Of a stretch of DNA of 64,000 nt, positions 1 through 64,000 are shown piece by piece (within the stretch, counting starts at the first letter, position 1; each line of letters starts with the position of its first letter). Origin of the DNA: Frigoriglobus tundricola. GTDB taxonomy: Bacteria; Planctomycetota; Planctomycetia; Gemmatales; Gemmataceae. Position numbers and translations under genes: made by a program. The notes under the pieces are model-generated. The model was not told the origin of the DNA and did no database searches. It saw only the letters and a list, made by a program, of their open reading frames with translations. The DNA is taken from contig NZ_CP053452.2 in NCBI RefSeq assembly GCF_013128195.2, positions 9,238,001 through 9,302,000 of the forward strand, written 5' to 3'.

Positions 1-1
1 C

Positions 2-205
2 GGTGATGTCAGGGCCGGGACCGCCTTCGGCGTCCAGTGGAGCGGTCAAGATGTTTATCTCGGACACGATCGTTCCCCGGTGCGGAAGTACTCTTACGAG
101 TTGGTAAGCAGGGTGCGAGCCGACGCCGACGCGGGGGCGCGTGAGCCGGTCGAGAATCAGCCTGCTTATGCCGATATTTCGGACGACTGTTCGGGCGAAG
201 TCTGA
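2..205 (+). CDS. 3' end of an unidentified gene (5' partial)
   Basis: An open frame enters from the left edge and ends at a TGA at 203-205, giving 67 residues. The composition looks protein-like: an aromatic and basic stretch (RKYSYELVSRVRADADAG) followed by an acidic tail ending in DDCSGEV. I do not recognise a family. In DNA this GC-rich a 200-base open frame can occur by chance, so this is only a plausible gene end. Confidence 0.35.
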   Translation, partial: GDVRAGTAFGVQWSGQDVYLGHDRSPVRKYSYELVSRVRADADAGAREPVENQPAYADISDDCSGEV

Positions 206-614
206 AGATTCAGCCGAGCCCAATGTCGAGTCATGCCGGACAGGAAAAGAAGAATTTCGAACGGCCGTCGGATGCCGCACCCGTCCCAACTCTCAACTAC
301 GATTACCCCCCGCGCGGGTTCGCCTTTGCGCGAGTGGGTGAGTTCCCCTGCTCGCCGCCGCTTCGCGTAACGTGACGGAGCAGGTGGCCACAGTTTTTTG
401 ACAGATTTGGGGGACCGGGCCGAACGTTCGGTTCGGCAAAGTCGGCCACTCCCTCTGTGAGTTGGACCCTTCCATTTGGAGTCGGTGGTGGGTCACTCGC
501 GGAGAGTGACCGACTTTGGGAGTCCGCACAAATTGTTACACCCGACCCCGGCTTGGTGCTGAGGCACACCGCGGCCAATGGCCGCCCCACCCCTTGTGCG
601 TACACTGACTCGAT
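206..614. other. non-coding stretch upstream of the B12 riboswitch
   Basis: No convincing gene is seen. Short open frames here are the random kind expected in GC-rich DNA. Positions 419-445 hold a motif that recurs in altered form at 51317-51346, next to a dead transposase. A run of T at 394-399 lies nearby. The promoter for the riboswitch transcript should lie in this stretch, but I see no clear -35/-10 pair. Confidence 0.4.
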
Positions 615-795
615 GCCGACAGGTTCGCCCCATAGAGACGGGCGCGATCAAAAAGGGAAGCCGGTGAGAATCCGGCGCAGGGCCGCTGCTGTATTCGGTC
701 AGAGGTCCGGGCACGTTCCGCCACTGTGACCCGCGTCACGGGAAGGCCGCCCGGATCTCGTTACGAGCCGTAAGCCAGAAGACCTGCCTGTCGGC
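615..795 (+). promoter_or_regulatory. cobalamin riboswitch
   Basis: The order of conserved B12-element blocks is present: a GGGAAgccGGTGaGAatCC-type block near 655-675, the GCCGCTGCTGT block near 682, the GCCACTGTGACC block near 719, the GGGAAGGCC block near 740, and the B12 box AGCCAGAAGACCTGCC near 772-787. Outer arms GCCGACAGGT (615-624) and ACCTGCCTGTCGGC (782-795) close the P1 stem. It lies directly upstream of a membrane protein and a B12-binding protein, so it should repress them when adenosylcobalamin is plentiful. The B12-box spacing is typical of AdoCbl-type aptamers. Confidence 0.93.
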
Positions 796-928
796 CGTGT
801 TCGGTGCCTCGGACCCGGGCGGCCGGATCGACAGGTTTCGTGGGTGCGCGCGTGCGCACGCCCTGTCCGTCCGCTCCCGGCCACCCGCAGGCACTCCGTT
901 CGCCCGTTCCGGCGAAAGAGAGTGGCCC

Positions 929-1492
929 ATGTCGCGTGACGGTTCCTCGGCTCCATCCGGATCCGACTTCAGCCCGCGGTTCGTCGTACTCGCTGCGATG
1001 ATCGTGAGCGCTGCAGTTTTCCGCATCGTTCCTCACCCGCCGAACTTCACGCCCGTGGGGGCGATGGCCCTGTTCGGCGGCGCGTGCCTCGCGGACCGCC
1101 GACTCGCTCTGCTGTTCCCGCTCGCAGTCCTGTTCCTGAGCGACCTCGTTCTCGGTCTCCACGTCCTGATCCCGGTCGTTTACGGGAGCTTCGCACTGAA
1201 CGCCCTGATGGGCCGGTGGCTGCGGTCCCGACGCACGATCGTAAACACGGCCGCCGTCACGCTGGTCGGGGCGGTCCAGTTCTTTGTGGTGACCAACTTC
1301 GCGTTCTGGTGGCTGTTTTACCCGCACACGGCGGAGGGCCTCGCGGAGTGTTACCTCGCTGCCGTGCCGTACTTCCGGAACACGCTGTTGGGCGACGCCG
1401 TGTTCGCGACGGTGCTGTTCGGCGGGCTGGCCCTCGCGGAGCGCGGGTTCCCGCGGCTCCGGGAACCGGCCCCGTCCCGGGTCGCGGCTTGA
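929..1492 (+). CDS. DUF6580-family membrane protein, putative B12-linked transporter component
   Basis: A 187-residue hydrophobic protein of about five membrane segments, starting near residue 15 (FVVLAAMIVSAAVFRIVP), with the conserved PPNFTPVGAMALFGGA loop after the first helix and small acidic or aromatic loops later (NFAFWWLFYP). This matches the DUF6580 putative transport family. The ATG at 929 is chosen because the upstream in-frame extension (from 797) is Arg/Pro-rich and runs into the riboswitch, and because a purine-rich GGCGAAAGAGAG stretch precedes it. It is the first gene behind the cobalamin riboswitch and is followed 25 bases later by a B12-binding protein. A role as the membrane part of a corrinoid uptake route, similar in size to ECF S-components, is an inference from context. 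Confidence 0.8.
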   Translation: MSRDGSSAPSGSDFSPRFVVLAAMIVSAAVFRIVPHPPNFTPVGAMALFGGACLADRRLALLFPLAVLFLSDLVLGLHVLIPVVYGSFALNALMGRWLRSRRTIVNTAAVTLVGAVQFFVVTNFAFWWLFYPHTAEGLAECYLAAVPYFRNTLLGDAVFATVLFGGLALAERGFPRLREPAPSRVAA

Positions 1493-1517
1493 ACCTCTAC
1501 CCCGCCGAGGGTGATTC

Positions 1518-2462
1518 ATGCGGATCGTGTCCCTGCTCCCGAGCGCAACCGAGATCGTCTGTGCATTGGGTCTGGGGGAGAACCTTGTGGGCGTCACCCA
1601 CGAGTGCGACTTCCCGCCCTTTGTGACCGACCTTCCCCGGGTGACGCGCACGTTGATCCCGCACGACGCCACCAGTCGCGAGATCGATGCCCTGGTGCGC
1701 GAACGATTGAAGACACAACGCGCCCTGTACACTCTGGACATGCCGACCCTGGAGCGGTTGGCCCCCGAGCTGATCGTGACCCAGGCGTTGTGCGATGTCT
1801 GCGCCGTAGCCGAGGCCGAGGTCACGGCTGCCGCCTGTTCCCTTCCGGGGCGGCCAACGGTCATCAACCTCGAACCGATGTCTCTCGGGGACGTGCTCGA
1901 TACCCTCGTGGCCGTTGGCACTGCCGCGGGCGTGCCCGATCGGGCCGAAGCGGTCGTCACCGACTTGCGGCGGCGCGTCGGCGCTGTCGCGACTCGTTCC
2001 GAACGCGCCGCCGACCGTCCCCGCGTTGTTCTGCTGGAGTGGCTCGACCCGCCGTTCTCCTGCGGTCACTGGTCGCCCGAACTGGTCCGACTCGCCGGCG
2101 GGGACGAGGTACTCGGACGCGCGGGGCACCCGTCCCGAACGCTCAGCTGGGAAGAGGTCGTCGCCGCCCGCCCCGACGTTCTGGTTATCGCGTGTTGTGG
2201 GTTCTCTCTGGAGCGGACTCTGGATGATCTGCCGGGCCTCGTCGCGCGTCCCGGATGGGCCGAATTACCTGCGGTACGATCGGGCCGCGTATTCATCACC
2301 GACGGCAACGCTTACTTCAGCCGACCGGGACCGCGGTTGGTGGACAGCCTGGAAATCCTCGCCCACGCTCTCCACCCAGACCTTCACGCGCTCCCGCCGG
2401 GACGGCCCGCCGCTTTGCGCTGGGTGCCCAACGAGGGACTCGTAGGCGAGGCTGTGGCGTGA
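1518..2462 (+). CDS. btuF: BtuF-like cobalamin-binding protein
   Basis: A 314-residue protein of the class III periplasmic-binding fold used for B12 and iron-siderophores. The N-terminus MRIVSLLPSATEIVCALG is the usual first strand/helix, followed by VGVTHECDFPP, the LIVTQALCDVCAV segment, and PGPRLVDSLEILA near the C-terminus. There is no signal peptide, as in many members of the cobalamin-binding branch of this family, so either export is atypical or the protein acts inside the cell. A purine-rich GAGGGTGA ribosome-binding site precedes the ATG. It sits in the riboswitch-controlled operon and overlaps the next gene by four bases (GTGA), indicating coupled translation. Confidence 0.88.
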   Translation: MRIVSLLPSATEIVCALGLGENLVGVTHECDFPPFVTDLPRVTRTLIPHDATSREIDALVRERLKTQRALYTLDMPTLERLAPELIVTQALCDVCAVAEAEVTAAACSLPGRPTVINLEPMSLGDVLDTLVAVGTAAGVPDRAEAVVTDLRRRVGAVATRSERAADRPRVVLLEWLDPPFSCGHWSPELVRLAGGDEVLGRAGHPSRTLSWEEVVAARPDVLVIACCGFSLERTLDDLPGLVARPGWAELPAVRSGRVFITDGNAYFSRPGPRLVDSLEILAHALHPDLHALPPGRPAALRWVPNEGLVGEAVA

Positions 2463-3145
2463 GGAAACCGAAAGTGCTGCTGTCGTGGAGTTCGGGCAAG
2501 GATTCGGCGTGGGCGTTGCACGTCCTGCGCCAGCGCGGTGAGGTCGAGGTGGTCGGTCTGGTGACGACCATCAACGAGGCGTTCGATCGCGTGGCGATGC
2601 ATGGGGTGCGGGCCGAACTGGTCGAAGCCCAGGCCCGCGCCGCCGAACTGCCGCTCTGGCGTGTTCCCCTGCCCTGGCCCTGCTCGAATGACGACTACGA
2701 AAACAGGATGCGGGCCTTGATCGAGACGGCCCGTGCAGCCGGTGTGACCGCGTTCGCGTTCGGCGACCTCTTTCTGGCTGACATCCGGGCGTACCGTGAG
2801 CGACAACTCGCTGGGACCGGCCTGGAACCATTGTTCCCGGTCTGGGGGACGCCGGACGACACTCCTTCTCTGGCCCGCGCGATGATCGGCGCGGGGTTCC
2901 GCGCAACGCTGGCGTGCGTCGATCCCCGTCAGTTGTCGCCGACGTTCGCCGGCCGCGAGTTCGACATGGACCTGCTTGCCGACCTACCGCCCGGCGTCGA
3001 TCCGTGCGGCGAGCGGGGCGAGTTTCACACCTTCTGCCACGTCGGTCCGATCTTCACCACTCCCGTCGAAGTGCGACGCGGCGACGTGGTCGAGCGGGAC
3101 GGGTTCTGGTTCGCAGACCTGCTTCCTGAGCCGGGATCGCACTGA
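2459..3145 (+). CDS. PP-loop ATP-binding protein, diphthine--ammonia ligase (Dph6) domain family
   Basis: A 228-residue adenine-nucleotide alpha-hydrolase-like protein. The PP-loop LLSWSSGKDS lies at about residues 6-15 and the family's C-terminal signature CGERGEFHTFCHVGP near residue 185. The start is a GTG at 2459 overlapping the stop of the B12-binding gene; a longer in-frame extension to 2255 lies wholly inside that gene and is rejected. In archaea and eukaryotes the domain amidates diphthine on EF2, but bacteria lack diphthamide, so the substrate here must differ. Its place in a B12-riboswitch operon suggests a role in corrinoid handling, for example ATP-dependent amidation of an incomplete corrinoid side chain; this is inference. 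Confidence 0.85.
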   Translation: MRKPKVLLSWSSGKDSAWALHVLRQRGEVEVVGLVTTINEAFDRVAMHGVRAELVEAQARAAELPLWRVPLPWPCSNDDYENRMRALIETARAAGVTAFAFGDLFLADIRAYRERQLAGTGLEPLFPVWGTPDDTPSLARAMIGAGFRATLACVDPRQLSPTFAGREFDMDLLADLPPGVDPCGERGEFHTFCHVGPIFTTPVEVRRGDVVERDGFWFADLLPEPGSH

Positions 3146-3249
3146 TGGCCGATCGATGGTCTTCCATCGATTCGCTCGGCGGTGGGGCGAACCAGAGCGA
3201 AACAATGATCGGGCCGCGGCACTGCGTCGCAGGAAGTGTACTCCTCCGC

Positions 3250-5040
3250 TCAGCAGTCCATAAACACTCGTAGTCGCGGCCCGAACCGACGGGCAAGCTC
3301 GGTCTGTATCTCCGACGAGCCCGAGCCGATCACCACATCGCGGAGTCGTGGAAAGGCTTGTCGATCGGCGAGGAGCAGCCAACTGCTTGCCTGATTGGAG
3401 CCCCCGGTCGATTCTCGATCCCATTCCGACCAGGTGTGAAGGCTGCGGAGGTTCCGAAGATACGGACTCGCGATCATCGCTTCCACACTCGCCCGCGACA
3501 GCTCATTGAATGCGAAATCGAGGTGCTGCAACCCGATTAGCGCCGGACACTCCGCGAGCGCGCTCACAGCCTCCGGCGAACGACAGATCCCCGACACCCG
3601 TAACCGGCCCAGGCGCGGGGTGAGGTGCGGTGAGTTGAACAACTGTACGGCCGCCCCAGGTGCGGTCGCGTTGAAGCTATCGTTCAGGCTGAGTTCGGTC
3701 AGGTGTTCGAGCCCCGGCCACGCCGCCAGCCGTTCCACCAGGTCCGTGTCCGGACTCAGCGACAGCGACCGCAGTTGAGGAAACCCCTCCAACGAGCGGT
3801 CGAACAGCGGAGCGCAGCTCTGGTGGTACAGGCCGATCGCCAGTTCACGGAGGTCGCCGAACCAGGCCGCGCCAACCAGTTCGTCCCAAAAGCCAGCGGC
3901 TGCCAGGTTGTAATATCCGGGGCTCTGGACGTGAAAAGCTGTGGGTTTGAGATGCGCCGAGCGAAAAAACGCCCGCCAGATGGGTCGATGGGTTTCCGGG
4001 TCGCGAACCCGATTGTCGTCCGAACCGACCAGCCTGATCCGCTCGAGCCGCCCCCACCCGGGATGGTCGATAACGCCGGTCAGGTGTCGGCCGTATGGGA
4101 TGGATAGATCCTGAAGCGCGGGGAGTACGTCGGGATTGAGCAGTTCCGAAAGTACCTCGGAACTCGATAGGTCGGTTGTAGGACCGCCGAACGAGAGGGT
4201 CCGCAGACGGCGGAAGCGGCGAGACCGTGTCAGATGGACCAGCGCTTCGGGAACGACATAGCACCCGTCGAACCGTAGAGACTGGAGTGCGGACGCGAAG
4301 GCGGCACCCGCGAGTTCGCTTAGCACCGGCTCCCAACTTCCACTGTGTCCGTGGTAGTCGTAGAGGTTCGAGAGGTCGAGGTGCTGGAGGCCCCGAAGGT
4401 GCCCGGCGACGCAGAACTTTTGCCACGTTTTCAGATCAATGTCGTCGCGACCGCTGCGCGTGCCACCGAACAGGCTCAGTTCCCGCAACCCCTTGAGTGC
4501 GGTAGCGCGGGCGAGTTCACTCAGCCAACTGTTCGTGTGGATCTGGCCGCCGAACATGGCCTCGGCCTGTTCGCCCGGTCTGCACCCCGCGGCGTCGATC
4601 GCGCGTAAGCAACGCGAATGCGGTTGGGTCAGGACATCCCGGACGGCCCCTGGTTCGAGGGACTCGCCGGCACCATCCACGAACGCAACCCGCCAGATCG
4701 GATGATCCCGGAACAGCGACTCGCCCGCCGCGCAGTACGGCTCGGGGCGAATCGCGACTTCATCGAGCATCCCCCGCCGGAACTCCCAGCGGACGAGCCG
4801 CTCCGACCACTCGCCGAGCCACTCGGCTTCGTGTTCAGCGAGCAATTGAAGCTGACGAACGTGAAGTTCGGGGTAACGAGCCGATGCCGGATCGAGCCGA
4901 GCAAGTTCGCACTGCACGCGCACGAATTCGCCCCGGGCGGACTCGCCGCTCTCGTCGTACCAGTCCGCAAGAACCAACCGCGGGGTGTCGTCCTCCGGGT
5001 GCTCCCGAATCGCCTCGATCAGCGCTTGACGGTCGGACAT
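3250..5040 (-). CDS. TIGR02996-domain protein with leucine-rich-like repeats
   Basis: A 596-residue protein. Its first ~45 residues carry the planctomycete repeat-companion domain (TIGR02996), seen as ALIEAIREHPEDDTPRLVL followed by ADWYDESGE and RGEFVRVQCELARL. The remainder holds degenerate leucine-rich repeats (LRELSLFGG, LQHLDLSNL, LRTLSFGG, LTELSLNDS, LQHLDFAFNELS). Such proteins are abundant in Gemmata, and their function is unknown, presumably protein-protein interaction. No signal peptide or membrane segment is seen, so it is probably cytoplasmic. The ATG at 5040 is chosen because the domain begins there; the 29-residue upstream extension is low-complexity. It stands alone, convergent with the B12 operon (about 100 bases between stops). 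Confidence 0.85.
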   Translation of the reverse strand: MSDRQALIEAIREHPEDDTPRLVLADWYDESGESARGEFVRVQCELARLDPASARYPELHVRQLQLLAEHEAEWLGEWSERLVRWEFRRGMLDEVAIRPEPYCAAGESLFRDHPIWRVAFVDGAGESLEPGAVRDVLTQPHSRCLRAIDAAGCRPGEQAEAMFGGQIHTNSWLSELARATALKGLRELSLFGGTRSGRDDIDLKTWQKFCVAGHLRGLQHLDLSNLYDYHGHSGSWEPVLSELAGAAFASALQSLRFDGCYVVPEALVHLTRSRRFRRLRTLSFGGPTTDLSSSEVLSELLNPDVLPALQDLSIPYGRHLTGVIDHPGWGRLERIRLVGSDDNRVRDPETHRPIWRAFFRSAHLKPTAFHVQSPGYYNLAAAGFWDELVGAAWFGDLRELAIGLYHQSCAPLFDRSLEGFPQLRSLSLSPDTDLVERLAAWPGLEHLTELSLNDSFNATAPGAAVQLFNSPHLTPRLGRLRVSGICRSPEAVSALAECPALIGLQHLDFAFNELSRASVEAMIASPYLRNLRSLHTWSEWDRESTGGSNQASSWLLLADRQAFPRLRDVVIGSGSSEIQTELARRFGPRLRVFMDC

Positions 5041-5195
5041 GGGCGCCCCGTAACGGCTTCGGTCGTTGTTAGCCCCGGGCCAAGCTCCTTGGCCGCGGCC
5101 CGCGCGCACGTCCCGAGCGACGCGCACCGCACTTCAGTCGAGATTTGTTCGTGGTAGAATAGTGTCTGCGCCGGTCCCGAAGCAACGGAGGAGAC

Positions 5196-5406
5196 ATGCC
5201 CGAGCTGACCCTTGAAGCCCTGGCCAAGCGATTGGAGGCGATCGAAAAAGGAACTCGCTGAACTCAAACGTCCAGCCCCCAAGCAGGACTGGCGAAGAGT
5301 CATCGGTCTCTCTGAGGAGAACGAGTTCACGCGCCAGGTACAGGTCGAGATCGAAGCGAACAGTGAAGCCGAACGGCGGGCCGCACTGAAGGAGCATCCC
5401 GAGTGA
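5196..5406 (+). pseudogene. antitoxin of a VapBC-type pair, frameshifted
   Basis: The ATG at 5196 has a good ribosome-binding site (GGAGGAG at 5187-5193) and begins MPELTLEALAKRLEAIE, then stops after four more residues. Removing one A from the AAAAA run at about 5249-5253 restores a frame continuing KELAELKRPAPKQDWRRVIG and EENEFTRQVQVEIE to a stop at 5404-5406. The product would be about 69 residues, of the coiled-coil/DWRRVIG antitoxin type common in planctomycetes and cyanobacteria. The last base triplet overlaps the toxin GTG (GTGA). A TAGAAT box at 5155-5160 could be the -10 of the operon. A homopolymer indel may be a real mutation, phase variation or an assembly error. Confidence 0.7.
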
Positions 5407-5860
5407 TCCTCCTCGATACAGACCACGTATCCGTCTTACGGTTACCCGATAGTGACCGCCGCACCCGGCTCTTGGCGCGTCTCGCACTGGCTACGGACGA
5501 ACGGATCGCCATTCCCGTGATCGTGGCCGAGGAAACGATGCGCGGGTGGCTTTCTGCGATCGCCAAGGAGCGGCACGTAAACCGGCAGGTTTATGCCTAC
5601 CGAGAGTTGGGCAGTATGTTCCAGTTCTTTGCCGCCTTCGAGATCGCGTTATTCGATAGCGCGGCCGCCGATCAGTTCGAGCGGTTCGGCCGCATCCAAA
5701 TCGGGCGATGGACAAGAAGATCGCGGCCATTACTGTCGTCAACAACGCCCTGCTACTCACCGCCAACCGCCGCGACTACGAGCTGATTCCCGATCTCCGT
5801 TTCGAGAACTGGATGGACGCGCCGCCCGCGACCGGTGACAACACCTCGGCGAACCGGTGA
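5403..5860 (+). pseudogene. PIN-domain (VapC-type) toxin, frameshifted
   Basis: Starting at the GTG at 5403, the frame encodes MILLDTDHVSVLRL, a typical PIN-domain start with its first catalytic Asp. It continues through IPVIVAEETMRGWL with the conserved Glu to FERFGRIQIG, about residue 101. There the frame is lost: the family motif IGTMDxKIAAI requires one more base near 5705. The downstream frame from 5708 then reads MDKKIAAITVVNNALLLTAN and RRDYELIPDLRFENW to a stop at 5858-5860. The reconstructed product is about 152 residues, slightly longer than usual for VapC. As written, the protein loses its second acidic cluster and should be inactive. Confidence 0.75.
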
Positions 5861-5893
5861 CCCCCGACCCGCCAAGGCGTCCTCAACCCGACT

Positions 5894-8552
<2,659 letters not shown>

Positions 8553-8709
8553 GCGCCCCTCGCCCGGCCACCGCGATCGTCGCCACGCGACAGCCGTTTA
8601 CCGTTCGATCCGAATCCACGTCGCATATTTCATCGGCTCGGGCCGCGGTAAACTTTAACGGATTCATCGGTCGTGCCGGTTTTGCGAGTCGCGCCGCCAG
8701 TAACCGGCT

Positions 8710-8738
8710 TTGGAACCGGGGCGCCGCCGCGATATAAG
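8710..8738 (+). promoter_or_regulatory. candidate sigma-70 promoter for the 478-aa gene
   Basis: TTGGAA (8710-8715), a 17-base spacer and TATAAG (8733-8738), about 41 bases upstream of the ATG at 8780. Matches are 4/6 and 5/6 to consensus. Confidence 0.45.
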
Positions 8739-8779
8739 TTAAGGGAAACGAAACAACGCGAGCAAGTTGGGAAGGTGCG

Positions 8780-10216
8780 ATGGAACCCATCGAACTGCGC
8801 GACCTGGACGCCGCCCGGCGGTACATTCTCGAAGGGCTGTGGCTCCAGCGCGCGGTCAAGCCGACGGCCAAAACCGTCCGCCCGGCGCTCGAGTGGGCTA
8901 TGGAGATCGCCTCCGGCGGGCACCCGCTCCCGCCGATCGGGTTCGTCGCGGACGTCGGCCACGTCGCCTTCGGGGTGGACGCGGACCAGCGGATGAAGGA
9001 GCCGGTCCCGGTCGCCGGCTGGCCCCCGGCGCTCGGCCGCAGCTACGAGGACCACGTCCTCGGCAAGCTCTACTCCGACTGGACGTTCGAGCGCGCCGGC
9101 GACGCCGTCCGCAAGTACAAGCCCGCCGACCAGCGGCGCGGGCTGGCGTACATCGTCAACCAGATCCGCGAGCGGGCCGGCATCCCCGGCGTGCTGCTCC
9201 CCCCGGCGAGCATCCGCGCGCTCCAGACCGCCAACCCCGACGACGTCCTCCAGGCCGGCCTGGAGAGGCTCGTGCGCGACGGCCCGTCCGCCCTGCTCGT
9301 GCAGATCTACGAGGCCCTCGTTTCCGCCGGCCGGCGCATGGCCGAGGTCCTCGGTCAGGAGGACATTCTCGCGCTGGAACAGGGCACCGCCCTCGCCGAC
9401 ATGGGGCAGTACGTCGCCCACCGGCAGATCCTCCAGACGACGGCGAAGCTCGAGTCCAAGCTCCCGGCCCGGCCGGTCAAGCCGCTCGTCGGTCGGAAGG
9501 AGGTGCCCACGCGGGTGCTGGACGAGGACCAGTACCCCATCGGGGGGTACACGTCCATTTCCACGCGGGGGTCGATCGAGAGCCTCTTGCACTCGCAGTT
9601 GGCGTACATGGAGCCGGAGAGCCCGGACCTCTTCGACATGAAGTTCGTTCGGGACGAGCTGTTCTACTACTCCCGCGACGAGAACCAGTTCCTCCGCCGC
9701 CGCCGGGCCTTCGTGTTCGTCCTGTTCCCGGACCTCATCGCCGGCCGGTTCAAGGACGCCGATCTGCCGTGCCAGCGCATCGTCCTCGTCCAGTCCGCGG
9801 TCCTGGCCCTGGTCCGCAAACTGACCGAATGGTTGAGTACCGACGCGATCCGGTTCGAGGTGCTGTTCGTCCAGGACGGGGGCAAGACGCCCCTCGCGGA
9901 GGAGGCGGCACTGCTGAAACTGCTGCTCCGCGAGCCGATCGAGCGCGGGGACGGCGAGGTGACCGAGGTGCCGAACCGGGACGCCGTGGCGGCGCACCTG
10001 AACCGGCTCGCGCGAACGGCCCAGGTTCACTGTCTGGCCGTCGCCACGGAGCCGCTCGGGATGGAGATGGAAAACGTCATCGTTACGGAACTGGTCGTCA
10101 GCGGCCCGCGCCCGGAGATCGGTGGCGGTGACGGGGTCGTTGCGGAACTCGAGGGGGAAGACGCCTTCGACGTGTGGCAGGAAACGGTTCTACGGGTTCT
10201 GCAACTGTGGGTCTAA
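8780..10216 (+). CDS. 478-residue protein of unknown function
   Basis: A soluble protein without signal peptide or membrane helices. It has a mostly helical first half (residues 1-240). A central block is well conserved in appearance: GGYTSISTRGSIESLLHSQL, then AYMEPESPDLFDMKFVRDEL and YYSRDENQFLRRRRAFVFVL. The C-terminal part (FEVLFVQDGGKTPLAEEAAL, then HLNRLARTAQVHCLAVATEP) alternates strand and helix like a Rossmann or vWA-type domain. The central block resembles what I recall from vWA/MoxR- or FtsH-associated 'ternary system' proteins, but I cannot confirm that. It is followed 156 bases downstream by an ABC-2 permease on the same strand. I do not assign a function. Confidence 0.75.
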   Translation: MEPIELRDLDAARRYILEGLWLQRAVKPTAKTVRPALEWAMEIASGGHPLPPIGFVADVGHVAFGVDADQRMKEPVPVAGWPPALGRSYEDHVLGKLYSDWTFERAGDAVRKYKPADQRRGLAYIVNQIRERAGIPGVLLPPASIRALQTANPDDVLQAGLERLVRDGPSALLVQIYEALVSAGRRMAEVLGQEDILALEQGTALADMGQYVAHRQILQTTAKLESKLPARPVKPLVGRKEVPTRVLDEDQYPIGGYTSISTRGSIESLLHSQLAYMEPESPDLFDMKFVRDELFYYSRDENQFLRRRRAFVFVLFPDLIAGRFKDADLPCQRIVLVQSAVLALVRKLTEWLSTDAIRFEVLFVQDGGKTPLAEEAALLKLLLREPIERGDGEVTEVPNRDAVAAHLNRLARTAQVHCLAVATEPLGMEMENVIVTELVVSGPRPEIGGGDGVVAELEGEDAFDVWQETVLRVLQLWV

Positions 10217-10372
10217 AGAAGCGCGGAACTCGGAGCCCGGAACCCGGAACGAAGACCGGAGCCGTCTTCGATTTTCGTTCCGCGTTCCGCTCGCGAGCGG
10301 CGAACCACCGTGCGGCGTGCGGCGTATGGCGGGTAACAGTACGATTCGCGCCGACCCAACGGGTCCTTCCGC

Positions 10373-11659
10373 ATGATGCCCACCTGGCTCTCTGACACAA
10401 ACGTCCTGTTGGCCGGCATCGTGCTGGTCACCGTGCAGTTCATCGCGGCCCTCCCGTGGTTGTGGGCCATCGACCCGAAGGGCTTCAAGGAGGCCGCGGC
10501 CACCCCGGCGTCGCTCGGGTACGTGGGCGGCGGCATCTTCGCCGCCGGGCTCGCGACGGCCTGGTACATCTCGTACAAGGGCGACGTCACGCTCCTCAAC
10601 TGGTACGGGCGCTACCTCTACGGGGCGATCCTCCACCTCCAACTGATCATCGACCTGTTCATCCTGATGCCGCACGTTCTCGTCCTGCTGTGGCCGAAGG
10701 GCGGGGCCGTCGCGTACGCCGCGTTCCGCGAGAGCTGCCGGCAGCCGATGTTCTGGCTCATCACGAGCGGCGGCGCGGCCCTGATCTGGTTCTCGGTCGT
10801 CATCCCGTACTTCACGTTCGGCGACGACTACAAGATGATGAAGCAGATCGGGTTCGACATGGTGATGCTGTCGGCGGTGCTGTTCGGCGTGCTGGCCGCC
10901 AGCATGTCGATCAGCGAGGAGATCGAGGGCCGGACCGCGATCACGCTGATGAGCAAGCCGATCAACCGCCGCCAGTTCCTCATCGGCAAGTACCTCGGCA
11001 TCATCATGGCCTGCCTCATCATGTCCCTGCTGCTCAGTTGGACGCTGACCGACGCGCTGCGGGCCATGCGGGAGTTCGACCCGATCAACAACGCGGCCGA
11101 CCCGACCGACCCGTTCGGCGAGCCGAGCGAAAAGGTCGTGGACCCCATGACCTTCGAGGCCCAAAAGACGGTCGTCCCGCCGTTCGTGAGAGCGGTCCCG
11201 AGTTCGCCGGGCAAGGCCATCGCCCGCGGCGCCGGGCTGTGGTTCTCCGACGCGCTGGCGCACACGTTCGGCGTCGTCCTGGGCTTCGGGCAGGTGATGA
11301 TCCTGGTCGCGATCGCTTCGGCGCTCGCCACCCGGATGGCGTTCGTCGTGAACATCATCATCTGCCTCCTGGTCTTCTTCCTGGGGCACCTGGCACCCGT
11401 CGTGGTGCAGGTGACCCAACAGCAGACCCAGACCGGCGGGGTGGGCGTCGGGCTCGTCGGGTTCCTCGGCCGGTTGTTCGACGTGCTGCTCCCGTCGCTG
11501 GAATCCTTTAACATGGGCCGGGCGATCATCCGCGAGAGCCCCCTCAGGTTGTGGGAGTTCGGGATCTACGTTCTCACCGTGTTCGGCTACTCGCTGATTT
11601 ATACCACGATCGCACTCCTGGTCGGCTTGCTCCTGTTCGAAGACCGCGACTTGGCCTAA
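10373..11659 (+). CDS. ABC-2-type transporter permease
   Basis: A 428-residue integral membrane protein with about seven hydrophobic segments. It begins with an N-terminal helix (VLLAGIVLVTVQFIAALPWL), and other helices include YLYGAILHLQLIIDLFILMP, PMFWLITSGGAALIWFSVVI, YLGIIMACLIMSLLLSW and the last at LIYTTIALLVGLLLFEDRDL. The cytoplasmic motif SISEEIEGRTAITLMSKPIN, followed by RRQFLIGKYLG, is the classic signature of ABC-2 permeases of the NosY/ABC-2 transporter type. A periplasmic loop of about 90 residues lies in the middle. The matching ATPase gene is not adjacent; the exporter downstream has its own fused ATPase domain. The start is the ATG at 10373. Confidence 0.85.
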   Translation: MMPTWLSDTNVLLAGIVLVTVQFIAALPWLWAIDPKGFKEAAATPASLGYVGGGIFAAGLATAWYISYKGDVTLLNWYGRYLYGAILHLQLIIDLFILMPHVLVLLWPKGGAVAYAAFRESCRQPMFWLITSGGAALIWFSVVIPYFTFGDDYKMMKQIGFDMVMLSAVLFGVLAASMSISEEIEGRTAITLMSKPINRRQFLIGKYLGIIMACLIMSLLLSWTLTDALRAMREFDPINNAADPTDPFGEPSEKVVDPMTFEAQKTVVPPFVRAVPSSPGKAIARGAGLWFSDALAHTFGVVLGFGQVMILVAIASALATRMAFVVNIIICLLVFFLGHLAPVVVQVTQQQTQTGGVGVGLVGFLGRLFDVLLPSLESFNMGRAIIRESPLRLWEFGIYVLTVFGYSLIYTTIALLVGLLLFEDRDLA

Positions 11660-11669
11660 TAATCGGTAT

Positions 11670-11750
11670 GTGGGGCGGGTGCGAGCGGGGGCCAGGAGAC
11701 GAGAGCCAATGTGGCTCTCCTCTCCTGGCCCCCGCTCGCACCCGCCCCAC
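11670..11750 (+). terminator. very long hairpin after the ABC-2 permease
   Basis: Arms of 38 bases (11670-11707 and 11713-11750) are perfectly complementary except for one mismatch, with a 5-base loop (AATGT). It begins 10 bases after the permease stop and 134 bases before the next start. It has no T-tail, so it could be a terminator, an mRNA-stabilising hairpin or an interspersed repeat. Confidence 0.6.
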
Positions 11751-11883
11751 GCACGATCCACCCGCACCTTCTGAACACTTTTCCCCAGACATTCCGCCCG
11801 TTTCGTCTGGGCGGTGCGCGTGCTCGTTTGGTAGGCTCAAGTTATGAGCCGGATTCCCGGCCGTTCCCCGCGCCGAGGGTACC

Positions 11884-14142
11884 GTGGACACCAACGCGCT
11901 CGACCGCTTCTATGCCGACTTCGTCAAATCCCCCACCGCCCGGTGGGGGGCGGTACTCAGTTCGGTCGGCGCTTCGATCACGTACCTCCTGCTCCTGCTC
12001 CTGCTGTATTTGTTCGTGGACCTGCTCGTGTGGCGCGGGGAGATCCCGACCTACGCCCAACTGACCACCGCACGCAAGCGCGAGTTCGCGGACGAATGGG
12101 CCAAGCGGTCGGAAGACGACCGCGTTCAGGCGGTGTCGCGCCTCGGTTGGCCGGATGCGCGTGCGCGCCGGCTCGCGTCCGCCAACGACGAGGAGTTGAA
12201 GAAGCTCGCGAGGAACGAGACCGAGGAGCGCCTGTTCGCGGACGAGTGGGAGGGGCGCTGGCACGCGGGCGTGTACCTGGCGCTGCGGGACCGGGTGAAC
12301 ACGAGCGCAGCAGAGGCGTTCCTTCCGGTCGTCACGGCCAGGTGGGACAAGGACACCGAAGCGCGCCCCCAAGACGCGGACCCGGCCGACGCGACCGCGC
12401 CGGACACGCGCCCGCGGTTCGGGCTCCTCAGCCTCGTGGTCCGGGAGCGCAGCAGCCGTCTGATCGGTCCCGTTTTGGGGAAGGTTGCGGCGCTCAACGC
12501 CTGGACCTGGGTTCCGGGCGCCGACGGGTCGGCAAACGTGCCCTATCTTACCGGGCTGTTCGTTCTCGCGTTCGCGCTGGCCACGATCCGCGGGGTGCTG
12601 GTGAACGCGCTCACGTACCTCGCGGCCGTTGTCACGCTCGAGGCGGTCACCCGGCTCCGCCGGGCGGTGTACTTCCACACATTCCGACTTGGCTCCCTCA
12701 CCATGCAGACGATCGGCACCGCAGAAACCGCCGACCTGCTCACGCGCCGCGTCGAGGAAGTGGGCGACGCGATCCGCGCCCGGCTCACGGCCGCGTACCG
12801 CTACCCGCTGTCGGTGGTGCTCCTGATCGCCCTCATCCTCCTCGTGAACTTCTGGCTCGCGGTCAGCTTCCTGGCACTCGCGGGGCTGGTCTGGCTGATC
12901 GGCGGACAGGTCGCGGCGCACTTCCGGCGCGAGGCGCGGCTCGGCGAGCGGCAGGCGACGGCGGCCCTCAGCCTCCTCAAGGAGAGCATGAGCCTCTTCC
13001 GCCTGGTGAAGTGTTTCCAGATGGAGCGCTTCAACCAGACCCGCGTCGAGCGCCAGTTGAGCGAATCGGCGCGGGCGAACTGGCGGCGGCTGCGCGGCAG
13101 CGCGATGGCCGGCCCGCTCCTCGGTTCGGTCGCGCTGCTCACCGGGGTGGCGCTCCTGTACCTCGCGGCCCGCGGCGTACTGGCCGGCACCTTCACCGTC
13201 GCCGGACTGGCCGTTATGGCGGTCGCGCTGGTGTCGCTGGCCGCCCCGATCGCCGGCCTCTTCGACTACGCCGCGAAGCGCCGCCACGGCCGCCTGGCGG
13301 CCGACGCCATCTTCGAGTTCCTCGACCGGAGGGGGGAGACCACCGAAGCCGCCGACGCCGAGTTCCTGCCCGCGCTGACGACGCGCATGGAGTTCCGGCA
13401 GGTCACGCTCAAAGATCCGGTGTCCGGTGTACCCATTCTCGAGAACGTCACGTTCGCGGTTCCGGCAAACGCGAAGATCGCCATCGTCGGCCAGAACGCC
13501 GCCGAGAAGCACGCGCTCGTGTCCATGATCCCCCGGTTCCTCGACCCCACCTCGGGCGAAGTGCGCATCGAGGACAAGAACATCCGGTGGGTGACGCACG
13601 AGTCGCTCCGCGCGCAGGTCGCCCTGGTTTTGCAGGACGACCTCACGTTCTCCGACACGATCGCGAACAACATCGGCGTCGGCAGCCCCGAGTACAACCT
13701 CCCGCAGATCATCGAAGCGGCGAAACTGGCCCACGCGCACCAGTTCATCGAGAAACTGGCCTACGGCTACGAAACGCTGATCGGCGGCCCCGGCCAGTCG
13801 CTCACCCCCGGCGAGCGGTTCCGCATCGCGCTCGCCCGGGCGCTCCTCCGGGACCCGTCCATCCTGATCGTCGAAGAGCCGGTCGGGCCGATGGACGAGG
13901 ACACGCTCGCCCTCGTCGACGACACGCTCGCCCGCGTCTCCGCCGGCCGGACGATCATCTTCCTCGCCCAGCGCCTCTCGACCCTCCGCCGCGTGGACCG
14001 CGTGTTCCTGCTCAAGAACGGCCACCTGGAAGCCGCCGGCTCACACAACGACCTGTGGCGGGACAACGACCAGTACCGCCGCTTGCAGATCATCGCCGAC
14101 GCGAGCGCGACGCACACTCCCTTAAGAGACGACACCGAATGA
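11884..14142 (+). CDS. ABC exporter (membrane plus ATPase domain) with degenerate ATPase motifs
   Basis: A 752-residue half-transporter from a GTG start. An N-terminal helix (about 27-45) is followed by a soluble loop of about 150 residues. Further membrane helices (about 220-240, 310-345, 405-450) and the ATPase domain (about 500-730) follow. The fold of the ATPase is clear, but its motifs are altered. Walker A reads GQNAAEKH (536-543), without the final glycine and Ser/Thr; the signature loop reads LTPGERFR instead of LSGGQ; Walker B ends VEEP (663-666) instead of DE; and the switch His is Gln696 (LAQRLST). Such a domain may bind but hardly hydrolyse ATP. The substrate is unknown. The stop overlaps the next ATG (ATGA), so translation is coupled to the phosphatase gene. 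Confidence 0.85.
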   Translation: MDTNALDRFYADFVKSPTARWGAVLSSVGASITYLLLLLLLYLFVDLLVWRGEIPTYAQLTTARKREFADEWAKRSEDDRVQAVSRLGWPDARARRLASANDEELKKLARNETEERLFADEWEGRWHAGVYLALRDRVNTSAAEAFLPVVTARWDKDTEARPQDADPADATAPDTRPRFGLLSLVVRERSSRLIGPVLGKVAALNAWTWVPGADGSANVPYLTGLFVLAFALATIRGVLVNALTYLAAVVTLEAVTRLRRAVYFHTFRLGSLTMQTIGTAETADLLTRRVEEVGDAIRARLTAAYRYPLSVVLLIALILLVNFWLAVSFLALAGLVWLIGGQVAAHFRREARLGERQATAALSLLKESMSLFRLVKCFQMERFNQTRVERQLSESARANWRRLRGSAMAGPLLGSVALLTGVALLYLAARGVLAGTFTVAGLAVMAVALVSLAAPIAGLFDYAAKRRHGRLAADAIFEFLDRRGETTEAADAEFLPALTTRMEFRQVTLKDPVSGVPILENVTFAVPANAKIAIVGQNAAEKHALVSMIPRFLDPTSGEVRIEDKNIRWVTHESLRAQVALVLQDDLTFSDTIANNIGVGSPEYNLPQIIEAAKLAHAHQFIEKLAYGYETLIGGPGQSLTPGERFRIALARALLRDPSILIVEEPVGPMDEDTLALVDDTLARVSAGRTIIFLAQRLSTLRRVDRVFLLKNGHLEAAGSHNDLWRDNDQYRRLQIIADASATHTPLRDDTE

Positions 14143-14945
14143 CGGACTTCGGACCGGAACTGGCCGCCGCACGCGAGGCCGCGGCGCGGGCCAGTACCCT
14201 GCTCCGCCGGGAGTACGAGGCGTTCGTGGCGATCCCCGACGCCCCCGTGACGATCAGCACCCACGCGGACAAAGCGTCTCAAGAGTTGATCCTGGCCTTC
14301 CTCCACGAGCGGTTCCCCGCCGACGCGCTGTGCGCGGAGGAGTCCACTCCGGCGTTCGACGCGGTCCCGAAAACGGGGCGGCGCACCTGGGTCGTCGATC
14401 CGATCGACGGCACCCGGGGCTTCGCGAAGAAGGTCGGCCAGTTCTCGGTGATGATCGGGCTCCTCGTGGGCGGCCAGCCGGTGGTGGGTGTGGTCGCCGA
14501 ACCGGCGCAGCACCGCACCACCTTCGCGTCCATAGGTGGCGGGTGCTGGGCACACGTTGGGGCCGCGGAGCCGGCCCGTTGCCGCGTGTCCGAGCGCGGC
14601 TCCGCGGAGCTGGTTCTGGTGCAGAGCTGGGCGAAAACCGGGATGTCGCCGAAACCGGTGCAAGCGCTCGCCCCGGCCCGTGTGATCGAAACGTATTCCG
14701 GCGGGGTGAAACTCGCACTCGTGGCGCGCGGCGAAGCGGACGCGTACGCCAACACCTACGAGGCGTTCGCCGACTGGGACATTTGCGCCGGGCACCTGCT
14801 CGTAACCGAGGCCGGGGGTCAGGTCACCGACCTCGCCGGAAACCCGGTCGTGTACCAGAACGAGAATTTCAAGCAGACGCGCGGCCTGCTGGCAACGAAC
14901 GGCGTGATTCACACGGAAGCGGTGATGAGACTGGCATCGTTTTGA
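14139..14945 (+). CDS. inositol monophosphatase-family phosphatase (CysQ/HisN-like)
   Basis: A 268-residue metal-dependent phosphatase. The family motifs are in order: CAEEST (Glu metal ligand), WVVDPIDGTRGF (the DPIDGT metal site) and WDICAGHLLVTEAGGQ near residue 210. Known members dephosphorylate inositol phosphates, 3'-phosphoadenosine 5'-phosphate (CysQ), histidinol phosphate or fructose 1,6-bisphosphate, and the motifs alone do not decide between these. The TRGF variant after DPIDG and the length favour a 3'(2'),5'-bisphosphate nucleotidase or HisN-like role. The start at 14139 overlaps the exporter stop by four bases. It ends at a hairpin shared with the convergent PQQ-propeller gene. 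Confidence 0.88.
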   Translation: MTDFGPELAAAREAAARASTLLRREYEAFVAIPDAPVTISTHADKASQELILAFLHERFPADALCAEESTPAFDAVPKTGRRTWVVDPIDGTRGFAKKVGQFSVMIGLLVGGQPVVGVVAEPAQHRTTFASIGGGCWAHVGAAEPARCRVSERGSAELVLVQSWAKTGMSPKPVQALAPARVIETYSGGVKLALVARGEADAYANTYEAFADWDICAGHLLVTEAGGQVTDLAGNPVVYQNENFKQTRGLLATNGVIHTEAVMRLASF

Positions 14946-15023
14946 GTCACAAGTCGTAAAGTCGTAGGTCGGAAAGTCGAAGATCTGAAGAGGTGGGGTC
15001 TTCGACTTTACGACTTGTGACTC
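14944..15023. terminator. bidirectional hairpin terminator between convergent genes
   Basis: Perfect 21-bp inverted repeat (14944-14964 and 15003-15023, GAGTCACAAGTCGTAAAGTC type). The 38-base middle can form further pairs of the same AGTCGAAGA/TCTTCGACT motif. It sits exactly between the phosphatase stop at 14945 and the convergent propeller-gene stop at 15028. Confidence 0.7.
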
Positions 15024-15027
15024 TCAG

Positions 15028-16404
15028 TTATGGCCTCACGTCCAGGCACATCACGTTCTGCTCGTCCCGGAGGTAGAGTCGGCCGTCCACGAGGGTCGGC
15101 GTGGCCCAGTTGTTGTTCCCGCTCAGTACCTTCGGCACCTTGGCGAGCAGGTTGAACTCCTTCGGGTTCGCCTCGACGAGCCACACTTCGCCCCGCTTGG
15201 CGATCTGGAGGATCAGGTAATCGCCCGCGAGGAGCACGCTCGCTTGATCGGTCTCGCGGCCGTTCCAGTCGGGCACCTCTTTACCGGTAATGAAGTCCAC
15301 GCACTTCAGCCCGCCGCTCCCCTGGCTCCCGTCGATGCCGAACAGGTGCTTGTCCTTGTACACGCTCGTCGCGTGGTGGTTCTGGAAGGCGCGCCCGCGG
15401 CGCTCGTACACCTTGACCAGCTCCACCGAATCGCCGGTCCGTTCCGCCCGCAGGAGCGCGCACCCGGAGTTGTAAGCCGACGAGATGAACACATAATCGT
15501 CCACGACGACCGGAGTGGCGATGTTGCCGCGGAACTGCGTGGCCCACGGAAACCGGCTCGTGATCTTGCCGTCTGTGGGCCGGACGGCGAGGAGCGCATC
15601 GCCCGTGAACGCGAACACCGTTTCCTGGCCCCCGATGGACGCGGCGACCGGCGAACTGTAACCCGGTCCGTTGGACCCCGACCGCCATTTCAGCTCACCA
15701 GAGGTTTTGTCGAACGCGACCACGGCCGCGTCCTTCCCGCCCGGCATCACGATCACGAGGTCACCGAGTACCAGCGGCGAACACGCCACCCCCCATTCGG
15801 GCATCGGGGCGTCGAACTCCGATACCAGATCGTGTTGCCACTTGAACTTCCCCGTGCCGTCGGCGGTGTCAAGCCCAAGCAACTTGCCGGCCCCGCCCAC
15901 CGTGAAAACCGTGGTGCCGACGACCGTGGGCGTGGCCCGCGGGCCGATCGCATAGGGCTGTCCCGTCGTCGTGCCGATCGCACCGACGTCGTAGGCGTAC
16001 TCCCACACCGGCTTCCCGGTCTCCGTATCCAGGCAGACGACGCGCTCCTTGTCGCCCTGCTTGTCCTGCACGTACAGTTTCCCGCCGACAACGGAACACG
16101 ACCCGTAGCCGCCGCCAATGGGCACGCGCCACAGTTCTTTGGGCGGGTTCTTCGCCCAATCGGTCCGGAACGAGCCGGCCGGCGCCACGCCCTTACGCGC
16201 CGCTCCGCGCCACTGGGGCGAACCATTGGTCGCGTCCGGCGGCGCGTCGTTGGGGAGCGTGGCCTTCGCGGCGCGGTCGAGTTCGGCCGGGTTCTCGGAA
16301 TCGCGGGCGAACCACCCTTGGACCCACGGCGACCGCCACGCGATATATCCGCCGGTGCCGAAAATGGCAATGACGGCGATGAGAACGAGTGTGCGGACTC
16401 TCAT
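15028..16404 (-). CDS. PQQ-binding-like beta-propeller protein, membrane-anchored
   Basis: A 458-residue protein. Residues 5-23 form an uncleaved signal anchor (TLVLIAVIAIFGTGGYIAW). A linker ends in SPQWRGAARKGVAPAGSF, the usual lead-in of planctomycete PQQ-like propellers. Repeats follow with the WxxxTGxxxW-like blades (CLDTETGKPVWEYAYD, AFDKTSGELKWRSGSNGPGY, PTDGKITSRFPWATQ, DFITGKEVPDWNG, RLYLRDEQNVMCLDVRP). It is probably held on the outer face of the cytoplasmic membrane. The resemblance is to BamB-like and outer polyvinyl-alcohol dehydrogenase-like propellers; no catalytic residues for PQQ oxidation are identifiable, so the role is unknown. hemL lies upstream on the same strand (68 bases). 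Confidence 0.85.
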   Translation of the reverse strand: MRVRTLVLIAVIAIFGTGGYIAWRSPWVQGWFARDSENPAELDRAAKATLPNDAPPDATNGSPQWRGAARKGVAPAGSFRTDWAKNPPKELWRVPIGGGYGSCSVVGGKLYVQDKQGDKERVVCLDTETGKPVWEYAYDVGAIGTTTGQPYAIGPRATPTVVGTTVFTVGGAGKLLGLDTADGTGKFKWQHDLVSEFDAPMPEWGVACSPLVLGDLVIVMPGGKDAAVVAFDKTSGELKWRSGSNGPGYSSPVAASIGGQETVFAFTGDALLAVRPTDGKITSRFPWATQFRGNIATPVVVDDYVFISSAYNSGCALLRAERTGDSVELVKVYERRGRAFQNHHATSVYKDKHLFGIDGSQGSGGLKCVDFITGKEVPDWNGRETDQASVLLAGDYLILQIAKRGEVWLVEANPKEFNLLAKVPKVLSGNNNWATPTLVDGRLYLRDEQNVMCLDVRP

Positions 16405-16472
16405 GCCGGTCCCTCCGGAAGTCGCAGGATCGGAATTCGCGGGCGGCCTGCTGAACGAGCAGGTGATCGGGT

Positions 16473-17780
16473 TCAGCTCCGGGCAACGGCCTGGAGGCTC
16501 TCACCCGCCGCCGCGATCGTCTCGGCGATGTGAGCGTCTGTCATCGCGCCGCAGGTGAACGCGGCCTCGTACTGGCTGCACGGCAGGTACACGCCGCGGT
16601 CCATCATCTCCCAGAAGAACCGACCGAAGCGCGCCGTATCGCTGGTTTTCGCGGTGTCGAGGTCCGTCACGGGCGTGGGCGTGAAGAACAGCGTCCACAT
16701 GCTGCCGACGCGGTTGAACTGTACCGGCACGCCCGCCGCCCGCGCGGCCGCGAGCAGCCCGCTGCCGATGCGCTCGCTCTGTTGTTCGAGGCGTGCGTAC
16801 GGCGGATTCGTTTTCAGTTCGTGAAGGGTCGCGATCCCGGCGGCCATCGCGACCGGGTTGCCGGAGAGCGTGCCGGCCTGGAACACCGGCCCCGCGGGCA
16901 TGATCTTCCGCATGACGTCGGCGCGCCCGCCGTAGGCACCAACCGGATACCCGCCGCCGATGATCTTGCCGAAGCAGGTGACGTCCGGCGTGTCGCCGAG
17001 GAGCCCCTGCGCCCCGCCGTACCCCAGCCGGAAGCCGGTCATCACTTCGTCGTAAATGAGCAGCGCGCCGTGCTTCTGTGTGAGCGCACGCAGCGTCCGG
17101 CGGAACTCATCGGAGGGGGGCACGAGACCCATGTTCCCGACGACCGGTTCCAGGATCACGCCCGCGACGGCGTCCCGCTTCGCGGCGAACAGGTCCGCGA
17201 GCGCGGCCGTGTCGTTGTAGCGCAGAACGACAGTGTCTTGCGTGCAACCACCGGGAACGCCCGGACTGTTCGGGACGCCGTGTGTCAGCGCGCTGGACCC
17301 GGCCGAAACGAGGAGCGAATCGACGTGCCCGTGGTAGCAGCCGGCGAACTTGACGATCAGGTCGCGGCCCGTGAACCCGCGGGCGAGGCGGATCGCGCTC
17401 ATCGTCGCTTCGGTGCCGCTGGACACGAACCGCACCATCTCGACCGACGGCACGGCTTCGACCACCCGCTCCGCGAGTTGCGTTTCGGGTTCACACGGGG
17501 CGCCGTAGCTGGAGCCGTTTCGGACGGCCGCGAAAACGGCTTCGACCACGGCCGGGTGACAGTGGCCGAGGATCATCGGCCCCCACGACCCGATGAAGTC
17601 GAGGTAGCGGCGGCCGTCCGCGTCGTAAAGGAACGGCCCTTCGGCGCGGGCGATGAACAGCGGGCTACCGCCGACCCCGCCGAACGCGCGGGCCGGACTG
17701 TTCACGCCGCCGGGGATAACCCGTTTGGCCCGTTCGAATGCCGCGGCGCTCTTCGGTCGGTCGGGAGTGGTCTTCGACAT
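16473..17780 (-). CDS. hemL: glutamate-1-semialdehyde 2,1-aminomutase
   Basis: A 435-residue PLP-dependent class III aminotransferase-fold enzyme. It converts glutamate-1-semialdehyde to 5-aminolevulinate, the tetrapyrrole precursor (C5 pathway). Diagnostic stretches are RVIPGGVNSPARAFGGVGG, VSSGTEATMSAIRLARGFTG, KFAGCYHGHVDSLLV, ALLIYDEVMTGFRLGYGGAQ and the PLP-lysine motif CFGKIIGGGYPVGAYGG. The start MSKTTPDRPKS at 17780 is preferred over an upstream ATG at 17819, because family members begin close to the SAAAFERAKRVIPGGV segment. Length is as expected. Its product feeds haem and corrinoid synthesis. Confidence 0.96.
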   Translation of the reverse strand: MSKTTPDRPKSAAAFERAKRVIPGGVNSPARAFGGVGGSPLFIARAEGPFLYDADGRRYLDFIGSWGPMILGHCHPAVVEAVFAAVRNGSSYGAPCEPETQLAERVVEAVPSVEMVRFVSSGTEATMSAIRLARGFTGRDLIVKFAGCYHGHVDSLLVSAGSSALTHGVPNSPGVPGGCTQDTVVLRYNDTAALADLFAAKRDAVAGVILEPVVGNMGLVPPSDEFRRTLRALTQKHGALLIYDEVMTGFRLGYGGAQGLLGDTPDVTCFGKIIGGGYPVGAYGGRADVMRKIMPAGPVFQAGTLSGNPVAMAAGIATLHELKTNPPYARLEQQSERIGSGLLAAARAAGVPVQFNRVGSMWTLFFTPTPVTDLDTAKTSDTARFGRFFWEMMDRGVYLPCSQYEAAFTCGAMTDAHIAETIAAAGESLQAVARS

Positions 17781-17926
17781 GCTGGCGGGTTCTCGCAGTG
17801 ATATTGGCGGGTGGGACACGGCTCAGCGGTGGAACGCGGTCTTCTGGAGCCGGCCCTTTTGGGGCGGGTGCTTGAGTATCGGATCACATCGGGAGAACGC
17901 CGGGGCACACCTCGGGTCGTGCCGCT

Positions 17927-17945
17927 CCGGGGTCACAGACCCCGG
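17927..17945 (-). terminator. hairpin downstream of the Ser/Thr kinase
   Basis: Perfect inverted repeat CCGGGGTC-ACA-GACCCCGG, 42 bases after the kinase stop on the minus strand. The surrounding GGGGTCACAGACCCCGGCTA phrase looks like an interspersed genomic repeat as well. Confidence 0.5.
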
Positions 17946-17987
17946 CTACAGAAATCCGAGACATTCACGCGGCGAAACAGTCTCGGC

Positions 17988-19967
17988 CTACGACTTGCGC
18001 CTGGGAACCGAAGCCGCGATCTCTTCGGCGCGCTTGACCTCGACTTGCACGCCCGGGAGGGGGTCGTCGTCGTACAGCTCGATCACGTCGCGACAGCGGT
18101 TGCGCACGTCGCGCCGCTCGGCCCCGCGGTCCGGATCCCCCTTCACCTCGTCGGCCTTTTTCTTCACGTCGTCCAACCACCTGTCGAGCCGCTGGAGCCG
18201 AGCGTCGACGGGGTCGGCTGCGACCTTCGTCAGCGAGCGCCTGATCTGATTGCCGATCAAATACCAGGCTCGTTTGTCGGAGTCGCGCTCGGTCAGGCCG
18301 ACGAGCGCTTCACACACGCTCCTGGCCTTGTCGTCGTCGCCGAACGTCTTCAACCGGACCGCCCGGATCGCCAGCGACTCGGGGCTGGCCGGATCGGTTT
18401 TGAGCGGGAGCTCGTTCAGCCGGCTGTCCTCGATCTTCTTCCAGAGCAGGACGCTTTCCGCCCGTGCCGCGGCGAGGTCACCGATGCGCTTATCGGCCAG
18501 CCAGCCCCACCGCGCCTTCGTCAGTTCGGCGTCACTGGTCGAGAACGGCAGTTTCGCCTCATCGGGGAACCGGGCCTTGACCTTCCCCCACTGGGCCTCG
18601 GCGAGGTCCAGGAGTCCGTCCTTTTCGGCGTCCATCGCCTGCCACGCGGCCTCGTACGCCGCCGGATCGTCGTTCTCGGTCGGCTGGGACATGGTTTTCA
18701 GCGTGCTGTTGTGGCGGTTGGTCAGTTGCTTCTCGCGCTCGCGCACCTTCCCCTCGCGAAAGACCACCGCCGCTTTGTCCACCATCTCGCCGCCCCTCGA
18801 CCCATATGTTTCCAGGAACCGGGTCGCGGCCTCGTACTTCGCGTCGAACGTGTCGGCCTTCTCGAACGCGGCAAACATCTTGTCCGGGGACGACGGGCGG
18901 ACCGCGAGGTACACGCCTCCTCCGAGCGCCGCGAGGACCGCGAAGGTGCCGACCGCGCGGAGCCACTTTTGCTCCAGGAGCGGCACGGCGGCCTTCTTCT
19001 TCGCCTTCTTCTTCTTGCCGCGGAGCGCGCGGGCCGCCTCCTTGTCGGTGGCGTCCATCTTCTCGCCGGACTGGTTGAGCGGCTTGGCGGTCCGCACCTG
19101 GGCCGCGGCCAGCCCCGCGCTCTTCCGCGCGAACGAGTCCTCCTCGACCTCCTGGAGCAACCGCGCCACCCAGGCGGCGTCGATCGGCCGGTTCTCCTTG
19201 TCCTTTTCGAGCAGTTGCAGGATGAGCGACTCGAACTTCGGCGGCAGCTCGTTGACCAGCTTGCCGATCCGCGGCGCCCGCTCGTTGACGTGCTTGAGGA
19301 ACATCTCAACGGTGGTTTCGGCCACGAACGGCTTGCGCCCGGTGAGCAGCTCGAAGAACACGACCCCGAGCGAGTACAGGTCGGACTTGTTCGTCAGGTT
19401 GCGGTCGCCCCGGCACTGCTCCGGAGACATGTACGCGGCCGTCCCGATGGTACTGTTCGCGTTGGTCAGGGCGGTCACGTCGGTGTCCTTGGCGATACCG
19501 AAGTCGGTGAGCTTGAGGACGCCCTCCCGCGTGATCATCAGGTTCGAGGGCTTGAGGTCGCGGTGAATGATGCCCTTGTCGTGGGCGTACTGGAGCGCCT
19601 CGGCCAACTGTTTCCCGTACCCGACCACCTCCTCCCAGCCCAGCTTCCCGCGCCGCGCGAGGACGCGGTCGAGCGCCTCGCCGTCGATGTACTCCATCGC
19701 GATGTACGGGTTCTGCTTGTTGATCTTGCCGTGCGCGATGAGCCGAACGATGTGCGGGTGCCGGAGCTGTTTGAGGATGTTCGCTTCCCGCTCGAAGCGG
19801 GCCATCGCCGACTCGTTGCCGACCAGCCCGAGGGCGACCACTTTCAGCGCGATCGGGATCACCTTCTCCTGGCTGCGATGGAACTTGGCCCGGTAAACGG
19901 TGCCCATCGCCCCGCTTCCCAACTCTTTTTCGATCTCGAACGGGCCGATCTGCTGGCCAATCAGCAT
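17988..19967 (-). CDS. membrane-anchored serine/threonine protein kinase
   Basis: A 659-residue PknB-type kinase. The N-terminal catalytic domain (about 1-270) has the P-loop LGSGAMGTVYRAK, the ATP lysine in IALKVVALG, catalytic loop IIHRDLKPSNL, DFGIAKD, activation-segment end AAYMSPEQC and SDLYSLGVVFFELLTGRKPF. A basic KKKKAKKKAA stretch precedes one membrane helix (about 350-370, WLRAVGTFAVLAALGGGVYL). The C-terminal ~290 residues are outside the membrane and helical, without a recognised sensor domain; ERDSDKRAWYLIGNQIRRSL is typical of its TPR-like helices. The start at 19967 (MLIGQQIGPFEIEKEL) is where the kinase fold begins; the longer in-frame extension is Arg-rich. It is divergent from the 1322-aa gene. 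Confidence 0.93.
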   Translation of the reverse strand: MLIGQQIGPFEIEKELGSGAMGTVYRAKFHRSQEKVIPIALKVVALGLVGNESAMARFEREANILKQLRHPHIVRLIAHGKINKQNPYIAMEYIDGEALDRVLARRGKLGWEEVVGYGKQLAEALQYAHDKGIIHRDLKPSNLMITREGVLKLTDFGIAKDTDVTALTNANSTIGTAAYMSPEQCRGDRNLTNKSDLYSLGVVFFELLTGRKPFVAETTVEMFLKHVNERAPRIGKLVNELPPKFESLILQLLEKDKENRPIDAAWVARLLQEVEEDSFARKSAGLAAAQVRTAKPLNQSGEKMDATDKEAARALRGKKKKAKKKAAVPLLEQKWLRAVGTFAVLAALGGGVYLAVRPSSPDKMFAAFEKADTFDAKYEAATRFLETYGSRGGEMVDKAAVVFREGKVREREKQLTNRHNSTLKTMSQPTENDDPAAYEAAWQAMDAEKDGLLDLAEAQWGKVKARFPDEAKLPFSTSDAELTKARWGWLADKRIGDLAAARAESVLLWKKIEDSRLNELPLKTDPASPESLAIRAVRLKTFGDDDKARSVCEALVGLTERDSDKRAWYLIGNQIRRSLTKVAADPVDARLQRLDRWLDDVKKKADEVKGDPDRGAERRDVRNRCRDVIELYDDDPLPGVQVEVKRAEEIAASVPRRKS

Positions 19968-20340
19968 TGGTGCCACTCCCGTACCCGTACCCGGCGGTCG
20001 GAGGCATTGTAGCCCGTTTCGCGTCCGGTTGCTCGCCCGTTTTTTCCTCTCGCGCGATCCAAACTCTTTCCGGGGAAGGGGAATGAGCAATTCCCCGCCG
20101 TCTGCCCGTTCCGTCATCGAACGAAGGTAAGGAAGTACCAAGGTAACTGCGGGAAAAGAATCGACCCGCGTTTTAAACGGCTCCCCGCCTCCTCAGACCA
20201 GGGGTTCGCATCCCTGGCTGTCGGCGATGCAAGTGCCAGCAGGCCGATCATTTCCCCGCTCGCGCCTAACGCTCTAGAACGGGTTTCCCGGACGGACCGA
20301 GCGCGGGATCGTAACAGCGGGCTTTGCAGGCAATCCGCGT

Positions 20341-20369
20341 GTGGCAGCGAACCGTCTAAGGGGTATAAT
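20341..20369 (+). promoter_or_regulatory. candidate sigma-70 promoter for the 1322-aa gene
   Basis: GTGGCA (20341-20346), a 17-base spacer and a perfect TATAAT (20364-20369), 85 bases before the ATG at 20454. The 486-base gap between the divergent kinase and this gene holds no gene that I can support. Confidence 0.6.
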
Positions 20370-20453
20370 CTCTTTCGGATCGGTCGGCGCCCGCGCCGAC
20401 AGGTGATGACCGAAAGACGGTTCGGCGGATCACCCGCCGCCGGAGGTCGATAC

Positions 20454-23400
20454 ATGGCCGCAGTTCTGGACAAGCAAGACCCCGCCACAAAGAACGGATC
20501 GCAGGTCGACGAGCAGATCGCCCAGGCGACCAGCCGCATCCGCGCCCACGATCTCGCGTTCGGCGGGCTCGTGCTGCTCGCGCTCGTGTTGGTTTACGCC
20601 ACCGGGATGATCTGTCTGGACCGCTACTTCGTCCTCCCCGAGTGGGTGCGACAGGTGTCGCTCCTGGGGCTCGTGGCGGTGTTCGCGGGTACGGCGTACG
20701 TCACGCTCGTCGGCCCGCTCCGGCAGCGGATCAACCCGTTGTACGCCGCGCGGCAAGTCGAACGCACCATCGACGATGCCAAGAACAGCGTGACCGGCTA
20801 CGTCGCTGCCCAGCAAAAGGGCGACCTCAACTCGACCGTCAAGGCCGCGCTCGCCAGCCGGGCCGCGAAGTCGGTGGCCGAAGCCGACGTGAACCGGGCC
20901 ATCGATCACCGCGGCCTCGTCTACCTGGGCGCCGTGTCGGTCGCGTTCTTTCTCGCGCTGGTCGTGCTGTTTTTCGTGTTCCGGCCGGCCCCGTTCGGCT
21001 CGCTCATGGGGCGGGCGTTCGTCCCGTTCTCGTCCGCGGTGATCCCCAACCAGACGCAAATCCGCCTGATGAAACCGGACCCGACCGACCCGACCATCAC
21101 CACGGGCCAGTCGATCACGGTCGCCGTTCACCTCGGCGGGAAGGTGCCGAGCGCCGCGGGGCCGGACCGCGCCCGCCTGCTCATCCGCCACAACACGGCC
21201 GACCCGAATTACGACGAACTCCCGATGGTGGCCGGCGAAACCACCCGCGACTTCGAATTGCGCGTTCCGGATTACCTCGTGCAGAACGGCTTCTGGTACA
21301 AGGTCGCCGCCGGTGACGCAGTAACGGACGAATACAAGGTGACCGTCCGCTCGTTGCCGCTGTTCAACGAGACCCAGGTCGCCTACGAGTACCCAAAGTA
21401 CCTGCGCCGGAAGCCCGACTCCGCGAACGGCCCGCTCGTCAGCGCGTACCGCGGCACCACGGTCACCCTCACCGCCCGCACCAACCGCGAGGTCCGTGAC
21501 GGCCTCATGGTGATCGAACCGGCCAACACCCGCGTGGCCGGAACGGTGGTCCCCGGCAAGCCGGACAGCCTCCAGTTCGTGTTCAAGCTGATCGAAGCCG
21601 GCAAATACAAGCTCTCCTTCACCGCCACCAACGGCGAAATCAGCGCCGACACGTTCCAATCGACGATCGCCGTCGAGGTCGACAGCGCCCCACAGGTGGT
21701 CATCAACAAGCCGGAAGAGGACGAGGTCACCGAACCGGCGAACGGCCAGCTCAAGGTGGACGGCAAGATCGGCGACGACTTCGGGATCGACACGGTCACC
21801 CTCAAGATGAAGATCGTCGGCCGCCTCGAACAGGACCTGCCCGACGTTCCTTACATGAACGGCAAGAGCCGGTCGTTCCGCCGCGAGAAAGACGGCACGT
21901 GGCCCACCGATCTCGATTACAAGGTGTCCGTCGATTTCGCGACGCTGAAGAAGAACGCCGCCGGCCTGGACGTCCAACTCGCCCCGGACACGGTCATCGA
22001 ATACTGGCTCGAAGCGACCGACAACTGCACCGAACCGAAACCCAACGTCGGGCGGTCGCAACCGAAGAAGGTGCGCCTCACCGCACCGAAGGTCGGCGAG
22101 GAGGAGCAGAAGAACCTGGACAGCGAGAAGGACAAACGGAAGACCGAGGAGAAACAGCACGCCGACCAGCAGCAAAAGAAGCTCGCCAACGAGAAGCGCG
22201 ACCCAAAGAAGGGTCAGCCCGACGCCAAGGAGCCTGAGAAGAAGGACGGCGAGACCGGGGGCGAGCAGCAGAATCAAGACAAGCCGAAGCCGGGTGACAA
22301 AAACGAGAGTCCCGAGAAAAACCCGGCCGACCAACCGAACAAGGTCGAGAAGCAGCCGGGCAAACCCGGTGGCCAGCCGAACAAGGAGCCCCAAAAGGGC
22401 GAGAACGACCCAGGTAAGGGGCAAGCCGACCAAACGCCCAAGGAGGGCGATACGCCGTCCAAGCCCAACAGCGCGGACAACACGAATCCGGACAAATCAA
22501 AACCGGACACGGCGCCCCCGCCGAAGACCGCGGATGAAAAGCAGATCGAGGACACCGCCAAGGAGTTTGAGAAGGAACTCAAAGATCAGAACAAGACCGG
22601 AGGTGCGGGGAAAGGCGACCCCACGCCGAACGAAGCCGACAAGACCGAGCCGGGGAGCACCAAGCCGCAGCCGATGGACGGCATGAAAGGCACGGGTGAT
22701 CCCTCGGAACCCAAACCCGAGCAAAAGTCACCCGGTGCCAACGATCCGACCAAGCCGATGGGCCAGCCCGACAACGCACCGGCATCGGACAAGTCCAAGG
22801 GAGACCTGAAGCAGCCCGACGACCCCGCGACACCCAAGCCGGACGAGAAGAAAGCCGACCCGAAGGCGGGTCAAAAGGGCGGTGCTGCGCCGTCGGAAAG
22901 GCAGAGCGAGCCGCTCGGTCCGCCGCCGGGCGGCGATAAGGAGACGCCCAAGGAGAAGCAACCGGCACCGAAAGACCCGAATCAGAAACAGGACGCGAAC
23001 TCCGGTTCGACCGGAAAACCGTCCACTCAGAAAGAAGAGGACAAGTCAACCGGCGAACAGGGTGGTAGCCCCAATCCGGCCGACAAGAAAGACCCCGCCG
23101 CCGACGCCGGCAGCCAGAACAAGCCGATGCCCGAGAACACGCGCGGCGGCGACAAGCCGGCCCCACAACCGAAAGGCGCGCCCGGCGAGAACCAACGCCC
23201 CGCGCCGGGTGCGGGCGAGGGGAAACCGGACAAAGCCCCGCCCGCCGGTGGCACGAAGCTGATGCCGAAGGACGACCCGATGGCGAAAGGCGAGGACGCC
23301 CAACCAAAGCCGGGCGATCCGGGCGCGAACGAGCCGAAGCAGCCGAATGGCAGCGACGCGGCCGAATCGAAGCCCGATGATCCGAAGAACGCGCCGAAGG

Positions 23401-24422
23401 GCAGAAAGTCCCTCGATAAAGGCGGCGACAAACCGGCCCCCAACGATGCCAAAAAGGGCGAGCCGAACGCGGGAGACGGCCACGCGGCCGAGAAGAAGCT
23501 CGACGAGAAGCAGTTGAAGGAACTGCAAGACGCCGCAAAGAATCTGAACAGCACCGATCCGGCCAAGAAGAAGGACGCCCAGGACAAACTCGACAAGGCC
23601 ATCGGTGAAGACAAGCGCAAGGAAATGGAGAACCTCGCGAACGACCTTCAATCCAACGACAAGGCCAGGCGCGACGCCGCCGAGCAGAAGCTCGAAAACA
23701 TGAAGAAGGAACTCGAAAAGCAAGCCGCCAAGAAGGACGGCAAGGACAGCGCGCCGGGCAAGGAACCGACGCCCGAAGAGATGGCCGAGCTGATGAAGAA
23801 GGCGCAGGACCTTCAATCGAAGGACGAAAAGACCCGCCAGCAGGCACAGCAAGATCTGGACAAGAAGATCGGTGAGGAGAACCGCAAAACGCTCGAAGAG
23901 ATGATGAAGAACCAGAAGCCGTCCGACCCCGAGCAGGAGAAGAAGACTAAAGAACAGCTCGAAAAGATGGCGAAGAGCCAGTCGAAAAAGACGGATGACG
24001 ACTTCACGCCGCGGGGGCCGGGCGACAGTCCCAAGGCGAAAGGCCGGATGCAGGACGCAAAGGAGCGGGCCGATAGTGCCGAACTGTTACTCGAACAGTT
24101 CGAGAAGAACCAGAAGTCGCTCCAGGCCAAGAAGGGCTGGACGGACGAAGAATACAAGCAATTCCTAGACGGTTATCGCAAGCGCGTCGAGGACTTGCGG
24201 CAGGAAGCCGAGAAGGAGGCGCTCGCTGGCACCAAGCCGACGCCGCCCGGACCGGCCGCTACGACCCCACCGGGGTTCACGCCAGGGGGGTTGGGTGGTA
24301 AGGCGGACGCGCTTTCTGGCCCGTCGGGTGGCCCCGCCGGCGTCGGCGGGCCGACGGCGGCCCCGCCCGGCTTCGAAAAGGCTCGTGACATCTTCCAGAA
24401 GGGCCTCCAGAAGAAGCCGTGA
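20454..24422 (+). CDS. 1322-residue membrane protein with Lys/Pro/Glu-rich low-complexity domain
   Basis: Three membrane helices occur near the N-terminus (about 38-55, 68-86, 156-175). They are followed by about 370 residues of beta-rich, Ig-like extracytoplasmic sequence (TITTGQSITVAVHLGGKV, FNETQVAYEYPKYLRRKPD, IGDDFGIDTVTLKMKIVG). This layout is like planctomycete DUF4175-type proteins. Residues about 545-1010 are almost only K, P, E, D, N, G, Q and A. Residues about 1010-1240 are charged helices with a repeated phrase, QDAAKNLNSTDPAKKKDAQ and KAQDLQSKDEKTRQQAQQDL. The end is Pro/Gly-rich. The start at 20454 has GGAGG upstream. Genomes of this group often carry such a gene near MoxR/vWA genes, not seen here. 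Function is unknown. Confidence 0.85.
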   Translation: MAAVLDKQDPATKNGSQVDEQIAQATSRIRAHDLAFGGLVLLALVLVYATGMICLDRYFVLPEWVRQVSLLGLVAVFAGTAYVTLVGPLRQRINPLYAARQVERTIDDAKNSVTGYVAAQQKGDLNSTVKAALASRAAKSVAEADVNRAIDHRGLVYLGAVSVAFFLALVVLFFVFRPAPFGSLMGRAFVPFSSAVIPNQTQIRLMKPDPTDPTITTGQSITVAVHLGGKVPSAAGPDRARLLIRHNTADPNYDELPMVAGETTRDFELRVPDYLVQNGFWYKVAAGDAVTDEYKVTVRSLPLFNETQVAYEYPKYLRRKPDSANGPLVSAYRGTTVTLTARTNREVRDGLMVIEPANTRVAGTVVPGKPDSLQFVFKLIEAGKYKLSFTATNGEISADTFQSTIAVEVDSAPQVVINKPEEDEVTEPANGQLKVDGKIGDDFGIDTVTLKMKIVGRLEQDLPDVPYMNGKSRSFRREKDGTWPTDLDYKVSVDFATLKKNAAGLDVQLAPDTVIEYWLEATDNCTEPKPNVGRSQPKKVRLTAPKVGEEEQKNLDSEKDKRKTEEKQHADQQQKKLANEKRDPKKGQPDAKEPEKKDGETGGEQQNQDKPKPGDKNESPEKNPADQPNKVEKQPGKPGGQPNKEPQKGENDPGKGQADQTPKEGDTPSKPNSADNTNPDKSKPDTAPPPKTADEKQIEDTAKEFEKELKDQNKTGGAGKGDPTPNEADKTEPGSTKPQPMDGMKGTGDPSEPKPEQKSPGANDPTKPMGQPDNAPASDKSKGDLKQPDDPATPKPDEKKADPKAGQKGGAAPSERQSEPLGPPPGGDKETPKEKQPAPKDPNQKQDANSGSTGKPSTQKEEDKSTGEQGGSPNPADKKDPAADAGSQNKPMPENTRGGDKPAPQPKGAPGENQRPAPGAGEGKPDKAPPAGGTKLMPKDDPMAKGEDAQPKPGDPGANEPKQPNGSDAAESKPDDPKNAPKGRKSLDKGGDKPAPNDAKKGEPNAGDGHAAEKKLDEKQLKELQDAAKNLNSTDPAKKKDAQDKLDKAIGEDKRKEMENLANDLQSNDKARRDAAEQKLENMKKELEKQAAKKDGKDSAPGKEPTPEEMAELMKKAQDLQSKDEKTRQQAQQDLDKKIGEENRKTLEEMMKNQKPSDPEQEKKTKEQLEKMAKSQSKKTDDDFTPRGPGDSPKAKGRMQDAKERADSAELLLEQFEKNQKSLQAKKGWTDEEYKQFLDGYRKRVEDLRQEAEKEALAGTKPTPPGPAATTPPGFTPGGLGGKADALSGPSGGPAGVGGPTAAPPGFEKARDIFQKGLQKKP

Positions 24423-24558
24423 GTCGGAAAGGGGCTTTCCGATCCGAACAGCAGAAATCACCCCTTCTGCAAGGGCACGGTTCCGCACGGCCCCGTGCGG
24501 CCGTCGCCCTTCACATTTTCTACGTTGACGGGAGACCTCCCCTCCCGCTGGTGCGCAA

Positions 24559-26178
24559 ATGTCCGGCGCCAACCGCTATCTCGTCTCCTTCGACGCCCAC
24601 GACACCTTCCACCGCTTCGCCGACGTCCTCGTCATCGGGGCCGGCATCGCCGGCCTACGGGCCGCGCTCGAAGTGCCGGCCGACCTCTCGGTCCTGGTGG
24701 TCACCAAGGATCGCGTGACGGAGAGCAACAGCTCCTACGCACAGGGCGGGATCGCGGGCGTGCGCTCGCCCGAGGACACGTTCGAGAACCACGTCGAGGA
24801 CACGCTCGTGGCCGGCGACGGCCTGTGCGACCGCGAGGTGGTCGAACTCGTCGTCCGCGAGGCGCCGCACCAGATCGAGAAGCTGATCGAGTTCGGCACG
24901 AAGTTCGACGAGGAGAACGGCCAGCTCGCGCTCACCCGCGAGGGCGGGCACAGCCACCGCCGGATCGTCCACGCGCTCGGCGACTCCACCGGCTTCGAGA
25001 TGATGCGGGCCACGATCGCGACCGCGCGCACCGCGCCGAACGTCCGCATCTGGGACGACACGTTCACGATCGACCTGCTCACGCACGAGGGGCAGTGCTG
25101 CGGCGCGGTCGTCGCCCGCAACGGGACCGGCCGGTGCCTGATTTGGGCGAAGCAGGTGGTCCTGGCCTCCGGCGGGTGCGGGATGGTGTACCGGGAGACG
25201 ACCAACCCGCCGGTCGCCACCGGCGACGGGATGGCCGCCGCGTACCGGGCCGGCGCCGACCTCCGCGACATGGAGTTCATGCAGTTCCACCCCACGGTGC
25301 TGTACGTCGCCGGGTCCGCGCGGTACCTCGTGAGCGAGGCGGTACGCGGCGAGGGGGCGTACCTGCGCGACGTGACCGGCGAGCGGTTCATGCCGGCCGC
25401 CGACCCGCGCGGCGAACTGGCCCCGCGCGACGTCGTGGCGCGGGCCATCTTCCGCACGATGGAGCGGACCCAGCACCCGAACGTGTACCTCGACCTCTCG
25501 CACCTCGACCCGGCCCTCGTGCTGCACCGCTTCCCCGGCATCAACCGGGTGTGCAAGAGCTTCGGCCTGGACATCACCAGGGACCGCATCCCGGTGCGGC
25601 CCGGCGCGCACTACATGGTCGGCGGCGTGACGGTGGACCCGCACGGCCGCACCACGGTCCCGGGGCTGTGGGCCGCGGGCGAGGTCACGTCGAGCGGCCT
25701 GCACGGGGCGAACCGGCTGGCCTCGAACAGTCTGATCGAGGGCCTCGTGTACGGCACGCTCTGCGGGCGCGGCGCGGCGGAGGCGGTCCGCACCATGCCG
25801 CGTGCCATGACCGCGTACCCGATCCGGTCGGCGATCCCGCCGGCCGAACCGGACGCGCGGCTCGACGTCGCCGACCTGACGGCCTCGTTGCGGTCGCTGA
25901 TGGTGCGTAAAATGGGGATCGTCCGCGACCGCGCCCGGCTCCTCGAAGCGAAAGAGGACCTGCGGTTCTGGTGCCGCTACGCGCTGTCGCGTGAGTTCGA
26001 CGGCAAGCCCGGCTGGGAGCTGCAGAACCTGCTCACGGTCGCCCGCCTCATGGTCGCCGCGGCGCTCGCCCGCGAGGAGTCGCGCGGCACGCACTTCCGG
26101 AGCGACTTCCCCGCCCGCGACGACGTGCACTGGGGCCTGCGGCACGTGACGAGCGAGCCGTTCGTCGCACTGGGGTAG
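24559..26178 (+). CDS. nadB: L-aspartate oxidase
   Basis: A 539-residue FAD enzyme that oxidises L-aspartate to iminoaspartate, the first step of de novo NAD synthesis. It has the dinucleotide-binding VLVIGAGIAGLRAAL (about residues 23-37), SNSSYAQGGIAG, the EGGHSHRRIVHALGDSTG active-site stretch, LASGGCGMVYRETTNPPVAT, DMEFMQFHPT, RPGAHYMVGGV and the second FAD motif LHGANRLASNSLIEGLVYG. The C-terminal helical domain is present. The HSHRR and R-H-Y-M residues that contact the substrate carboxylates in this family are visible, arguing for NadB rather than a succinate dehydrogenase flavoprotein. nadA and nadC are not in the window. Confidence 0.95.
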   Translation: MSGANRYLVSFDAHDTFHRFADVLVIGAGIAGLRAALEVPADLSVLVVTKDRVTESNSSYAQGGIAGVRSPEDTFENHVEDTLVAGDGLCDREVVELVVREAPHQIEKLIEFGTKFDEENGQLALTREGGHSHRRIVHALGDSTGFEMMRATIATARTAPNVRIWDDTFTIDLLTHEGQCCGAVVARNGTGRCLIWAKQVVLASGGCGMVYRETTNPPVATGDGMAAAYRAGADLRDMEFMQFHPTVLYVAGSARYLVSEAVRGEGAYLRDVTGERFMPAADPRGELAPRDVVARAIFRTMERTQHPNVYLDLSHLDPALVLHRFPGINRVCKSFGLDITRDRIPVRPGAHYMVGGVTVDPHGRTTVPGLWAAGEVTSSGLHGANRLASNSLIEGLVYGTLCGRGAAEAVRTMPRAMTAYPIRSAIPPAEPDARLDVADLTASLRSLMVRKMGIVRDRARLLEAKEDLRFWCRYALSREFDGKPGWELQNLLTVARLMVAAALAREESRGTHFRSDFPARDDVHWGLRHVTSEPFVALG

Positions 26179-26249
26179 AATTTCGGCAATCCGCTCCTGT
26201 CGATTCGTCGTCGGGTGAGTGTATCGCCCGAACTTCGCCGAGGAATCCG

Positions 26250-26837
26250 ATGAAGTGGTTTCTGCTTGTCCTGACCGTGTTCGCCCACGCACCCACCGGC
26301 TCCGCCGAGGACCGCGCCCCGGAGAGCCCGGTCACGCTCAAGCTGGTCGCCAAGACCGACACGTACGCCTTCGACGGCAGCGGGAAGACGACCGCGGAAT
26401 ACAAGGCGGCTCTCGAGGAAACCGCGCGGACGCTCGAAAAGGGCGAGCGCGCGAATCCGCCGAAGCCGCTGACCGTTGACCTCGTCCTCCAGTTCACGAA
26501 CACCTCGAAGGAAGAGGTCACGATCCACGTCCGGGGCGACGCGAACGTGTACACCTTCGAGCTGAAGGGCGGCGCGGGCGTGGTGACGATGAAGAACCCG
26601 GTCGCGTTCACGGAAGAGTTTCGGCTCCCGCGGCCAGTCACCCTGGCCCCGGGCAAGTCCTACGAGATCCCGGTGAAAACGTTCGCGGACGGCCGCCGCG
26701 GCCTCTCCCGCCTGCTGTTCTGGACGGGGCCGGGCGAGTACACGCTGAGCGCGAAGTACACGCTCGCGGACAAGGACGGCGGAAAGGCCGCCGAGCTGAC
26801 GAGCGAACCGGTGAAGATCACCGTGACCGACAAGTAA
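26250..26837 (+). CDS. secreted hypothetical protein, Ig-like fold
   Basis: A 195-residue protein with a signal peptide (MKWFLLVLTVFAHAPTGSA). The mature part has beta-rich segments (LTVDLVLQFTNTSKEEVTIH, then VYTFELKGGAGVVTM) and ends GEYTLSAKYTLADKDGG and PVKITVTDK. The pattern of 'tension-free' strands resembles planctomycete intracellular proteinase-inhibitor-like or DUF4198-like domains, but no family is certain. It is exported, probably to the periplasm. A purine-rich GAGGAATCC precedes the ATG. It is followed by a strong terminator at 26855-26886. Confidence 0.7.
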   Translation: MKWFLLVLTVFAHAPTGSAEDRAPESPVTLKLVAKTDTYAFDGSGKTTAEYKAALEETARTLEKGERANPPKPLTVDLVLQFTNTSKEEVTIHVRGDANVYTFELKGGAGVVTMKNPVAFTEEFRLPRPVTLAPGKSYEIPVKTFADGRRGLSRLLFWTGPGEYTLSAKYTLADKDGGKAAELTSEPVKITVTDK

Positions 26838-26854
26838 CGGAGGCGCGTGAAGAA

Positions 26855-26886
26855 AACGGCCCGCGGCGCCTGCGCCGCGGGCCGTT
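26855..26886 (+). terminator. GC-rich hairpin terminator
   Basis: 15-base perfect arms (26855-26869 and 26872-26886, AACGGCCCGCGGCGC and its complement), 18 bases after the stop of the secreted protein. Confidence 0.75.
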
Positions 26887-26938
26887 CGCGTTGACTTCTG
26901 ATCGTCCGGACCAGTAACATTACACATCAGGAGGGACC

Positions 26939-27110
26939 ATGGGCACGCAGACACAGCGCCAGGCGACGTTCGACGACCTGATGAAGACGGATGGGAAGGC
27001 CGAGCTCATCAACGGAAGGATCATGCCCATCATACCCAGCGGTTTCCTGCCCGGTCGCGTCGCGAAGCGCACCGGGTCGCGTCGCGAAGCGCATCCTATT
27101 CGCACTCGAT
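26939..27110 (+). pseudogene. 5' fragment of a Uma2-family gene, broken by a short tandem duplication
   Basis: AGGAGGG and an ATG start MGTQTQRQATFDDLMKTDGK and AELINGRIMPIIPSGFLPGR, the standard opening of Gemmata Uma2 (restriction-endonuclease-fold) proteins. At 27051-27093 a 21/22-base unit occurs twice in tandem and shifts the frame. Read from the second copy, the frame continues GRVAKRILFALDADA, as in intact relatives. After about 27110 the Uma2 sequence ends and the 3' end of the convergent DUF2063 gene begins, so the catalytic part is missing. Confidence 0.7.
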
Positions 27111-27120
27111 GCCGATGCGG

Positions 27121-27975
27121 TCACAGGTCGTCCGCGACGGCGTCGGGATCGTCGACAATGCCCAGGAAGAACCCCTGCGCGGCCCAGTTGCGGAACCATT
27201 CTCCGAGTTGCTGCTCCAAGCCCTCGTAGTTAGAGCCGCGCGCCACTTCCTCGATCGCGACGCCGAGAGCCTCCCCGCGCAGGAGCGCCGACAACAAAAC
27301 GTGGGCGGGCTTCGACAGTTCAAAGTGCCGGACCGCGAACCGCTGGCGCGTGATGGCGAGGAACGTCGCCGCCGGTTCCGGTAACGAGGCGTCTTCGTTC
27401 CGCTTCACGGCTGCGAAGTACCCGTGAACCGGGTACTTCAGTGCGAGGACACGGACGCACGGTGCCGGAATGAGGTGTGCGTCCGACAGGCGGTGGGGAG
27501 AAACGGCGGCGATCGCGGGCTCGTCGAGGGTTCGCTTCCCCTCGATACCCGGCCCGTCGAACACTTCGTTGAACGCGAGCTCCAGTTCCGCCAGGTCAAT
27601 CAGGAAGTCGGGCCACTCGGCTGCGCCGGCTTCGCCATTCGTTGCCGGGCGCGTGTCGCGGAGGAATTGCGGGAACCGGCTACCCAGGTCGAACAGCGTG
27701 TAACTCTGCGACGGGAACCGCTGGAGGTATTCGACCGCGAACGCGTCGAACACCTCATCCCCGAGCGCGACTTTGAGGACGGCGTATTCCTCCCGCAGGC
27801 AGTCGAGCAACCGCGCGAAGTAGGCGCGCCCGTACACGGCCAAGCGGTCCAGTGCCGGGAGCGCCTTCGAGCACGTGAGGACGGAAGCGGCCCCAACCGG
27901 ATCGAGTGCCTGCCACACGCCGTCCGGGTGCGTGATCGCGGCCTGGAACCAGTTCTGGAGAGAGTCGAGCCTCAT
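27121..27975 (-). CDS. bufC: DUF2063 (BufC-like) partner of the MNIO enzyme
   Basis: A 284-residue protein of the 'putative DNA-binding' DUF2063 family. It is recognised from the N-terminal LQNWFQAAITHPDGVW, AVYGRAYFARLLDCLREEYA, VALGDEVFDAFAVEYLQRFP and SQSYTLFDLGSRFPQFL segments and a C-terminal winged-helix-like part (HVLLSALLRGEALGVAIEEV). In bufferin and related RiPP systems this protein binds the precursor leader and delivers it to the DUF692 (MNIO) enzyme; DNA binding has not been the accepted role there. It is the last gene of the operon, starting 4 bases after the stop of the first Cys-rich precursor. Its 3' end abuts the Uma2 remnant. Confidence 0.9.
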   Translation of the reverse strand: MRLDSLQNWFQAAITHPDGVWQALDPVGAASVLTCSKALPALDRLAVYGRAYFARLLDCLREEYAVLKVALGDEVFDAFAVEYLQRFPSQSYTLFDLGSRFPQFLRDTRPATNGEAGAAEWPDFLIDLAELELAFNEVFDGPGIEGKRTLDEPAIAAVSPHRLSDAHLIPAPCVRVLALKYPVHGYFAAVKRNEDASLPEPAATFLAITRQRFAVRHFELSKPAHVLLSALLRGEALGVAIEEVARGSNYEGLEQQLGEWFRNWAAQGFFLGIVDDPDAVADDL

Positions 27976-27979
27976 GAGG

Positions 27980-28450
27980 TCAGCCCTTTTTCGCCGGTGC
28001 TGCGCCGAACTTCTTACCGGCGGCGGTCATAACTTCTTCGAATTTTTTGCGCGCCTTGGGCCACGTCTTGTCCGACAGTGGCACCTCGCAGGCGCCCTTG
28101 CCTTTACATTCGTTCTCGCCGGGGTGTTCCCCGCACCCGCCCTGACCCCGGCACGCGTTCTGGCCGTTACAGTCGTGGGCCGCGGCCGTTGCGCAGTGGC
28201 CCTGCCCGGCGCACTCGTTGGACGTTCCCGTCTTGCCCTTGTTCTTGCAGGTGTTGATCCCGCGGCAGATGTGCGGGTCCGAGAGGATCGAGTGCGCGGC
28301 CTTGTCAGCGGTGTGTGCGTCCTGGCCCGTGCCGGCACCGCCGCCCTCCGGGTTCGGCTTTGCGTTCTTTCCACAGCCGGCGGCAAGCCCACCCAGAGCA
28401 GCGAGCGCGAGCCGGGTGAGCTGCCGGCGGGTCAACTTCGGGTCGATCAT
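27980..28450 (-). CDS. Cys-rich bufferin-like precursor, Tat-type lipoprotein signal
   Basis: A 156-residue precursor. The N-terminus DPKLTRRQLTRLALAALGG combines a twin-arginine motif with a lipobox (GLAAGC, Cys26), predicting export and lipid anchoring. After a Gly/Lys linker comes a Cys-rich core of nine cysteines in C-x-G-type units ([55 protein letters not shown]). A charged C-terminal helix follows (TWPKARKKFEEVMTAAGKKF). Such cores are substrates of MNIO enzymes, which in bufferins turn Cys into thiooxazole-type metal ligands. A close relative is encoded at 30039-30491. It lies between the DoxX and DUF2063 genes (44 and 4 bases). Confidence 0.85.
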   Translation of the reverse strand: MIDPKLTRRQLTRLALAALGGLAAGCGKNAKPNPEGGGAGTGQDAHTADKAAHSILSDPHICRGINTCKNKGKTGTSNECAGQGHCATAAAHDCNGQNACRGQGGCGEHPGENECKGKGACEVPLSDKTWPKARKKFEEVMTAAGKKFGAAPAKKG

Positions 28451-28494
28451 AGTGTCCTCAGTGAGTAGATGGCTGCGGGAGCGGAGAGAGAGCT

Positions 28495-29001
28495 TCAGAC
28501 GGTCGCCCCCACATGAGCGGCGGTCCCTTCTTTGCGGTCGAGGAACCGGCCGACGACGTGGTCGAGTGAGAAGCGGCCCGGGCCACACACGAGGACCATC
28601 GCCGCGGTGAACAGGTACGCGAACGGTGGTGCCTTGAAGAAGATCGGGGTGTTGGTCCAGAACGCGGCCCACTGATCGGAGTGCGCGGTCATGTACGCCA
28701 CCAGCATCGTCCCGATGACCGGGAGCGGGGCGAGCCGCGACGCCAGCCCGAACGCCAGAAACAGTCCGCCGAAGAGTTCCGTGGCGCCGGCCATGTAAAC
28801 GTTCAGTTCCGGGAGCGGAATGTGCAGATCGCGGAAGTAGGTAGCCGTTTCATCGGGGTTCGCGAGCTTCCCCTGCCCGCTCAAAATCAGCTTGTAGCCG
28901 AAGTAAAGGCGGATCACGAGAAACAGTGCGTCGCGCAGTCGGTCGAGTAGGCCGATCAGCAGTTGGTAATAGCGGCGCGCGCGGTTCAGGTACGGGTGCA
29001 T
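28495..29001 (-). CDS. DoxX-family membrane protein
   Basis: A 168-residue protein with four membrane helices (DALFLVIRLYFGYKLILSG, MAGATELFGGLFLAFGLA, LAPLPVIGTMLVAYMTAHS and FAYLFTAAMVLVCGPG). The QGKLANPDETATYFRDLHIP loop is typical of DoxX proteins. DoxX genes commonly accompany DUF692/DUF2063 genes in bufferin-type loci, where a redox or metal-related membrane role is assumed but unproven. The start at 29001 (MHPYLNRARRYYQLL) is preferred: the in-frame extension upstream is the antisense-like Arg/Ser-rich shadow of the MNIO gene. It lies 22 bases after the MNIO stop. Confidence 0.9.
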   Translation of the reverse strand: MHPYLNRARRYYQLLIGLLDRLRDALFLVIRLYFGYKLILSGQGKLANPDETATYFRDLHIPLPELNVYMAGATELFGGLFLAFGLASRLAPLPVIGTMLVAYMTAHSDQWAAFWTNTPIFFKAPPFAYLFTAAMVLVCGPGRFSLDHVVGRFLDRKEGTAAHVGATV

Positions 29002-29023
29002 GGCGTCTCGGGTCCGTGTCGGA

Positions 29024-29977
29024 TCAGTAGGTGCCCGCCGGAGCGGACGACGCGCCGTCCACAGCGCCCCGGATGAACGAGATCGGGGTCGGGACGATCG
29101 AGCCATCGTGCGCGACCGGAGCGGTCGCGGACGGCCGGTGAACGGGGAGGCCCCCCCCCATGTACTCGCGGGCCTTGAGTACCTCCGCGTGGACCTCCGG
29201 GAACGGCGGGATCTTCGCGTCCCACTCCAGGAGCGTGGCCGCTCCGCCGGTGTGTTGGTGAGCGAGCCGGTACAGGTCCCACACGGGGTCCACAACCGGT
29301 CCGTCGTGGGTATCAACGATGTGCGTCCCGCAGTGCGTGTGCCCGGCCAAGTGGAACTGCACGACCCGGTCGCGGGGCACGTTCCGGATGTACTCGGCCG
29401 GGTCGTAGTCGTGGTTCACGGCCGACACGTACACGTTGTTTACGTCGAGCAACAGGCCGCAGCCGGTTTCGTCCGCGAGCCGCGCGAGGAACTCCCATTC
29501 GGGCATCGTCGAGGCCGTGAACCCGACGTAGGTGCTCGGATTCTCCAGCACCAGAGGGCGTTCGAGGAAGTCCTGAACGGTCCGCACGCGACCAGCGACG
29601 TGCTTGAGCGATCCCTCGTTCAGCGGCAGCGGCAGCAGGTCGTGGGTGTTCCGGCCGGCGACCCCGGTCCAGCACAGGTGGTCGGACACCCACCGCGCGT
29701 TGACAGCGCGGGCGAGTCGGCGGAGCCGGCCGAGGTACTCGAAGCTGAGCGGGTCCGTGCTGCCCACCGACAGCGATACCCCGTGCATGACGATCGGGTA
29801 GCGCTCGGCGATCTGATCGAGGACGTAGCGCGGGCGCCCGCCGGAGTCCATGAAGTTCTCGGAAATGATCTCGAACCAATCGACCGCGGGCTTCTGCGCC
29901 AGGATGTGCGGGAAGTGCGTCGTGCGCAATCCGATGCCGAGGCCGAGGTTGGGGTGACCGAGTCGCGAGAGTGACAT
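29024..29977 (-). CDS. bufB: MNIO (DUF692) RiPP-modifying iron oxygenase, BufB-like
   Basis: A 317-residue TIM-barrel protein. Family motifs are [116 protein letters not shown] and [16 protein letters not shown]. The His, Asp and Glu residues in HG, SDH, EN, DVNN and HLAGH are the known ligands of the two- or three-iron centre. MNIO enzymes oxidise cysteine (or Asp/Asn) residues of RiPP precursors, for example oxazolone-thioamide in methanobactin and thiooxazole in bufferins. Flanking Cys-rich precursors and a DUF2063 partner fit the bufferin type. Confidence 0.95.
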
Positions 29978-30038
29978 GGGAACTCCGATCTGAGGCGCGC
30001 CCGGCGGGTCGTTCTCCCACCGGGTCGAGAAATCGCAG

Positions 30039-30491
30039 TCACTTCTTGGGCTTGTCTGGGGCGTCGCCGAACTTCTTGTCGGCCTTCTTCATGGCCGCCT
30101 CGAAGTTCTTGCGGGCGATCGCCCACGGCTTGTCGGCGAGCGGGACGGCGCACTCGCCCATACCCTTGCACTTGTTCTCGCCCGGGTGCTCCCCGCACCC
30201 GCCCTCGCCGGCGCACTCGTTCATCCCCTTGCACTTGTGCGCCTTCACGGTGCCGCACATCGACTGCCCGGCGCAGTCGTTTTTCTTCCCGCCGACCTCG
30301 CCCTTACACGACGGGTTCAGCCCGCGGCAGATGTGCGGCTCCTGGAGCCACGGGAAGCCGTCCTTTTTCGGGTCCTTGTGCTCGGGCTTCTTGTCGTCGG
30401 CGAGGGTGGCGTTCGCCCCGGCCAACAGCCCACCCACTGCCGCCGCGGTCAGCTGTGTGAACCGCCGCCGGCTCATCCCGTTGGTATCCAT
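30039..30491 (-). CDS. Cys-rich bufferin-like precursor, Tat signal
   Basis: A 150-residue precursor, the first gene of the operon. Its N-terminus [20 protein letters not shown], followed by ANATLA, is a twin-arginine signal with a signal-peptidase-I-like end and no lipobox, unlike its paralogue at 27980-28450. The core has nine cysteines ([59 protein letters not shown]). A Lys-rich C-terminal helix follows ([20 protein letters not shown]). The stretch from GCGEHPGEN to the DK.W end is nearly the same in both precursors. An internal ATG at 30476 (MSRRRF) is an alternative start. The MNIO gene follows after 61 bases. Confidence 0.85.
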
Positions 30492-30607
30492 GACTCGTCC
30501 TCGTTGAACCCGTCGTGCCACGAAATCTTTAACCCGGCTTGCCGGCGCGGCGCGGACGGGTGATCGGTTTCGGTCACCGGCAACGAGATGAACGTTAGCC
30601 GACGGCG

Positions 30608-31717
30608 CTAACGGCCGGATAACGGTTCGGTAACGATTGGGTAAAGATCGGCACCGCTGGGAACAGAGAACCAGATCCGAGTTTCCCCGTCCGAGCTCTC
30701 CGCCCCGACGCGGCCGCCGTGCGCTTCGACCAGCTCTTTCACGATCGCCAGCCCGATCCCGACCCCGCCGTGCTCGCGTGAGCGGGATTTCTCGGCTCGG
30801 AAGAACCGCTCGAACAGGAACGGCAGGTCTTCGGGCGCGACACCCCCGCCGTCGTTGGCGACCGTCACCCGACAGCCGCCGGCATCCGACTCGATGGTCA
30901 GTCGAACGGTACCGCCGACCGGGGAGTACTGGAGGGCGTTCTCGATCAGGTTGGCGAACACTTGGGTGAGCTTCTCCGGGTCCGCCTGTACGAGCCCGGC
31001 ACCGGCGCCGTAGGCGGTCCGGACCGTCAGCGGTTTCGCTTCGAGGCGGACGCTGAACAGCGAAATCGCTTCCGTTGCCAGCACACGTAGATCGACCGGT
31101 TGGAGCCGAAGGGTTCGACGGGCCGCGTCGGCTTGGGCCAGCTTCAACAGGTCCTCCGAAAGTGCGATCAGTCTCATCACCTCGTCTTGGAGGGACCGGA
31201 AGGTCGCCAACGACGGCGGCATCACGCCGTCGACGAGCGCTTCGAGATACCCGCGGACGTTGGTGAGCGGCGTGCGGAGCTCGTGAGCCAAGTTGAGCAC
31301 GGTGGTGCGGCGCACCACCTGAAGTTGCTGGAGCCGGTCGGCCATCTCGTTGAACGCGGCGGCCAGCCCGGCGACCTCGCCGCCCCCTCGCTCTTGGGCC
31401 CGCAACCCGTGGTCGCCCTCCGCGAACGCCCGCGCGACAACGGCCATCCGCCGCAGCGGGCGCAGTACGGTTCGCGTGGCCGCGTAGCCGACGACCCCGG
31501 CCACGACGACCGCGATCAGCGTCGCCCACACGAAGCACCGGCGGATCGTATCAAGGAACATTTGATGGGCGTCGTCCGGGGCGACGTGGTACTCGTCCAT
31601 CAGCCGCGCGAAGTAGACCGCCGCGAAGTGTTCGAGGGCGATCCAGGTGACCGACGCCACTAGGGCGATGGTCAGCAAGTTGACCGCGAGCAACCTCCAG
31701 AAGAGCGAAAAGCGCAT
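30608..31717 (-). CDS. sensor histidine kinase of an OmpR/PhoB-type pair
   Basis: A 369-residue kinase. It has a membrane helix at about 8-28, a short outer loop of about 35 residues, a second helix at 63-80, then a HAMP domain (LRPLRRMAVVARAFAEGD). The phosphoacceptor helix follows, with His145 in NLAHELRTPLTNVRGYLEAL. The ATPase domain has N (NLIENALQYSP), G1 (DGGGVAPEDLPFLFERFFR) and G2 (GGVGIGLAIVKELVEAHGG) boxes. It lies 13 bases after the response regulator stop, so the two are co-transcribed. The bufferin operon starts 116 bases further on in the same direction. The small periplasmic loop is like BaeS/CusS-type stress or metal sensors, which suggests but does not show a metal signal. 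Confidence 0.93.
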   Translation of the reverse strand: MRFSLFWRLLAVNLLTIALVASVTWIALEHFAAVYFARLMDEYHVAPDDAHQMFLDTIRRCFVWATLIAVVVAGVVGYAATRTVLRPLRRMAVVARAFAEGDHGLRAQERGGGEVAGLAAAFNEMADRLQQLQVVRRTTVLNLAHELRTPLTNVRGYLEALVDGVMPPSLATFRSLQDEVMRLIALSEDLLKLAQADAARRTLRLQPVDLRVLATEAISLFSVRLEAKPLTVRTAYGAGAGLVQADPEKLTQVFANLIENALQYSPVGGTVRLTIESDAGGCRVTVANDGGGVAPEDLPFLFERFFRAEKSRSREHGGVGIGLAIVKELVEAHGGRVGAESSDGETRIWFSVPSGADLYPIVTEPLSGR

Positions 31718-31730
31718 CGGGGCACCGACG

Positions 31731-32441
31731 TCAGGTTGCGGCCGCTTCGGCCAACTGATAACCCATCCCCCGCACGGTCAAGATGATGGACGGCCGAACC
31801 GGGTCGTCGCCGATCTTCTGCCGCAACTTGCCGACGTGGACATCCACGACGCGATCGACCACCGCCTCGCCATCCGGGTAGAGGGCGGTCAGCAGTTCGG
31901 TCCGCTCGAACACCCGGCCCGGAGAGGACATGAGCGTCTTGAGGAGGCAGTATTCCGACGGGGTGAGGGCCAGGCGGCGGTTGTTGAGGGTGGCGACCCG
32001 TTTTTCCAGATCGAGAACCAACCCGCCGTGGCTGAGTCGGGTCTTGGAGGCGAGCGGCTGTGAACGGGTTCGGCGGAGGATCGCCTTGACCCGCGCGACG
32101 AGTTCGCGGGGGCTGAACGGCTTCATCACGTAATCGTCGGCTCCGAGTGTGAACCCGAGGATCCGGTCGAGTTCCTCTTGCCGGGCGCTCAAGATCACGA
32201 TCGGCACGTCAGAATCCCGACGCAGCGTCTGACAGACTTCCCACCCGTCCGCGCCGGGGAGCATGAGGTCCAAGATCACCAACAACGGGGTTTCGCTACG
32301 CGCCATGTCCAGCGCTTCACGCCCGTCGTGCGAGAGCCGGGTGCGGAACCCTTCCCGCTCCAGGTACGCAGCGACCAACGTGCCGGTCTTCTGATCATCC
32401 TCGGCGATCAGGACCGGCGCACCCCGCTTTACCCATTCCAT
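31731..32441 (-). CDS. OmpR/PhoB-family response regulator
   Basis: A 236-residue regulator. Its receiver domain (1-120) has the acidic pocket EDD (14-16), phosphoacceptor Asp58 (VILDLMLPGADG), the Thr/Ser position in IVILSARQ and Lys in VMKPFSPRELVARV. The C-terminal winged helix (about 135-232) is the OmpR type, with LTPSEYCLLKTLMSSPGRVF, RVVDVHVGKLRQKIGDDP and ILTVRGMGYQLAE. The start at 32441 has GGAGGAGG upstream; a longer in-frame extension to 32510 is weak. It is the first gene of the two-component pair and is upstream of the bufferin-like operon. Confidence 0.94.
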   Translation of the reverse strand: MEWVKRGAPVLIAEDDQKTGTLVAAYLEREGFRTRLSHDGREALDMARSETPLLVILDLMLPGADGWEVCQTLRRDSDVPIVILSARQEELDRILGFTLGADDYVMKPFSPRELVARVKAILRRTRSQPLASKTRLSHGGLVLDLEKRVATLNNRRLALTPSEYCLLKTLMSSPGRVFERTELLTALYPDGEAVVDRVVDVHVGKLRQKIGDDPVRPSIILTVRGMGYQLAEAAAT

Positions 32442-32531
32442 CCGGGCCTCCTCCTTCGAACCTTGAGTAATGGGGGCCGATGATGCTTTGTCGATCCGCC
32501 GAGCGGTCAATTACACACAACACGCGGATTA

Positions 32532-32735
32532 CATCTAAGTAAGCGCGAGGTCATCGGCCTGTGGGCGGCGGCCCACGGCCTGTCGCTGCAGGCCGCGGCG
32601 GTGGACCTGGTGCGCACGTACGGGCTCGAGCCCGCGCCGTCCGCCGGAACGGGGAAGCGGAAGGTGCCGAGGCGCCCCTCGAAACATCGGACGAGGTCCG
32701 ATCCGGCCCGCGCCGCGCGCGGACTCGGTCCCACC
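32532..32735 (+). pseudogene. fragment resembling a primase/CHC2-type replication protein
   Basis: The frame reads SKREVIGLWAAAHGLSLQAA, then AVDLVRTYGLEPAPSAGTGK, resembling the helix after the CHC2 zinc finger of DnaG-like or mobile-element primases (VIDLWAA...L...AA..L...FGL). It has no start, no zinc finger and soon degenerates into Arg/Ser-rich sequence, so it is a remnant at most. Confidence 0.3.
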
Positions 32736-32843
32736 GCGCCGTCATCACGGCGACGGGGTCTTGAAACCAGTTACATCTGTCAAGCCGTGCTGCCGGTATG
32801 ATGATTTGCTGTTGTGCTGTCATGATTGCGAACCGGAGAGCCG

Positions 32844-33070
32844 TTAGTCGGCTCCGCTTGCGAACTCGGCCAGCAATCGGACATCGGCCGGCCCGGTCCG
32901 GGCCGCGGTCCAGAACGGCTTATCGGTTGGGCCTTCCGGGCGTTCGCGATCTCGATGAGCCCGGCCTTGATCTCCTGCTCCATGCTCCTGTCATTCTTTC
33001 GGGCCAGTTCCCGAATCACGCCCAGCACAGCCGGTTCCGCATCGCGCAGTCGCACCTCCGTCGTACCCAC
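32844..33070 (-). pseudogene. FitA-like RHH antitoxin, frameshifted, without its toxin
   Basis: From a GTG at 33070 the frame reads GTTEVRLRDAEPAVLGVIRE and LARKNDRSMEQEIKAGLIEI, a ribbon-helix-helix antitoxin of the FitA/Arc type. Near 32925-32932 the frame is off by one: reading KPFWTAARTGPADVRLLAEF and ASGAD from the adjacent frame gives a normal C-terminus with a stop at 32844-32846. No PIN toxin follows on the minus strand. This is probably a decaying orphan. Confidence 0.5.
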
Positions 33071-33079
33071 GTCATCTCA

Positions 33080-33268
33080 GCCGTTGCGTTAATCTGGACG
33101 ATATCATTTCTATCCGGCAAACGTAAACAAGAAGATTATGTATATTATGCAGATTAATTACATGTGTATAATCTATCGATGTGCGATTTATAGATGACGT
33201 TTCACCAGGACGCTGCGCGCAAAGTATATTAGACCTTACTATCGCTTAATAGATCTTACTAACGCTGT
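33080..33268. other. AT-rich island without genes
   Basis: A sharp local drop in GC content, with runs such as AAGATTATGTATATTATGCA (33130s) and GATTTATAGATGACG. Two near copies of a CTTACTATCGCTTA-type unit lie at about 33234 and 33255. No gene is visible. It could be a promoter-rich remnant of foreign DNA. Confidence 0.45.
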
Positions 33269-33465
33269 CGCGTCTGGCGTTTCCTACAGCAGAGTTTGAC
33301 CTCCCGCTCACCCTTGCACGGGCACGGCGCCTTGCGATCCATGCGGCGAACCGGTGGAACAGCTTCTGGTTCGTAATCCGAGCGGCTTGGGTGCCCCCGG
33401 TCCGGCACGCACCGTTCGCTATAGGCTTTCCCCGAAGAGAGATGCAGGTCCGTAATCGCAGCGAC
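33259..33465 (-). pseudogene. C-terminal remnant with a SEC-C-like zinc motif
   Basis: An open frame between stops (68 codons) ends MDRKAPCPCKGEREVKLCCR, close to the SEC-C metal-binding tail (CxC...CC) of SecA and of many small proteins. The residues before it (TDLHLSSGKAYSERCVPDRG, then RSDYEPEAVPP) look peptide-like, but there is no convincing start. A 27-residue ORF beginning at the ATG at 33342 is possible. Most likely it is a broken gene end. Confidence 0.3.
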
Positions 33466-33663
33466 TCAGATCGCTCCGCCGAGCGGTTTGGGGCAGCCGA
33501 TCAGACCGGCGCCGTCCCGGCAGGAGCCTTCGTGACGACAAGCGACCGACAACGGGGCGCGTGACATGTCCACGCGGACGCGCTGTTTGCGGGACGCGCT
33601 TGACTCTGGCGGGACGCGGGGTAAATATTACCTTGACCCGAACACCCGATTGGACCCGTAACC

Positions 33664-33738
33664 GTGCCGACCACTTCCACCACCCCCGTCGCGATTGCCG
33701 CCATTATTGGCGCGGTCGTCGGCATTACCACCGGGTGA
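33664..33738 (+). CDS. branched-chain leader peptide of the cimA attenuator
   Basis: A 24-residue ORF with a GTG start: MPTTSTTPVAIAAIIGAVVG followed by ITTG. It contains four Ile (all ATT, an unusual codon choice in this GC-rich DNA), three Val and several Thr. The stop at 33736-33738 is four bases before an antiterminator arm and 31 bases before an intrinsic terminator. The next gene is citramalate synthase, which starts the threonine-independent isoleucine route. This is the architecture of classical ribosome-mediated attenuation. Weak ribosome-binding site; start codon uncertain. Confidence 0.7.
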   Translation: MPTTSTTPVAIAAIIGAVVGITTG

Positions 33739-33741
33739 GCG

Positions 33742-33796
33742 GGGGTCGGTTCGAGTTACCGTCCACGACCCCGGAGCGAATGCTTCGGGGTTTTTT
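33742..33796 (+). terminator. attenuator: mutually exclusive antiterminator and terminator
   Basis: Antiterminator arms GGGGTCG (33742-33748) and CGACCCC (33766-33772) share CCCC (33769-33772) with the terminator stem. The terminator is CCCCGGAGC (33769-33777), loop GAAT and GCTTCGGGG (33782-33790), followed by six T (33791-33796). A protector pairing of ACCCCC (33682-33687) inside the leader ORF with GGGGGT (33741-33746) is also possible. A ribosome stalled at the ATT/GTC codons would leave the antiterminator free; one reaching the stop would cover it and allow termination. Confidence 0.8.
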
Positions 33797-33822
33797 CTTT
33801 CCCACACCGCACGAGCCGCCAC

Positions 33823-35427
33823 ATGAGCCGCGTCAGCATCTACGACACGACGCTCCGCGACGGGAGCCAGGGCGAGGGCGTGAACTTCTCCCTGCAAGAC
33901 AAACTGCTGCTCACCCGGCGGCTCGACGAGATCGGCGTCGATTACATCGAGGGCGGGTACCCGCTCTCGAACCCGAAGGACTTCGAGTACTTCCAGGCGG
34001 TGCGCGACCTGCCCCTCACGCACGCGAAGGTGTGCGCGTTCGGGATGACGCGCCGCAAGAACGCGCCCGCCGAAACCGATACCTGCCTCAAGGCGCTACT
34101 CGACGCCCAGACGCCCGTGGTCACCATCGTCGGGAAGACGTGGGACTTCCACGTGACGGACGTCCTCGGCACGACGCTGGACGAGAACGAGCGGATGATC
34201 GCGGACTCGGTGGCGTACTGCAAGAGCCAGGGCCGCGAGGTGTTCTACGACGCGGAACACTTCTTCGACGGCTACCGCGCGAACCCCGAGTACGCGCTCC
34301 GCACGCTCAAAGCCGCCGCCACAGCCGGTGCGGCCGTGGTGGTCCTGTGCGACACCAACGGCGGCACGATGCCCGAGCGCGTCGCCGAGGTGGTCCAGAC
34401 GGTGAAGCGCGAGCTGGCGTGCGAGATCGGCATCCACTGCCACAACGACTGCGAACTGGCGGTCGCCAACTCGCTGTCCGCGGTACGGGCCGGCGCGGCG
34501 CAGGTGCAGGGCACCATGAACGGCATCGGCGAGCGGTGCGGCAACGTCGACCTGGTGAGCGTGATCGCGAACCTCGCCCTGAAGTACGGGTTCGACGTGC
34601 TGAAACCGAACAGCCTCACGCGGCTGACCGAAACGTCGCGGTACGTGTACGAGGTGGCGAACCTGAACTTCCGCAACGGGCAGCCGTTTGTGGGCGTCAG
34701 CGCGTTCGCCCACAAGGGCGGGATGCACACGCACGCGGTGGCGAAGAACCCCACGACCTACGAACACGTGCGGCCGGAAGCGGTCGGCAACGAGCGGCGG
34801 ATCTTGGTGTCCGAGTTGTCGGGGCGCTCGACCATCCTCACCAAGACCGCGAAGTACGAGCTGAACCACGACAAGGCGCTCATGACGAAGATCCTGAGCG
34901 CGGTCCAGGACCTGGAGAACCAGGGGTACGAGTTCGAGGCGGCGGAGGCGTCGTTCGATCTGCTCGTGCGGAAGGTCGCCAAGCTGCACAAGCCGTGGGA
35001 GGTCGATAAGAAGCTCAAGCTCTACAAGCCGTGGTTCGAGCGGATCACGTACCGGGTGAACATCGAGGCCCGCGAGGCCGGCACGCCGATCACGGAGGCC
35101 ACGGTGCGGCTCAAAGTCGGGGACCAGATCGAACACACGGCGAGCGAGGGCGACGGCCCGGTGAACGCGCTCGACGGTGCGCTCCGCAAGGCGCTGGTGC
35201 GGTTCTTCCCGAGCCTGACCGAGATGCAGCTGGTGGACTACAAGGTGCGCGTGGTGAACCCGCGGGCCGGCACCGCGGCCCGCGTGCGGGTGGTGATCGA
35301 ATCACGCGACGGGACCGACGTGTGGGGCACCGTCGGGGTGAGCGAAAACGTCATCGAGGCAAGCTGGCTCGCACTGGTGGATTCGATCGAGTACAAACTG
35401 TTCAAGGACCAGGAGGCGAGCGGCTGA
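33823..35427 (+). CDS. cimA: (R)-citramalate synthase
   Basis: A 534-residue enzyme of the 2-isopropylmalate/homocitrate synthase family. It condenses acetyl-CoA and pyruvate to citramalate, giving 2-oxobutyrate for isoleucine. The TIM barrel shows YDTTLRDGSQGEGVNFSLQD (catalytic Arg and metal Asp), IEGGYPLSNPKD, VTIVGKTWDFHVTDVL, VVVLCDTNGGTMP, IGIHCHNDCELAVANSL (metal His) and GTMNGIGERCGNVDLVSVI. The C-terminal regulatory LeuA-dimer domain (about 400-530) should bind isoleucine for feedback control. The GEGVNFS, DTNGGT and FAHKGGMHTHAV variants distinguish this citramalate branch from LeuA. The leader peptide and attenuator upstream support the isoleucine role. Confidence 0.93.
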   Translation: MSRVSIYDTTLRDGSQGEGVNFSLQDKLLLTRRLDEIGVDYIEGGYPLSNPKDFEYFQAVRDLPLTHAKVCAFGMTRRKNAPAETDTCLKALLDAQTPVVTIVGKTWDFHVTDVLGTTLDENERMIADSVAYCKSQGREVFYDAEHFFDGYRANPEYALRTLKAAATAGAAVVVLCDTNGGTMPERVAEVVQTVKRELACEIGIHCHNDCELAVANSLSAVRAGAAQVQGTMNGIGERCGNVDLVSVIANLALKYGFDVLKPNSLTRLTETSRYVYEVANLNFRNGQPFVGVSAFAHKGGMHTHAVAKNPTTYEHVRPEAVGNERRILVSELSGRSTILTKTAKYELNHDKALMTKILSAVQDLENQGYEFEAAEASFDLLVRKVAKLHKPWEVDKKLKLYKPWFERITYRVNIEAREAGTPITEATVRLKVGDQIEHTASEGDGPVNALDGALRKALVRFFPSLTEMQLVDYKVRVVNPRAGTAARVRVVIESRDGTDVWGTVGVSENVIEASWLALVDSIEYKLFKDQEASG

Positions 35428-35442
35428 GCCGCCGGAAAGCGT

Positions 35443-36279
35443 ATGGGAACCGATGCGATCCGAACCCGACCGATCACGTCCCCGCCGGCCCCGCCGGACG
35501 ACCCGTACTTTTACGGCTGGCGCATGGTGCCGCGTTGGGACGACCGCAAGCGGCAGACCTGGGAGAAGGTGCCGCTCACGCCGTGGGACGTGTTGCACCC
35601 GGAAGAGGAAGACTTCATCGTGACCAACGACGCCCACGACCGCGACATCCACTACCTGAAGGACGTCTTCGAGGAGTGTGTCGCCGGGCGTTCGGGCGTT
35701 CGGGTTCTCTGCGATCACCGCGTGTTGTGGGAAGTCCCCGCGCTCGGCGCCCACGGACCGGACGTGGTCGTGTTCGAGAACCTCAACAAGCCGTGGAACG
35801 CGCGCCGCGGAACGTTTCCGGTGAAGGAAATGGGCGCGCGGCCGCTCGTGATCGTCGAAGTGACCTCGCCGAGTACCCGATACATCGACCTCGACGACAA
35901 AATTGAGGACTACTATCGGGCGGGCGTACCGCTGTACGTCATCGCGGACCGCCGGGAAACCTACGACGGCCAGGCGTTCATTCGCCTGATGGCGTACCGA
36001 ACGACACCCGAAGGGTACGTCCGCGTTCCAGAGGACCCGAACGGCGTCTGGATCGAGGCGCTGAAAGTCTGGGTTCAGGCCGACGGCGACCGGATCGTCT
36101 GCGTGGGCGAACACGGGAACCGCATCCCCGATCTGCGCGACCAGCGCGACGCCGAGAGACAACGCGCCGAGAGCGAGAAGCAACGCGCCGACACGGAACA
36201 GGTCGCACGCATCGCGGCCGAACAGAAGCTGAAAGAACTGGAAGCGGAGCTGAAGCGCCTCCGCGGCGACACGAACTGA
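35443..36279 (+). CDS. Uma2-family protein (PD-(D/E)XK nuclease-like fold)
   Basis: A 278-residue protein. The Uma2 core is seen in PLTPWDVLHPEEEDFIVTND, HGPDVVVFENL (the D of the nuclease site), PLVIVEVTSPSTRYIDLDDK (the E-x-V motif with downstream Lys) and DYYRAGVPLYVIADRR. A C-terminal coiled coil of about 50 residues follows (RDAERQRAESEKQRADTEQV). Uma2 genes are highly expanded in planctomycetes and cyanobacteria; nuclease activity is assumed from fold only. It starts 15 bases after cimA and ends 23 bases before valS, so it is probably in the same transcript and thus under the attenuator. Confidence 0.88.
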   Translation: MGTDAIRTRPITSPPAPPDDPYFYGWRMVPRWDDRKRQTWEKVPLTPWDVLHPEEEDFIVTNDAHDRDIHYLKDVFEECVAGRSGVRVLCDHRVLWEVPALGAHGPDVVVFENLNKPWNARRGTFPVKEMGARPLVIVEVTSPSTRYIDLDDKIEDYYRAGVPLYVIADRRETYDGQAFIRLMAYRTTPEGYVRVPEDPNGVWIEALKVWVQADGDRIVCVGEHGNRIPDLRDQRDAERQRAESEKQRADTEQVARIAAEQKLKELEAELKRLRGDTN

Positions 36280-36302
36280 ATCCCCCTCACACAGCGATAC
36301 TC

Positions 36303-39300
36303 ATGGCGACCGAACTTCCGAAGGCATACGACCCCAAGGCGGCCCAGGAAAAGTGGCTCACGTTCTGGGAGGAGCGCGGCTACTTCCACAGTGACCCCGA
36401 CCCCACAAAAAAGCCGTACACCATCGTGATCCCGCCGCCGAACGTGACCGGCGCGCTTCACATGGGCCACGCGCTCAACAACACGCTGCAAGACGTCCTG
36501 ATCCGCTGGCGCCGGATGCAGGGCTACAACGCGCTCTGGATGCCGGGCACCGACCACGCCGGCATCGCCACGCAGTCCGTGGTGGAGCGCCTCGTGCTCG
36601 CCCAGGAGAAGAAAACGCGGCACGACCTCGGCCGCGACGAACTCGTGAAGCGCATCTGGGACTGGAAGGACAAGTACGAGGCGCGCATTCTCGGCCAGCT
36701 CCGCGAGATCGGCGCGAGCTGTGACTGGCGCCGCACGCGGTTCACGCTCGACCCGGTGTGCGCGCGGGCCGTGCGCGAAACCTTCTTCCGCATGTTCCGC
36801 GACGGCTACATCTACCGCGGCAAGCGGCTGGTGAACTGGGACACGCACCTGCAAACCTCGGTGGCCGACGACGAGACCTACACCGAAGACACCAAGGGCG
36901 GCTTCTGGACGTTCAAGTACGCCGTGGACGGTCTCCCCGACACGTTCATTTCGTTCAGCACGACGCGCCCCGAAACGATGCTCGGCGACACCGCCGTGTG
37001 CGTGCATCCGTCCGACGAGCGCTACAAGCCCCTCATCGGCAAGCTCGTGACGCAACCGCACACCGGGCGGAAGATTCCCATCATCGCGGACGGCGTTCTC
37101 GCCGATCCGACGCTCGGAACCGGCTGCGTGAAGGTGACGCCGGCGCACGACCCGAACGACTACGCGTGCTGGCAGCGGCACCCGGAAATCGGCATCATCA
37201 ACATCCTGAACCCGGACGGCACGATCAACGAGAACGGCGGCGAATACAAGGGGCTCGACCGCTACAAGGCCCGCGAAGCCGTGACGAAAACGATGGAGGA
37301 ACTCGGCCTCTACGAAGGAAAACAGGACCGCGACATTCCTCTGAAGTTCAGCGACCGGAGCAAGTCGCCGATCGAGCCGCTCCTCTCCGATCAGTGGTTC
37401 GTGAAGATGGCCGACCGCGACGACGGCAAGCCCGGCCTCGCGCAGATGACGATGGACGCGGTGACCGACGGCCGCGTGAAGTTCTTCCCGGAGCGCTACG
37501 CCCGCTCGTACCTCGACTGGCTCGGCGAGAAACGCGACTGGTGCATCAGTCGCCAGTTGTGGTGGGGCCACCGCATCCCGGTGTGGAGTCGTGAGCTGCC
37601 CGGATTGGACGCGACCAGTGACGATTCGAGGGACTTCACTGAACCCACTTCAGCAGGTATTACACCCATCCCCGGTCTGGGGGCTCCCAAATTCGGTGAT
37701 CCCGAGATCAATAACAGTATTTCGGACCAAGTCGTCTATGATACAGATAAGAAACTGTTTCTCCATTTGGTGTGTGTGAAGCCCAGTTCAGAGGACGTAG
37801 AGCGAAAACTGGAAGCATCAGGCTACACCCAATCCGACGACGTACTCGATACGTGGTTCTCGTCTGCACTCTGGCCGCATTCGACACTCGGCTGGCCGGG
37901 GCCGGCACTGCCTGAGCCGCGTTCCGATAGAGTCGCGCCCGACTGGGCAACGATGCGCTACTACTATCCCACCAGCACCCTCGTGACGAGTCGCGACATA
38001 ATCTCGCTGTGGGTGGCGCGGATGGTGTTGACCGGCCTCTACAACGTGGGCGAAATTCCCTTCCACGACGTGTTCATTCACCCGCAGTTGCAAGACGCAT
38101 TCGGCGAGCGGATGAGCAAAACGACCGGTAACGGTATCGATCCGCTTGATATCATCGACCGCTACGGGGCCGATTCGCTTCGCTACCAGATGGTGTTTCT
38201 CGCCGGCGACACGCAAGACAGCCGGATGCCGGTGTCGAACGTGTGCCCGCACTGCGACGCACTCGTGCCAATCAAGCAGGAGCACCTGCGCGGACGGACG
38301 AGGAGGCTCGTGTGCCCGAACTGCAAGCAACCGTTCCGCCCCGGCGGACCGTGGACGAGCGAAGACCCCGAACTGAAGACTGCGAAGCAAGCGTCTGAGC
38401 GGTTCGACTTAGGCCGCAACTTCTCGAACAAAATGTGGAACGCGACGCGGTTCCTCCTCATGAACCTCGACGGGTACACCCCCGCCGCGGTGGCCGTGGA
38501 TTCGTTGCCCACCGAGGACCGCTGGCTGCTGTCGCGGCTCGCCACCACCACGAAAGCCGTGACCGCGGCACTCGAAGGGTACCGCTTCAGCGACGTGGCG
38601 CGGCTCGTGTACGAATTCGTGTGGTCCGAGTTCTGCGACTGGTACATTGAGATGTCGAAGGGGCGCCTCAAGGACGCCGCCGCCCGACCGCTCGCGCAGC
38701 GCGTGCTGGCCGGCGTGCTCGACGGCATCCTGCGGCTGGTGCAGCCGGTGATGCCCTTCGTGGCCGAATCGCTGTGGCATGCGCTCAACGAGGCCGCGCC
38801 GGAACGCGGACTGCCCGCGCCCGCGAAGGCCGAAGAGAGCGTGTGCATCGCCGAGTGGCCGGACTACCCTGAAGCGTGGATCAGCCCCGAAGTGGAGAGC
38901 CGGTTCGCGCGGATGCAGGACCTCGTGAAGGGCGTGCGCGAGGTGCGGAACCGCTATCAAGTGGACGACAAGACGCGGCTCGATGTCGCCGTGAAGTGTG
39001 ACGAGGCCGTGGCGAGCGACTTCAACACCCTCGCACAGTTCATCGGCCCGCTTGCGGGGATCGCGACCCTCACCGCGGGTCCGACCGCCACCAAGCCGAA
39101 ACAGGCCGGCGGGATCGTGCGCCCGGAGTTCGAGGCGTATGTGTCCCTAGCGGGCCTGATCGACGTGGCGGCCGAGATCAAGCGGCTGGAGAAGCAGATC
39201 GCCGATAAGCGCAAAGCGCTCGACGGCACAAAGGCCAAGCTGTCCAACGAGAAGTTCGTGAGCGGCGCCCCGCCGGAGGTGGTGCAGCAGCAGCGCGATA

Positions 39301-39368
39301 CGGTCGCCGACCTCGAAAAGCAGATCGCCGCAATGGAGGATAACAAGAAAGACCTGCAAGCGGCTTGA
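36303..39368 (+). CDS. valS: valyl-tRNA synthetase
   Basis: A 1021-residue class I aminoacyl-tRNA synthetase. It has the HIGH motif variant HMGH (53-56, within PPPNVTGALHMGHAL), editing-domain stretches (STTRPETMLGDTAVCVHPSD, VKVTPAHDPNDYACWQRHPE), WCISRQLWWGHRIPVW, the KMSKS variant ERMSKTTGN (Met604) and an anticodon-binding domain. The C-terminal coiled coil (EIKRLEKQIADKRKALDGTK) is typical of ValRS. Between the KMSKS loop and the anticodon domain lies an insertion with two CxxC pairs (Cys648/651 and Cys671/674, PHCDALV and PNCKQPF), a probable zinc ribbon. A second, less conserved insertion is at about 435-500. The length is somewhat above the usual ~950. Confidence 0.97.
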   Translation: MATELPKAYDPKAAQEKWLTFWEERGYFHSDPDPTKKPYTIVIPPPNVTGALHMGHALNNTLQDVLIRWRRMQGYNALWMPGTDHAGIATQSVVERLVLAQEKKTRHDLGRDELVKRIWDWKDKYEARILGQLREIGASCDWRRTRFTLDPVCARAVRETFFRMFRDGYIYRGKRLVNWDTHLQTSVADDETYTEDTKGGFWTFKYAVDGLPDTFISFSTTRPETMLGDTAVCVHPSDERYKPLIGKLVTQPHTGRKIPIIADGVLADPTLGTGCVKVTPAHDPNDYACWQRHPEIGIINILNPDGTINENGGEYKGLDRYKAREAVTKTMEELGLYEGKQDRDIPLKFSDRSKSPIEPLLSDQWFVKMADRDDGKPGLAQMTMDAVTDGRVKFFPERYARSYLDWLGEKRDWCISRQLWWGHRIPVWSRELPGLDATSDDSRDFTEPTSAGITPIPGLGAPKFGDPEINNSISDQVVYDTDKKLFLHLVCVKPSSEDVERKLEASGYTQSDDVLDTWFSSALWPHSTLGWPGPALPEPRSDRVAPDWATMRYYYPTSTLVTSRDIISLWVARMVLTGLYNVGEIPFHDVFIHPQLQDAFGERMSKTTGNGIDPLDIIDRYGADSLRYQMVFLAGDTQDSRMPVSNVCPHCDALVPIKQEHLRGRTRRLVCPNCKQPFRPGGPWTSEDPELKTAKQASERFDLGRNFSNKMWNATRFLLMNLDGYTPAAVAVDSLPTEDRWLLSRLATTTKAVTAALEGYRFSDVARLVYEFVWSEFCDWYIEMSKGRLKDAAARPLAQRVLAGVLDGILRLVQPVMPFVAESLWHALNEAAPERGLPAPAKAEESVCIAEWPDYPEAWISPEVESRFARMQDLVKGVREVRNRYQVDDKTRLDVAVKCDEAVASDFNTLAQFIGPLAGIATLTAGPTATKPKQAGGIVRPEFEAYVSLAGLIDVAAEIKRLEKQIADKRKALDGTKAKLSNEKFVSGAPPEVVQQQRDTVADLEKQIAAMEDNKKDLQAA

Positions 39369-39634
39369 ACCGGACTGCGGTCGGCAGAACCGGACTCATC
39401 GGCGGCGGGGACGTGTTCGCGCGAACACGTCCCCGCCGCCGCCAGCACTTCTGTTCATCCGAAAACACAATTATCTGGTCCCCAGCGGAACGCGGACCGG
39501 AACTCCCCTTTGCGTGTCCGAAAAGGACCAATCATCGATCCATTGTGGTCCCCCCTGAACTAGGGTTTCAGCAATTGAATCGTGGGGTTTACCGACTTCG
39601 ATCTCGAAACGGATCGGGGACCGCGAGGGAAATC

Positions 39635-40207
39635 GTGCCAGGACGCGAATTCGCTGTTTGGGCGACCGGTTTCATCTGGCTCGCCGCAGTTGTGACCGGG
39701 TTTTGGTTCTGGGAGCGATACGACTCCACGCCGGGCGGCACAGGTGAAACCGCACTCGCAGCGGTCGCCACGGCTGGCGACCGGTGGCGCCTGACTGTGT
39801 TCGTCCACCCCCGCTGCCCATGCACGCGGGCCACGCTCTGTGAGGTTGCGGGCCTCGCAACGGCGCGACCGGAGCTGGCCGTTCGCGTGTGGATTGTCTG
39901 TCCCCCGAACAGCCCGGACGGCTGGGACCGGGGCGAAGTGGGAGATCTGGCCCGGCACATCAGCGGAGCGGATGTCGCACGTGACACGGACGGCGCGGAG
40001 GCGCTCCGGTTCGGGGCCAGAACGTCCGGTCATACGGTGTTGGCGACCCCCGGCGGCGCGATCGTCTTCAGCGGCGGGGTGACAGCGGCCCGGGGCCGAA
40101 CGGGTGAAAACGTCGGACTCGGCGCCGTTCGGGCATGGCTCGAAGGTCGGACCGGCGCCGCCGGCGCACCCGTATTCGGCTGTGACCTGTTCACCCCCGG
40201 CGACTGA
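39635..40207 (+). CDS. RedB-like thioredoxin-fold membrane-anchored protein
   Basis: A 190-residue protein. An N-terminal anchor (AVWATGFIWLAAVVTGFWFW) is followed by RYDSTPG and a thioredoxin-like domain with LTVFVHPRCPCTRATLCEVA (CPC motif replacing CxxC), VWIVCPPNSPDGW, VARDTDGAEALRFGARTSGH and IVFSGGVTAARGRTGENVG. This matches the RedB-type proteins often encoded next to hybrid sensor kinases in planctomycetes and myxobacteria; their function is not known. The start is taken as the GTG at 39635; the in-frame sequence from 39365 has no such similarity and follows valS too closely. The kinase follows 58 bases downstream. Confidence 0.75.
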   Translation: MPGREFAVWATGFIWLAAVVTGFWFWERYDSTPGGTGETALAAVATAGDRWRLTVFVHPRCPCTRATLCEVAGLATARPELAVRVWIVCPPNSPDGWDRGEVGDLARHISGADVARDTDGAEALRFGARTSGHTVLATPGGAIVFSGGVTAARGRTGENVGLGAVRAWLEGRTGAAGAPVFGCDLFTPGD

Positions 40208-40265
40208 GGCCGGCGCACGAGTGCTTCCGGGGCGCTGCAATTGTTACGGGTACGGGGGTGCCACT

Positions 40266-43200
40266 ATGGAATTGCCAGTGACGGCTGACGCGACAGCAAC
40301 CGAACGGAACCGAGCCGCCCGCGTCCACGAACTCGCTGAGGAGTATCGGACCGTCACCTACCGGCGCACGGATCAGATGTTCGCCGGGCTGCTGCTCTTA
40401 CAGTGGCTCGCGATGATCGGGCTGGCCCTCGGGGTGTCGCCACGCACGTGGGCCGGGATCGCCAGTTACACGCACCCGCACGTCTGGGCCGCCGTCGGGC
40501 TGGGCGGCCTGGTCGTCGCGCTTCCCGTGCTCCTGGCGCTCACCCGGCCGGGGCGCGCGCACACCCGGCACGTGATCGCCGCCGCACAGATGCTGTCGGG
40601 CGGCCTGCTCATCCACCTCACCGGCGGCCGGCTCGAAACCCACTTCCACGTGTTCGGCTCGCTCGCGTTCCTGTCGTTCTACCGCGACTGGCGCGTCCTC
40701 CTCACCGGGTCCGGTGTCACGATCCTCGATCACCTCGTCCGCGGGCTGGCGTGGCCCGAATCGGTGTACGGGGTGACGACCGGGACCGACTGGCGGTGGG
40801 CCGAGCATACGGGGTGGGTCGTGTTCATCGACCTGTTCCTCGTGTACGCGTGTTGGCGGGGCGACCGCGATCTGGTGCGCACCGCCGAACGGGAGGCCGA
40901 ACTCGAGGCGGCGCGCGCCACGGTCGAGGACCGCGTGCGCAGGCGCACCGAGGAGCTGTGGCAGACCGAGGAGCGCTTCCGGCGGGCCTTCGACGATGCC
41001 GCGACCGGGATGGCACTGGTCGCGCCGGACGGCGGGTTCATCCGGGTGAACCGTTCGCTCTGCGAGATCGTCGGCTACTCGGGCGCCGAGCTCCTGGCGT
41101 CCCGGTTCCAGGAGATCACCCACCCGGACGACCTGGACGCGGACCTGGCCCTCGCCGAGAGCACGCTGAGCGGCCGGGTCAGTACCTATCAGATCGAGAA
41201 GCGGTACCGGCACCGCGACGGGCAGTTCGTGTGGGTGCTGCTGTGTGTGTCACTCGTGCGCGACACGGCCGGGACCCCGCTCCACTTCGTTGCCCAGATT
41301 CAAGACATCACCGCGCGGAAGCGGGCCGAGGCCGAACTCGCGGCGGTCACGAGCCAAATGCGGTTGATCCTGAACTCGACCGGCGAGGGGATCTACGGCA
41401 TCGGCACCGACGGGGTCTGCACGTTCGTGAACCGCGCGGCGTCCGAGACCCTCGGGTACGCCCCGGACGACCTCGTCGGCCGGAACATGCACGACACGCT
41501 GCACCACACCCGACCCGACGGGTCGCCCTACCCCGCCCTCGACTGCCCGATCCTCCGGGCGTTCCGGGCCGGCGCCGGCTCCCGGGTTGCGAGCGAAGTG
41601 TTCTGGCGCAAGGACGGCACCGCCCTTCCGATCGAGTACTCGTCTTTTCCGATGATCGAAGGGGCCACGACCGTCGGGGCGGTGATCACGTTCCGCGACA
41701 TCACCGCGCGCAAGCGCCAGGAAGAGGCCCTCCTGGCGAGCGAGGAACGCTACCGCACGCTGGCCACGCACTCGCCCGTGGGCATCTTCCAATCGGACGC
41801 GACCGGGGCCCGCGTGTACCACAACGACCAGTGGTGCCGGATGACCGGGATGTCGGCCGAGCGGGCCGCGGGGGCTGGGTGGCTGACCGCGATCCACCCG
41901 GCCGACCGCGCGCGGGTCCACGCCGCCTGGGAACAGGTGCGGACCGGCGGCGGGTCGGCCGAGCTCGAGTACCGGTTCGTGCGCCCGACGGGCGAAGCGG
42001 TCTGGGTCCTCGGGCGGACCGTCGCGCTGCGCGGCGCGACGGGGACCCGGGACGGGTACATCGGGATCGTGGCGGACGTCTCGGCCCTCAAGCGGGCCCA
42101 AGAGGCGGCCGAAGCGGCGACCCGGGCCAAGAGCGAGTTCCTGGCGAACATGAGCCACGAGATACGCACCCCGATGAACGGCATCCTCGGCATGACGGAC
42201 CTGGTGCTCGAGACGGACCTGACCGCGGAGCAGCGCGAGTGCATCGGCCTCGTGAAATCGTCGGCCGACGCCCTGTTGACGGTGATCAACGACATCCTCG
42301 ACTTCTCGAAGATCGAAGCCGGCAAGCTCGACCTCGAGCCGCTGCCGTTCTCCGTCCGGGACGTCGTCGGCGACGCGCTCAAGGCGCTGGCCGGCCGGGC
42401 GCACGCGAAGGGCCTGGAACTGACCTGCGACGCCGCCGCCGACGTCCCCGACCAGCTCGTGGGCGACGCCCACCGCCTGCGCCAGGTCCTCACCAATCTG
42501 GTCGGGAACGCGATCAAGTTCACGGACCGCGGTGAGGTGGTGGTCCGCTTCGAGCAGGCGGCCGAACCCGGCGACGCGGTCCGACTCCGGTTCAGTGTGT
42601 CCGACACCGGGATCGGCATCCCGGCGGACAAGTTGCGGGCAGTGTTCGAGCCGTTCACCCAGGCGGACGGCAGCACCACGCGCAAGTACGGCGGGACCGG
42701 GCTGGGGCTGACCATCTGCCAGCGCCTGGTGGAACTGATGGGCGGCCGCGTGTGGGCCGAGAGCGAGCCGGGAACGGGGAGCACGTTTTTCTTCGAGGTC
42801 CGTCTGGAGAGGGCCACCAGCGCGGCCGAACCGGTGGCCGAGGTGCCTGCGGATCTAGAGGGGGTAACGGTCCTCGTCGTGGACGACAACGGTACCAACC
42901 GCCGCGTGCTCGCCGAGATGGTCCGCAACTGGGGGGCGCGGCCGACGTGCGCGGCCGGCGGCCGCGAGGCACTGGACGCGCTGCGGTGGGCGGCGGCCCA
43001 GGGCGACCCGTTCCCGCTCGTTCTGCTCGACGGGATGATGCCCGGCATGGACGGGTTCATGGTGGCCGAGCGGATCGGCCGAGATCCCGCGCTGGCGCAG
43101 ACCACGATCCTCATGCTCACGTCCGCCGACCACCCGGGGGACGCCGCCCGGTGCCGCGCCTTGGGGCTCGCGGCCTACCTCGTCAAGCCGGTCAAACCGG

Positions 43201-44075
43201 GCGACCTGAACCGAACGATCCGGGCCGCGCTCGCGGACCCGGGGTCGTCGGCAATCGGTCGGATGCAACTCGCCGCCCCGGCCACCCCGGCTGCCGCGGT
43301 TGCCCCCACGACGCGCCCCCTGCGGGTACTGATCGCCGAGGACAATCCGGTCAACCAGCGGGTCATCGTTCGGCTGTTGGAGAAGGGCGGGCACGCGGTC
43401 ACCGTGACCTGCAACGGCCGCCAGGTGCTCGCGGCCCTGGACCGCGAGGCGTTCGACGTCGTGCTGATGGACGTGCAGATGCCCGAAATGGACGGGTTCG
43501 AGACGACCAAGGCGATTCGGGACCGCGAGGCGGGCGGGCGGCGTCGGACGCCGATCGTCGCGATGACCGCGCACGCGATGAAGGGCGACCGCGAACGGTG
43601 CCTCGCCGCCGGAGTGGACGATTACTTGTCGAAGCCGGTACAACGGAGCGAACTGCAGCGCGTGCTCGATTGGGCGGCGGGGCTCCTCGCGGTCTCGGTC
43701 GCGACCCGCACCCCGGTGCCCCGCGACGCCCCCCCCGCGCTCGACCGGGCCGCCGCCGTCGAGCAATTGGGCGGCGACGAGGGGCTGTTCGCAGAGGTCG
43801 CAGTGATCTTCCAGAGTGACTCCCGAAACCTCTTGAACGACATCCGGGACGCGGTCAAGGCCGGTGACGCGACGGCGGTCCAACGGGCCGCGCACGGGCT
43901 GAAGGGCGCCGCCGGGTACGTCGGCGGCAAGCCGGCCGCAGACGCGGCGGCCGCGCTGGAGAAAATCGGAGCGAGCGGCGACCTCGGCGCCGCCCCGCGC
44001 GCCCTGGACGTTCTGACCACGGAGATCGAGCGGCTCACGGCCGCTCTTGGCGACGCCCCCGCGCCCGTCGCATAG
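40266..44075 (+). CDS. hybrid sensor histidine kinase with three PAS, two receiver and one HPt domain
   Basis: A 1269-residue kinase. The N-terminal membrane part (about 35-200) contains [20 protein letters not shown], a stretch typical of kinases paired with RedB proteins. A coiled coil is followed by PAS1 ([19 protein letters not shown]), PAS2 ([19 protein letters not shown]) and PAS3 ([19 protein letters not shown]). HisKA has His631 ([20 protein letters not shown]) and the ATPase domain [11 protein letters not shown] and [19 protein letters not shown]. Receivers 1 and 2 have Asp922 ([11 protein letters not shown]) and Asp1069 ([11 protein letters not shown]). HPt has His1210 ([15 protein letters not shown]). 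All phosphorelay residues are present. The ATG at 40266 is preferred over upstream in-frame positions that overlap RedB. Confidence 0.95.
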   Translation: [1269 protein letters not shown]

Positions 44076-44200
44076 GACCGTACCTACGGAGCCCCGACCG
44101 GACGGAGCCCGCCGATCCCACGATCCTTGTCGTGGACCGGCTCGTCGCCCGGCGGCTGATCGAGGACCCCGGACCCCTGGTAGCTCGTGCCGGCCGCCGA

Positions 44201-44243
44201 CGGGTCCGGTGCGGAACGCATCGCCCGTTCCGCACCGGACCCG
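44201..44243. repeat. perfect 18-bp inverted repeat after the hybrid kinase
   Basis: CGGGTCCGGTGCGGAACG (44201-44218), a 7-base loop and its exact complement (44226-44243). It may act as the terminator of the hybrid kinase gene (stop 44075). The 44076-44396 gap contains no gene that I can support. Confidence 0.65.
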
Positions 44244-44246
44244 GGG

Positions 44247-44270
44247 GCGCCGAGATCGCGATCTCGGCGC
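44247..44270. repeat. 24-bp perfect palindrome
   Basis: GCGCCGAGATCG followed directly by its reverse complement, with no loop. It lies 97 bases upstream of the TATAAT box at 44367. A loop-free palindrome fits a dimeric regulator's operator better than a terminator. Confidence 0.5.
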
Positions 44271-44343
44271 TGACGTGCGGTACACCCCGACCGGCACCTG
44301 GTTGCCCCTGGTGAAACGGCGCGAGCCCGCTTCCGTGTGGGTG

Positions 44344-44372
44344 TTCGCAGATTGAACGGCGCTCGGTATAAT
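44344..44372 (+). promoter_or_regulatory. candidate sigma-70 promoter for the response regulator
   Basis: TTCGCA (44344-44349), a 17-base spacer and a perfect TATAAT (44367-44372), 24 bases before the ATG at 44397. Confidence 0.6.
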
Positions 44373-44396
44373 GAGCTTCGGACTGAGGCGGCGAAC

Positions 44397-45164
44397 ATGA
44401 CCGACACACCCGATACCAGGGCCGAAGTGCCCGATCCGCGCCCGGCCGCGACCACGGGGCGGGACCATGTGACCCCGAACAGTATTTCCGGGACGGTCCC
44501 GGACCCGGCGCACCGCGGGCCGCCCGAACGTGTGCGCGTCCTGATTGCCGAAGACGAGGTGGTCTCGCGCACCGTTCTGGACCGCACGCTGCGCAGCTGG
44601 GGCCACGAGGTGGTCGTCACCCAAAACGGGACCGAGGCGTGGACCGCGCTCCAGGCCGAGGACGCGCCGCGGCTCGCGATCCTGGACTGGATGATGCCCG
44701 GTCTGGAGGGGCCGGAGGTCTGTCGCCGGGTGCGGGCACTGGCCCGGCCGGTCCCGACCTACATCATCCTCCTGACCGCACGCACCCAGCCGACCGACGT
44801 TGCGGCCGGGCTCGACAGCGGCGCCGATGATTACGTCACCAAGCCGTTCAACCGGCTGGAACTCCAGTCCCGGCTCCGGGTCGGCGAGCGCGTCCTGGCG
44901 CTCCAACAGGGTCTGACCGATCGGGTGAAAGAACTCGAAGCGGCGCTCGGTCAGGTCAAGGAGCTGAGCGGGCTCTTGCCGATCTGTTCCTACTGCAAAG
45001 CGGTCCGCGACGACCAGAACTACTGGCACCGCGTCGAGACCTACATCACCGCTCACTCCGCGGCCCGCTTCAGCCACGGCATCTGTCCCGGCTGCTGGAA
45101 AGCCGTCGTGGAACCGGAAATGGCCGCGTTCGGGTGCGCGGCCGTTATCCACCCCGACGGCTGA
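44397..45164 (+). CDS. response regulator with C-terminal Cys-cluster domain
   Basis: A 255-residue protein. After a Pro-rich, unstructured first 45 residues comes a receiver domain (46-165) with EDE acidic pocket, Asp97 (AILDWMMPGLEG), Thr in ILLTART and Lys149 (DDYVTKPF). A coiled coil (about 165-190, LTDRVKELEAALGQVKEL) leads to a small domain LLPICSYCKAVRDDQNYWHR and ARFSHGICPGCW with two CxxC pairs (Cys197/200, Cys230/233), probably binding zinc. The CSYCK...FSHGICP domain recurs at the end of many bacterial receivers and GAF/PAS proteins; no enzymatic output is known. It is likely the partner of the hybrid kinase upstream. Confidence 0.9.
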   Translation: MTDTPDTRAEVPDPRPAATTGRDHVTPNSISGTVPDPAHRGPPERVRVLIAEDEVVSRTVLDRTLRSWGHEVVVTQNGTEAWTALQAEDAPRLAILDWMMPGLEGPEVCRRVRALARPVPTYIILLTARTQPTDVAAGLDSGADDYVTKPFNRLELQSRLRVGERVLALQQGLTDRVKELEAALGQVKELSGLLPICSYCKAVRDDQNYWHRVETYITAHSAARFSHGICPGCWKAVVEPEMAAFGCAAVIHPDG

Positions 45165-45344
45165 TGGCTCCGCGAGAGCACGAATTTCGGAGCCGAGTGC
45201 GGACAGGTACGAACCCGCTCGGGCCGGCCCGACTCCGCGGGCCGCGCGTGCGAAGCCACGGTCGAGCGCGACCGACAATACGCACCGGTACCCCACTTCC
45301 GAACACGACTTCGGCGCAGAGCGGGACACGATTACCGGCGCCGG

Positions 45345-46811
45345 TCAGTCGCCGCGGTCCTCGTCCGTACTCACGCCCCGTTCAATCGTCAGCCCGAGCG
45401 CGCGGAGCTTGTGGCGGAGGCTGCCGCGGGTGATGCCGAGCCGTTCGGCGGCGCGGAGCTGGTTGCCGCCGGTGCGCTCCAGGACGCGCACCAGCAACTG
45501 GCGTTCGAGCAGGGCCAGGCACTCGGCGTACACCTCGTGCGACCCGGCCTCCAGCCGCTCGGTGATGAACCGGTCCCAGTCGAGCGCCGGTCGGGCCACC
45601 GGGGGCTCCTGCGCCACCGCGACCGGCTCGGCGGGGTCGGCCGCGGCCTTGTGCAGCACGGGCAAAAAGTCCGGCAGGAGCACCCCGCCGCTCATCTGGA
45701 GCAGCCCCTGCTTCAGGGCGCTCTGGAGCTCGCGGACGTTGCCCGGCCAGCGGTACCGCCGCAGCGCGTCGCGCGTGTCGGGCGGGACGACCGGCACCGG
45801 GCGGTTGAACTCGGTCGCGAACCGGGTCAGGTAGTAGTCGGTGAGCAGGTCGATGTCGTCGCCCCGCTGCCGCAGCGGGGGCAAGTGGATCGTGAACACG
45901 TTCAGCCGGAAGTACAGGTCGGAGCGGAACCGGCCGTTCGCGACCAGCTTCTCCAGGTCCGCGTTCGTGGCCGCGATCACCCGCACGTTCGTCTGGATCG
46001 TCTCGGTGCCGCCGACCCGCTCGAACCGCTGCTCCTGGATGGCCCGGAGCAGTTTCACTTGTGAGAGCAGCGGCAGCTCACCGATCTCGTCGAGGAAGAG
46101 GGTGCCGTCGTGGCACTGCTCGAACTTGCCGATGCGCTTGCGGTCGGCGCTGGTGAACGCGCCCTTCTCGTGGCCGAACAGCTCACTCTCGAGGAGCGCT
46201 TCGGGGATGGCCCCGCAGTTCACCGCCAGGAACGGCTTGTCGGCCCGTTCGCCGTGCTGGTAGATCGCGCGCGCGACCAGCTCCTTGCCCGTCCCGGATT
46301 CGCCCAGGATCAGCACCGTCGCGTTGGTGCCCGCAACGCGGCCGATGGCCTTGTACACCTCGTGCATCGCCGGGCAGCGCCCCACGAGCGCGTCGGCGTC
46401 CGCCGGCGCGGCCCCGGTTTCGGCGACCACGGCCGGCACGTTCATCAGGCGGCTGACCGCGGCGGCCCGGCCGATCAGTTCGCGGAGCTGGTCGTAGGCG
46501 AGCGGCTTGGGCAGGTAGTCGAACGCCCCGCGCTTCATCGCCTGGATCGCCAGGTCGGTCGTCCCCTGCCCCGTGATGAGCAGAACGGGGGTCCGGGCGT
46601 CCAGTTCCTTGATCCGGTCGAACGTCCGCAGCCCACTGGAGTCGGGCAGGTTGACGTCCAGAACGACCACGTCCGGCTTCCGCGCGACGAGCAGCGCCAG
46701 CCCCTCGGCGGCGGTCCGGGCCGTGATCGTTTCGTAATCGGGCGGGTAAAACGCCTTGCGGAAGGCGTGTTGGATCACCGGCTCGTCGTCAATCAGCAAG
46801 AGCAGTGACAT
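45345..46811 (-). CDS. sigma-54-dependent NtrC-family response regulator
   Basis: A 488-residue regulator. The receiver has Asp52 (VVLDVNLPDSSG) and Lys102 in YLPKPL. The AAA+ domain (about 143-370) has Walker A GESGTGKE (170-177), the sigma-54 contact loop GAFTSA at 217-222 (consensus GAFTGA), Walker B LFLDEIGELP, and FRSDLYFRLNVFTIHLPPLR. The C-terminal Fis-type helix-turn-helix reads ERTGGNQLRAAERLGITRGS. The GAFTSA variant keeps the Thr that touches sigma-54. Its cognate kinase is encoded upstream on the same strand, ending 60 bases before this start. Confidence 0.95.
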   Translation of the reverse strand: MSLLLLIDDEPVIQHAFRKAFYPPDYETITARTAAEGLALLVARKPDVVVLDVNLPDSSGLRTFDRIKELDARTPVLLITGQGTTDLAIQAMKRGAFDYLPKPLAYDQLRELIGRAAAVSRLMNVPAVVAETGAAPADADALVGRCPAMHEVYKAIGRVAGTNATVLILGESGTGKELVARAIYQHGERADKPFLAVNCGAIPEALLESELFGHEKGAFTSADRKRIGKFEQCHDGTLFLDEIGELPLLSQVKLLRAIQEQRFERVGGTETIQTNVRVIAATNADLEKLVANGRFRSDLYFRLNVFTIHLPPLRQRGDDIDLLTDYYLTRFATEFNRPVPVVPPDTRDALRRYRWPGNVRELQSALKQGLLQMSGGVLLPDFLPVLHKAAADPAEPVAVAQEPPVARPALDWDRFITERLEAGSHEVYAECLALLERQLLVRVLERTGGNQLRAAERLGITRGSLRHKLRALGLTIERGVSTDEDRGD

Positions 46812-46871
46812 CGGTCGGGTGGTTGTCTCGAGGGGTTCGGTCGGCGCGGCCGGGCCGGCGCTAGTGCGGGG

Positions 46872-48290
46872 TCACCCGGCCACCGGGAGGCGGACGCAGA
46901 ACGTTGCCCCGCCGGTCGGTCGGTTGAACCCGCGCAGCGTGCCACCATGATCTTCCACGATCCGCTTGCAGACGACCAGCCCAAGACCGACGCCCGTTTC
47001 CTTTCCGGTGGCGAACGGCTCGAACAGCCGCGGCACCACGTCCGCCGCGATCCCGTGCCCCGTGTCGCTCACGGTCAGCGTCGCGTCGGGGCCGTCGCGG
47101 GCGATGGCGAGGTCGAGGGCTCCGCCGGTGGGCATCGCGTCCAGGGCGTTCAGGACCAGGTTGACGAGCACCTGCCGGAGCTGCCCCGGATCGGCGTTGA
47201 GCGGCACCGCGGCCCGGGGCGCCGCGAGCCGGATCTCGACGTTCTGTTGCCCGGTCCGGCCGCGGACCAGTTTCAGCGCGCCCTCGACGACCGCGGCCAG
47301 GTCGCAGGTCACGCGCTCCAGTTTCGGGGGCCGGGCGTAGTCCAGGAGGGTGCGGAGCGACTGTTCGATGCGGCCGAGTTCGTTGTCGATCAGGGCCAGA
47401 TCGTCGTCGGTCAGGGCGCCCGCGACGGGATCGCGGCGCGCGGTCTGGACCAACAGTTGGACCGACGTGAGCGGGTTACGGATCTCGTGCGCCACCCCCG
47501 CGGCGAGCTGCCCGACCGCGGCGAGCCGCTCGGCCCGTTGGACGTCCCGCTCGCGCTGTTGCAACTGGCGCACCACCTGCTCGACCCGGTTCGCCAGTCC
47601 GTCCACGCGCTCCGGTACCGGGCGCCCGTCCCGCTGCCATTCGATGGTCGCGAGGTCCTGCCCCGAGAGGCCGGAGGCGTCCTGGATGCGGATCAGGAGC
47701 GAGTCCATTGCCCGCCGCAGGCCGCGGGCCAGGCCGTAGCCGAGCAACAGACCGGCGCCCGATCCGAGCACGCCCACCGCTACGAACCCCCACGTGAGCC
47801 GCCGCAGCGTCACGCGGTGGTCGGATTCGGACTTCTCGATCTCCTCCGCGTTGAAGTCTCGCAGGCGGTCACACGCCGGGATCGTGTTCGTGACGAGGTA
47901 TTGTGTGGCCGCTTCCGGGTTGCTGCCCCCCGTCTTCCACAGCGCGAGGTAGACCCGAAAACTGTCGCCCACCCGTTCCGCCAGGTCCTTCTCGTTGCTC
48001 TTGTCGGCCAGCCGCTCGATCTCGGCCAGGTGCTCAAGCGCGCGCTCGTGCAGCCGGTTCAGGTCGGTGAGCCCGCGCTTGTGGCTCGTGTGGAGGGCGA
48101 CGAGTTCGGTCAGTGTCTCGCGCAGGTCGGCCGCCGCCCGGCGGCTCCCGATGTTCTCGTTCAGCACGTCGGCGGTCCGCACCTGCTGGCTGTTCAGGTA
48201 CCCGGCGACGGCCACGGACAGGATTAGCAGCAGGGCGCTGGACGCACCGGTCGCGAGTAACAGACGACTCGGGTAGTTGTGAAGGGACAT
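46872..48290 (-). CDS. NtrB-type sensor histidine kinase
   Basis: A 472-residue kinase with a membrane helix at about 12-31. An all-helical outer sensor domain of about 130 residues (LTELVALHTSHKRGLTDLNR, ALEHLAEIERLADKSNEKDL) precedes a second helix at about 166-188 and a HAMP-like linker. A coiled coil leads to His268 (LAAGVAHEIRNPLTSVQLLV). The ATPase domain shows NLVLNALDAMPTGGAL, DTGHGIAADVVPRLFEPF and GVGLGLVVCKRIVEDHGG. The HEIRNPL motif and the DALDAMP-like N-box place it with kinases that phosphorylate NtrC-type regulators, in agreement with the adjacent sigma-54 activator. The four-helix sensor domain is like those of chemoreceptors; the ligand is unknown. Confidence 0.93.
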   Translation of the reverse strand: MSLHNYPSRLLLATGASSALLLILSVAVAGYLNSQQVRTADVLNENIGSRRAAADLRETLTELVALHTSHKRGLTDLNRLHERALEHLAEIERLADKSNEKDLAERVGDSFRVYLALWKTGGSNPEAATQYLVTNTIPACDRLRDFNAEEIEKSESDHRVTLRRLTWGFVAVGVLGSGAGLLLGYGLARGLRRAMDSLLIRIQDASGLSGQDLATIEWQRDGRPVPERVDGLANRVEQVVRQLQQRERDVQRAERLAAVGQLAAGVAHEIRNPLTSVQLLVQTARRDPVAGALTDDDLALIDNELGRIEQSLRTLLDYARPPKLERVTCDLAAVVEGALKLVRGRTGQQNVEIRLAAPRAAVPLNADPGQLRQVLVNLVLNALDAMPTGGALDLAIARDGPDATLTVSDTGHGIAADVVPRLFEPFATGKETGVGLGLVVCKRIVEDHGGTLRGFNRPTGGATFCVRLPVAG

Positions 48291-48382
48291 CGCAACGGGC
48301 TACGTGTGGAGAGGTGGACCGCGGCCGCGCCGTTCATTCTACGCCGCGTCGCGCAGCCGGGCACAAGAACCCACAGCCCCGG

Positions 48383-48403
48383 CCCCCTTCTTGAAGAAGG
48401 GGG
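48383..48403. repeat. small palindrome, copy 1 of a repeated intergenic motif
   Basis: CCCCCTTCTTGAAGAAGGGGG. A related sequence, CCCCCTCCCTGAAGAGGGGG, is found 80 bases further at about 48466-48485. Both occur between the kinase and the TIGR03067 gene; they may be terminators or a short interspersed repeat. Confidence 0.45.
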
Positions 48404-48520
48404 GAGTCAGATTTCGGAGTTCCGTTCCGTCCGGAGGATCACAGGAGGCGTCGCGCGTTCACCCCCTCCCTGAAGAGGGGGGCTGAGAGAGGTAGGTCTT
48501 CGGTACGTTCGGTCAGCGGC

Positions 48521-49009
48521 TCACTTCTTCTCGAACCGCACCCAGGTCTCAACGAAGTACCCGCTCCCGGCGGGCGACTCGAATTTGGTCGGTTTCGGCT
48601 TCTCGGCCGAGCCGTAGCACATCCGCAGCTGGTTGCCGGCCAATTCGTAGATGCCGTGGCACTTCTTGCCCTTCAACTGGCCGTCGGCGAACTCGAACTG
48701 AATCGTCTTCGGGTTGGCCGTCGCATCGAGGGTGACGCTGGCCAGCGCCAGCCGCAGCACGATCGGTTTGCCGTCCTTACCGAGTTTGGAGTCCTTGAAA
48801 TACAGGTGGTACTCGTTCTTGTCGAACACCACCCGCACCTGCTCCTTCAGCTTGTCGGGCATCTGCCCCTTACCTTCCACCTCGCACTGGAGCGGCATCC
48901 AGGAGCCCTGCAACCGGTCCAGATCGGTTTCCGCCGGGGCCGCGGGCGGATCGGCCATTACGAGTGTCGTCATCCCGATAACCCCCAGCATCGCACACAC
49001 GCGGAGCAT
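48521..49009 (-). CDS. TIGR03067-domain secreted protein
   Basis: A 162-residue exported protein with a signal peptide (MLRVCAMLGVIGMTTLVMA, cleavage near ADPP). The mature part opens DLDRLQGSWMPLQCEVEGKG and continues LRLALASVTLDATANPKTIQ, HGIYELAGNQLRMCYGSAEK and PTKFESPAGSGYFVETWVRF. This is the lipocalin-like TIGR03067 domain typical of planctomycetes (LQGxW... P..I...G...GIYEL.GD.L..C). Function is unknown; small-molecule binding has been guessed from the fold. It is monocistronic. AGGAGGG stands just upstream of the ATG. Confidence 0.88.
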   Translation of the reverse strand: MLRVCAMLGVIGMTTLVMADPPAAPAETDLDRLQGSWMPLQCEVEGKGQMPDKLKEQVRVVFDKNEYHLYFKDSKLGKDGKPIVLRLALASVTLDATANPKTIQFEFADGQLKGKKCHGIYELAGNQLRMCYGSAEKPKPTKFESPAGSGYFVETWVRFEKK

Positions 49010-49168
49010 GACATCCCTCCTGGCGTGACCGTTCCGACAGGCTTTTCGTGGGGTATGGCCGGAGCGACGAACCGAGTCAACCTCAAGTGGCCGGAGTGAC
49101 GACGGAAACAGAATCGGAACCGTCGAACGCGATTGAAGTTTTCGGGCGGCCGTGCCGATAACGGGGGA

Positions 49169-49870
49169 ATGCGCACCAACGACACCTCAACAGCGTTCAC
49201 ACCCGGTCCCACCCCGAAATCGGTGCGGGCGCCGGACGGCACGGTTCATACGGTCCCGGACGGTTGGATCCTCGTGCCGCCCGGAGACGCGGCCCTCACG
49301 CGCCGCGTGCGCGCCGCGGGCGAGAGCTGGTCGGTGGCCGAAAAGCGGGGCCGGAAAGTGTTCTCGCGCGGGGTCTGGGCACCCGCCGCCACCGTCGATC
49401 GGATCCGAACCGAACTCGAGAGCGAGCGGTCCACCGAGACTTACGCCCGCCGCAAACAGGCGGACGCGAATCGCCGCGAAAAGGTCCAAACTGAGTACGT
49501 CGAGGAGTTCTGGCTCGCCGTTCGTGCCTTCCTGAACTTCCACGCCGCCCATGCCACGGTCGCCGACCGACTCGCGCACGCCGTCGCCGCTCACGCGACT
49601 CCGGTCGGAAGCGGCACCGTCGCCCGCACGAAGCGCATTCCGGTCGAGCAACGGGCCGAAGCCGCCGTCATCGCGTGGCTGCGGCACCAGACGACCGGGT
49701 ACGATTCGATGGCCATTCCGCGCGTCAAAGGGAAGCGGCGTGAGGTCCGCCGGATGCTCGCGCGCCGGTCCCACGAGTTGCTCGACCGGTACCGGAGGGG
49801 CGACACGATCCCCGAGGGCTGCCCGCTTCGGATCGCACTGGCGAAACTGCCCCAATCCGGAGCCGCGTGA
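49169..49870 (+). CDS. DUF2293-domain protein
   Basis: A 233-residue soluble, basic protein. The N-terminal part (about 18-60) has VRAPDGTVHTVPDGWILVPP and RVRAAGESWSVAEKRGRKVF. The C-terminal DUF2293 domain is seen in RAEAAVIAWLRHQTTGYDSM, then AIPRVKGKRREVRRMLARRS and ELLDRYRRG. The domain is short, basic and helical, and its function is unknown; it could bind nucleic acid. The ATG at 49169 is preferred to a TTG at 49133. It is divergent from the TIGR03067 gene (159-base shared promoter region). Confidence 0.8.
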   Translation: MRTNDTSTAFTPGPTPKSVRAPDGTVHTVPDGWILVPPGDAALTRRVRAAGESWSVAEKRGRKVFSRGVWAPAATVDRIRTELESERSTETYARRKQADANRREKVQTEYVEEFWLAVRAFLNFHAAHATVADRLAHAVAAHATPVGSGTVARTKRIPVEQRAEAAVIAWLRHQTTGYDSMAIPRVKGKRREVRRMLARRSHELLDRYRRGDTIPEGCPLRIALAKLPQSGAA

Positions 49871-50036
49871 CGCGCCGAATTCGGCCCGAAGGGCGCGCCC
49901 CCTTCGGGCTCAAGAGAGTGGGCCATCGGCAAACGTCGCGAGATTGCAACCGACCTGTCGGCCCGAGATCCCATCAGAGAAGTTTCAACCCGCCGGCGCG
50001 GCGGCGCCACCGACAGCACCCTCTGCCGGTGCTTGC

Positions 50037-50531
50037 TCAGGGCAAGTTCGCCGGCCGGGGCTGGGGCAAGGGCACGGCCGGAGGAATCATGGGCCGTGTC
50101 TCACCCGATCCCGGTGCCGGTGTCACTCCGGGAGCGAACACCGATCCCTGGGCCGGGATCAAGACCGCTCCCGGTACTGGCGCCGATGACGGTCCCATCA
50201 GCGGAGTGGGGACGGGCTCATTAATTAAGGTGAAGGATACCGTGTAGGGCCACGTCAGAATGTCACCGATGACACTGAACGGCAGATCGACGGCGCAGAA
50301 GCACATGAGGGCCAGTTGAGGGTACTGCTCCGCATCCGACTTGGGATGCGCCCGGAAGCCCAGGTCCCCGTTCGCGGCCTTCCGGATACACACCATATCC
50401 TGTTTGACACCGCCGAACGGAACCCGCCCCCCCTCTTCGGGGCGCGACCGGGCCACGTTCGCGACTGTCCCGCAGCCCACGATCGGCACGCTCGAGAGCA
50501 GTAGCGCAGCAGAGACTACACGAAAGGACAT
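50037..50531 (-). CDS. YceK/YidQ-family lipoprotein
   Basis: A 164-residue lipoprotein. The signal MSFRVVSAALLLSSVPIVGC ends in a lipobox (IVGC, Cys20), followed by GTVANVARSRPEEGGRVPFG and GVKQDM. These, together with the ALMCFCAVDLPFSVIGDILT segment later, are the hallmarks of the YceK/YidQ (DUF1375) family. The C-terminal 50 residues are Pro/Ala-rich and not part of the family domain. Export to the periplasmic side of a membrane is expected; function is unknown. Longer in-frame upstream sequence (to 50834) is Arg-rich and rejected. Confidence 0.85.
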   Translation of the reverse strand: MSFRVVSAALLLSSVPIVGCGTVANVARSRPEEGGRVPFGGVKQDMVCIRKAANGDLGFRAHPKSDAEQYPQLALMCFCAVDLPFSVIGDILTWPYTVSFTLINEPVPTPLMGPSSAPVPGAVLIPAQGSVFAPGVTPAPGSGETRPMIPPAVPLPQPRPANLP

Positions 50532-50787
50532 CTCACCACCCCCCATTGAGGGACGGGAGGATAGCAACTGGACGGGACCGAGCAAGAAAAAAATGGCCTT
50601 TCTTGGAGACTTCTCGCCGGACGCGAAAGGCGCCAAAAGCGCAGGGCCAATTGTTGCCAAACAATCCCGCCAGCGCCGTTTTGGCGTTACCACACCAACC
50701 ATTAAGAACACCGGCATGGACGCCGCTCGTGTTCGCATTACTCCAGCCGTGTTGTGCCCCGAAGACTTCCCGAGACCGTGATGCGGC

Positions 50788-51262
50788 GTGCCCGTACGGC
50801 GGAAAGGCACCCACACCCGACGCGCTCGGGACATCGCCTACGGCGCGATCGTTTTCCTCGAAGTGACGGTGGCAGAGCACCGCGCCGGGTGCGACTGCGG
50901 CACGACTTTCCGGGCGCCCAGGGGCGGCGTGGACCCCGAGCCGTGTACACCAACTGGCTCCCCGCGGCCGGCATCGACCGGCTCCTTGAGGACGGCGAGA
51001 GCGCCCCATCGCCTCCGGCACGCGATGCGGCGCGACTTCCTGCTTAGATCGGTCCGATGGGTTCATCCCCGACCGTTTCGATGGGCAGGTGCGTCGGACC
51101 GACCGACCTGGCGACCGCCCGTGGACCCTCGACAACGTCTCGTGCCGCGCGTGCATCGACGAACTGCACCTGGGCCATCGCACCCGGCTTCTGCCCACCG
51201 ACCGATCTCGGGCCGGCGTGGGCATGTTCGGAGCGAGTTCGGACCGCTCAATGGTGTCCGAC
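50788..51262 (+). pseudogene. degraded transposase, coding pieces in three frames
   Basis: Pieces of one protein follow each other in different frames: FLEVTVAEHRAGCDCGTTFR (from about 50850), YTNWLPAAGIDRLLEDGES (about 50943), AMRRDFLLRS (about 51021) and DRPWTLDNVSCRACIDELHL, GHRTRLLPTD (about 51110-51205). They resemble the zinc-ribbon start, helix-turn-helix and first DDE region (IDELHLG...LLATDP) of transposases common in Gemmata genomes, possibly ISL3-like. The rest is missing. The whole 50532-51373 gap contains no intact gene. Confidence 0.45.
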
Positions 51263-51316
51263 TTCCGTCACGAGAGGACAAAGGCAGTGGCCACCGTTTC
51301 TTGTTTCACACTGGGG

Positions 51317-51346
51317 GCCGAGCGTCCGGTTCGGCAATGTCGTCGG
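51317..51346. repeat. diverged copy of the motif at 419-445
   Basis: GCCGAGCGTCCGGTTCGGCA and a following TGTCGTCGG correspond to GCCGAACGTTCGGTTCGGCA and AAGTCGG at 419-445. Similar GAGTGACCGACT sequences lie downstream of both (about 502-515 and 51361-51372). Confidence 0.4.
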
Positions 51347-51373
51347 CCGCTTGCTCCGCGAGTGACCGACTGG

Positions 51374-52603
51374 TCACCACCGGAGCCACAACCCCGCCGC
51401 TAAATACGGCCCGGCCGCGACGTTGATCCGGTCGGTTTGCCCGCTGGCCGAACCGCCGCTCGTGGACGAGAAGAACCGCCGGTCGAAAAGGTACCCGCCC
51501 GAAACTTCGAACGTGGCCCAGCGGACGGGCGTCACCCGGAGCCCGGCGAGCAGCCGGTCCTCGTTCATCCGGAACCGCTCGTTGTAGTCCGTTCGGTCGG
51601 CCAGAAGGAACGACGCCCCGCCCGCCTCGAACCCGCTGAACACCGAAAACGTTCTGATCGGCGTCCAGGTCAGCCGCGCGTTCACGTTCGTCAAGGGGAC
51701 GTAGCTCGCGTTGAAGACCAGGGTTTCTATCGGCCGCCACCAGATGGAGAACGGCAGACCGATGCTCATGCGGAAGTTGGGGTTCGGGTTCCACAAGTAC
51801 GCCACGCCCGGCAGCGGGAACGACAACTGGCCCGTCGGCTGGTAACTCAGCGCGAACAGCCACGAGTCCCGCCCGCCGAACGTCGGCACGACGAGGAACG
51901 TACTCACGCCGAAGTTCATTTCACGAATGCCCTCGAACGGCTTGTCACTCGCCGACCCGATCGACCCGTTCACCCCGGCGGTCCAGTTGTTCTCGAACCG
52001 GTGCTGGTACGACAGGCCCGTTTGGATGCTCGTGAGCGAGGACGGAAAGCTGCGCCCCGAGTCCGGGAGTTGGGTATCGGTTTGGAACAGGTAGTTTCGG
52101 ACCGAGACGTTCCCCGACACGCGGTCGGTGGTGCCCACCCAGATCGGGAGCTGGAGCCCGAAGTCCTCGCGGACGTAGCCGAGGTGGGTGCCCGGTTCGT
52201 TCGTCGGGCGCTGGGGCGCGTACACGACGCTGTAATGGATCGGCGAAAATCCGCCGGGACCGCCGAACCCGCCGGGACCGCCGAAGCCGCCAAGGCCACC
52301 GATGCCCCCGGGGCTCCCGGACGCACCCGGGCCGCCGACGCCGCCGAGCGAGGGGAACCACCCCAGCGGTCCGCTGCGCGGATCGCGTCCGCCCGGTGCG
52401 GGCGGATCGGGGGGATCGACGCCCGCCGGTACGGGGGTAGTTGGTATTTCGACTTCGCCGACCAGGGGGTCGCCGGGCTGAGAATTCGGCTGCGCCTGGG
52501 GTGCGGCGAGTTGCGGGGCCGACGGAGGAGATGGGGCCGGCTGTGCCCGAGCGACATGCGCGAGGCCACAAAGAAGACCGAGGCCAAGTACACTCCGTAA
52601 CAT
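51374..52603 (-). CDS. DUF6268-family outer-membrane beta-barrel protein
   Basis: A 409-residue exported protein with a signal peptide (MLRSVLGLGLLCGLAHVARA). A Pro/Gln/Ala-rich region is followed by a Gly-rich linker (about 95-125, GGIGGLGGFGGPGGFGGPGG). A barrel of about 270 residues has alternating strands (GLQLPIWVGTTDRVSGNVSV, TSIQTGLSYQHRFENNWTAG, SWLFALSYQPTGQLSFPLPG, NERFRMNEDRLLAGLRVTP, WATFEVSGGYLFDRRFFSS) and ends LAAGLWLRW with a terminal aromatic. This matches the DUF6268 outer-membrane family. It resembles in layout the barrel gene at 7536-8552. Confidence 0.8.
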   Translation of the reverse strand: MLRSVLGLGLLCGLAHVARAQPAPSPPSAPQLAAPQAQPNSQPGDPLVGEVEIPTTPVPAGVDPPDPPAPGGRDPRSGPLGWFPSLGGVGGPGASGSPGGIGGLGGFGGPGGFGGPGGFSPIHYSVVYAPQRPTNEPGTHLGYVREDFGLQLPIWVGTTDRVSGNVSVRNYLFQTDTQLPDSGRSFPSSLTSIQTGLSYQHRFENNWTAGVNGSIGSASDKPFEGIREMNFGVSTFLVVPTFGGRDSWLFALSYQPTGQLSFPLPGVAYLWNPNPNFRMSIGLPFSIWWRPIETLVFNASYVPLTNVNARLTWTPIRTFSVFSGFEAGGASFLLADRTDYNERFRMNEDRLLAGLRVTPVRWATFEVSGGYLFDRRFFSSTSGGSASGQTDRINVAAGPYLAAGLWLRW

Positions 52604-52939
52604 CGCGTTCGTTGCTCCGATGGGACACGTCCTCAGCGATTAGATCGCCGGTCCGCCCGGAAACCGGACGAACCCGGGCGCTCGACATCCCATCTTCACG
52701 ATTCAACGGGAACGGCCCGGCGGCGCGGTTCCGGTTGAGGGAGCCGCTCGGATAGCCGCATGGACATGCGGGCGTCAAGGGCGGTCGCACAACGGCGGCG
52801 GCCGCCTCTCGCCTCTCATGAGCCGATCAAAAAAAGCCGCGTGTGCCTCAAACTCTTTGAGGCACCCGCGGCTGTTTCACGGTTCACACGCGGCGACACC
52901 GCTCCGGGCCGGACCGATATCGCCCGGCCCGCATAACGG
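52604..52939. other. intergenic region holding the DUF1559 terminator
   Basis: No gene is seen here. It contains the likely promoter of the DUF6268 gene near its right-hand start and the hairpin terminator at 52830-52874. Confidence 0.5.
52830..52874 (-). terminator. intrinsic terminator of the DUF1559 gene
   Basis: On the minus strand CAGCCGCGGGTGCCTCAAA pairs across a short loop with TTTGAGGCACACGCGGCT and is followed by a run of seven T. It lies 66 bases after the DUF1559 stop. Confidence 0.85.
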
Positions 52940-53947
52940 CTAGTAATCCCCAAACACTTCGCCACCCGACATCGTCCCGAGCGCCCACCAGGTTGTACCG
53001 AGAACGCTGGTGTTGACGAACCGCACCGAGCCGTCTGCGAGACCGACGTTCACGCCGTTGGTGTGTCGGCTGTTCGCGGACGCGTAGGCGTTGGCTTGTG
53101 TTGAGCCGCTCCACGTACAACCGGGCTGGTAAACCGTATCCCCGTGTTGCGACGGGCACACTGACGGGTCACCGTCCCCGTTGCCCCGTAACAGGTCGGG
53201 AACAGTGGTGTTGGGGGTGTAGAGTGTCGTAAAGAGTGCGGCACCCATGTTCCCCAGCGTCACGTCCCCCGGGTTACCGCCCCAGCCCGACACAGTTGTG
53301 CCCTGCCGCTCGGACAGCATGACGGTGTTACTGGTTCCGTCCGAGATGGTCGGTATTGTGACTTTTCGGCCCGGGGGGCTCTGTCCGGCGTTGATCGAGA
53401 AGATGCCCGGGCCGCTCGGAGTCGCGCCGAGGGGCTGACCGTACATGCTCCCGTTCCCGACGCACCCGACGTAATTCCCTCGGGCACGGCCCCAAACCGA
53501 GCCCGATTCGTCGATCGGATAAATCGTGTCACTGGGACACAGCCAGGTGGGGACGGGCAGCGGGAGGGCGTTCTGGTTGTCGGGAACGTTCGTCTGGTCG
53601 CTCGCGGTCATATTGTCGGGCAGGCCGATGTAGCCGGCCGCTTTTGCGGTCTGCTCGATGTACGGGAGCGTATAGATCGTCCAAGTGTACGAGTTATAGT
53701 TGTCGTACTTACGGCCCGGTGGGAACCGAGAGTTGGCGTCGTGAAACCCGTGGTTCGCCAGTCCGAGTTGTTTCAGGTTGTTGGAGCACTTCATCCGGGC
53801 GGCAGCCTCTCGGACCTTTTGCACGGCCGGGAGCAGCAATCCGATGAGGATTGCGATAATTGCGATAACGACCAGCAGTTCGATCAGCGTGAACCCGGTC
53901 TTGAATCTAAGCGTCCGACGTGGTGTTCTGGAAGCAATGTTTCGCAT
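52940..53947 (-). CDS. DUF1559 (type II secretion pilin-like) protein
   Basis: A 335-residue protein of the large planctomycete DUF1559 family. The prepilin-type N-terminus is [20 protein letters not shown] (cleavage after the Gly, methylated Phe next), followed by [20 protein letters not shown] and [16 protein letters not shown]. The C-terminal H-X9-DG motif is seen as [20 protein letters not shown]. The middle contains [17 protein letters not shown]. These proteins are probably pseudopilins exposed outside; some genomes carry over a hundred copies. The ATG at 53947 is chosen over an upstream TTG. It is divergent from the lipoprotein gene at 54060. Confidence 0.95.
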
Positions 53948-54008
53948 GCGCAACCTTGGGGAGAAGAAGGGCGATACGCGTTTTTCCCTGACACCGAATA
54001 GACAGGAA

Positions 54009-54036
54009 TTGGTATGGTGTCATTGGCTAAGATAAT
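54009..54036 (+). promoter_or_regulatory. candidate promoter of the lipoprotein/CRTAC1 operon
   Basis: TTGGTA (54009-54014), a 16-base spacer and GATAAT (54031-54036), 24 bases before the ATG at 54060. Confidence 0.5.
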
Positions 54037-54059
54037 AACCTCTCTCCAGAGAAATTACC

Positions 54060-54551
54060 ATGTCACGTTCAGTTTTTTCACAACTCATTCAGAGTGTTAT
54101 CGCCCTTCTCATCGCCTTCTGTTCGGGGTGCGGAGGTGGCGGTGACGGGGTGACCGTTCGCGGCTCGGTGACATACGACGGGAAACCGGTCGAAAAGGGC
54201 TACATCAACTTCCATTCGAAGGACGGAAAGGGCCGCTCCGTGAGTGGTGAGATCGACGGCGGCAAGTTTTCCGTGAAAAACGTCCCGACCGGAAAGTGCC
54301 GGGTCGAAGTGGTCTCCACCCCGCCTTCCCAAGGGCCCATGAGCATGGAGGAGTCCGTTAACAACGCAAAACAGAAGAAGAGCGAGCCGGCGAAGGACGA
54401 GGTTCCCGCTAATGCGGAAGGGAACAACCAGGTCCACGACATCGCCTCGGGCACCGAGCTCAACCTGGCGCTCCGGCCATCGTCGAGCCCCGGCCCAACC
54501 CCCTCCAAGCCTGCCAGTAACGCCCCCGGACCGATCCGAGGCAAGAACTGA
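54060..54551 (+). CDS. planctomycete lipoprotein with carboxypeptidase-regulatory-like fold
   Basis: A 163-residue lipoprotein. The signal SQLIQSVIALLIAFCSGCGG ends in a lipobox (FCSGC), and is followed by GVTVRGSVTYDGKPVEKGYI, NFHSKDGKGRSVSGEIDGGK and FSVKNVPTGKCRVEV. That is the single Ig-like domain often annotated as 'carboxypeptidase regulatory-like' in this phylum. The C-terminal third is low-complexity (Lys/Glu, then Ser/Pro). Such genes typically sit next to DUF1559 genes, as here. It starts a five-gene same-strand run with gaps of 38, 24 and 20 bases and one overlap. Confidence 0.85.
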   Translation: MSRSVFSQLIQSVIALLIAFCSGCGGGGDGVTVRGSVTYDGKPVEKGYINFHSKDGKGRSVSGEIDGGKFSVKNVPTGKCRVEVVSTPPSQGPMSMEESVNNAKQKKSEPAKDEVPANAEGNNQVHDIASGTELNLALRPSSSPGPTPSKPASNAPGPIRGKN

Positions 54552-54589
54552 TCGAGATGGGATCGTGTACGCGGACTAAGGGGCCTGGT

Positions 54590-56434
54590 ATGAGCCGGCG
54601 ACGGGCGTGGATCTCATGCACCCTCATCGGGATCGCGGCTCTCGCGGTCCCGGCGACGGTGTGGCGCGTCCGTGAAACTCCCGACAGCCCTACCCCGTCC
54701 GAGGCGGAGAGCGCACCCTTTGAACCGGCGCCCGCAGACACCTCGCCCGCGATGCCGTTCGAGGACGTCGTCCGCTCCGCGGGCATTTCCTTTCGACACG
54801 AGGACGGCGCCACCCCGACGCAGTACCTCCCCGAGGTGATGGGCGGCGGGGTCGCGTGGCTCGATTACGACCGAGACGGCTTCCCCGATCTGTTTTTCGT
54901 TCAGAGCGGCCCGTTCCCGCCCGACCCGCACCCGTCCCCGACGACTCCGACCAGCCGGCTGTACCGCAACCGGGGGGACGGCACGTTCGCCGATGTCACC
55001 TCGGACGTCGGCATCGTCACCCCGGGCTACGGACAAGGTGTGGCCGTCGGCGACTACGACCAGGACGGGTACCCCGACCTGTTCGTCAGTCACTTTGACG
55101 GTGGCCGGCTGTACCACAACGAACCCAACGGCGCGGGCGGCCGGCGGTTCCGGGATGTGACCGCGGCGGCCGGTCTGGCGCTGAACGGCTGGTGTACGAG
55201 TTGCGCGTTCGGGGACGTTCACGGCAACGGGCACCTCGACCTGTTCGTGTGCCGCTACCTGGCCCTCGATCCGAAAAACTACCCCCACTGCACGGAACCG
55301 GGCCGACAGGGGCCGGTCCGCAGCGCGTGCGGTCCCCAGCACTTTGCCAGCACCCGCAGTTACCTGTTCCGCAACAACGGAAACGGTACGTTCACCGACG
55401 TGTCCGAGACGGCCGGGATCGAAGCGGGCGGGAAGGCCCTCGGGGTCGTCGTCCTCGACCTCAACGGCGACGGCCGGGCCGACATCTTCGTCGGCAACGA
55501 CGAGGTGCTGAACCACCACTTCCGGAACCTCGGCGGGGGGAAGTTTCAATCCGTGGGGTTGCGGAGCGGAACGGCCGTCACGCACCGCGGCCGGCCGATG
55601 GGCAGCATGGGCGTCGAGGCCGGAGACCTGACCGGCGGCGGGCTCCCGGACCTGTTCATCACGACGTACATTCAGGAAGGCACGGTCCTGTTCCGCAACC
55701 TCGGAAAAGGACTCTTCACCGACGTGAGCCCCAGCGCGGGGATGTTCGCGGCGAGCTGGCAAAAGGTCGGCTGGGGCACGGCGCTGTTCGACCCGGACAA
55801 CGACGGCAACCTGGACCTGTTCGTGGCCAACGGCCACACGCGCCGCAACGCCGCGGACCTCCTCCCCCGCGACGACGGTCGGCCCCAGGAGTACGCGATG
55901 CGGGCACAACTGTTTCTGGGCGACGGGAAGGGCGTGTTCCGCGAGGCGTCGCGCTCCGCCGGTCCGTATTTCCAGCACCCCCGCGTCAGTCGCGGGGTCG
56001 CGATGTGTGACTATAACAATGACGGGCGGGTGGATCTGGCGGTGACTCACGTCGGCGACGCCCCCGCGCTCCTGAAAAATCAGACTTCAACGCCGAACCA
56101 CTGGGTCCGGCTCGAACTGGAAGGGGCGCGGCACCGCGACCCGGCGGGCAGCAACCGCGACGCGATCGGAGCGGTCGTTACGGTGCGGGCCGGCGGGCGC
56201 CGGTTCGTCCGCTTCCTGGCCGGGGGCGGAAGTTACTATTCCGCACACGACACCCGGGTGCTGGTCGGCCTGGGCGCCGCTGCCTCGGTCGAAGAGGTCA
56301 CCGTCCGCTGGCCGAACGCCGCCGGCACCGTGCAACGCTTCGGGCCGCTCGCCGTGGACCGGGGGTACAAGCTTCTCGAAGGGGTGGCCGAACCGCAACC
56401 GGTCGCCGCCCCACCGGTCCGTTCCGCACCCTGA
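54590..56434 (+). CDS. CRTAC1-family (FG-GAP/ASPIC-UnbV) protein, first copy
   Basis: A 614-residue exported protein. The signal anchor is RAWISCTLIGIAALAVPATV. FG-GAP/VCBS blades carry calcium-type Dx[DN]xDG loops (WLDYDRDGFPDLFFVQ, VGDYDQDGYPDLFVSHFDGG, LDLNGDGRADIFVGND, LFDPDNDGNLDLFVANGH, MCDYNNDGRVDLAVTHVGD). The C-terminal ASPIC/UnbV domain is seen in NHWVRLELEGARHRDPAGSN, RDAIGAVVTVRAGGRRFVRF and GGGSYYSAHDTRVLVGLG. The start at 54590 is preferred for its AAGGGG site, but an ATG at 54557 is possible. The family is a seven-bladed extracellular propeller of unknown function, usually paired with TPR proteins, as in this operon. Confidence 0.9.
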   Translation: MSRRRAWISCTLIGIAALAVPATVWRVRETPDSPTPSEAESAPFEPAPADTSPAMPFEDVVRSAGISFRHEDGATPTQYLPEVMGGGVAWLDYDRDGFPDLFFVQSGPFPPDPHPSPTTPTSRLYRNRGDGTFADVTSDVGIVTPGYGQGVAVGDYDQDGYPDLFVSHFDGGRLYHNEPNGAGGRRFRDVTAAAGLALNGWCTSCAFGDVHGNGHLDLFVCRYLALDPKNYPHCTEPGRQGPVRSACGPQHFASTRSYLFRNNGNGTFTDVSETAGIEAGGKALGVVVLDLNGDGRADIFVGNDEVLNHHFRNLGGGKFQSVGLRSGTAVTHRGRPMGSMGVEAGDLTGGGLPDLFITTYIQEGTVLFRNLGKGLFTDVSPSAGMFAASWQKVGWGTALFDPDNDGNLDLFVANGHTRRNAADLLPRDDGRPQEYAMRAQLFLGDGKGVFREASRSAGPYFQHPRVSRGVAMCDYNNDGRVDLAVTHVGDAPALLKNQTSTPNHWVRLELEGARHRDPAGSNRDAIGAVVTVRAGGRRFVRFLAGGGSYYSAHDTRVLVGLGAAASVEEVTVRWPNAAGTVQRFGPLAVDRGYKLLEGVAEPQPVAAPPVRSAP

Positions 56435-56458
56435 TTTTTTCAGACCCGAGACTCTCCC

Positions 56459-58264
56459 ATGCGGGTTCTCCTGATCGTGGTCGCGCTGCTCGCCGTACTC
56501 GGGGTGGCGGTGCTACTGTTCTTCTTCCCCATCCGAGCCCCGCTCGGCGAGGCCGAGCCGGTTGAGTCGGAATCAGAGTCCCCCTCGCCGACCGATTCCG
56601 AGCCGGTGCCCCCGCCGGGCGTGCGGATCGCCTTCACGGACGTGACCGCGAACGCCGGTATCGAGTTCCGGCACGCGGACCACCGCACCGAGATGGAGTA
56701 CCTGATGGACTCCACGGGGCCGGGCGCCGCGTGGATCGACTACGATCAGGACGGGTTGCTCGACCTGTTTCTCGTTCAGGGCTACCCGTTCGTCCCCCCC
56801 TTCCCCGCTACTCACCCGGCGTGCAAGCTGTACCGCAACCTCGGCAACGGTAAGTTTCAGGACGTCACCGCGGTAACCGGCGTGGGCCACATCGGCTGCG
56901 GCCAGGGCGCGGCCGTCGGGGACATCGACAACGACGGCTACCCGGACCTCTTCGTGACGTGCTACGGCAAGCCGAACGTACTGTACCGGAACGTGCCGAA
57001 CGGCAGCGGCGGGCGGAAGTTTGAAGACGCCACCGCCGCGGCCGGCATGGGCGACCACCCGGACTGGAAGGACCGGCCGAACTGGAGCACCAGCGCGGCG
57101 TTTCTGGACTACGACAACGACGGCCTCCTCGACCTCTTCGTGTGCAGCTACGTGAAAGTCGATCTCGCCAAGTACCCGGACTGCTTCCGGTCGGGCACGA
57201 AGAACCGGACGGCGTGTTCGCCCATCCGATTTGCGGGCACGAAGTGCGTGCTGTACCGCAATCACGGCAACGGCGCGTTCCGGGACGTCACGAAGGAGGC
57301 CGGGGTCGATCAGCCGAACGCCAAGGCGCTCGGCGTGGCGGCGCTGGACCTCGACGACGACGGGCGGGTGGACATCTTCGTTGCCAATGACGGCGTGCCG
57401 AACTTTCTGTTCCGCAACCTGGGCGGCGGGAAATTCGAGCAACTCGGACCCGCGTGCGGGTGCATCGTCAGTGGCGTGGGCAACCCGCAGGCGTACATGG
57501 GGGTCGCGGCGGGTGATTTTCACGGCGAGGGGCGGCCCGATCTGTTCTCGACCACCTTCGCCGGGGAGTCCAAGAGCCTGTTCCGGAACCGCGGCCGGTG
57601 CCAGTTCCTCGACGTGACGACGGGCTCGGGGCTGGGTCCGCCCACGTGGTCCCGGCTCGGGTTCGGCACGTGTGCCCTCGACATCGACCGCGACGGCAGC
57701 CTCGACCTCGTGATCGCCAACGGGCACGTCATGGCCCACATCGACGACTACGGCGACCCGACCAACACCTTCCGTCAGACCCCGCAACTGTTCCTCAATA
57801 ACGGCCGCGGGCGGTTCACGGAGTTCAGCAAACAGGCCGGAGCGGCGTTCCAACAGAAATATGTCGGCCGGGCGCTGGCCCTGGCCGATTACGATAACGA
57901 CGGCCGGACGGACCTGTACCTCTCTGACAGCGGCGGACCGGCGGTGCTGATGCACAACGGGACCGAAACGCCCAACAATTGGTTGCGTCTGGACCTCCGC
58001 GGCACGAAGAGCAATCGCGACGCCGTGGGGGCCAAGGTAACAGTCCACGTCGGCGACCGGAAACTGGTGCGGCACAAGGAGGGCGGCGGGAGCTACCTTT
58101 CGGCCCACGACCCGCGGTTGCTCGTGGGGCTCGGCCCGGCGCCGCGGGTCGAGCGCGTGGACATCCGCTGGCCCTCGGGATCGGTGCAAACGGTCGGCCC
58201 GCTCGAAGCGAACCGCGGGTACCGGGTGACCGAGGGGACGGCGACCGTCGAACCGAGACCGTAA
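56459..58264 (+). CDS. CRTAC1-family (FG-GAP/ASPIC-UnbV) protein, second copy
   Basis: A 601-residue paralogue of the preceding protein, with the same order of parts. The signal anchor is LLIVVALLAVLGVAVLLFFF. The calcium-loop blades are WIDYDQDGLLDLFLVQGY, VGDIDNDGYPDLFVTCYG, FLDYDNDGLLDLFVCSYV, LDLDDDGRVDIFVANDG, LDIDRDGSLDLVIANGH and LADYDNDGRTDLYLSDSG. The ASPIC end is NNWLRLDLRGTKSNRDAVGA and GGGSYLSAHDPRLLVGLGPA. It differs by an Asp/Trp-rich loop (DHPDWKDRPNWSTSAA) and by an acidic N-terminal linker. It lies 24 bases downstream of the first copy. The tandem pair suggests a heteromeric outer assembly. Confidence 0.9.
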   Translation: MRVLLIVVALLAVLGVAVLLFFFPIRAPLGEAEPVESESESPSPTDSEPVPPPGVRIAFTDVTANAGIEFRHADHRTEMEYLMDSTGPGAAWIDYDQDGLLDLFLVQGYPFVPPFPATHPACKLYRNLGNGKFQDVTAVTGVGHIGCGQGAAVGDIDNDGYPDLFVTCYGKPNVLYRNVPNGSGGRKFEDATAAAGMGDHPDWKDRPNWSTSAAFLDYDNDGLLDLFVCSYVKVDLAKYPDCFRSGTKNRTACSPIRFAGTKCVLYRNHGNGAFRDVTKEAGVDQPNAKALGVAALDLDDDGRVDIFVANDGVPNFLFRNLGGGKFEQLGPACGCIVSGVGNPQAYMGVAAGDFHGEGRPDLFSTTFAGESKSLFRNRGRCQFLDVTTGSGLGPPTWSRLGFGTCALDIDRDGSLDLVIANGHVMAHIDDYGDPTNTFRQTPQLFLNNGRGRFTEFSKQAGAAFQQKYVGRALALADYDNDGRTDLYLSDSGGPAVLMHNGTETPNNWLRLDLRGTKSNRDAVGAKVTVHVGDRKLVRHKEGGGSYLSAHDPRLLVGLGPAPRVERVDIRWPSGSVQTVGPLEANRGYRVTEGTATVEPRP

Positions 58265-58284
58265 CCGACCGCGCGGGGTCAAGC

Positions 58285-59317
58285 GTGAAACGCCGAGTGC
58301 TCGCGTTCGGGCTCCTCATCGCTCCCCTGATCGCCGTCGCGGCGTCCGGGTGGCGCGGGCGCCCCACGCCCCCCGATCCGCTCGCCGAGGTCCGGGAGAA
58401 AGTCGGGACTCGGTCCGCCGGTCCACTATTGGACCGGCTCCGGCGCGACCGGGGCCGAAATCCCGAGGTGTACCTGCTGTCCGCTCAGCAGGCCCGACTC
58501 GAAGGCAACGGCGCCGATGCCGCCGCCTACCTGGAGGAAGCGGGCGCACTCGGCGCCCTTCCCAGCGCGATCGAGCGGGAGCGGACACTTCAGCGGGCCG
58601 GTTCTCACCCCCAGCGCGCGCGAGCGGCACTGGAGCCGCTCCTCGACGCCCACCCCGACAACGCCGATCTCCTGCTGACACTCGCCGAGGCCGAACTTTT
58701 GACCGGGCAGCACGACCGCGCCGCGGAGCTGGCCGACCGCGTCCTCCTGCGCCCGGAGACGCCCGCGCGCTGTGCCTGCGCGGGCGGGCGCGTGCAGGGC
58801 CGCCGCCTCGCCGAAGCGCGAACCGATCTGGACGCGGCGGTGGCACGCGGGCCGGAGGCGCTTTCGTTTTCTGCGGCCCGCGTGGCGCTGGCGACGTGTT
58901 TGCTCGATCTGGGCGAGTTCGCGCGCCCTGGCACTGTTCCAGGCCGTCCGCGCCGAGGAGCCGACGAACCTGCTGGCCCTGTTCGGCGTCGGCCGGGCGG
59001 CGAGCTATCTGGGGCGCTGGGACGAGGCCGAGCGCGCGTTTCGCGCGGTACTGGAACTGCGGCCGGGACACGTCGAAACGCTGCTCGCGCTCGCCCAGGT
59101 GGTCGAACAGCGCGGCGACCTGCCCCGGGCGCTCGGCTATCTGGAAGAGGCCGAAAGGGGCGATCCCAAGCGGCTGGAAACGTTATCACGATTAGTGAAA
59201 TTGCTCTCCGCACTCGGCCAGTCCGAGCGCGCCGGGCAGTACGAACAGCGGTATCGTGAACTCGACCCGACCGGCAAAGTCACCGGCCGGGAGCCACAAC
59301 CTTCGGGAACCCCATGA
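58285..59317 (+). pseudogene. TPR protein, frameshifted
   Basis: A GTG at 58285 begins VKRRVLAFGLLIAPLIAVAA, an N-terminal anchor. TPR-like helices follow (RNPEVYLLSAQQARLEGNGA, HPDNADLLLTLAEAELLTGQ) as far as FSAARVALATCLLDLGEFAR. At about 58920-58925, within a CGCGCGC run, the frame changes. The continuation in the neighbouring frame reads RALALFQAVRAEEPTNLLAL, VGRAASYLGRWDEAERAFRA and DLPRALGYLEEAERG to a stop at 59315-59317. Repair of the run (two bases missing or one extra) gives a protein of about 344 residues, like its neighbour. The stop overlaps the next ATG. Confidence 0.8.
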
Positions 59318-60336
59318 ATCGACGACGGGCTCTTGCGGGGGTCGGGGTACTCGCGCTCGTGACCGGCGGGTACCTCTGGTACGCCCGGAGCGATTCCGAT
59401 CCCCCTTCCGCGCCCGCCCCGACGGAGGACGCGGGCCAGGAAGAGCGCGTCGCCCGTGAGGCGGTTCGCGACCGCCCGAACGACGCGCACGCGCGGGCGC
59501 GCCTGGCGCGGGCGCTCCGGCGGCTCGGGCGCGGCCGCGAGGCCGAACCCGAACTGATGCAGGCGATCCGGCTGGGCCTTCCCGAGGGCGAAGCGCAGCG
59601 CGAGTACGTGCTGCTGCTAGCCCCGCAGAACTGGCCCGACAAGTTCGAGGGGCTGTTCCAGCGCGTCGCGCGCGACAACCCGAACGACCGGGAACTGCTC
59701 CGGGCCATCGCCGATTCCTACGCGACCAAGGGAATGTGGGACCGGGTCGAGCCGCTCTGCACCCAGCTCCTCGCTCTGGACCCCGGACACCAGGAGTGGC
59801 GGTTCCAGCGCGGGGTCGCGCGCATGCGCACCGCATACCACGCCAAGGCCGCCGACGACTTCCGCGCCGTTCTGACCCACGACCCCAAGAACTACCAGGC
59901 CCGGCTGTTCCTCGCGCACAGCCTGCTCGGGGACGCCCGGATGGCGGAGGCGGAGCGGGAGCTGCGGGTCTGCACCAAGGACCGGCCGAACGACGTGGAA
60001 CCGCTCATCGGTCTCGCCACCTGCGAGTTCGAGCGCAACAACTTGAGCGCCGCCCAGGAGCTACTCACACGGGCCGCGGAACGGGCCGGGAACTCGCCCC
60101 TGGTCCTTCAGGAACAGGCGACCCTTTACCTCCGACAGCAGCGAACGGAACTGGCTCTGGCGACGCTGAAGCGCCTGGTTGAGTTGCACCCGGACCACCG
60201 GCAAGGCCACCTGCAACTCGCGCAGGTGTACCTCGCGGCGGGGAACGAGGCGGAGGCCCGTCGGCACGAGCAGATCTACCAGGAACTGGACCGGAAAGAG
60301 GAAGCCCGACTCGCGGCCCAGCGCGGCATGCGCTGA
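59314..60336 (+). CDS. membrane-anchored TPR protein
   Basis: A 340-residue protein. The N-terminal anchor is RRRALAGVGVLALVTGGYLW. A Pro/Asp-rich linker is followed by six to seven TPR units (AHARARLARALRRLGRGREA, RELLRAIADSYATKGMWDRV, WRFQRGVARMRTAYHAKAAD, YQARLFLAHSLLGDARMAEA, GLATCEFERNNLSAAQELLT, HRQGHLQLAQVYLAAGNEAE). TPR arrays bind proteins. Its place after two CRTAC1 genes and a related TPR gene suggests a scaffold for those exported propellers, which is an inference. The ATG overlaps the stop of the preceding gene by four bases. It is the last gene of the operon. Confidence 0.88.
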   Translation: MNRRRALAGVGVLALVTGGYLWYARSDSDPPSAPAPTEDAGQEERVAREAVRDRPNDAHARARLARALRRLGRGREAEPELMQAIRLGLPEGEAQREYVLLLAPQNWPDKFEGLFQRVARDNPNDRELLRAIADSYATKGMWDRVEPLCTQLLALDPGHQEWRFQRGVARMRTAYHAKAADDFRAVLTHDPKNYQARLFLAHSLLGDARMAEAERELRVCTKDRPNDVEPLIGLATCEFERNNLSAAQELLTRAAERAGNSPLVLQEQATLYLRQQRTELALATLKRLVELHPDHRQGHLQLAQVYLAAGNEAEARRHEQIYQELDRKEEARLAAQRGMR

Positions 60337-60482
60337 CCAGCGGGCTCCGGCGGCCTGATGTGTGTTGCCTGGTTAGATCGGTGCCCGGTCCCGAAAAAAT
60401 GACCCGCTCGGGCGCGTATCACTCCTCGCCGGTGTTCAGATCCCTGCCCCCTGGCGGCGTCCCATATTCTCGGGAGGCGAGA

Positions 60483-60695
60483 CTACGGCCGGGTATAAAT
60501 CGCGAGTGGGTTCTCGGGATCGTCCGCGCAGTCCGCGCAGACCGGACCATCGTAGCACCGCTTCACTTGTTCGCAATACCGGCACCTTCGCACCGAAACG
60601 GGCGGCCCTGGCGAGACCAGCCACAACAGAACGGTCACGAGCGCAGCGACGGGCCATAGTACGGCGAGGAGCCATTCGGGGGCGCGCCGGGGCAT
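60483..60695 (-). CDS. small membrane protein with a CxxC pair cluster
   Basis: A 70-residue protein. A membrane helix (LLAVLWPVAALVTVLLWLVS, about 9-28) is followed by VRRCRYCEQVKRCYDGPVC and ADCADDPENP, five cysteines arranged as two CxxC-type pairs that could bind zinc. The start is the ATG at 60695. Its upstream region is interrupted by the IS66-type element only 12 bases away (target duplication 60707-60714). No family is recognised. Confidence 0.5.
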   Translation of the reverse strand: MPRRAPEWLLAVLWPVAALVTVLLWLVSPGPPVSVRRCRYCEQVKRCYDGPVCADCADDPENPLAIYTRP

Positions 60696-60706
60696 GTGAT
60701 TAGATA

Positions 60707-60714
60707 AGGTGAAG
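60707..60714. repeat. left 8-bp target-site duplication of the IS element
   Basis: AGGTGAAG directly next to the left inverted repeat; repeated exactly at 62306-62313. Eight bases is the length typical of IS66-family insertion. Confidence 0.92.
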
Positions 60715-60734
60715 GTAGCCGTTCACAGGTGAGA

Positions 60735-60766
60735 CGTCGGCATATCAGCGAATTGATATGCCGACG
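60735..60766 (-). terminator. hairpin at the 3' end of the IS transposase gene
   Basis: CGTCGGCATATCA (60735-60747), 6-base loop and its exact complement (60754-60766), 17 bases after the transposase stop. Confidence 0.6.
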
Positions 60767-60783
60767 CCGTGAGGGAATTCGGA

Positions 60784-62202
60784 TTAGGCCGGGAGCAGTG
60801 TCGGTGCCGGCTCGCCATTGCGGTGTGCGCGGATGGCGTCGGTGAGGAATGCCAATACGTTGCGGTTCTGCCGGCGGCACGAGGCGAGGACCGTCAAGAT
60901 GCGTTCCACGAATCGGCTCCCGCGTTCGCTGTCGGTCCCGAAGCTGGTTTTGCGCCAGCACACCGCGTGGCGCACCTCGCGCTCGGCCGCGTTGTTGGTC
61001 GGTTCCACACCGACGACCCGCGCGAACGTCCACAACGACGCCTCGACGGCCAACAGGTCGCCGCAGGTGGCGGCGGTCTTGGCGCAGCCGCACGCAGCCC
61101 CGGTCCGCAGGTGCTCGCCGATCTGGTGACGCAATTCGGGGACGTAGTTCGATCGGAATGTGGACCGCGCGAGGGTTCCGTCCCGGACCCGATACCAATG
61201 CTCGAACAAGGCGTCCGAACTCGCCAACAGAGCCGCACCGATCGCCGTCCCGGAACCGCCGCGGTCGATCATCGCCTGGAAATCGCGACGCAGGTGCGCC
61301 CAGCACAGCTGGCGCGTGTGCTTGGAAAGGTGCGTGTACACCGGATACCGGTCGGTCGTGTGGACGGCCGTCGAGCCCGCTCGCAGATCATCGAAGGCGC
61401 TTCGGCCCCGGGTCTTTCGGATCAGGAAGGCCACCACGAACGTGGTCACGGCCACCCACAACCAGGCCCGCTTGCGGCCTTGGGTCCAGCCGGTCTCGTC
61501 CACGTTGGCCGGTTGTCCGCGGGTGTAGATCAGGGCGTCCTCGGCCACCGGCTTCAACGCCTCCGCGGTTCGGTGCTGGAGCTTGCACACCATCGCCGGG
61601 CTCAGGGGCAGGCCGAACAGGTCGGCGAACAATTGGCTCGTGCCGCGCTTGCCCAGGCGGCACGAGCCGGTGAGCACCGCGGCCACCGCCTGAGCCCGGG
61701 GTCCGTATCCGGTCGCCGCCTCGGCCGGCACCGTCGCCGCGGTCGTCGTGCCGCAGTGCGGGCACCGGAGCCGGTGGCACCGATACTCGGTGACGTGAGG
61801 CGTGATGACGGGGATCTCGTGGACCTGATGAACGGCCGGTTGTGGGTCGTCCCCGGTCAACGGGTGCGCACAGTCCCGGCACGTGGACGGCTTAAGTGCC
61901 CGGATCTCATCGGGCGGCAGCAGGGTGCGTTCGGCTTTGGGGTGCCCCGGTTGCCCGCCTCGTCTCTTGCCCGAGGGCGGCTTGGGCGGGGCCGGTTTCA
62001 CGTGCGGGGCGTCGGACGAAGGGGGCTTGGACGAGTTGGTGGAGTTCTGGTTGAGACGGGCCTCGAGTTCCGCGACGCGGGTGGTGAGCCCGGTGACCTG
62101 GGCGGTGAGTTCGGCAATCGTGGCCTCAAGAATGCGGATATACGCCACGACCTGTGGGGGCAGGTCGCTCGGGAGTTCCGGCGGTTGAGGGACAGGCGTC
62201 AT
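60784..62202 (-). CDS. IS66-family transposase (TnpC)
   Basis: A 472-residue DDE transposase. The N-terminal leucine-zipper-like coiled coil (about 20-50) precedes QNSTNSSKPPSSDAP, the standard IS66 phrase, and GKRRGGQPGHPKAER. A zinc-binding domain follows (TCRDCAHPL and RCPHCGTTTAATVP). The catalytic core includes PANVDETGWTQGRKRAWLWV (first Asp), VHTTDRYPVYTH (second Asp) with CWAHLRRDFQAMIDRG, and EPTNNAAEREVRHAVCWRKT with the catalytic Glu. The C-terminal IS66_C-like tail, SFGTDSERGSRFVERILTVL, is intact. No frameshift, so it is presumably active. Confidence 0.96.
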   Translation of the reverse strand: MTPVPQPPELPSDLPPQVVAYIRILEATIAELTAQVTGLTTRVAELEARLNQNSTNSSKPPSSDAPHVKPAPPKPPSGKRRGGQPGHPKAERTLLPPDEIRALKPSTCRDCAHPLTGDDPQPAVHQVHEIPVITPHVTEYRCHRLRCPHCGTTTAATVPAEAATGYGPRAQAVAAVLTGSCRLGKRGTSQLFADLFGLPLSPAMVCKLQHRTAEALKPVAEDALIYTRGQPANVDETGWTQGRKRAWLWVAVTTFVVAFLIRKTRGRSAFDDLRAGSTAVHTTDRYPVYTHLSKHTRQLCWAHLRRDFQAMIDRGGSGTAIGAALLASSDALFEHWYRVRDGTLARSTFRSNYVPELRHQIGEHLRTGAACGCAKTAATCGDLLAVEASLWTFARVVGVEPTNNAAEREVRHAVCWRKTSFGTDSERGSRFVERILTVLASCRRQNRNVLAFLTDAIRAHRNGEPAPTLLPA

Positions 62203-62305
62203 CGCGTCCGTTCAATTACGGAAGACGGGTATGTGAGGCAACCACTCACGGACCTCATGCAAAAAGCCCTGAAAAACGCAGGGCCAGTCTCCTGTGAACG
62301 GTTAC

Positions 62306-62313
62306 AGGTGAAG
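62306..62313. repeat. right 8-bp target-site duplication of the IS element
   Basis: AGGTGAAG, identical to 60707-60714 and adjacent to the right inverted repeat. Confidence 0.92.
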
Positions 62314-62340
62314 AATAAAGAATGCACGAGAGGGACTCAA
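62312..62340 (-). promoter_or_regulatory. candidate promoter separated from the 70-aa gene by the IS
   Basis: On the minus strand TTGAGT (62335-62340), a 17-base spacer and TATTCT (62312-62317), ending at the IS target duplication. Without the IS it would stand about 20 bases upstream of the ATG now at 60695. Confidence 0.4.
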
Positions 62341-62735
62341 ACGCGGTGTCTGCGAGTATTCGACACTTCTCCCTTCAACACAGAATCGGGCGTCTGGTGT
62401 TGGTGAAAGTTGATGGCACTGCCAACTTCTCAAAAAAATGTTTCCGGAAATGAGCACGCCGGTGGGGAACGTCCCGCACCGGCGCCAGCCGGGGAGTCTC
62501 ACGTTCTCCACGGCCTCGGTGGTCAATCGCTCCTGCCGGCCTGAAACGGATAAATCGGTCTGCTTTTGACACGGTGGCAGCAGTGCATCGATTGGGTTGG
62601 CCGAGCGGCGCCCGCACGGAGGAGTTGGGGCAAACTTGGCCCGCACGTTGGTTGCTGCGTTCCTCGTGGGGCTCACGCCCCCCCTCCCCGGGGTCCGTTA
62701 CGCGCCCGCTGACCTCCCAGGAAGACACGAACGCA
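62341..62735. other. non-coding stretch right of the IS element
   Basis: Nothing could be supported here. Open frames on both strands are compositionally random, and I recognise no family. Confidence 0.4.
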
Positions 62736-62996
62736 TCACCGGGTCCGGGTATCAGGACAAATGCTCAGAGCAGCGCGCCCCACCGTCGGAGTGGGATCTG
62801 TGGAAATGGGGAGCGCACGAGTCGCGCTGTCCCGCGCGTCACGGGTGGTGGGAGTGAACAGCCGGGGCCAGGACCGTTCGTGCCGGCTCTGGCGCCCGCG
62901 CACGACCAGGAAGCCGTGTGTCACCAGCGCGGCTAACAGCACCATCGCACTCATGGCGGTGCCGATCAGGATTGCAAGAGACATCAATTCGCGCAT
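62736..62996 (-). CDS. small single-helix membrane protein
   Basis: An 86-residue protein. A good ribosome-binding site (GGGAGGCAGCG) precedes the ATG at 62996. One membrane helix (LAILIGTAMSAMVLLAALVT, about 7-30) is followed by VVRGRQSRHERSWPRLF and a Ser/Thr/Arg-rich tail. No family recognised; it may be a short inner-membrane protein, or the tail may be spurious. Confidence 0.45.
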   Translation of the reverse strand: MRELMSLAILIGTAMSAMVLLAALVTHGFLVVRGRQSRHERSWPRLFTPTTRDARDSATRALPISTDPTPTVGRAALSICPDTRTR

Positions 62997-63422
62997 CGCT
63001 GCCTCCCGTGAGACCAGAGTGGCGTACTGAGACTCTGTCGCTCCGCCAAGCGGACCCGACCCGCCACCGCTCGTCTCTTCACACGGGCGAGTACAGGTCC
63101 AAGGGCCGGTCGCGCCTGCACGCATTCTACCAGATCGCGATCCGGTTTACACAGCGGGGCATCCGAGTTCCGTGGGCCGGCTCCACAGAAAACAAGAACT
63201 CCGTATCGCCCGCGCAGGCACCCCGGACAAAAAATCGCGTTCGCCCGTTGACAACACGCACTAATCAAGTACGATTTCCCTATGCTTGTTGAGATTTAAT
63301 CTCATCAAGTACCCAGCGAGTCGCTCAGCCTCCGCAGGCTATTGGTTCGGACCCCGAACCCACCCACGTTCAGCGACGCGTCTCGCGGCCATCCCACTCA
63401 CTCCCGAGGAGGGTGCCGCGCC
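62997..63422. other. upstream region of the DUF1559 gene
   Basis: No gene is visible. It contains a candidate promoter at 63248-63275 and the short imperfect hairpin TTGAGATT...AATCTCATCAA near 63288-63308. A GAGGAGGG ribosome-binding site is close to 63405-63412. Confidence 0.5.
63248..63275 (+). promoter_or_regulatory. candidate sigma-70 promoter for the last DUF1559 gene
   Basis: A perfect TTGACA (63248-63253), a 16-base spacer and TACGAT (63270-63275), about 147 bases before the ATG at 63423. Confidence 0.5.
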
Positions 63423-64000
63423 ATGCGCCGCATACCCAAGCCCCGTCGCGCCTTTACCCTGATCGAGCTGCTGGTGGTGATCGCGATCATCGCGATCCTC
63501 ATCGGGCTCCTGCTCCCCGCCGTCCAGAAGGTCCGGGGCGCCGCCGCCCGGATCAAGTGCAGCAACAACCTGAAGCAGATCGGCCTCGCCTGCCACAACT
63601 ACGAGGGGTCCATCGGCAAGTTCCCCTACGCGGTGATGGACTACCAGCCGGGACAGACGACCAGCTCCTTCGTCAGCGGGTGGGTCATCCTCCTGCCGTA
63701 CCTGGAGCAGGACAACATCGCCCGCGAGTACAACGTCAACCTGCCGCGGAACAGTACCGTCACCAACGCCGACGGGTACTCGAACTCCGCGCTGGAGCGG
63801 CTGCCGGTCCCGACGTACACGTGCCCGGCGATGGTCCCGCCCAGCGCCACGAACGGCGGTTCGCTCGGAACGGCTCCCGAAGTGCGTGCGCCGTCGAGCT
63901 ACGTGTTCTCGGCCGGCACCCCGACCGGGTTCCAGGCCCGGTACGGTTCCTACGCCGCGGCGCCGTGTGACGGCGTCATCCTCCCGATCCGCAACGCGGC
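63423..64000 (+). CDS. DUF1559 (pilin-like) protein, 3' end outside the window
   Basis: The ATG at 63423 opens [20 protein letters not shown], then [20 protein letters not shown] and [20 protein letters not shown]: the prepilin-type N-terminus and conserved helix of DUF1559. The frame is open to the window edge (about 192 codons), through [20 protein letters not shown], the usual second conserved block. The C-terminal H-X9-DG motif lies beyond the window. The sequence differs from the copy at 52940-53947 mainly after the first 55 residues. Confidence 0.95.

Follow-up and report, generated by a model that had tools for sequence, protein, structure and literature searches.

Five genes on the minus strand of Frigoriglobus tundricola, at positions 27121–30491 of the 64,000-nucleotide stretch analyzed here (hereafter "the window"), probably constitute a captophorin-type operon, i.e., one for a thiooxazole metallophore or copper buffer, with both of its precursors exported by the Tat route. 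The basis for this reading is sequence: an MNIO enzyme, a DUF2063-RRE partner, a DoxX protein, and two precursors with nine core cysteines lie in one unit; an RRxF motif is near-invariant in the leaders; and the pattern is family-wide. We infer thiooxazole chemistry and copper binding of the precursors.

The genes run in the order precursor 1, MNIO, DoxX, precursor 2, and DUF2063, with intergenic gaps of 61, 22, 44, and 4 bases (Table 1). A first-pass annotation had described this same-strand run, its order, and its short gaps, and all five genes are where it placed them. The unit is larger than it proposed, however, because a two-component system upstream had been overlooked: the sensor kinase gene ends 116 bases upstream of precursor 1, and the response regulator gene lies 13 bases before the kinase. 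As in bufferin operons, a Cys-rich precursor gene immediately precedes the MNIO gene. The description of the locus as a bufferin-type operon in a planctomycete holds for the MNIO, DUF2063, and DoxX set, but it missed the Tat-type leaders and the pairing of a soluble with an anchored precursor. A promoter and terminator scan of the operon gave nothing convincing.

Table 1. Genes of the operon and of the two-component system upstream, in gene order (positions in the window)
Feature	Positions	Strand	Length	Characteristics
Response regulator, OmpR-type	31731..32441	-		ATG start at 32441; alternative TTG start at 32510 possible
Sensor histidine kinase	30608..31717	-		BaeS/CopS-like by profile, below those cut-offs
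Precursor 1	30039..30491	-	150 aa	25-residue Tat-type leader without Cys (soluble type); 9-Cys core
MNIO / BufB maturase	29024..29977	-	317 aa	NCBIfam NF050167, 360.3 bits; Pfam PF05114, 363.6 bits
DoxX / HvfX-like membrane protein	28495..29001	-	168 aa	Pfam DoxX, 76.2 bits (cut-off 23.6)
Precursor 2	27980..28450	-	156 aa	Tat-type leader MIDPKLTRRQLTRLALAALGGLAAGC; lipobox-like AAGC (Cys26); 9-Cys core
DUF2063-RRE partner, PME-type 1	27121..27975	-	284 aa	Pfam DUF2063, 71.6 bits (cut-off 27.2)

The MNIO scores above the BufB cut-off of 310 bits and is homologous to PDB 3bww, TglH, and MbnB; its conserved His/Asp/Glu/Asn set is intact, these residues being common to 75–76 of 76 relatives. The DUF2063 partner falls below the cut-off for NGO1945_C (20.1 bits against 27). 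A phmmer search of the PDB with this protein found nothing, unlike a Foldseek search with its AlphaFold2 model (pLDDT 92), which matched 8hci_A (TglHI; 1.1e-5), 3dee (3.0e-5) and, weakly, the lasso-peptide RRE TbiB1 (E 0.21, probability 0.99). Both the BufB-level MNIO and the partner fold, shared with TglHI chain A and 3dee, argue for the captophorin reading. The DoxX protein scores 73.2 bits against NCBIfam HvfX, below the cut-off of 80.

Nine core cysteines per precursor had been claimed and were counted in both, with near-identical spacing (6-10-5-7-5-5-8-5 in precursor 1 and 5-11-5-7-5-5-8-5 in precursor 2, whose tenth cysteine sits in the leader). The C-x-G units said to hold them account for only six of the nine in precursor 1 and five of the nine in precursor 2. 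The precursors have a 10-residue identical block in common. The GCGEHPGEN block is a local form of a consensus found throughout the family, GCGxxPGENxC. Across the family, nine cysteines were counted in 66 of 87 precursors; other counts mostly reflect misplaced core starts, and real cases of 8, 10, and 11 exist. The C-terminal segment of precursor 1 is conserved. AlphaFold2 modeling of a precursor core with 71 relatives gave no confident fold (pLDDT 60); a folded Tat cargo is thus only a prediction, which counts against the main reading. Searching the PDB with a ten-precursor profile produced no match, nor did precursor 1 match anything in phages or precursor 2 anything in plasmids.

By sequence, the precursors are distantly related to the Buf2 (BufA2) family, as emerged from the search against known bufferin families that the first-pass annotation had proposed. 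Both are nonetheless below the cut-off of 60 bits for NCBIfam NF050166 (BufA2), at 18.3 and 25.4 bits, which counts against the captophorin reading; the four 9-Cys proteins scored singly reached 18–28 bits. The model matched all 88 aligned family members at E ≤1. The best of these (E 7.5e-13) should still be below 60 bits, since 46.2 bits went with an E value of 3.8e-12 and 67.3 bits with 1e-18. The claim that the precursors differ from the DUF2282 type was confirmed: neither has a Pfam match above cut-off, and DUF2282 is not among the 18 families listed for the 88 members. On reading the two sequences, the EGKCG repeat is also absent.

The precursor family, found in 80 fetched genome loci, is shared by many Planctomycetota and by some Verrucomicrobiota. 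An MNIO gene lies within 400 bases behind the precursor gene for 55 of 87 precursors and is present on the stretch in 56 of 80 distinct annotated loci (L021, L058, and L081 included), 49 of which also have a DUF2063 gene. Among 95 Gemmataceae genomes, the precursor and an MNIO of >360 bits occur in the same five only; seven others have MNIOs of 262–272 bits, with one at 230 among the loci concerned (L203–L209). Because the family occupies 80 loci, is linked to MNIO and DUF2063, and co-occurs with MNIO in exactly these 5 of 95 genomes, the operon is more than a chance arrangement, and the exact co-occurrence argues for the captophorin reading. So do the tandem loci: eight of nine pair a soluble precursor with an anchored one, the anchor being a lipobox-like cysteine or, once, a fusion to DoxX. 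This gene fusion likewise speaks for the captophorin reading, and it ties the uncharacterized DoxX protein physically to a precursor. One of the nine tandem loci, L128, shows that DoxX is not limited to Gemmataceae.

Both precursors carry twin-arginine leaders, with SRRRF in precursor 1 and TRRQL in precursor 2. The arginine pair is found in 86 of 87 family precursors, the remaining one being a broken frame, and is followed by F at +3 in 80 of the 86. Of the 75 leaders passing our filter, 70 have Gly-Gly at +12/+13 (counted from the first Arg), 54 have Ala-Gly at +16/+17, and 72 have AA. An S/T-R-R-x-F type motif is combined with helix-breaking residues 12–17 after RR, and excerpts from a Tat review (PMC7317946) place helix-breaking residues of Tat signals at positions matching these Gly sites. 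Bufferin operons are defined in part by a Sec-type signal peptide; by motif and glycine position, the leader here is Tat-type instead. Across the family, the h-region is weakly hydrophobic, averaging 1.65 (n = 85) versus 1.91–2.45 in five Sec-type 12-Cys relatives; however, six Tat-type 12-Cys leaders, at 1.57–2.20, are as hydrophobic as some Sec-type ones, which counts against the Tat reading (L112 is not counted in this comparison). Three Tat-signal profiles match 20, 21, and 29 of the 88 aligned members at E ≤1, which speaks for Tat, but the hits are weak, and those of the two precursors here count against it: precursor 1 matches only formate_TAT (E 0.068), and precursor 2 matches none. The genome encodes TatC (178.1 bits, cut-off 25.1). 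Taking the leaders together, we infer that the precursors would be exported by Tat.

An ordinary Sec-exported, Buf2-like bufferin, in which the two arginines merely belong to a leader element that the RRE partner recognizes, seems an unlikely account of these leaders. RR could serve leader recognition instead of Tat: in the available portions of one study (PMC13419390), the Sec signal peptide of oxazolin acts as the leader and the same is cited for bufferin, and the conservation of AA and GG here extends well beyond that of a usual signal peptide, as a recognition element would. Yet the RRxF motif and the glycine positions fit Tat. Moreover, among 12-Cys planctomycete relatives whose MNIOs fall in one tree group, some have RRxF and others lack it (8 of the 18 stretches L109–L126 have it, by our own count), so RR is not needed for that recognition. 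We regard it as very improbable that the precursors are unmodified or differently modified Cys-rich metal binders, i.e., a periplasmic metallothionein-like store, with the MNIO acting on another target. Twenty-four of the 80 distinct loci do have a precursor without an MNIO on the fetched stretch, some stretches ending near a contig end, but 23 of those 24 genomes encode an MNIO elsewhere, and both the genome-level co-occurrence in Gemmataceae and the conserved precursor–MNIO–DUF2063 order oppose this explanation.

That the system serves another soft metal, or oxidative or envelope stress, rather than copper is doubtful, although several observations favor it. No named copper gene adjoins the operon, and the kinase and response regulator score below the CopS/CopR cut-offs, both of which count against a copper role; the two-component system is generic, and no metal site could be read in the sensor kinase loop. 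Clustering of the genes around the 80 distinct loci recognized no copper gene, and a copper context was not adopted from the neighbors, the recurrent genes, named by eye, looking mostly housekeeping (e.g., DUF547, flagellar, and methionine-synthase genes). One relative locus (L014) has the sensor kinase conserved at the corresponding position. Microbulbifer captophorin peptides went undetected under added copper in the part of that report available (PMC12538549). Against this, bufferin, oxazolin, fontiphorin, and bulbicupramide are described, in the sources as far as available, as copper-binding. A thioredoxin-like gene occurs in 7 loci; the single copy tested has a YHS domain.

In the captophorin reading with Tat export, the DUF2063-RRE protein would bind the leader and activate the MNIO, which, in the cytoplasm, would turn some core cysteines into 5-thiooxazoles. 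The modified core would then fold, perhaps with metal, and be exported in folded form via TatC. Precursor 1 would stay soluble in the periplasm and precursor 2 would be membrane-anchored as a lipoprotein, the exported forms binding surplus Cu(I) or a comparable soft metal, with the adjacent two-component system controlling the operon. A tentative extension, to which we give a modest chance, would make the RRE partner a Tat proofreading chaperone that holds the leader during MNIO work and releases only matured, folded precursor, perhaps metal-loaded, to TatC. If so, the Tat leader would double as the RRE leader, coupling RiPP modification to export, and the pathway would deliver one soluble and one membrane-anchored metal buffer.

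Sec carries unfolded chains, whereas Tat transports proteins that have already folded. In the accounts available, the bufferin and oxazolin precursors described so far are exported by Sec. With a large sister family whose leaders are Tat-type, one can test whether a thiooxazole-modified metal buffer has to be folded or metal-loaded before it is exported. The family also extends the captophorins across Planctomycetota and Verrucomicrobiota and suggests soluble-plus-anchored pairs.

An MNIO phylogeny, also proposed in the first-pass annotation, supported the main 12-Cys group but did not resolve a single 9-Cys clade. In a quickly built tree of 79 rows, a branch with SH-aLRT 95 separated the enzymes of the 12-Cys, Buf1, and 6-Cys Buf2 systems from the rest; their side also included three MNIOs whose genomes carry stand-alone precursors. 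More careful trees required five changes of the 9-Cys label (72 rows) or recovered the main 12-Cys group at 100/100, with three 12-Cys rows elsewhere (93/95) and the 9-Cys enzymes not resolved as a single clade (41 rows). Pseudoalteromonas forms a long branch, which in the second tree joined other long ones. Together, the trees suggest separate ancestry.

Several known systems share parts of this architecture. Adjamnio-I precursors (8 to 21 Cys, 122–293 aa) are listed among those without a predicted signal peptide, in clusters with PME-type 2 partners (Antoine et al. 2025, Table 2; PMC12452194, as far as available); the partner here has the Pfam DUF2063 signature, although the two families may overlap. 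Oxazolin, fontiphorin, and EGKCG captophorins share the gene set, including DoxX of the HvfX type (73 bits, cut-off 80), but have the EGKCG repeat. Buf1 bufferins share MNIO, DUF2063, and DoxX but have DUF2282, four cysteines, and a Sec leader. Buf2/BufA2 (Buf_6/12Cys; Antoine et al. 2025) shares Cys-Lys-Gly style repeats and NxCKGQGGC blocks, a BufB-type MNIO, a DUF2063-RRE partner, DoxX, and, in some members (about 16% in the portion of PMC12452194 available), lipoprotein signals. Described bufferins have Sec leaders and 4 or 6/12 cysteines; Buf2 has 6 or 12 cysteines and a Sec leader, in contrast to nine core cysteines and a Tat-type leader here, where an additional conserved C-terminal segment (W..AR..FE..M) is also present and scores lie below the curated cut-off. 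The 12-Cys planctomycete Buf2-type proteins (L109–L126) have the same two-unit core, with MNIO adjacent in most, but comprise two full 6-Cys units. L118 and L127 look intermediate, with 11 core cysteines, a second unit already in the 9-Cys form, and an RR leader, and the 9-Cys family resembles a two-unit Buf2 that has been shortened.

The five genes that the first-pass annotation had described on the minus strand of the window are confirmed: a cysteine-rich precursor (precursor 1), an MNIO enzyme of the BufB type, a DoxX protein, a second precursor (precursor 2), and a DUF2063 partner. The claims of nine core cysteines per precursor and of a shared sequence block were also borne out; the cysteine spacing is nearly identical in the two precursors, which have a 10-residue block in common. 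A response regulator and a sensor histidine kinase, 13 bases apart, lie upstream in the same orientation, with 116 bases between the kinase gene and precursor 1. Given this shared orientation and the short gaps, the regulated unit may run from the response regulator through the kinase to the DUF2063 gene. Just past the end of the operon is an apparent truncated gene, perhaps Uma2-like, starting MGTQTQRQATFDDLMKTDGKAELINGRIMPIIPSG, with a directly repeated GGTCGCGTCGCGAAGCGCA stretch.

The MNIO scores 360.3 bits against the BufB model (cut-off 310) and can be aligned to 3bww, TglH, and MbnB; the His, Asp, Glu, and Asn residues conserved among its relatives are intact. The partner protein matches DUF2063 above the Pfam cut-off. 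Its AlphaFold2 model (pLDDT 92) is nearest to 3dee and to chain A of 8hci (TglHI), presumably TglI since chain D is the MNIO; a weaker structural match is the leader-binding RRE TbiB1 (E 0.21). The DoxX protein is above the Pfam cut-off and slightly below the NCBI HvfX cut-off. Neither precursor matches any Pfam family above cut-off. The earlier bufferin reading holds for the system as a whole but not for the precursors, which do not reach the curated model of a bufferin-precursor family: searching them against bufferin families did return matches to BufA2 (NF050166, the NCBI model of Buf2 precursors, cut-off 60 bits), but all were sub-threshold.

Scanning genome contigs with ten precursors yielded 282 relative-encoding stretches, the best 80 of which (by record title, 69 planctomycete, 8 verrucomicrobial, and 3 labeled "bacterium") were studied as loci of this 9-Cys family. 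All 80 are distinct and were annotated; five stretches taken earlier duplicate five of them. An MNIO gene is present in 56 of the 80, together with a DUF2063 gene in 49 of those 56, and the MNIO gene lies ≤400 bases behind the precursor for 55 of 87 precursors. A DoxX gene is found in three loci, all from Gemmataceae. The remaining 24 loci have no MNIO gene on the stretch, some stretches ending near a contig end; since 23 of these 24 genomes encode an MNIO elsewhere, the gene content fits maturation in trans. Among 95 genomes of the window's family, the precursor occurs in five, the same five that encode an MNIO scoring >360 bits, and 12 others have MNIOs of ≤272 bits only (bits not from the BufB model). 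More broadly, 63 of 392 Planctomycetota genomes match the precursor: 28 at ≥142 bits, one at 112 bits, and the others at ≤81 bits.

The twin arginine is present in 86 of 87 precursors, the 87th having a broken frame, most commonly as N/S-R-R-D-F. An alignment of 88 members shows no variation in it or in seven of the nine core Cys columns; C86 is almost invariant. Filtering by length and hydrophobicity left 75 leaders, of which 72 have Ala-Ala at +9/+10 from the first Arg, 70 have Gly-Gly at +12/+13, and 54 have Ala-Gly at +16/+17; a weak control of 15 other ORFs from the same loci that start with a twin arginine, mostly not Tat-like, gave 0, 1, and 0, respectively. The Tat consensus is described as S-R-R-x-F-L-K, with helix-breaking residues 12–17 after the arginines (PMC7317946). 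Hydrophobicity of the h-region is 1.65 (sd 0.20, n = 85) for the family and higher (1.91–2.45) for five Sec-type 12-Cys relatives, i.e., planctomycete Buf2-type proteins with two full 6-Cys units; values for six Tat-type 12-Cys leaders (1.57–2.20) overlap those of the Sec-type leaders. Tat profiles matched at E≤1 among the 88 members were TAT_signal (NCBI; 21), formate_TAT (20), and Rieske Tat (Pfam; 29), and TatC is encoded in the window's genome.

5-Thiooxazoles are the reported product of MNIO-PME1 clusters, which have been grouped as captophorins (PMC13097082). The 9-Cys captophorin family is real, conserved, and probably Tat-exported; we infer copper as its metal. In oxazolin, the Sec signal peptide serves as a leader (PMC13419390, which cites the same for bufferin). 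By analogy, the Tat leader here would be expected to serve as the RRE leader too, a double role that would account for how exceptionally conserved it is. Because the Tat route exports folded proteins (PMC7317946), maturation would have to precede export, and to be complete by then. A bold reading is that the RRE partner holds the precursor until it is matured. Tat proofreading chaperones exist.

A study of the MNIO-substrate landscape (PMC12452194) discusses signals of the Sec type and admitted to its main set only substrates that have one; the terms "planctomyc," "verrucomicrob," and "Tat signal" are absent from its main text, and its figures or supplements may list the family under another name. 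Judging by titles and the starts of abstracts, the one match for MNIO and twin arginine, on a moss, does not describe Tat-leader MNIO substrates, and none of the titles among the matches listed for RiPPs or metallophores and Tat describes such a family. No paper was found on bufferins and the Tat pathway.

Of the window's two precursors, the first lacks a Cys in its leader and the second carries a lipobox-like AAGC there. The layout precursor 1–MNIO–DoxX–precursor 2–DUF2063 was found in five genomes, four from Gemmataceae and one (G415) from another family of the same class, and these operons may have a single common origin. By sequence, all five combine a soluble first precursor with an anchored second one; the anchor is a lipobox-like Cys in four and, in one (L015/L047, a shared contig), in-frame fusion behind DoxX that includes the twin-arginine segment. 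In G415, an apparent Crp/Fnr-type regulator, identified by eye, precedes the five genes in place of the two-component system. Eight of nine tandem loci examined pair one soluble with one anchored precursor; the exception, L078, has a lipobox-like Cys in both. Because 45 of 85 precursors carry such a Cys, this pairing is only mildly above chance (p about 0.02, our own estimate). Lipidated bufferins are already known (PMC12452194; PMC12636315).

Coordinates of the features discussed
Feature	Source	Positions	Strand
Five-gene operon	Window	27121-30491	minus
Apparent truncated gene	Window	26939-27100	
DoxX–precursor fusion	L015	1749-2816	
Apparent Crp/Fnr-type regulator	L128 (G415)	3139-3837	
775-aa ORF	L132 (Pseudoalteromonas sp. 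NC201 plasmid)	103-2430	
Buf1 operon and following genes	L135 (Aminobacter plasmid)	2091-5456	

Other genes were seen beside MNIOs and precursors. The 775-aa ORF immediately before an MNIO gene in L132 combines a Ferritin-like domain (66.6 bits in Pfam) with a bufferin-like core embedded in the protein, HSCKGSNDCKAQGGCG...NKCNNLGGCAVPI; it has no match to the BufA2 model at E≤0.1 and is possibly a large MNIO substrate. Short ORFs with RCCRCCRCCRC-type tails, a putative further precursor type, precede distant or divergent MNIOs in L164, L166, and L167 (G503, G509, and G505). Several loci have a thioredoxin-like gene close to the precursor (L036, L046, L048, L049, L067, and also L029 and L060); the one in L049 carries an additional YHS domain. 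The Buf1 operon of L135 is followed by genes annotated in the record as encoding GDCCVxC and YHS (seleno)proteins.

The relation to Buf2 was examined with 18 planctomycete stretches encoding 12-Cys-like proteins (L109–L126), chosen among the lower-scoring matches in Planctomycetota genomes. Eight have RRxF leaders (L111, L113, L114, L116, L117, L118, L124, and L125); leaders of the other ten are Sec-like or unclear. BufA2 scores are 105.6 bits for a 6-Cys proteobacterial protein (L133), 67.3 bits for a Sec-type 12-Cys protein (L120), 43–46 bits for two Tat-type 12-Cys proteins, 31.7 bits for L118, and 18–28 bits for four 9-Cys proteins. In L118 and L127, the first unit is complete and the second resembles that of the 9-Cys family. 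In our reading, the 9-Cys family is a two-unit Buf2 protein that has presumably been shortened, and trees of the MNIO enzymes are in part consistent with this.
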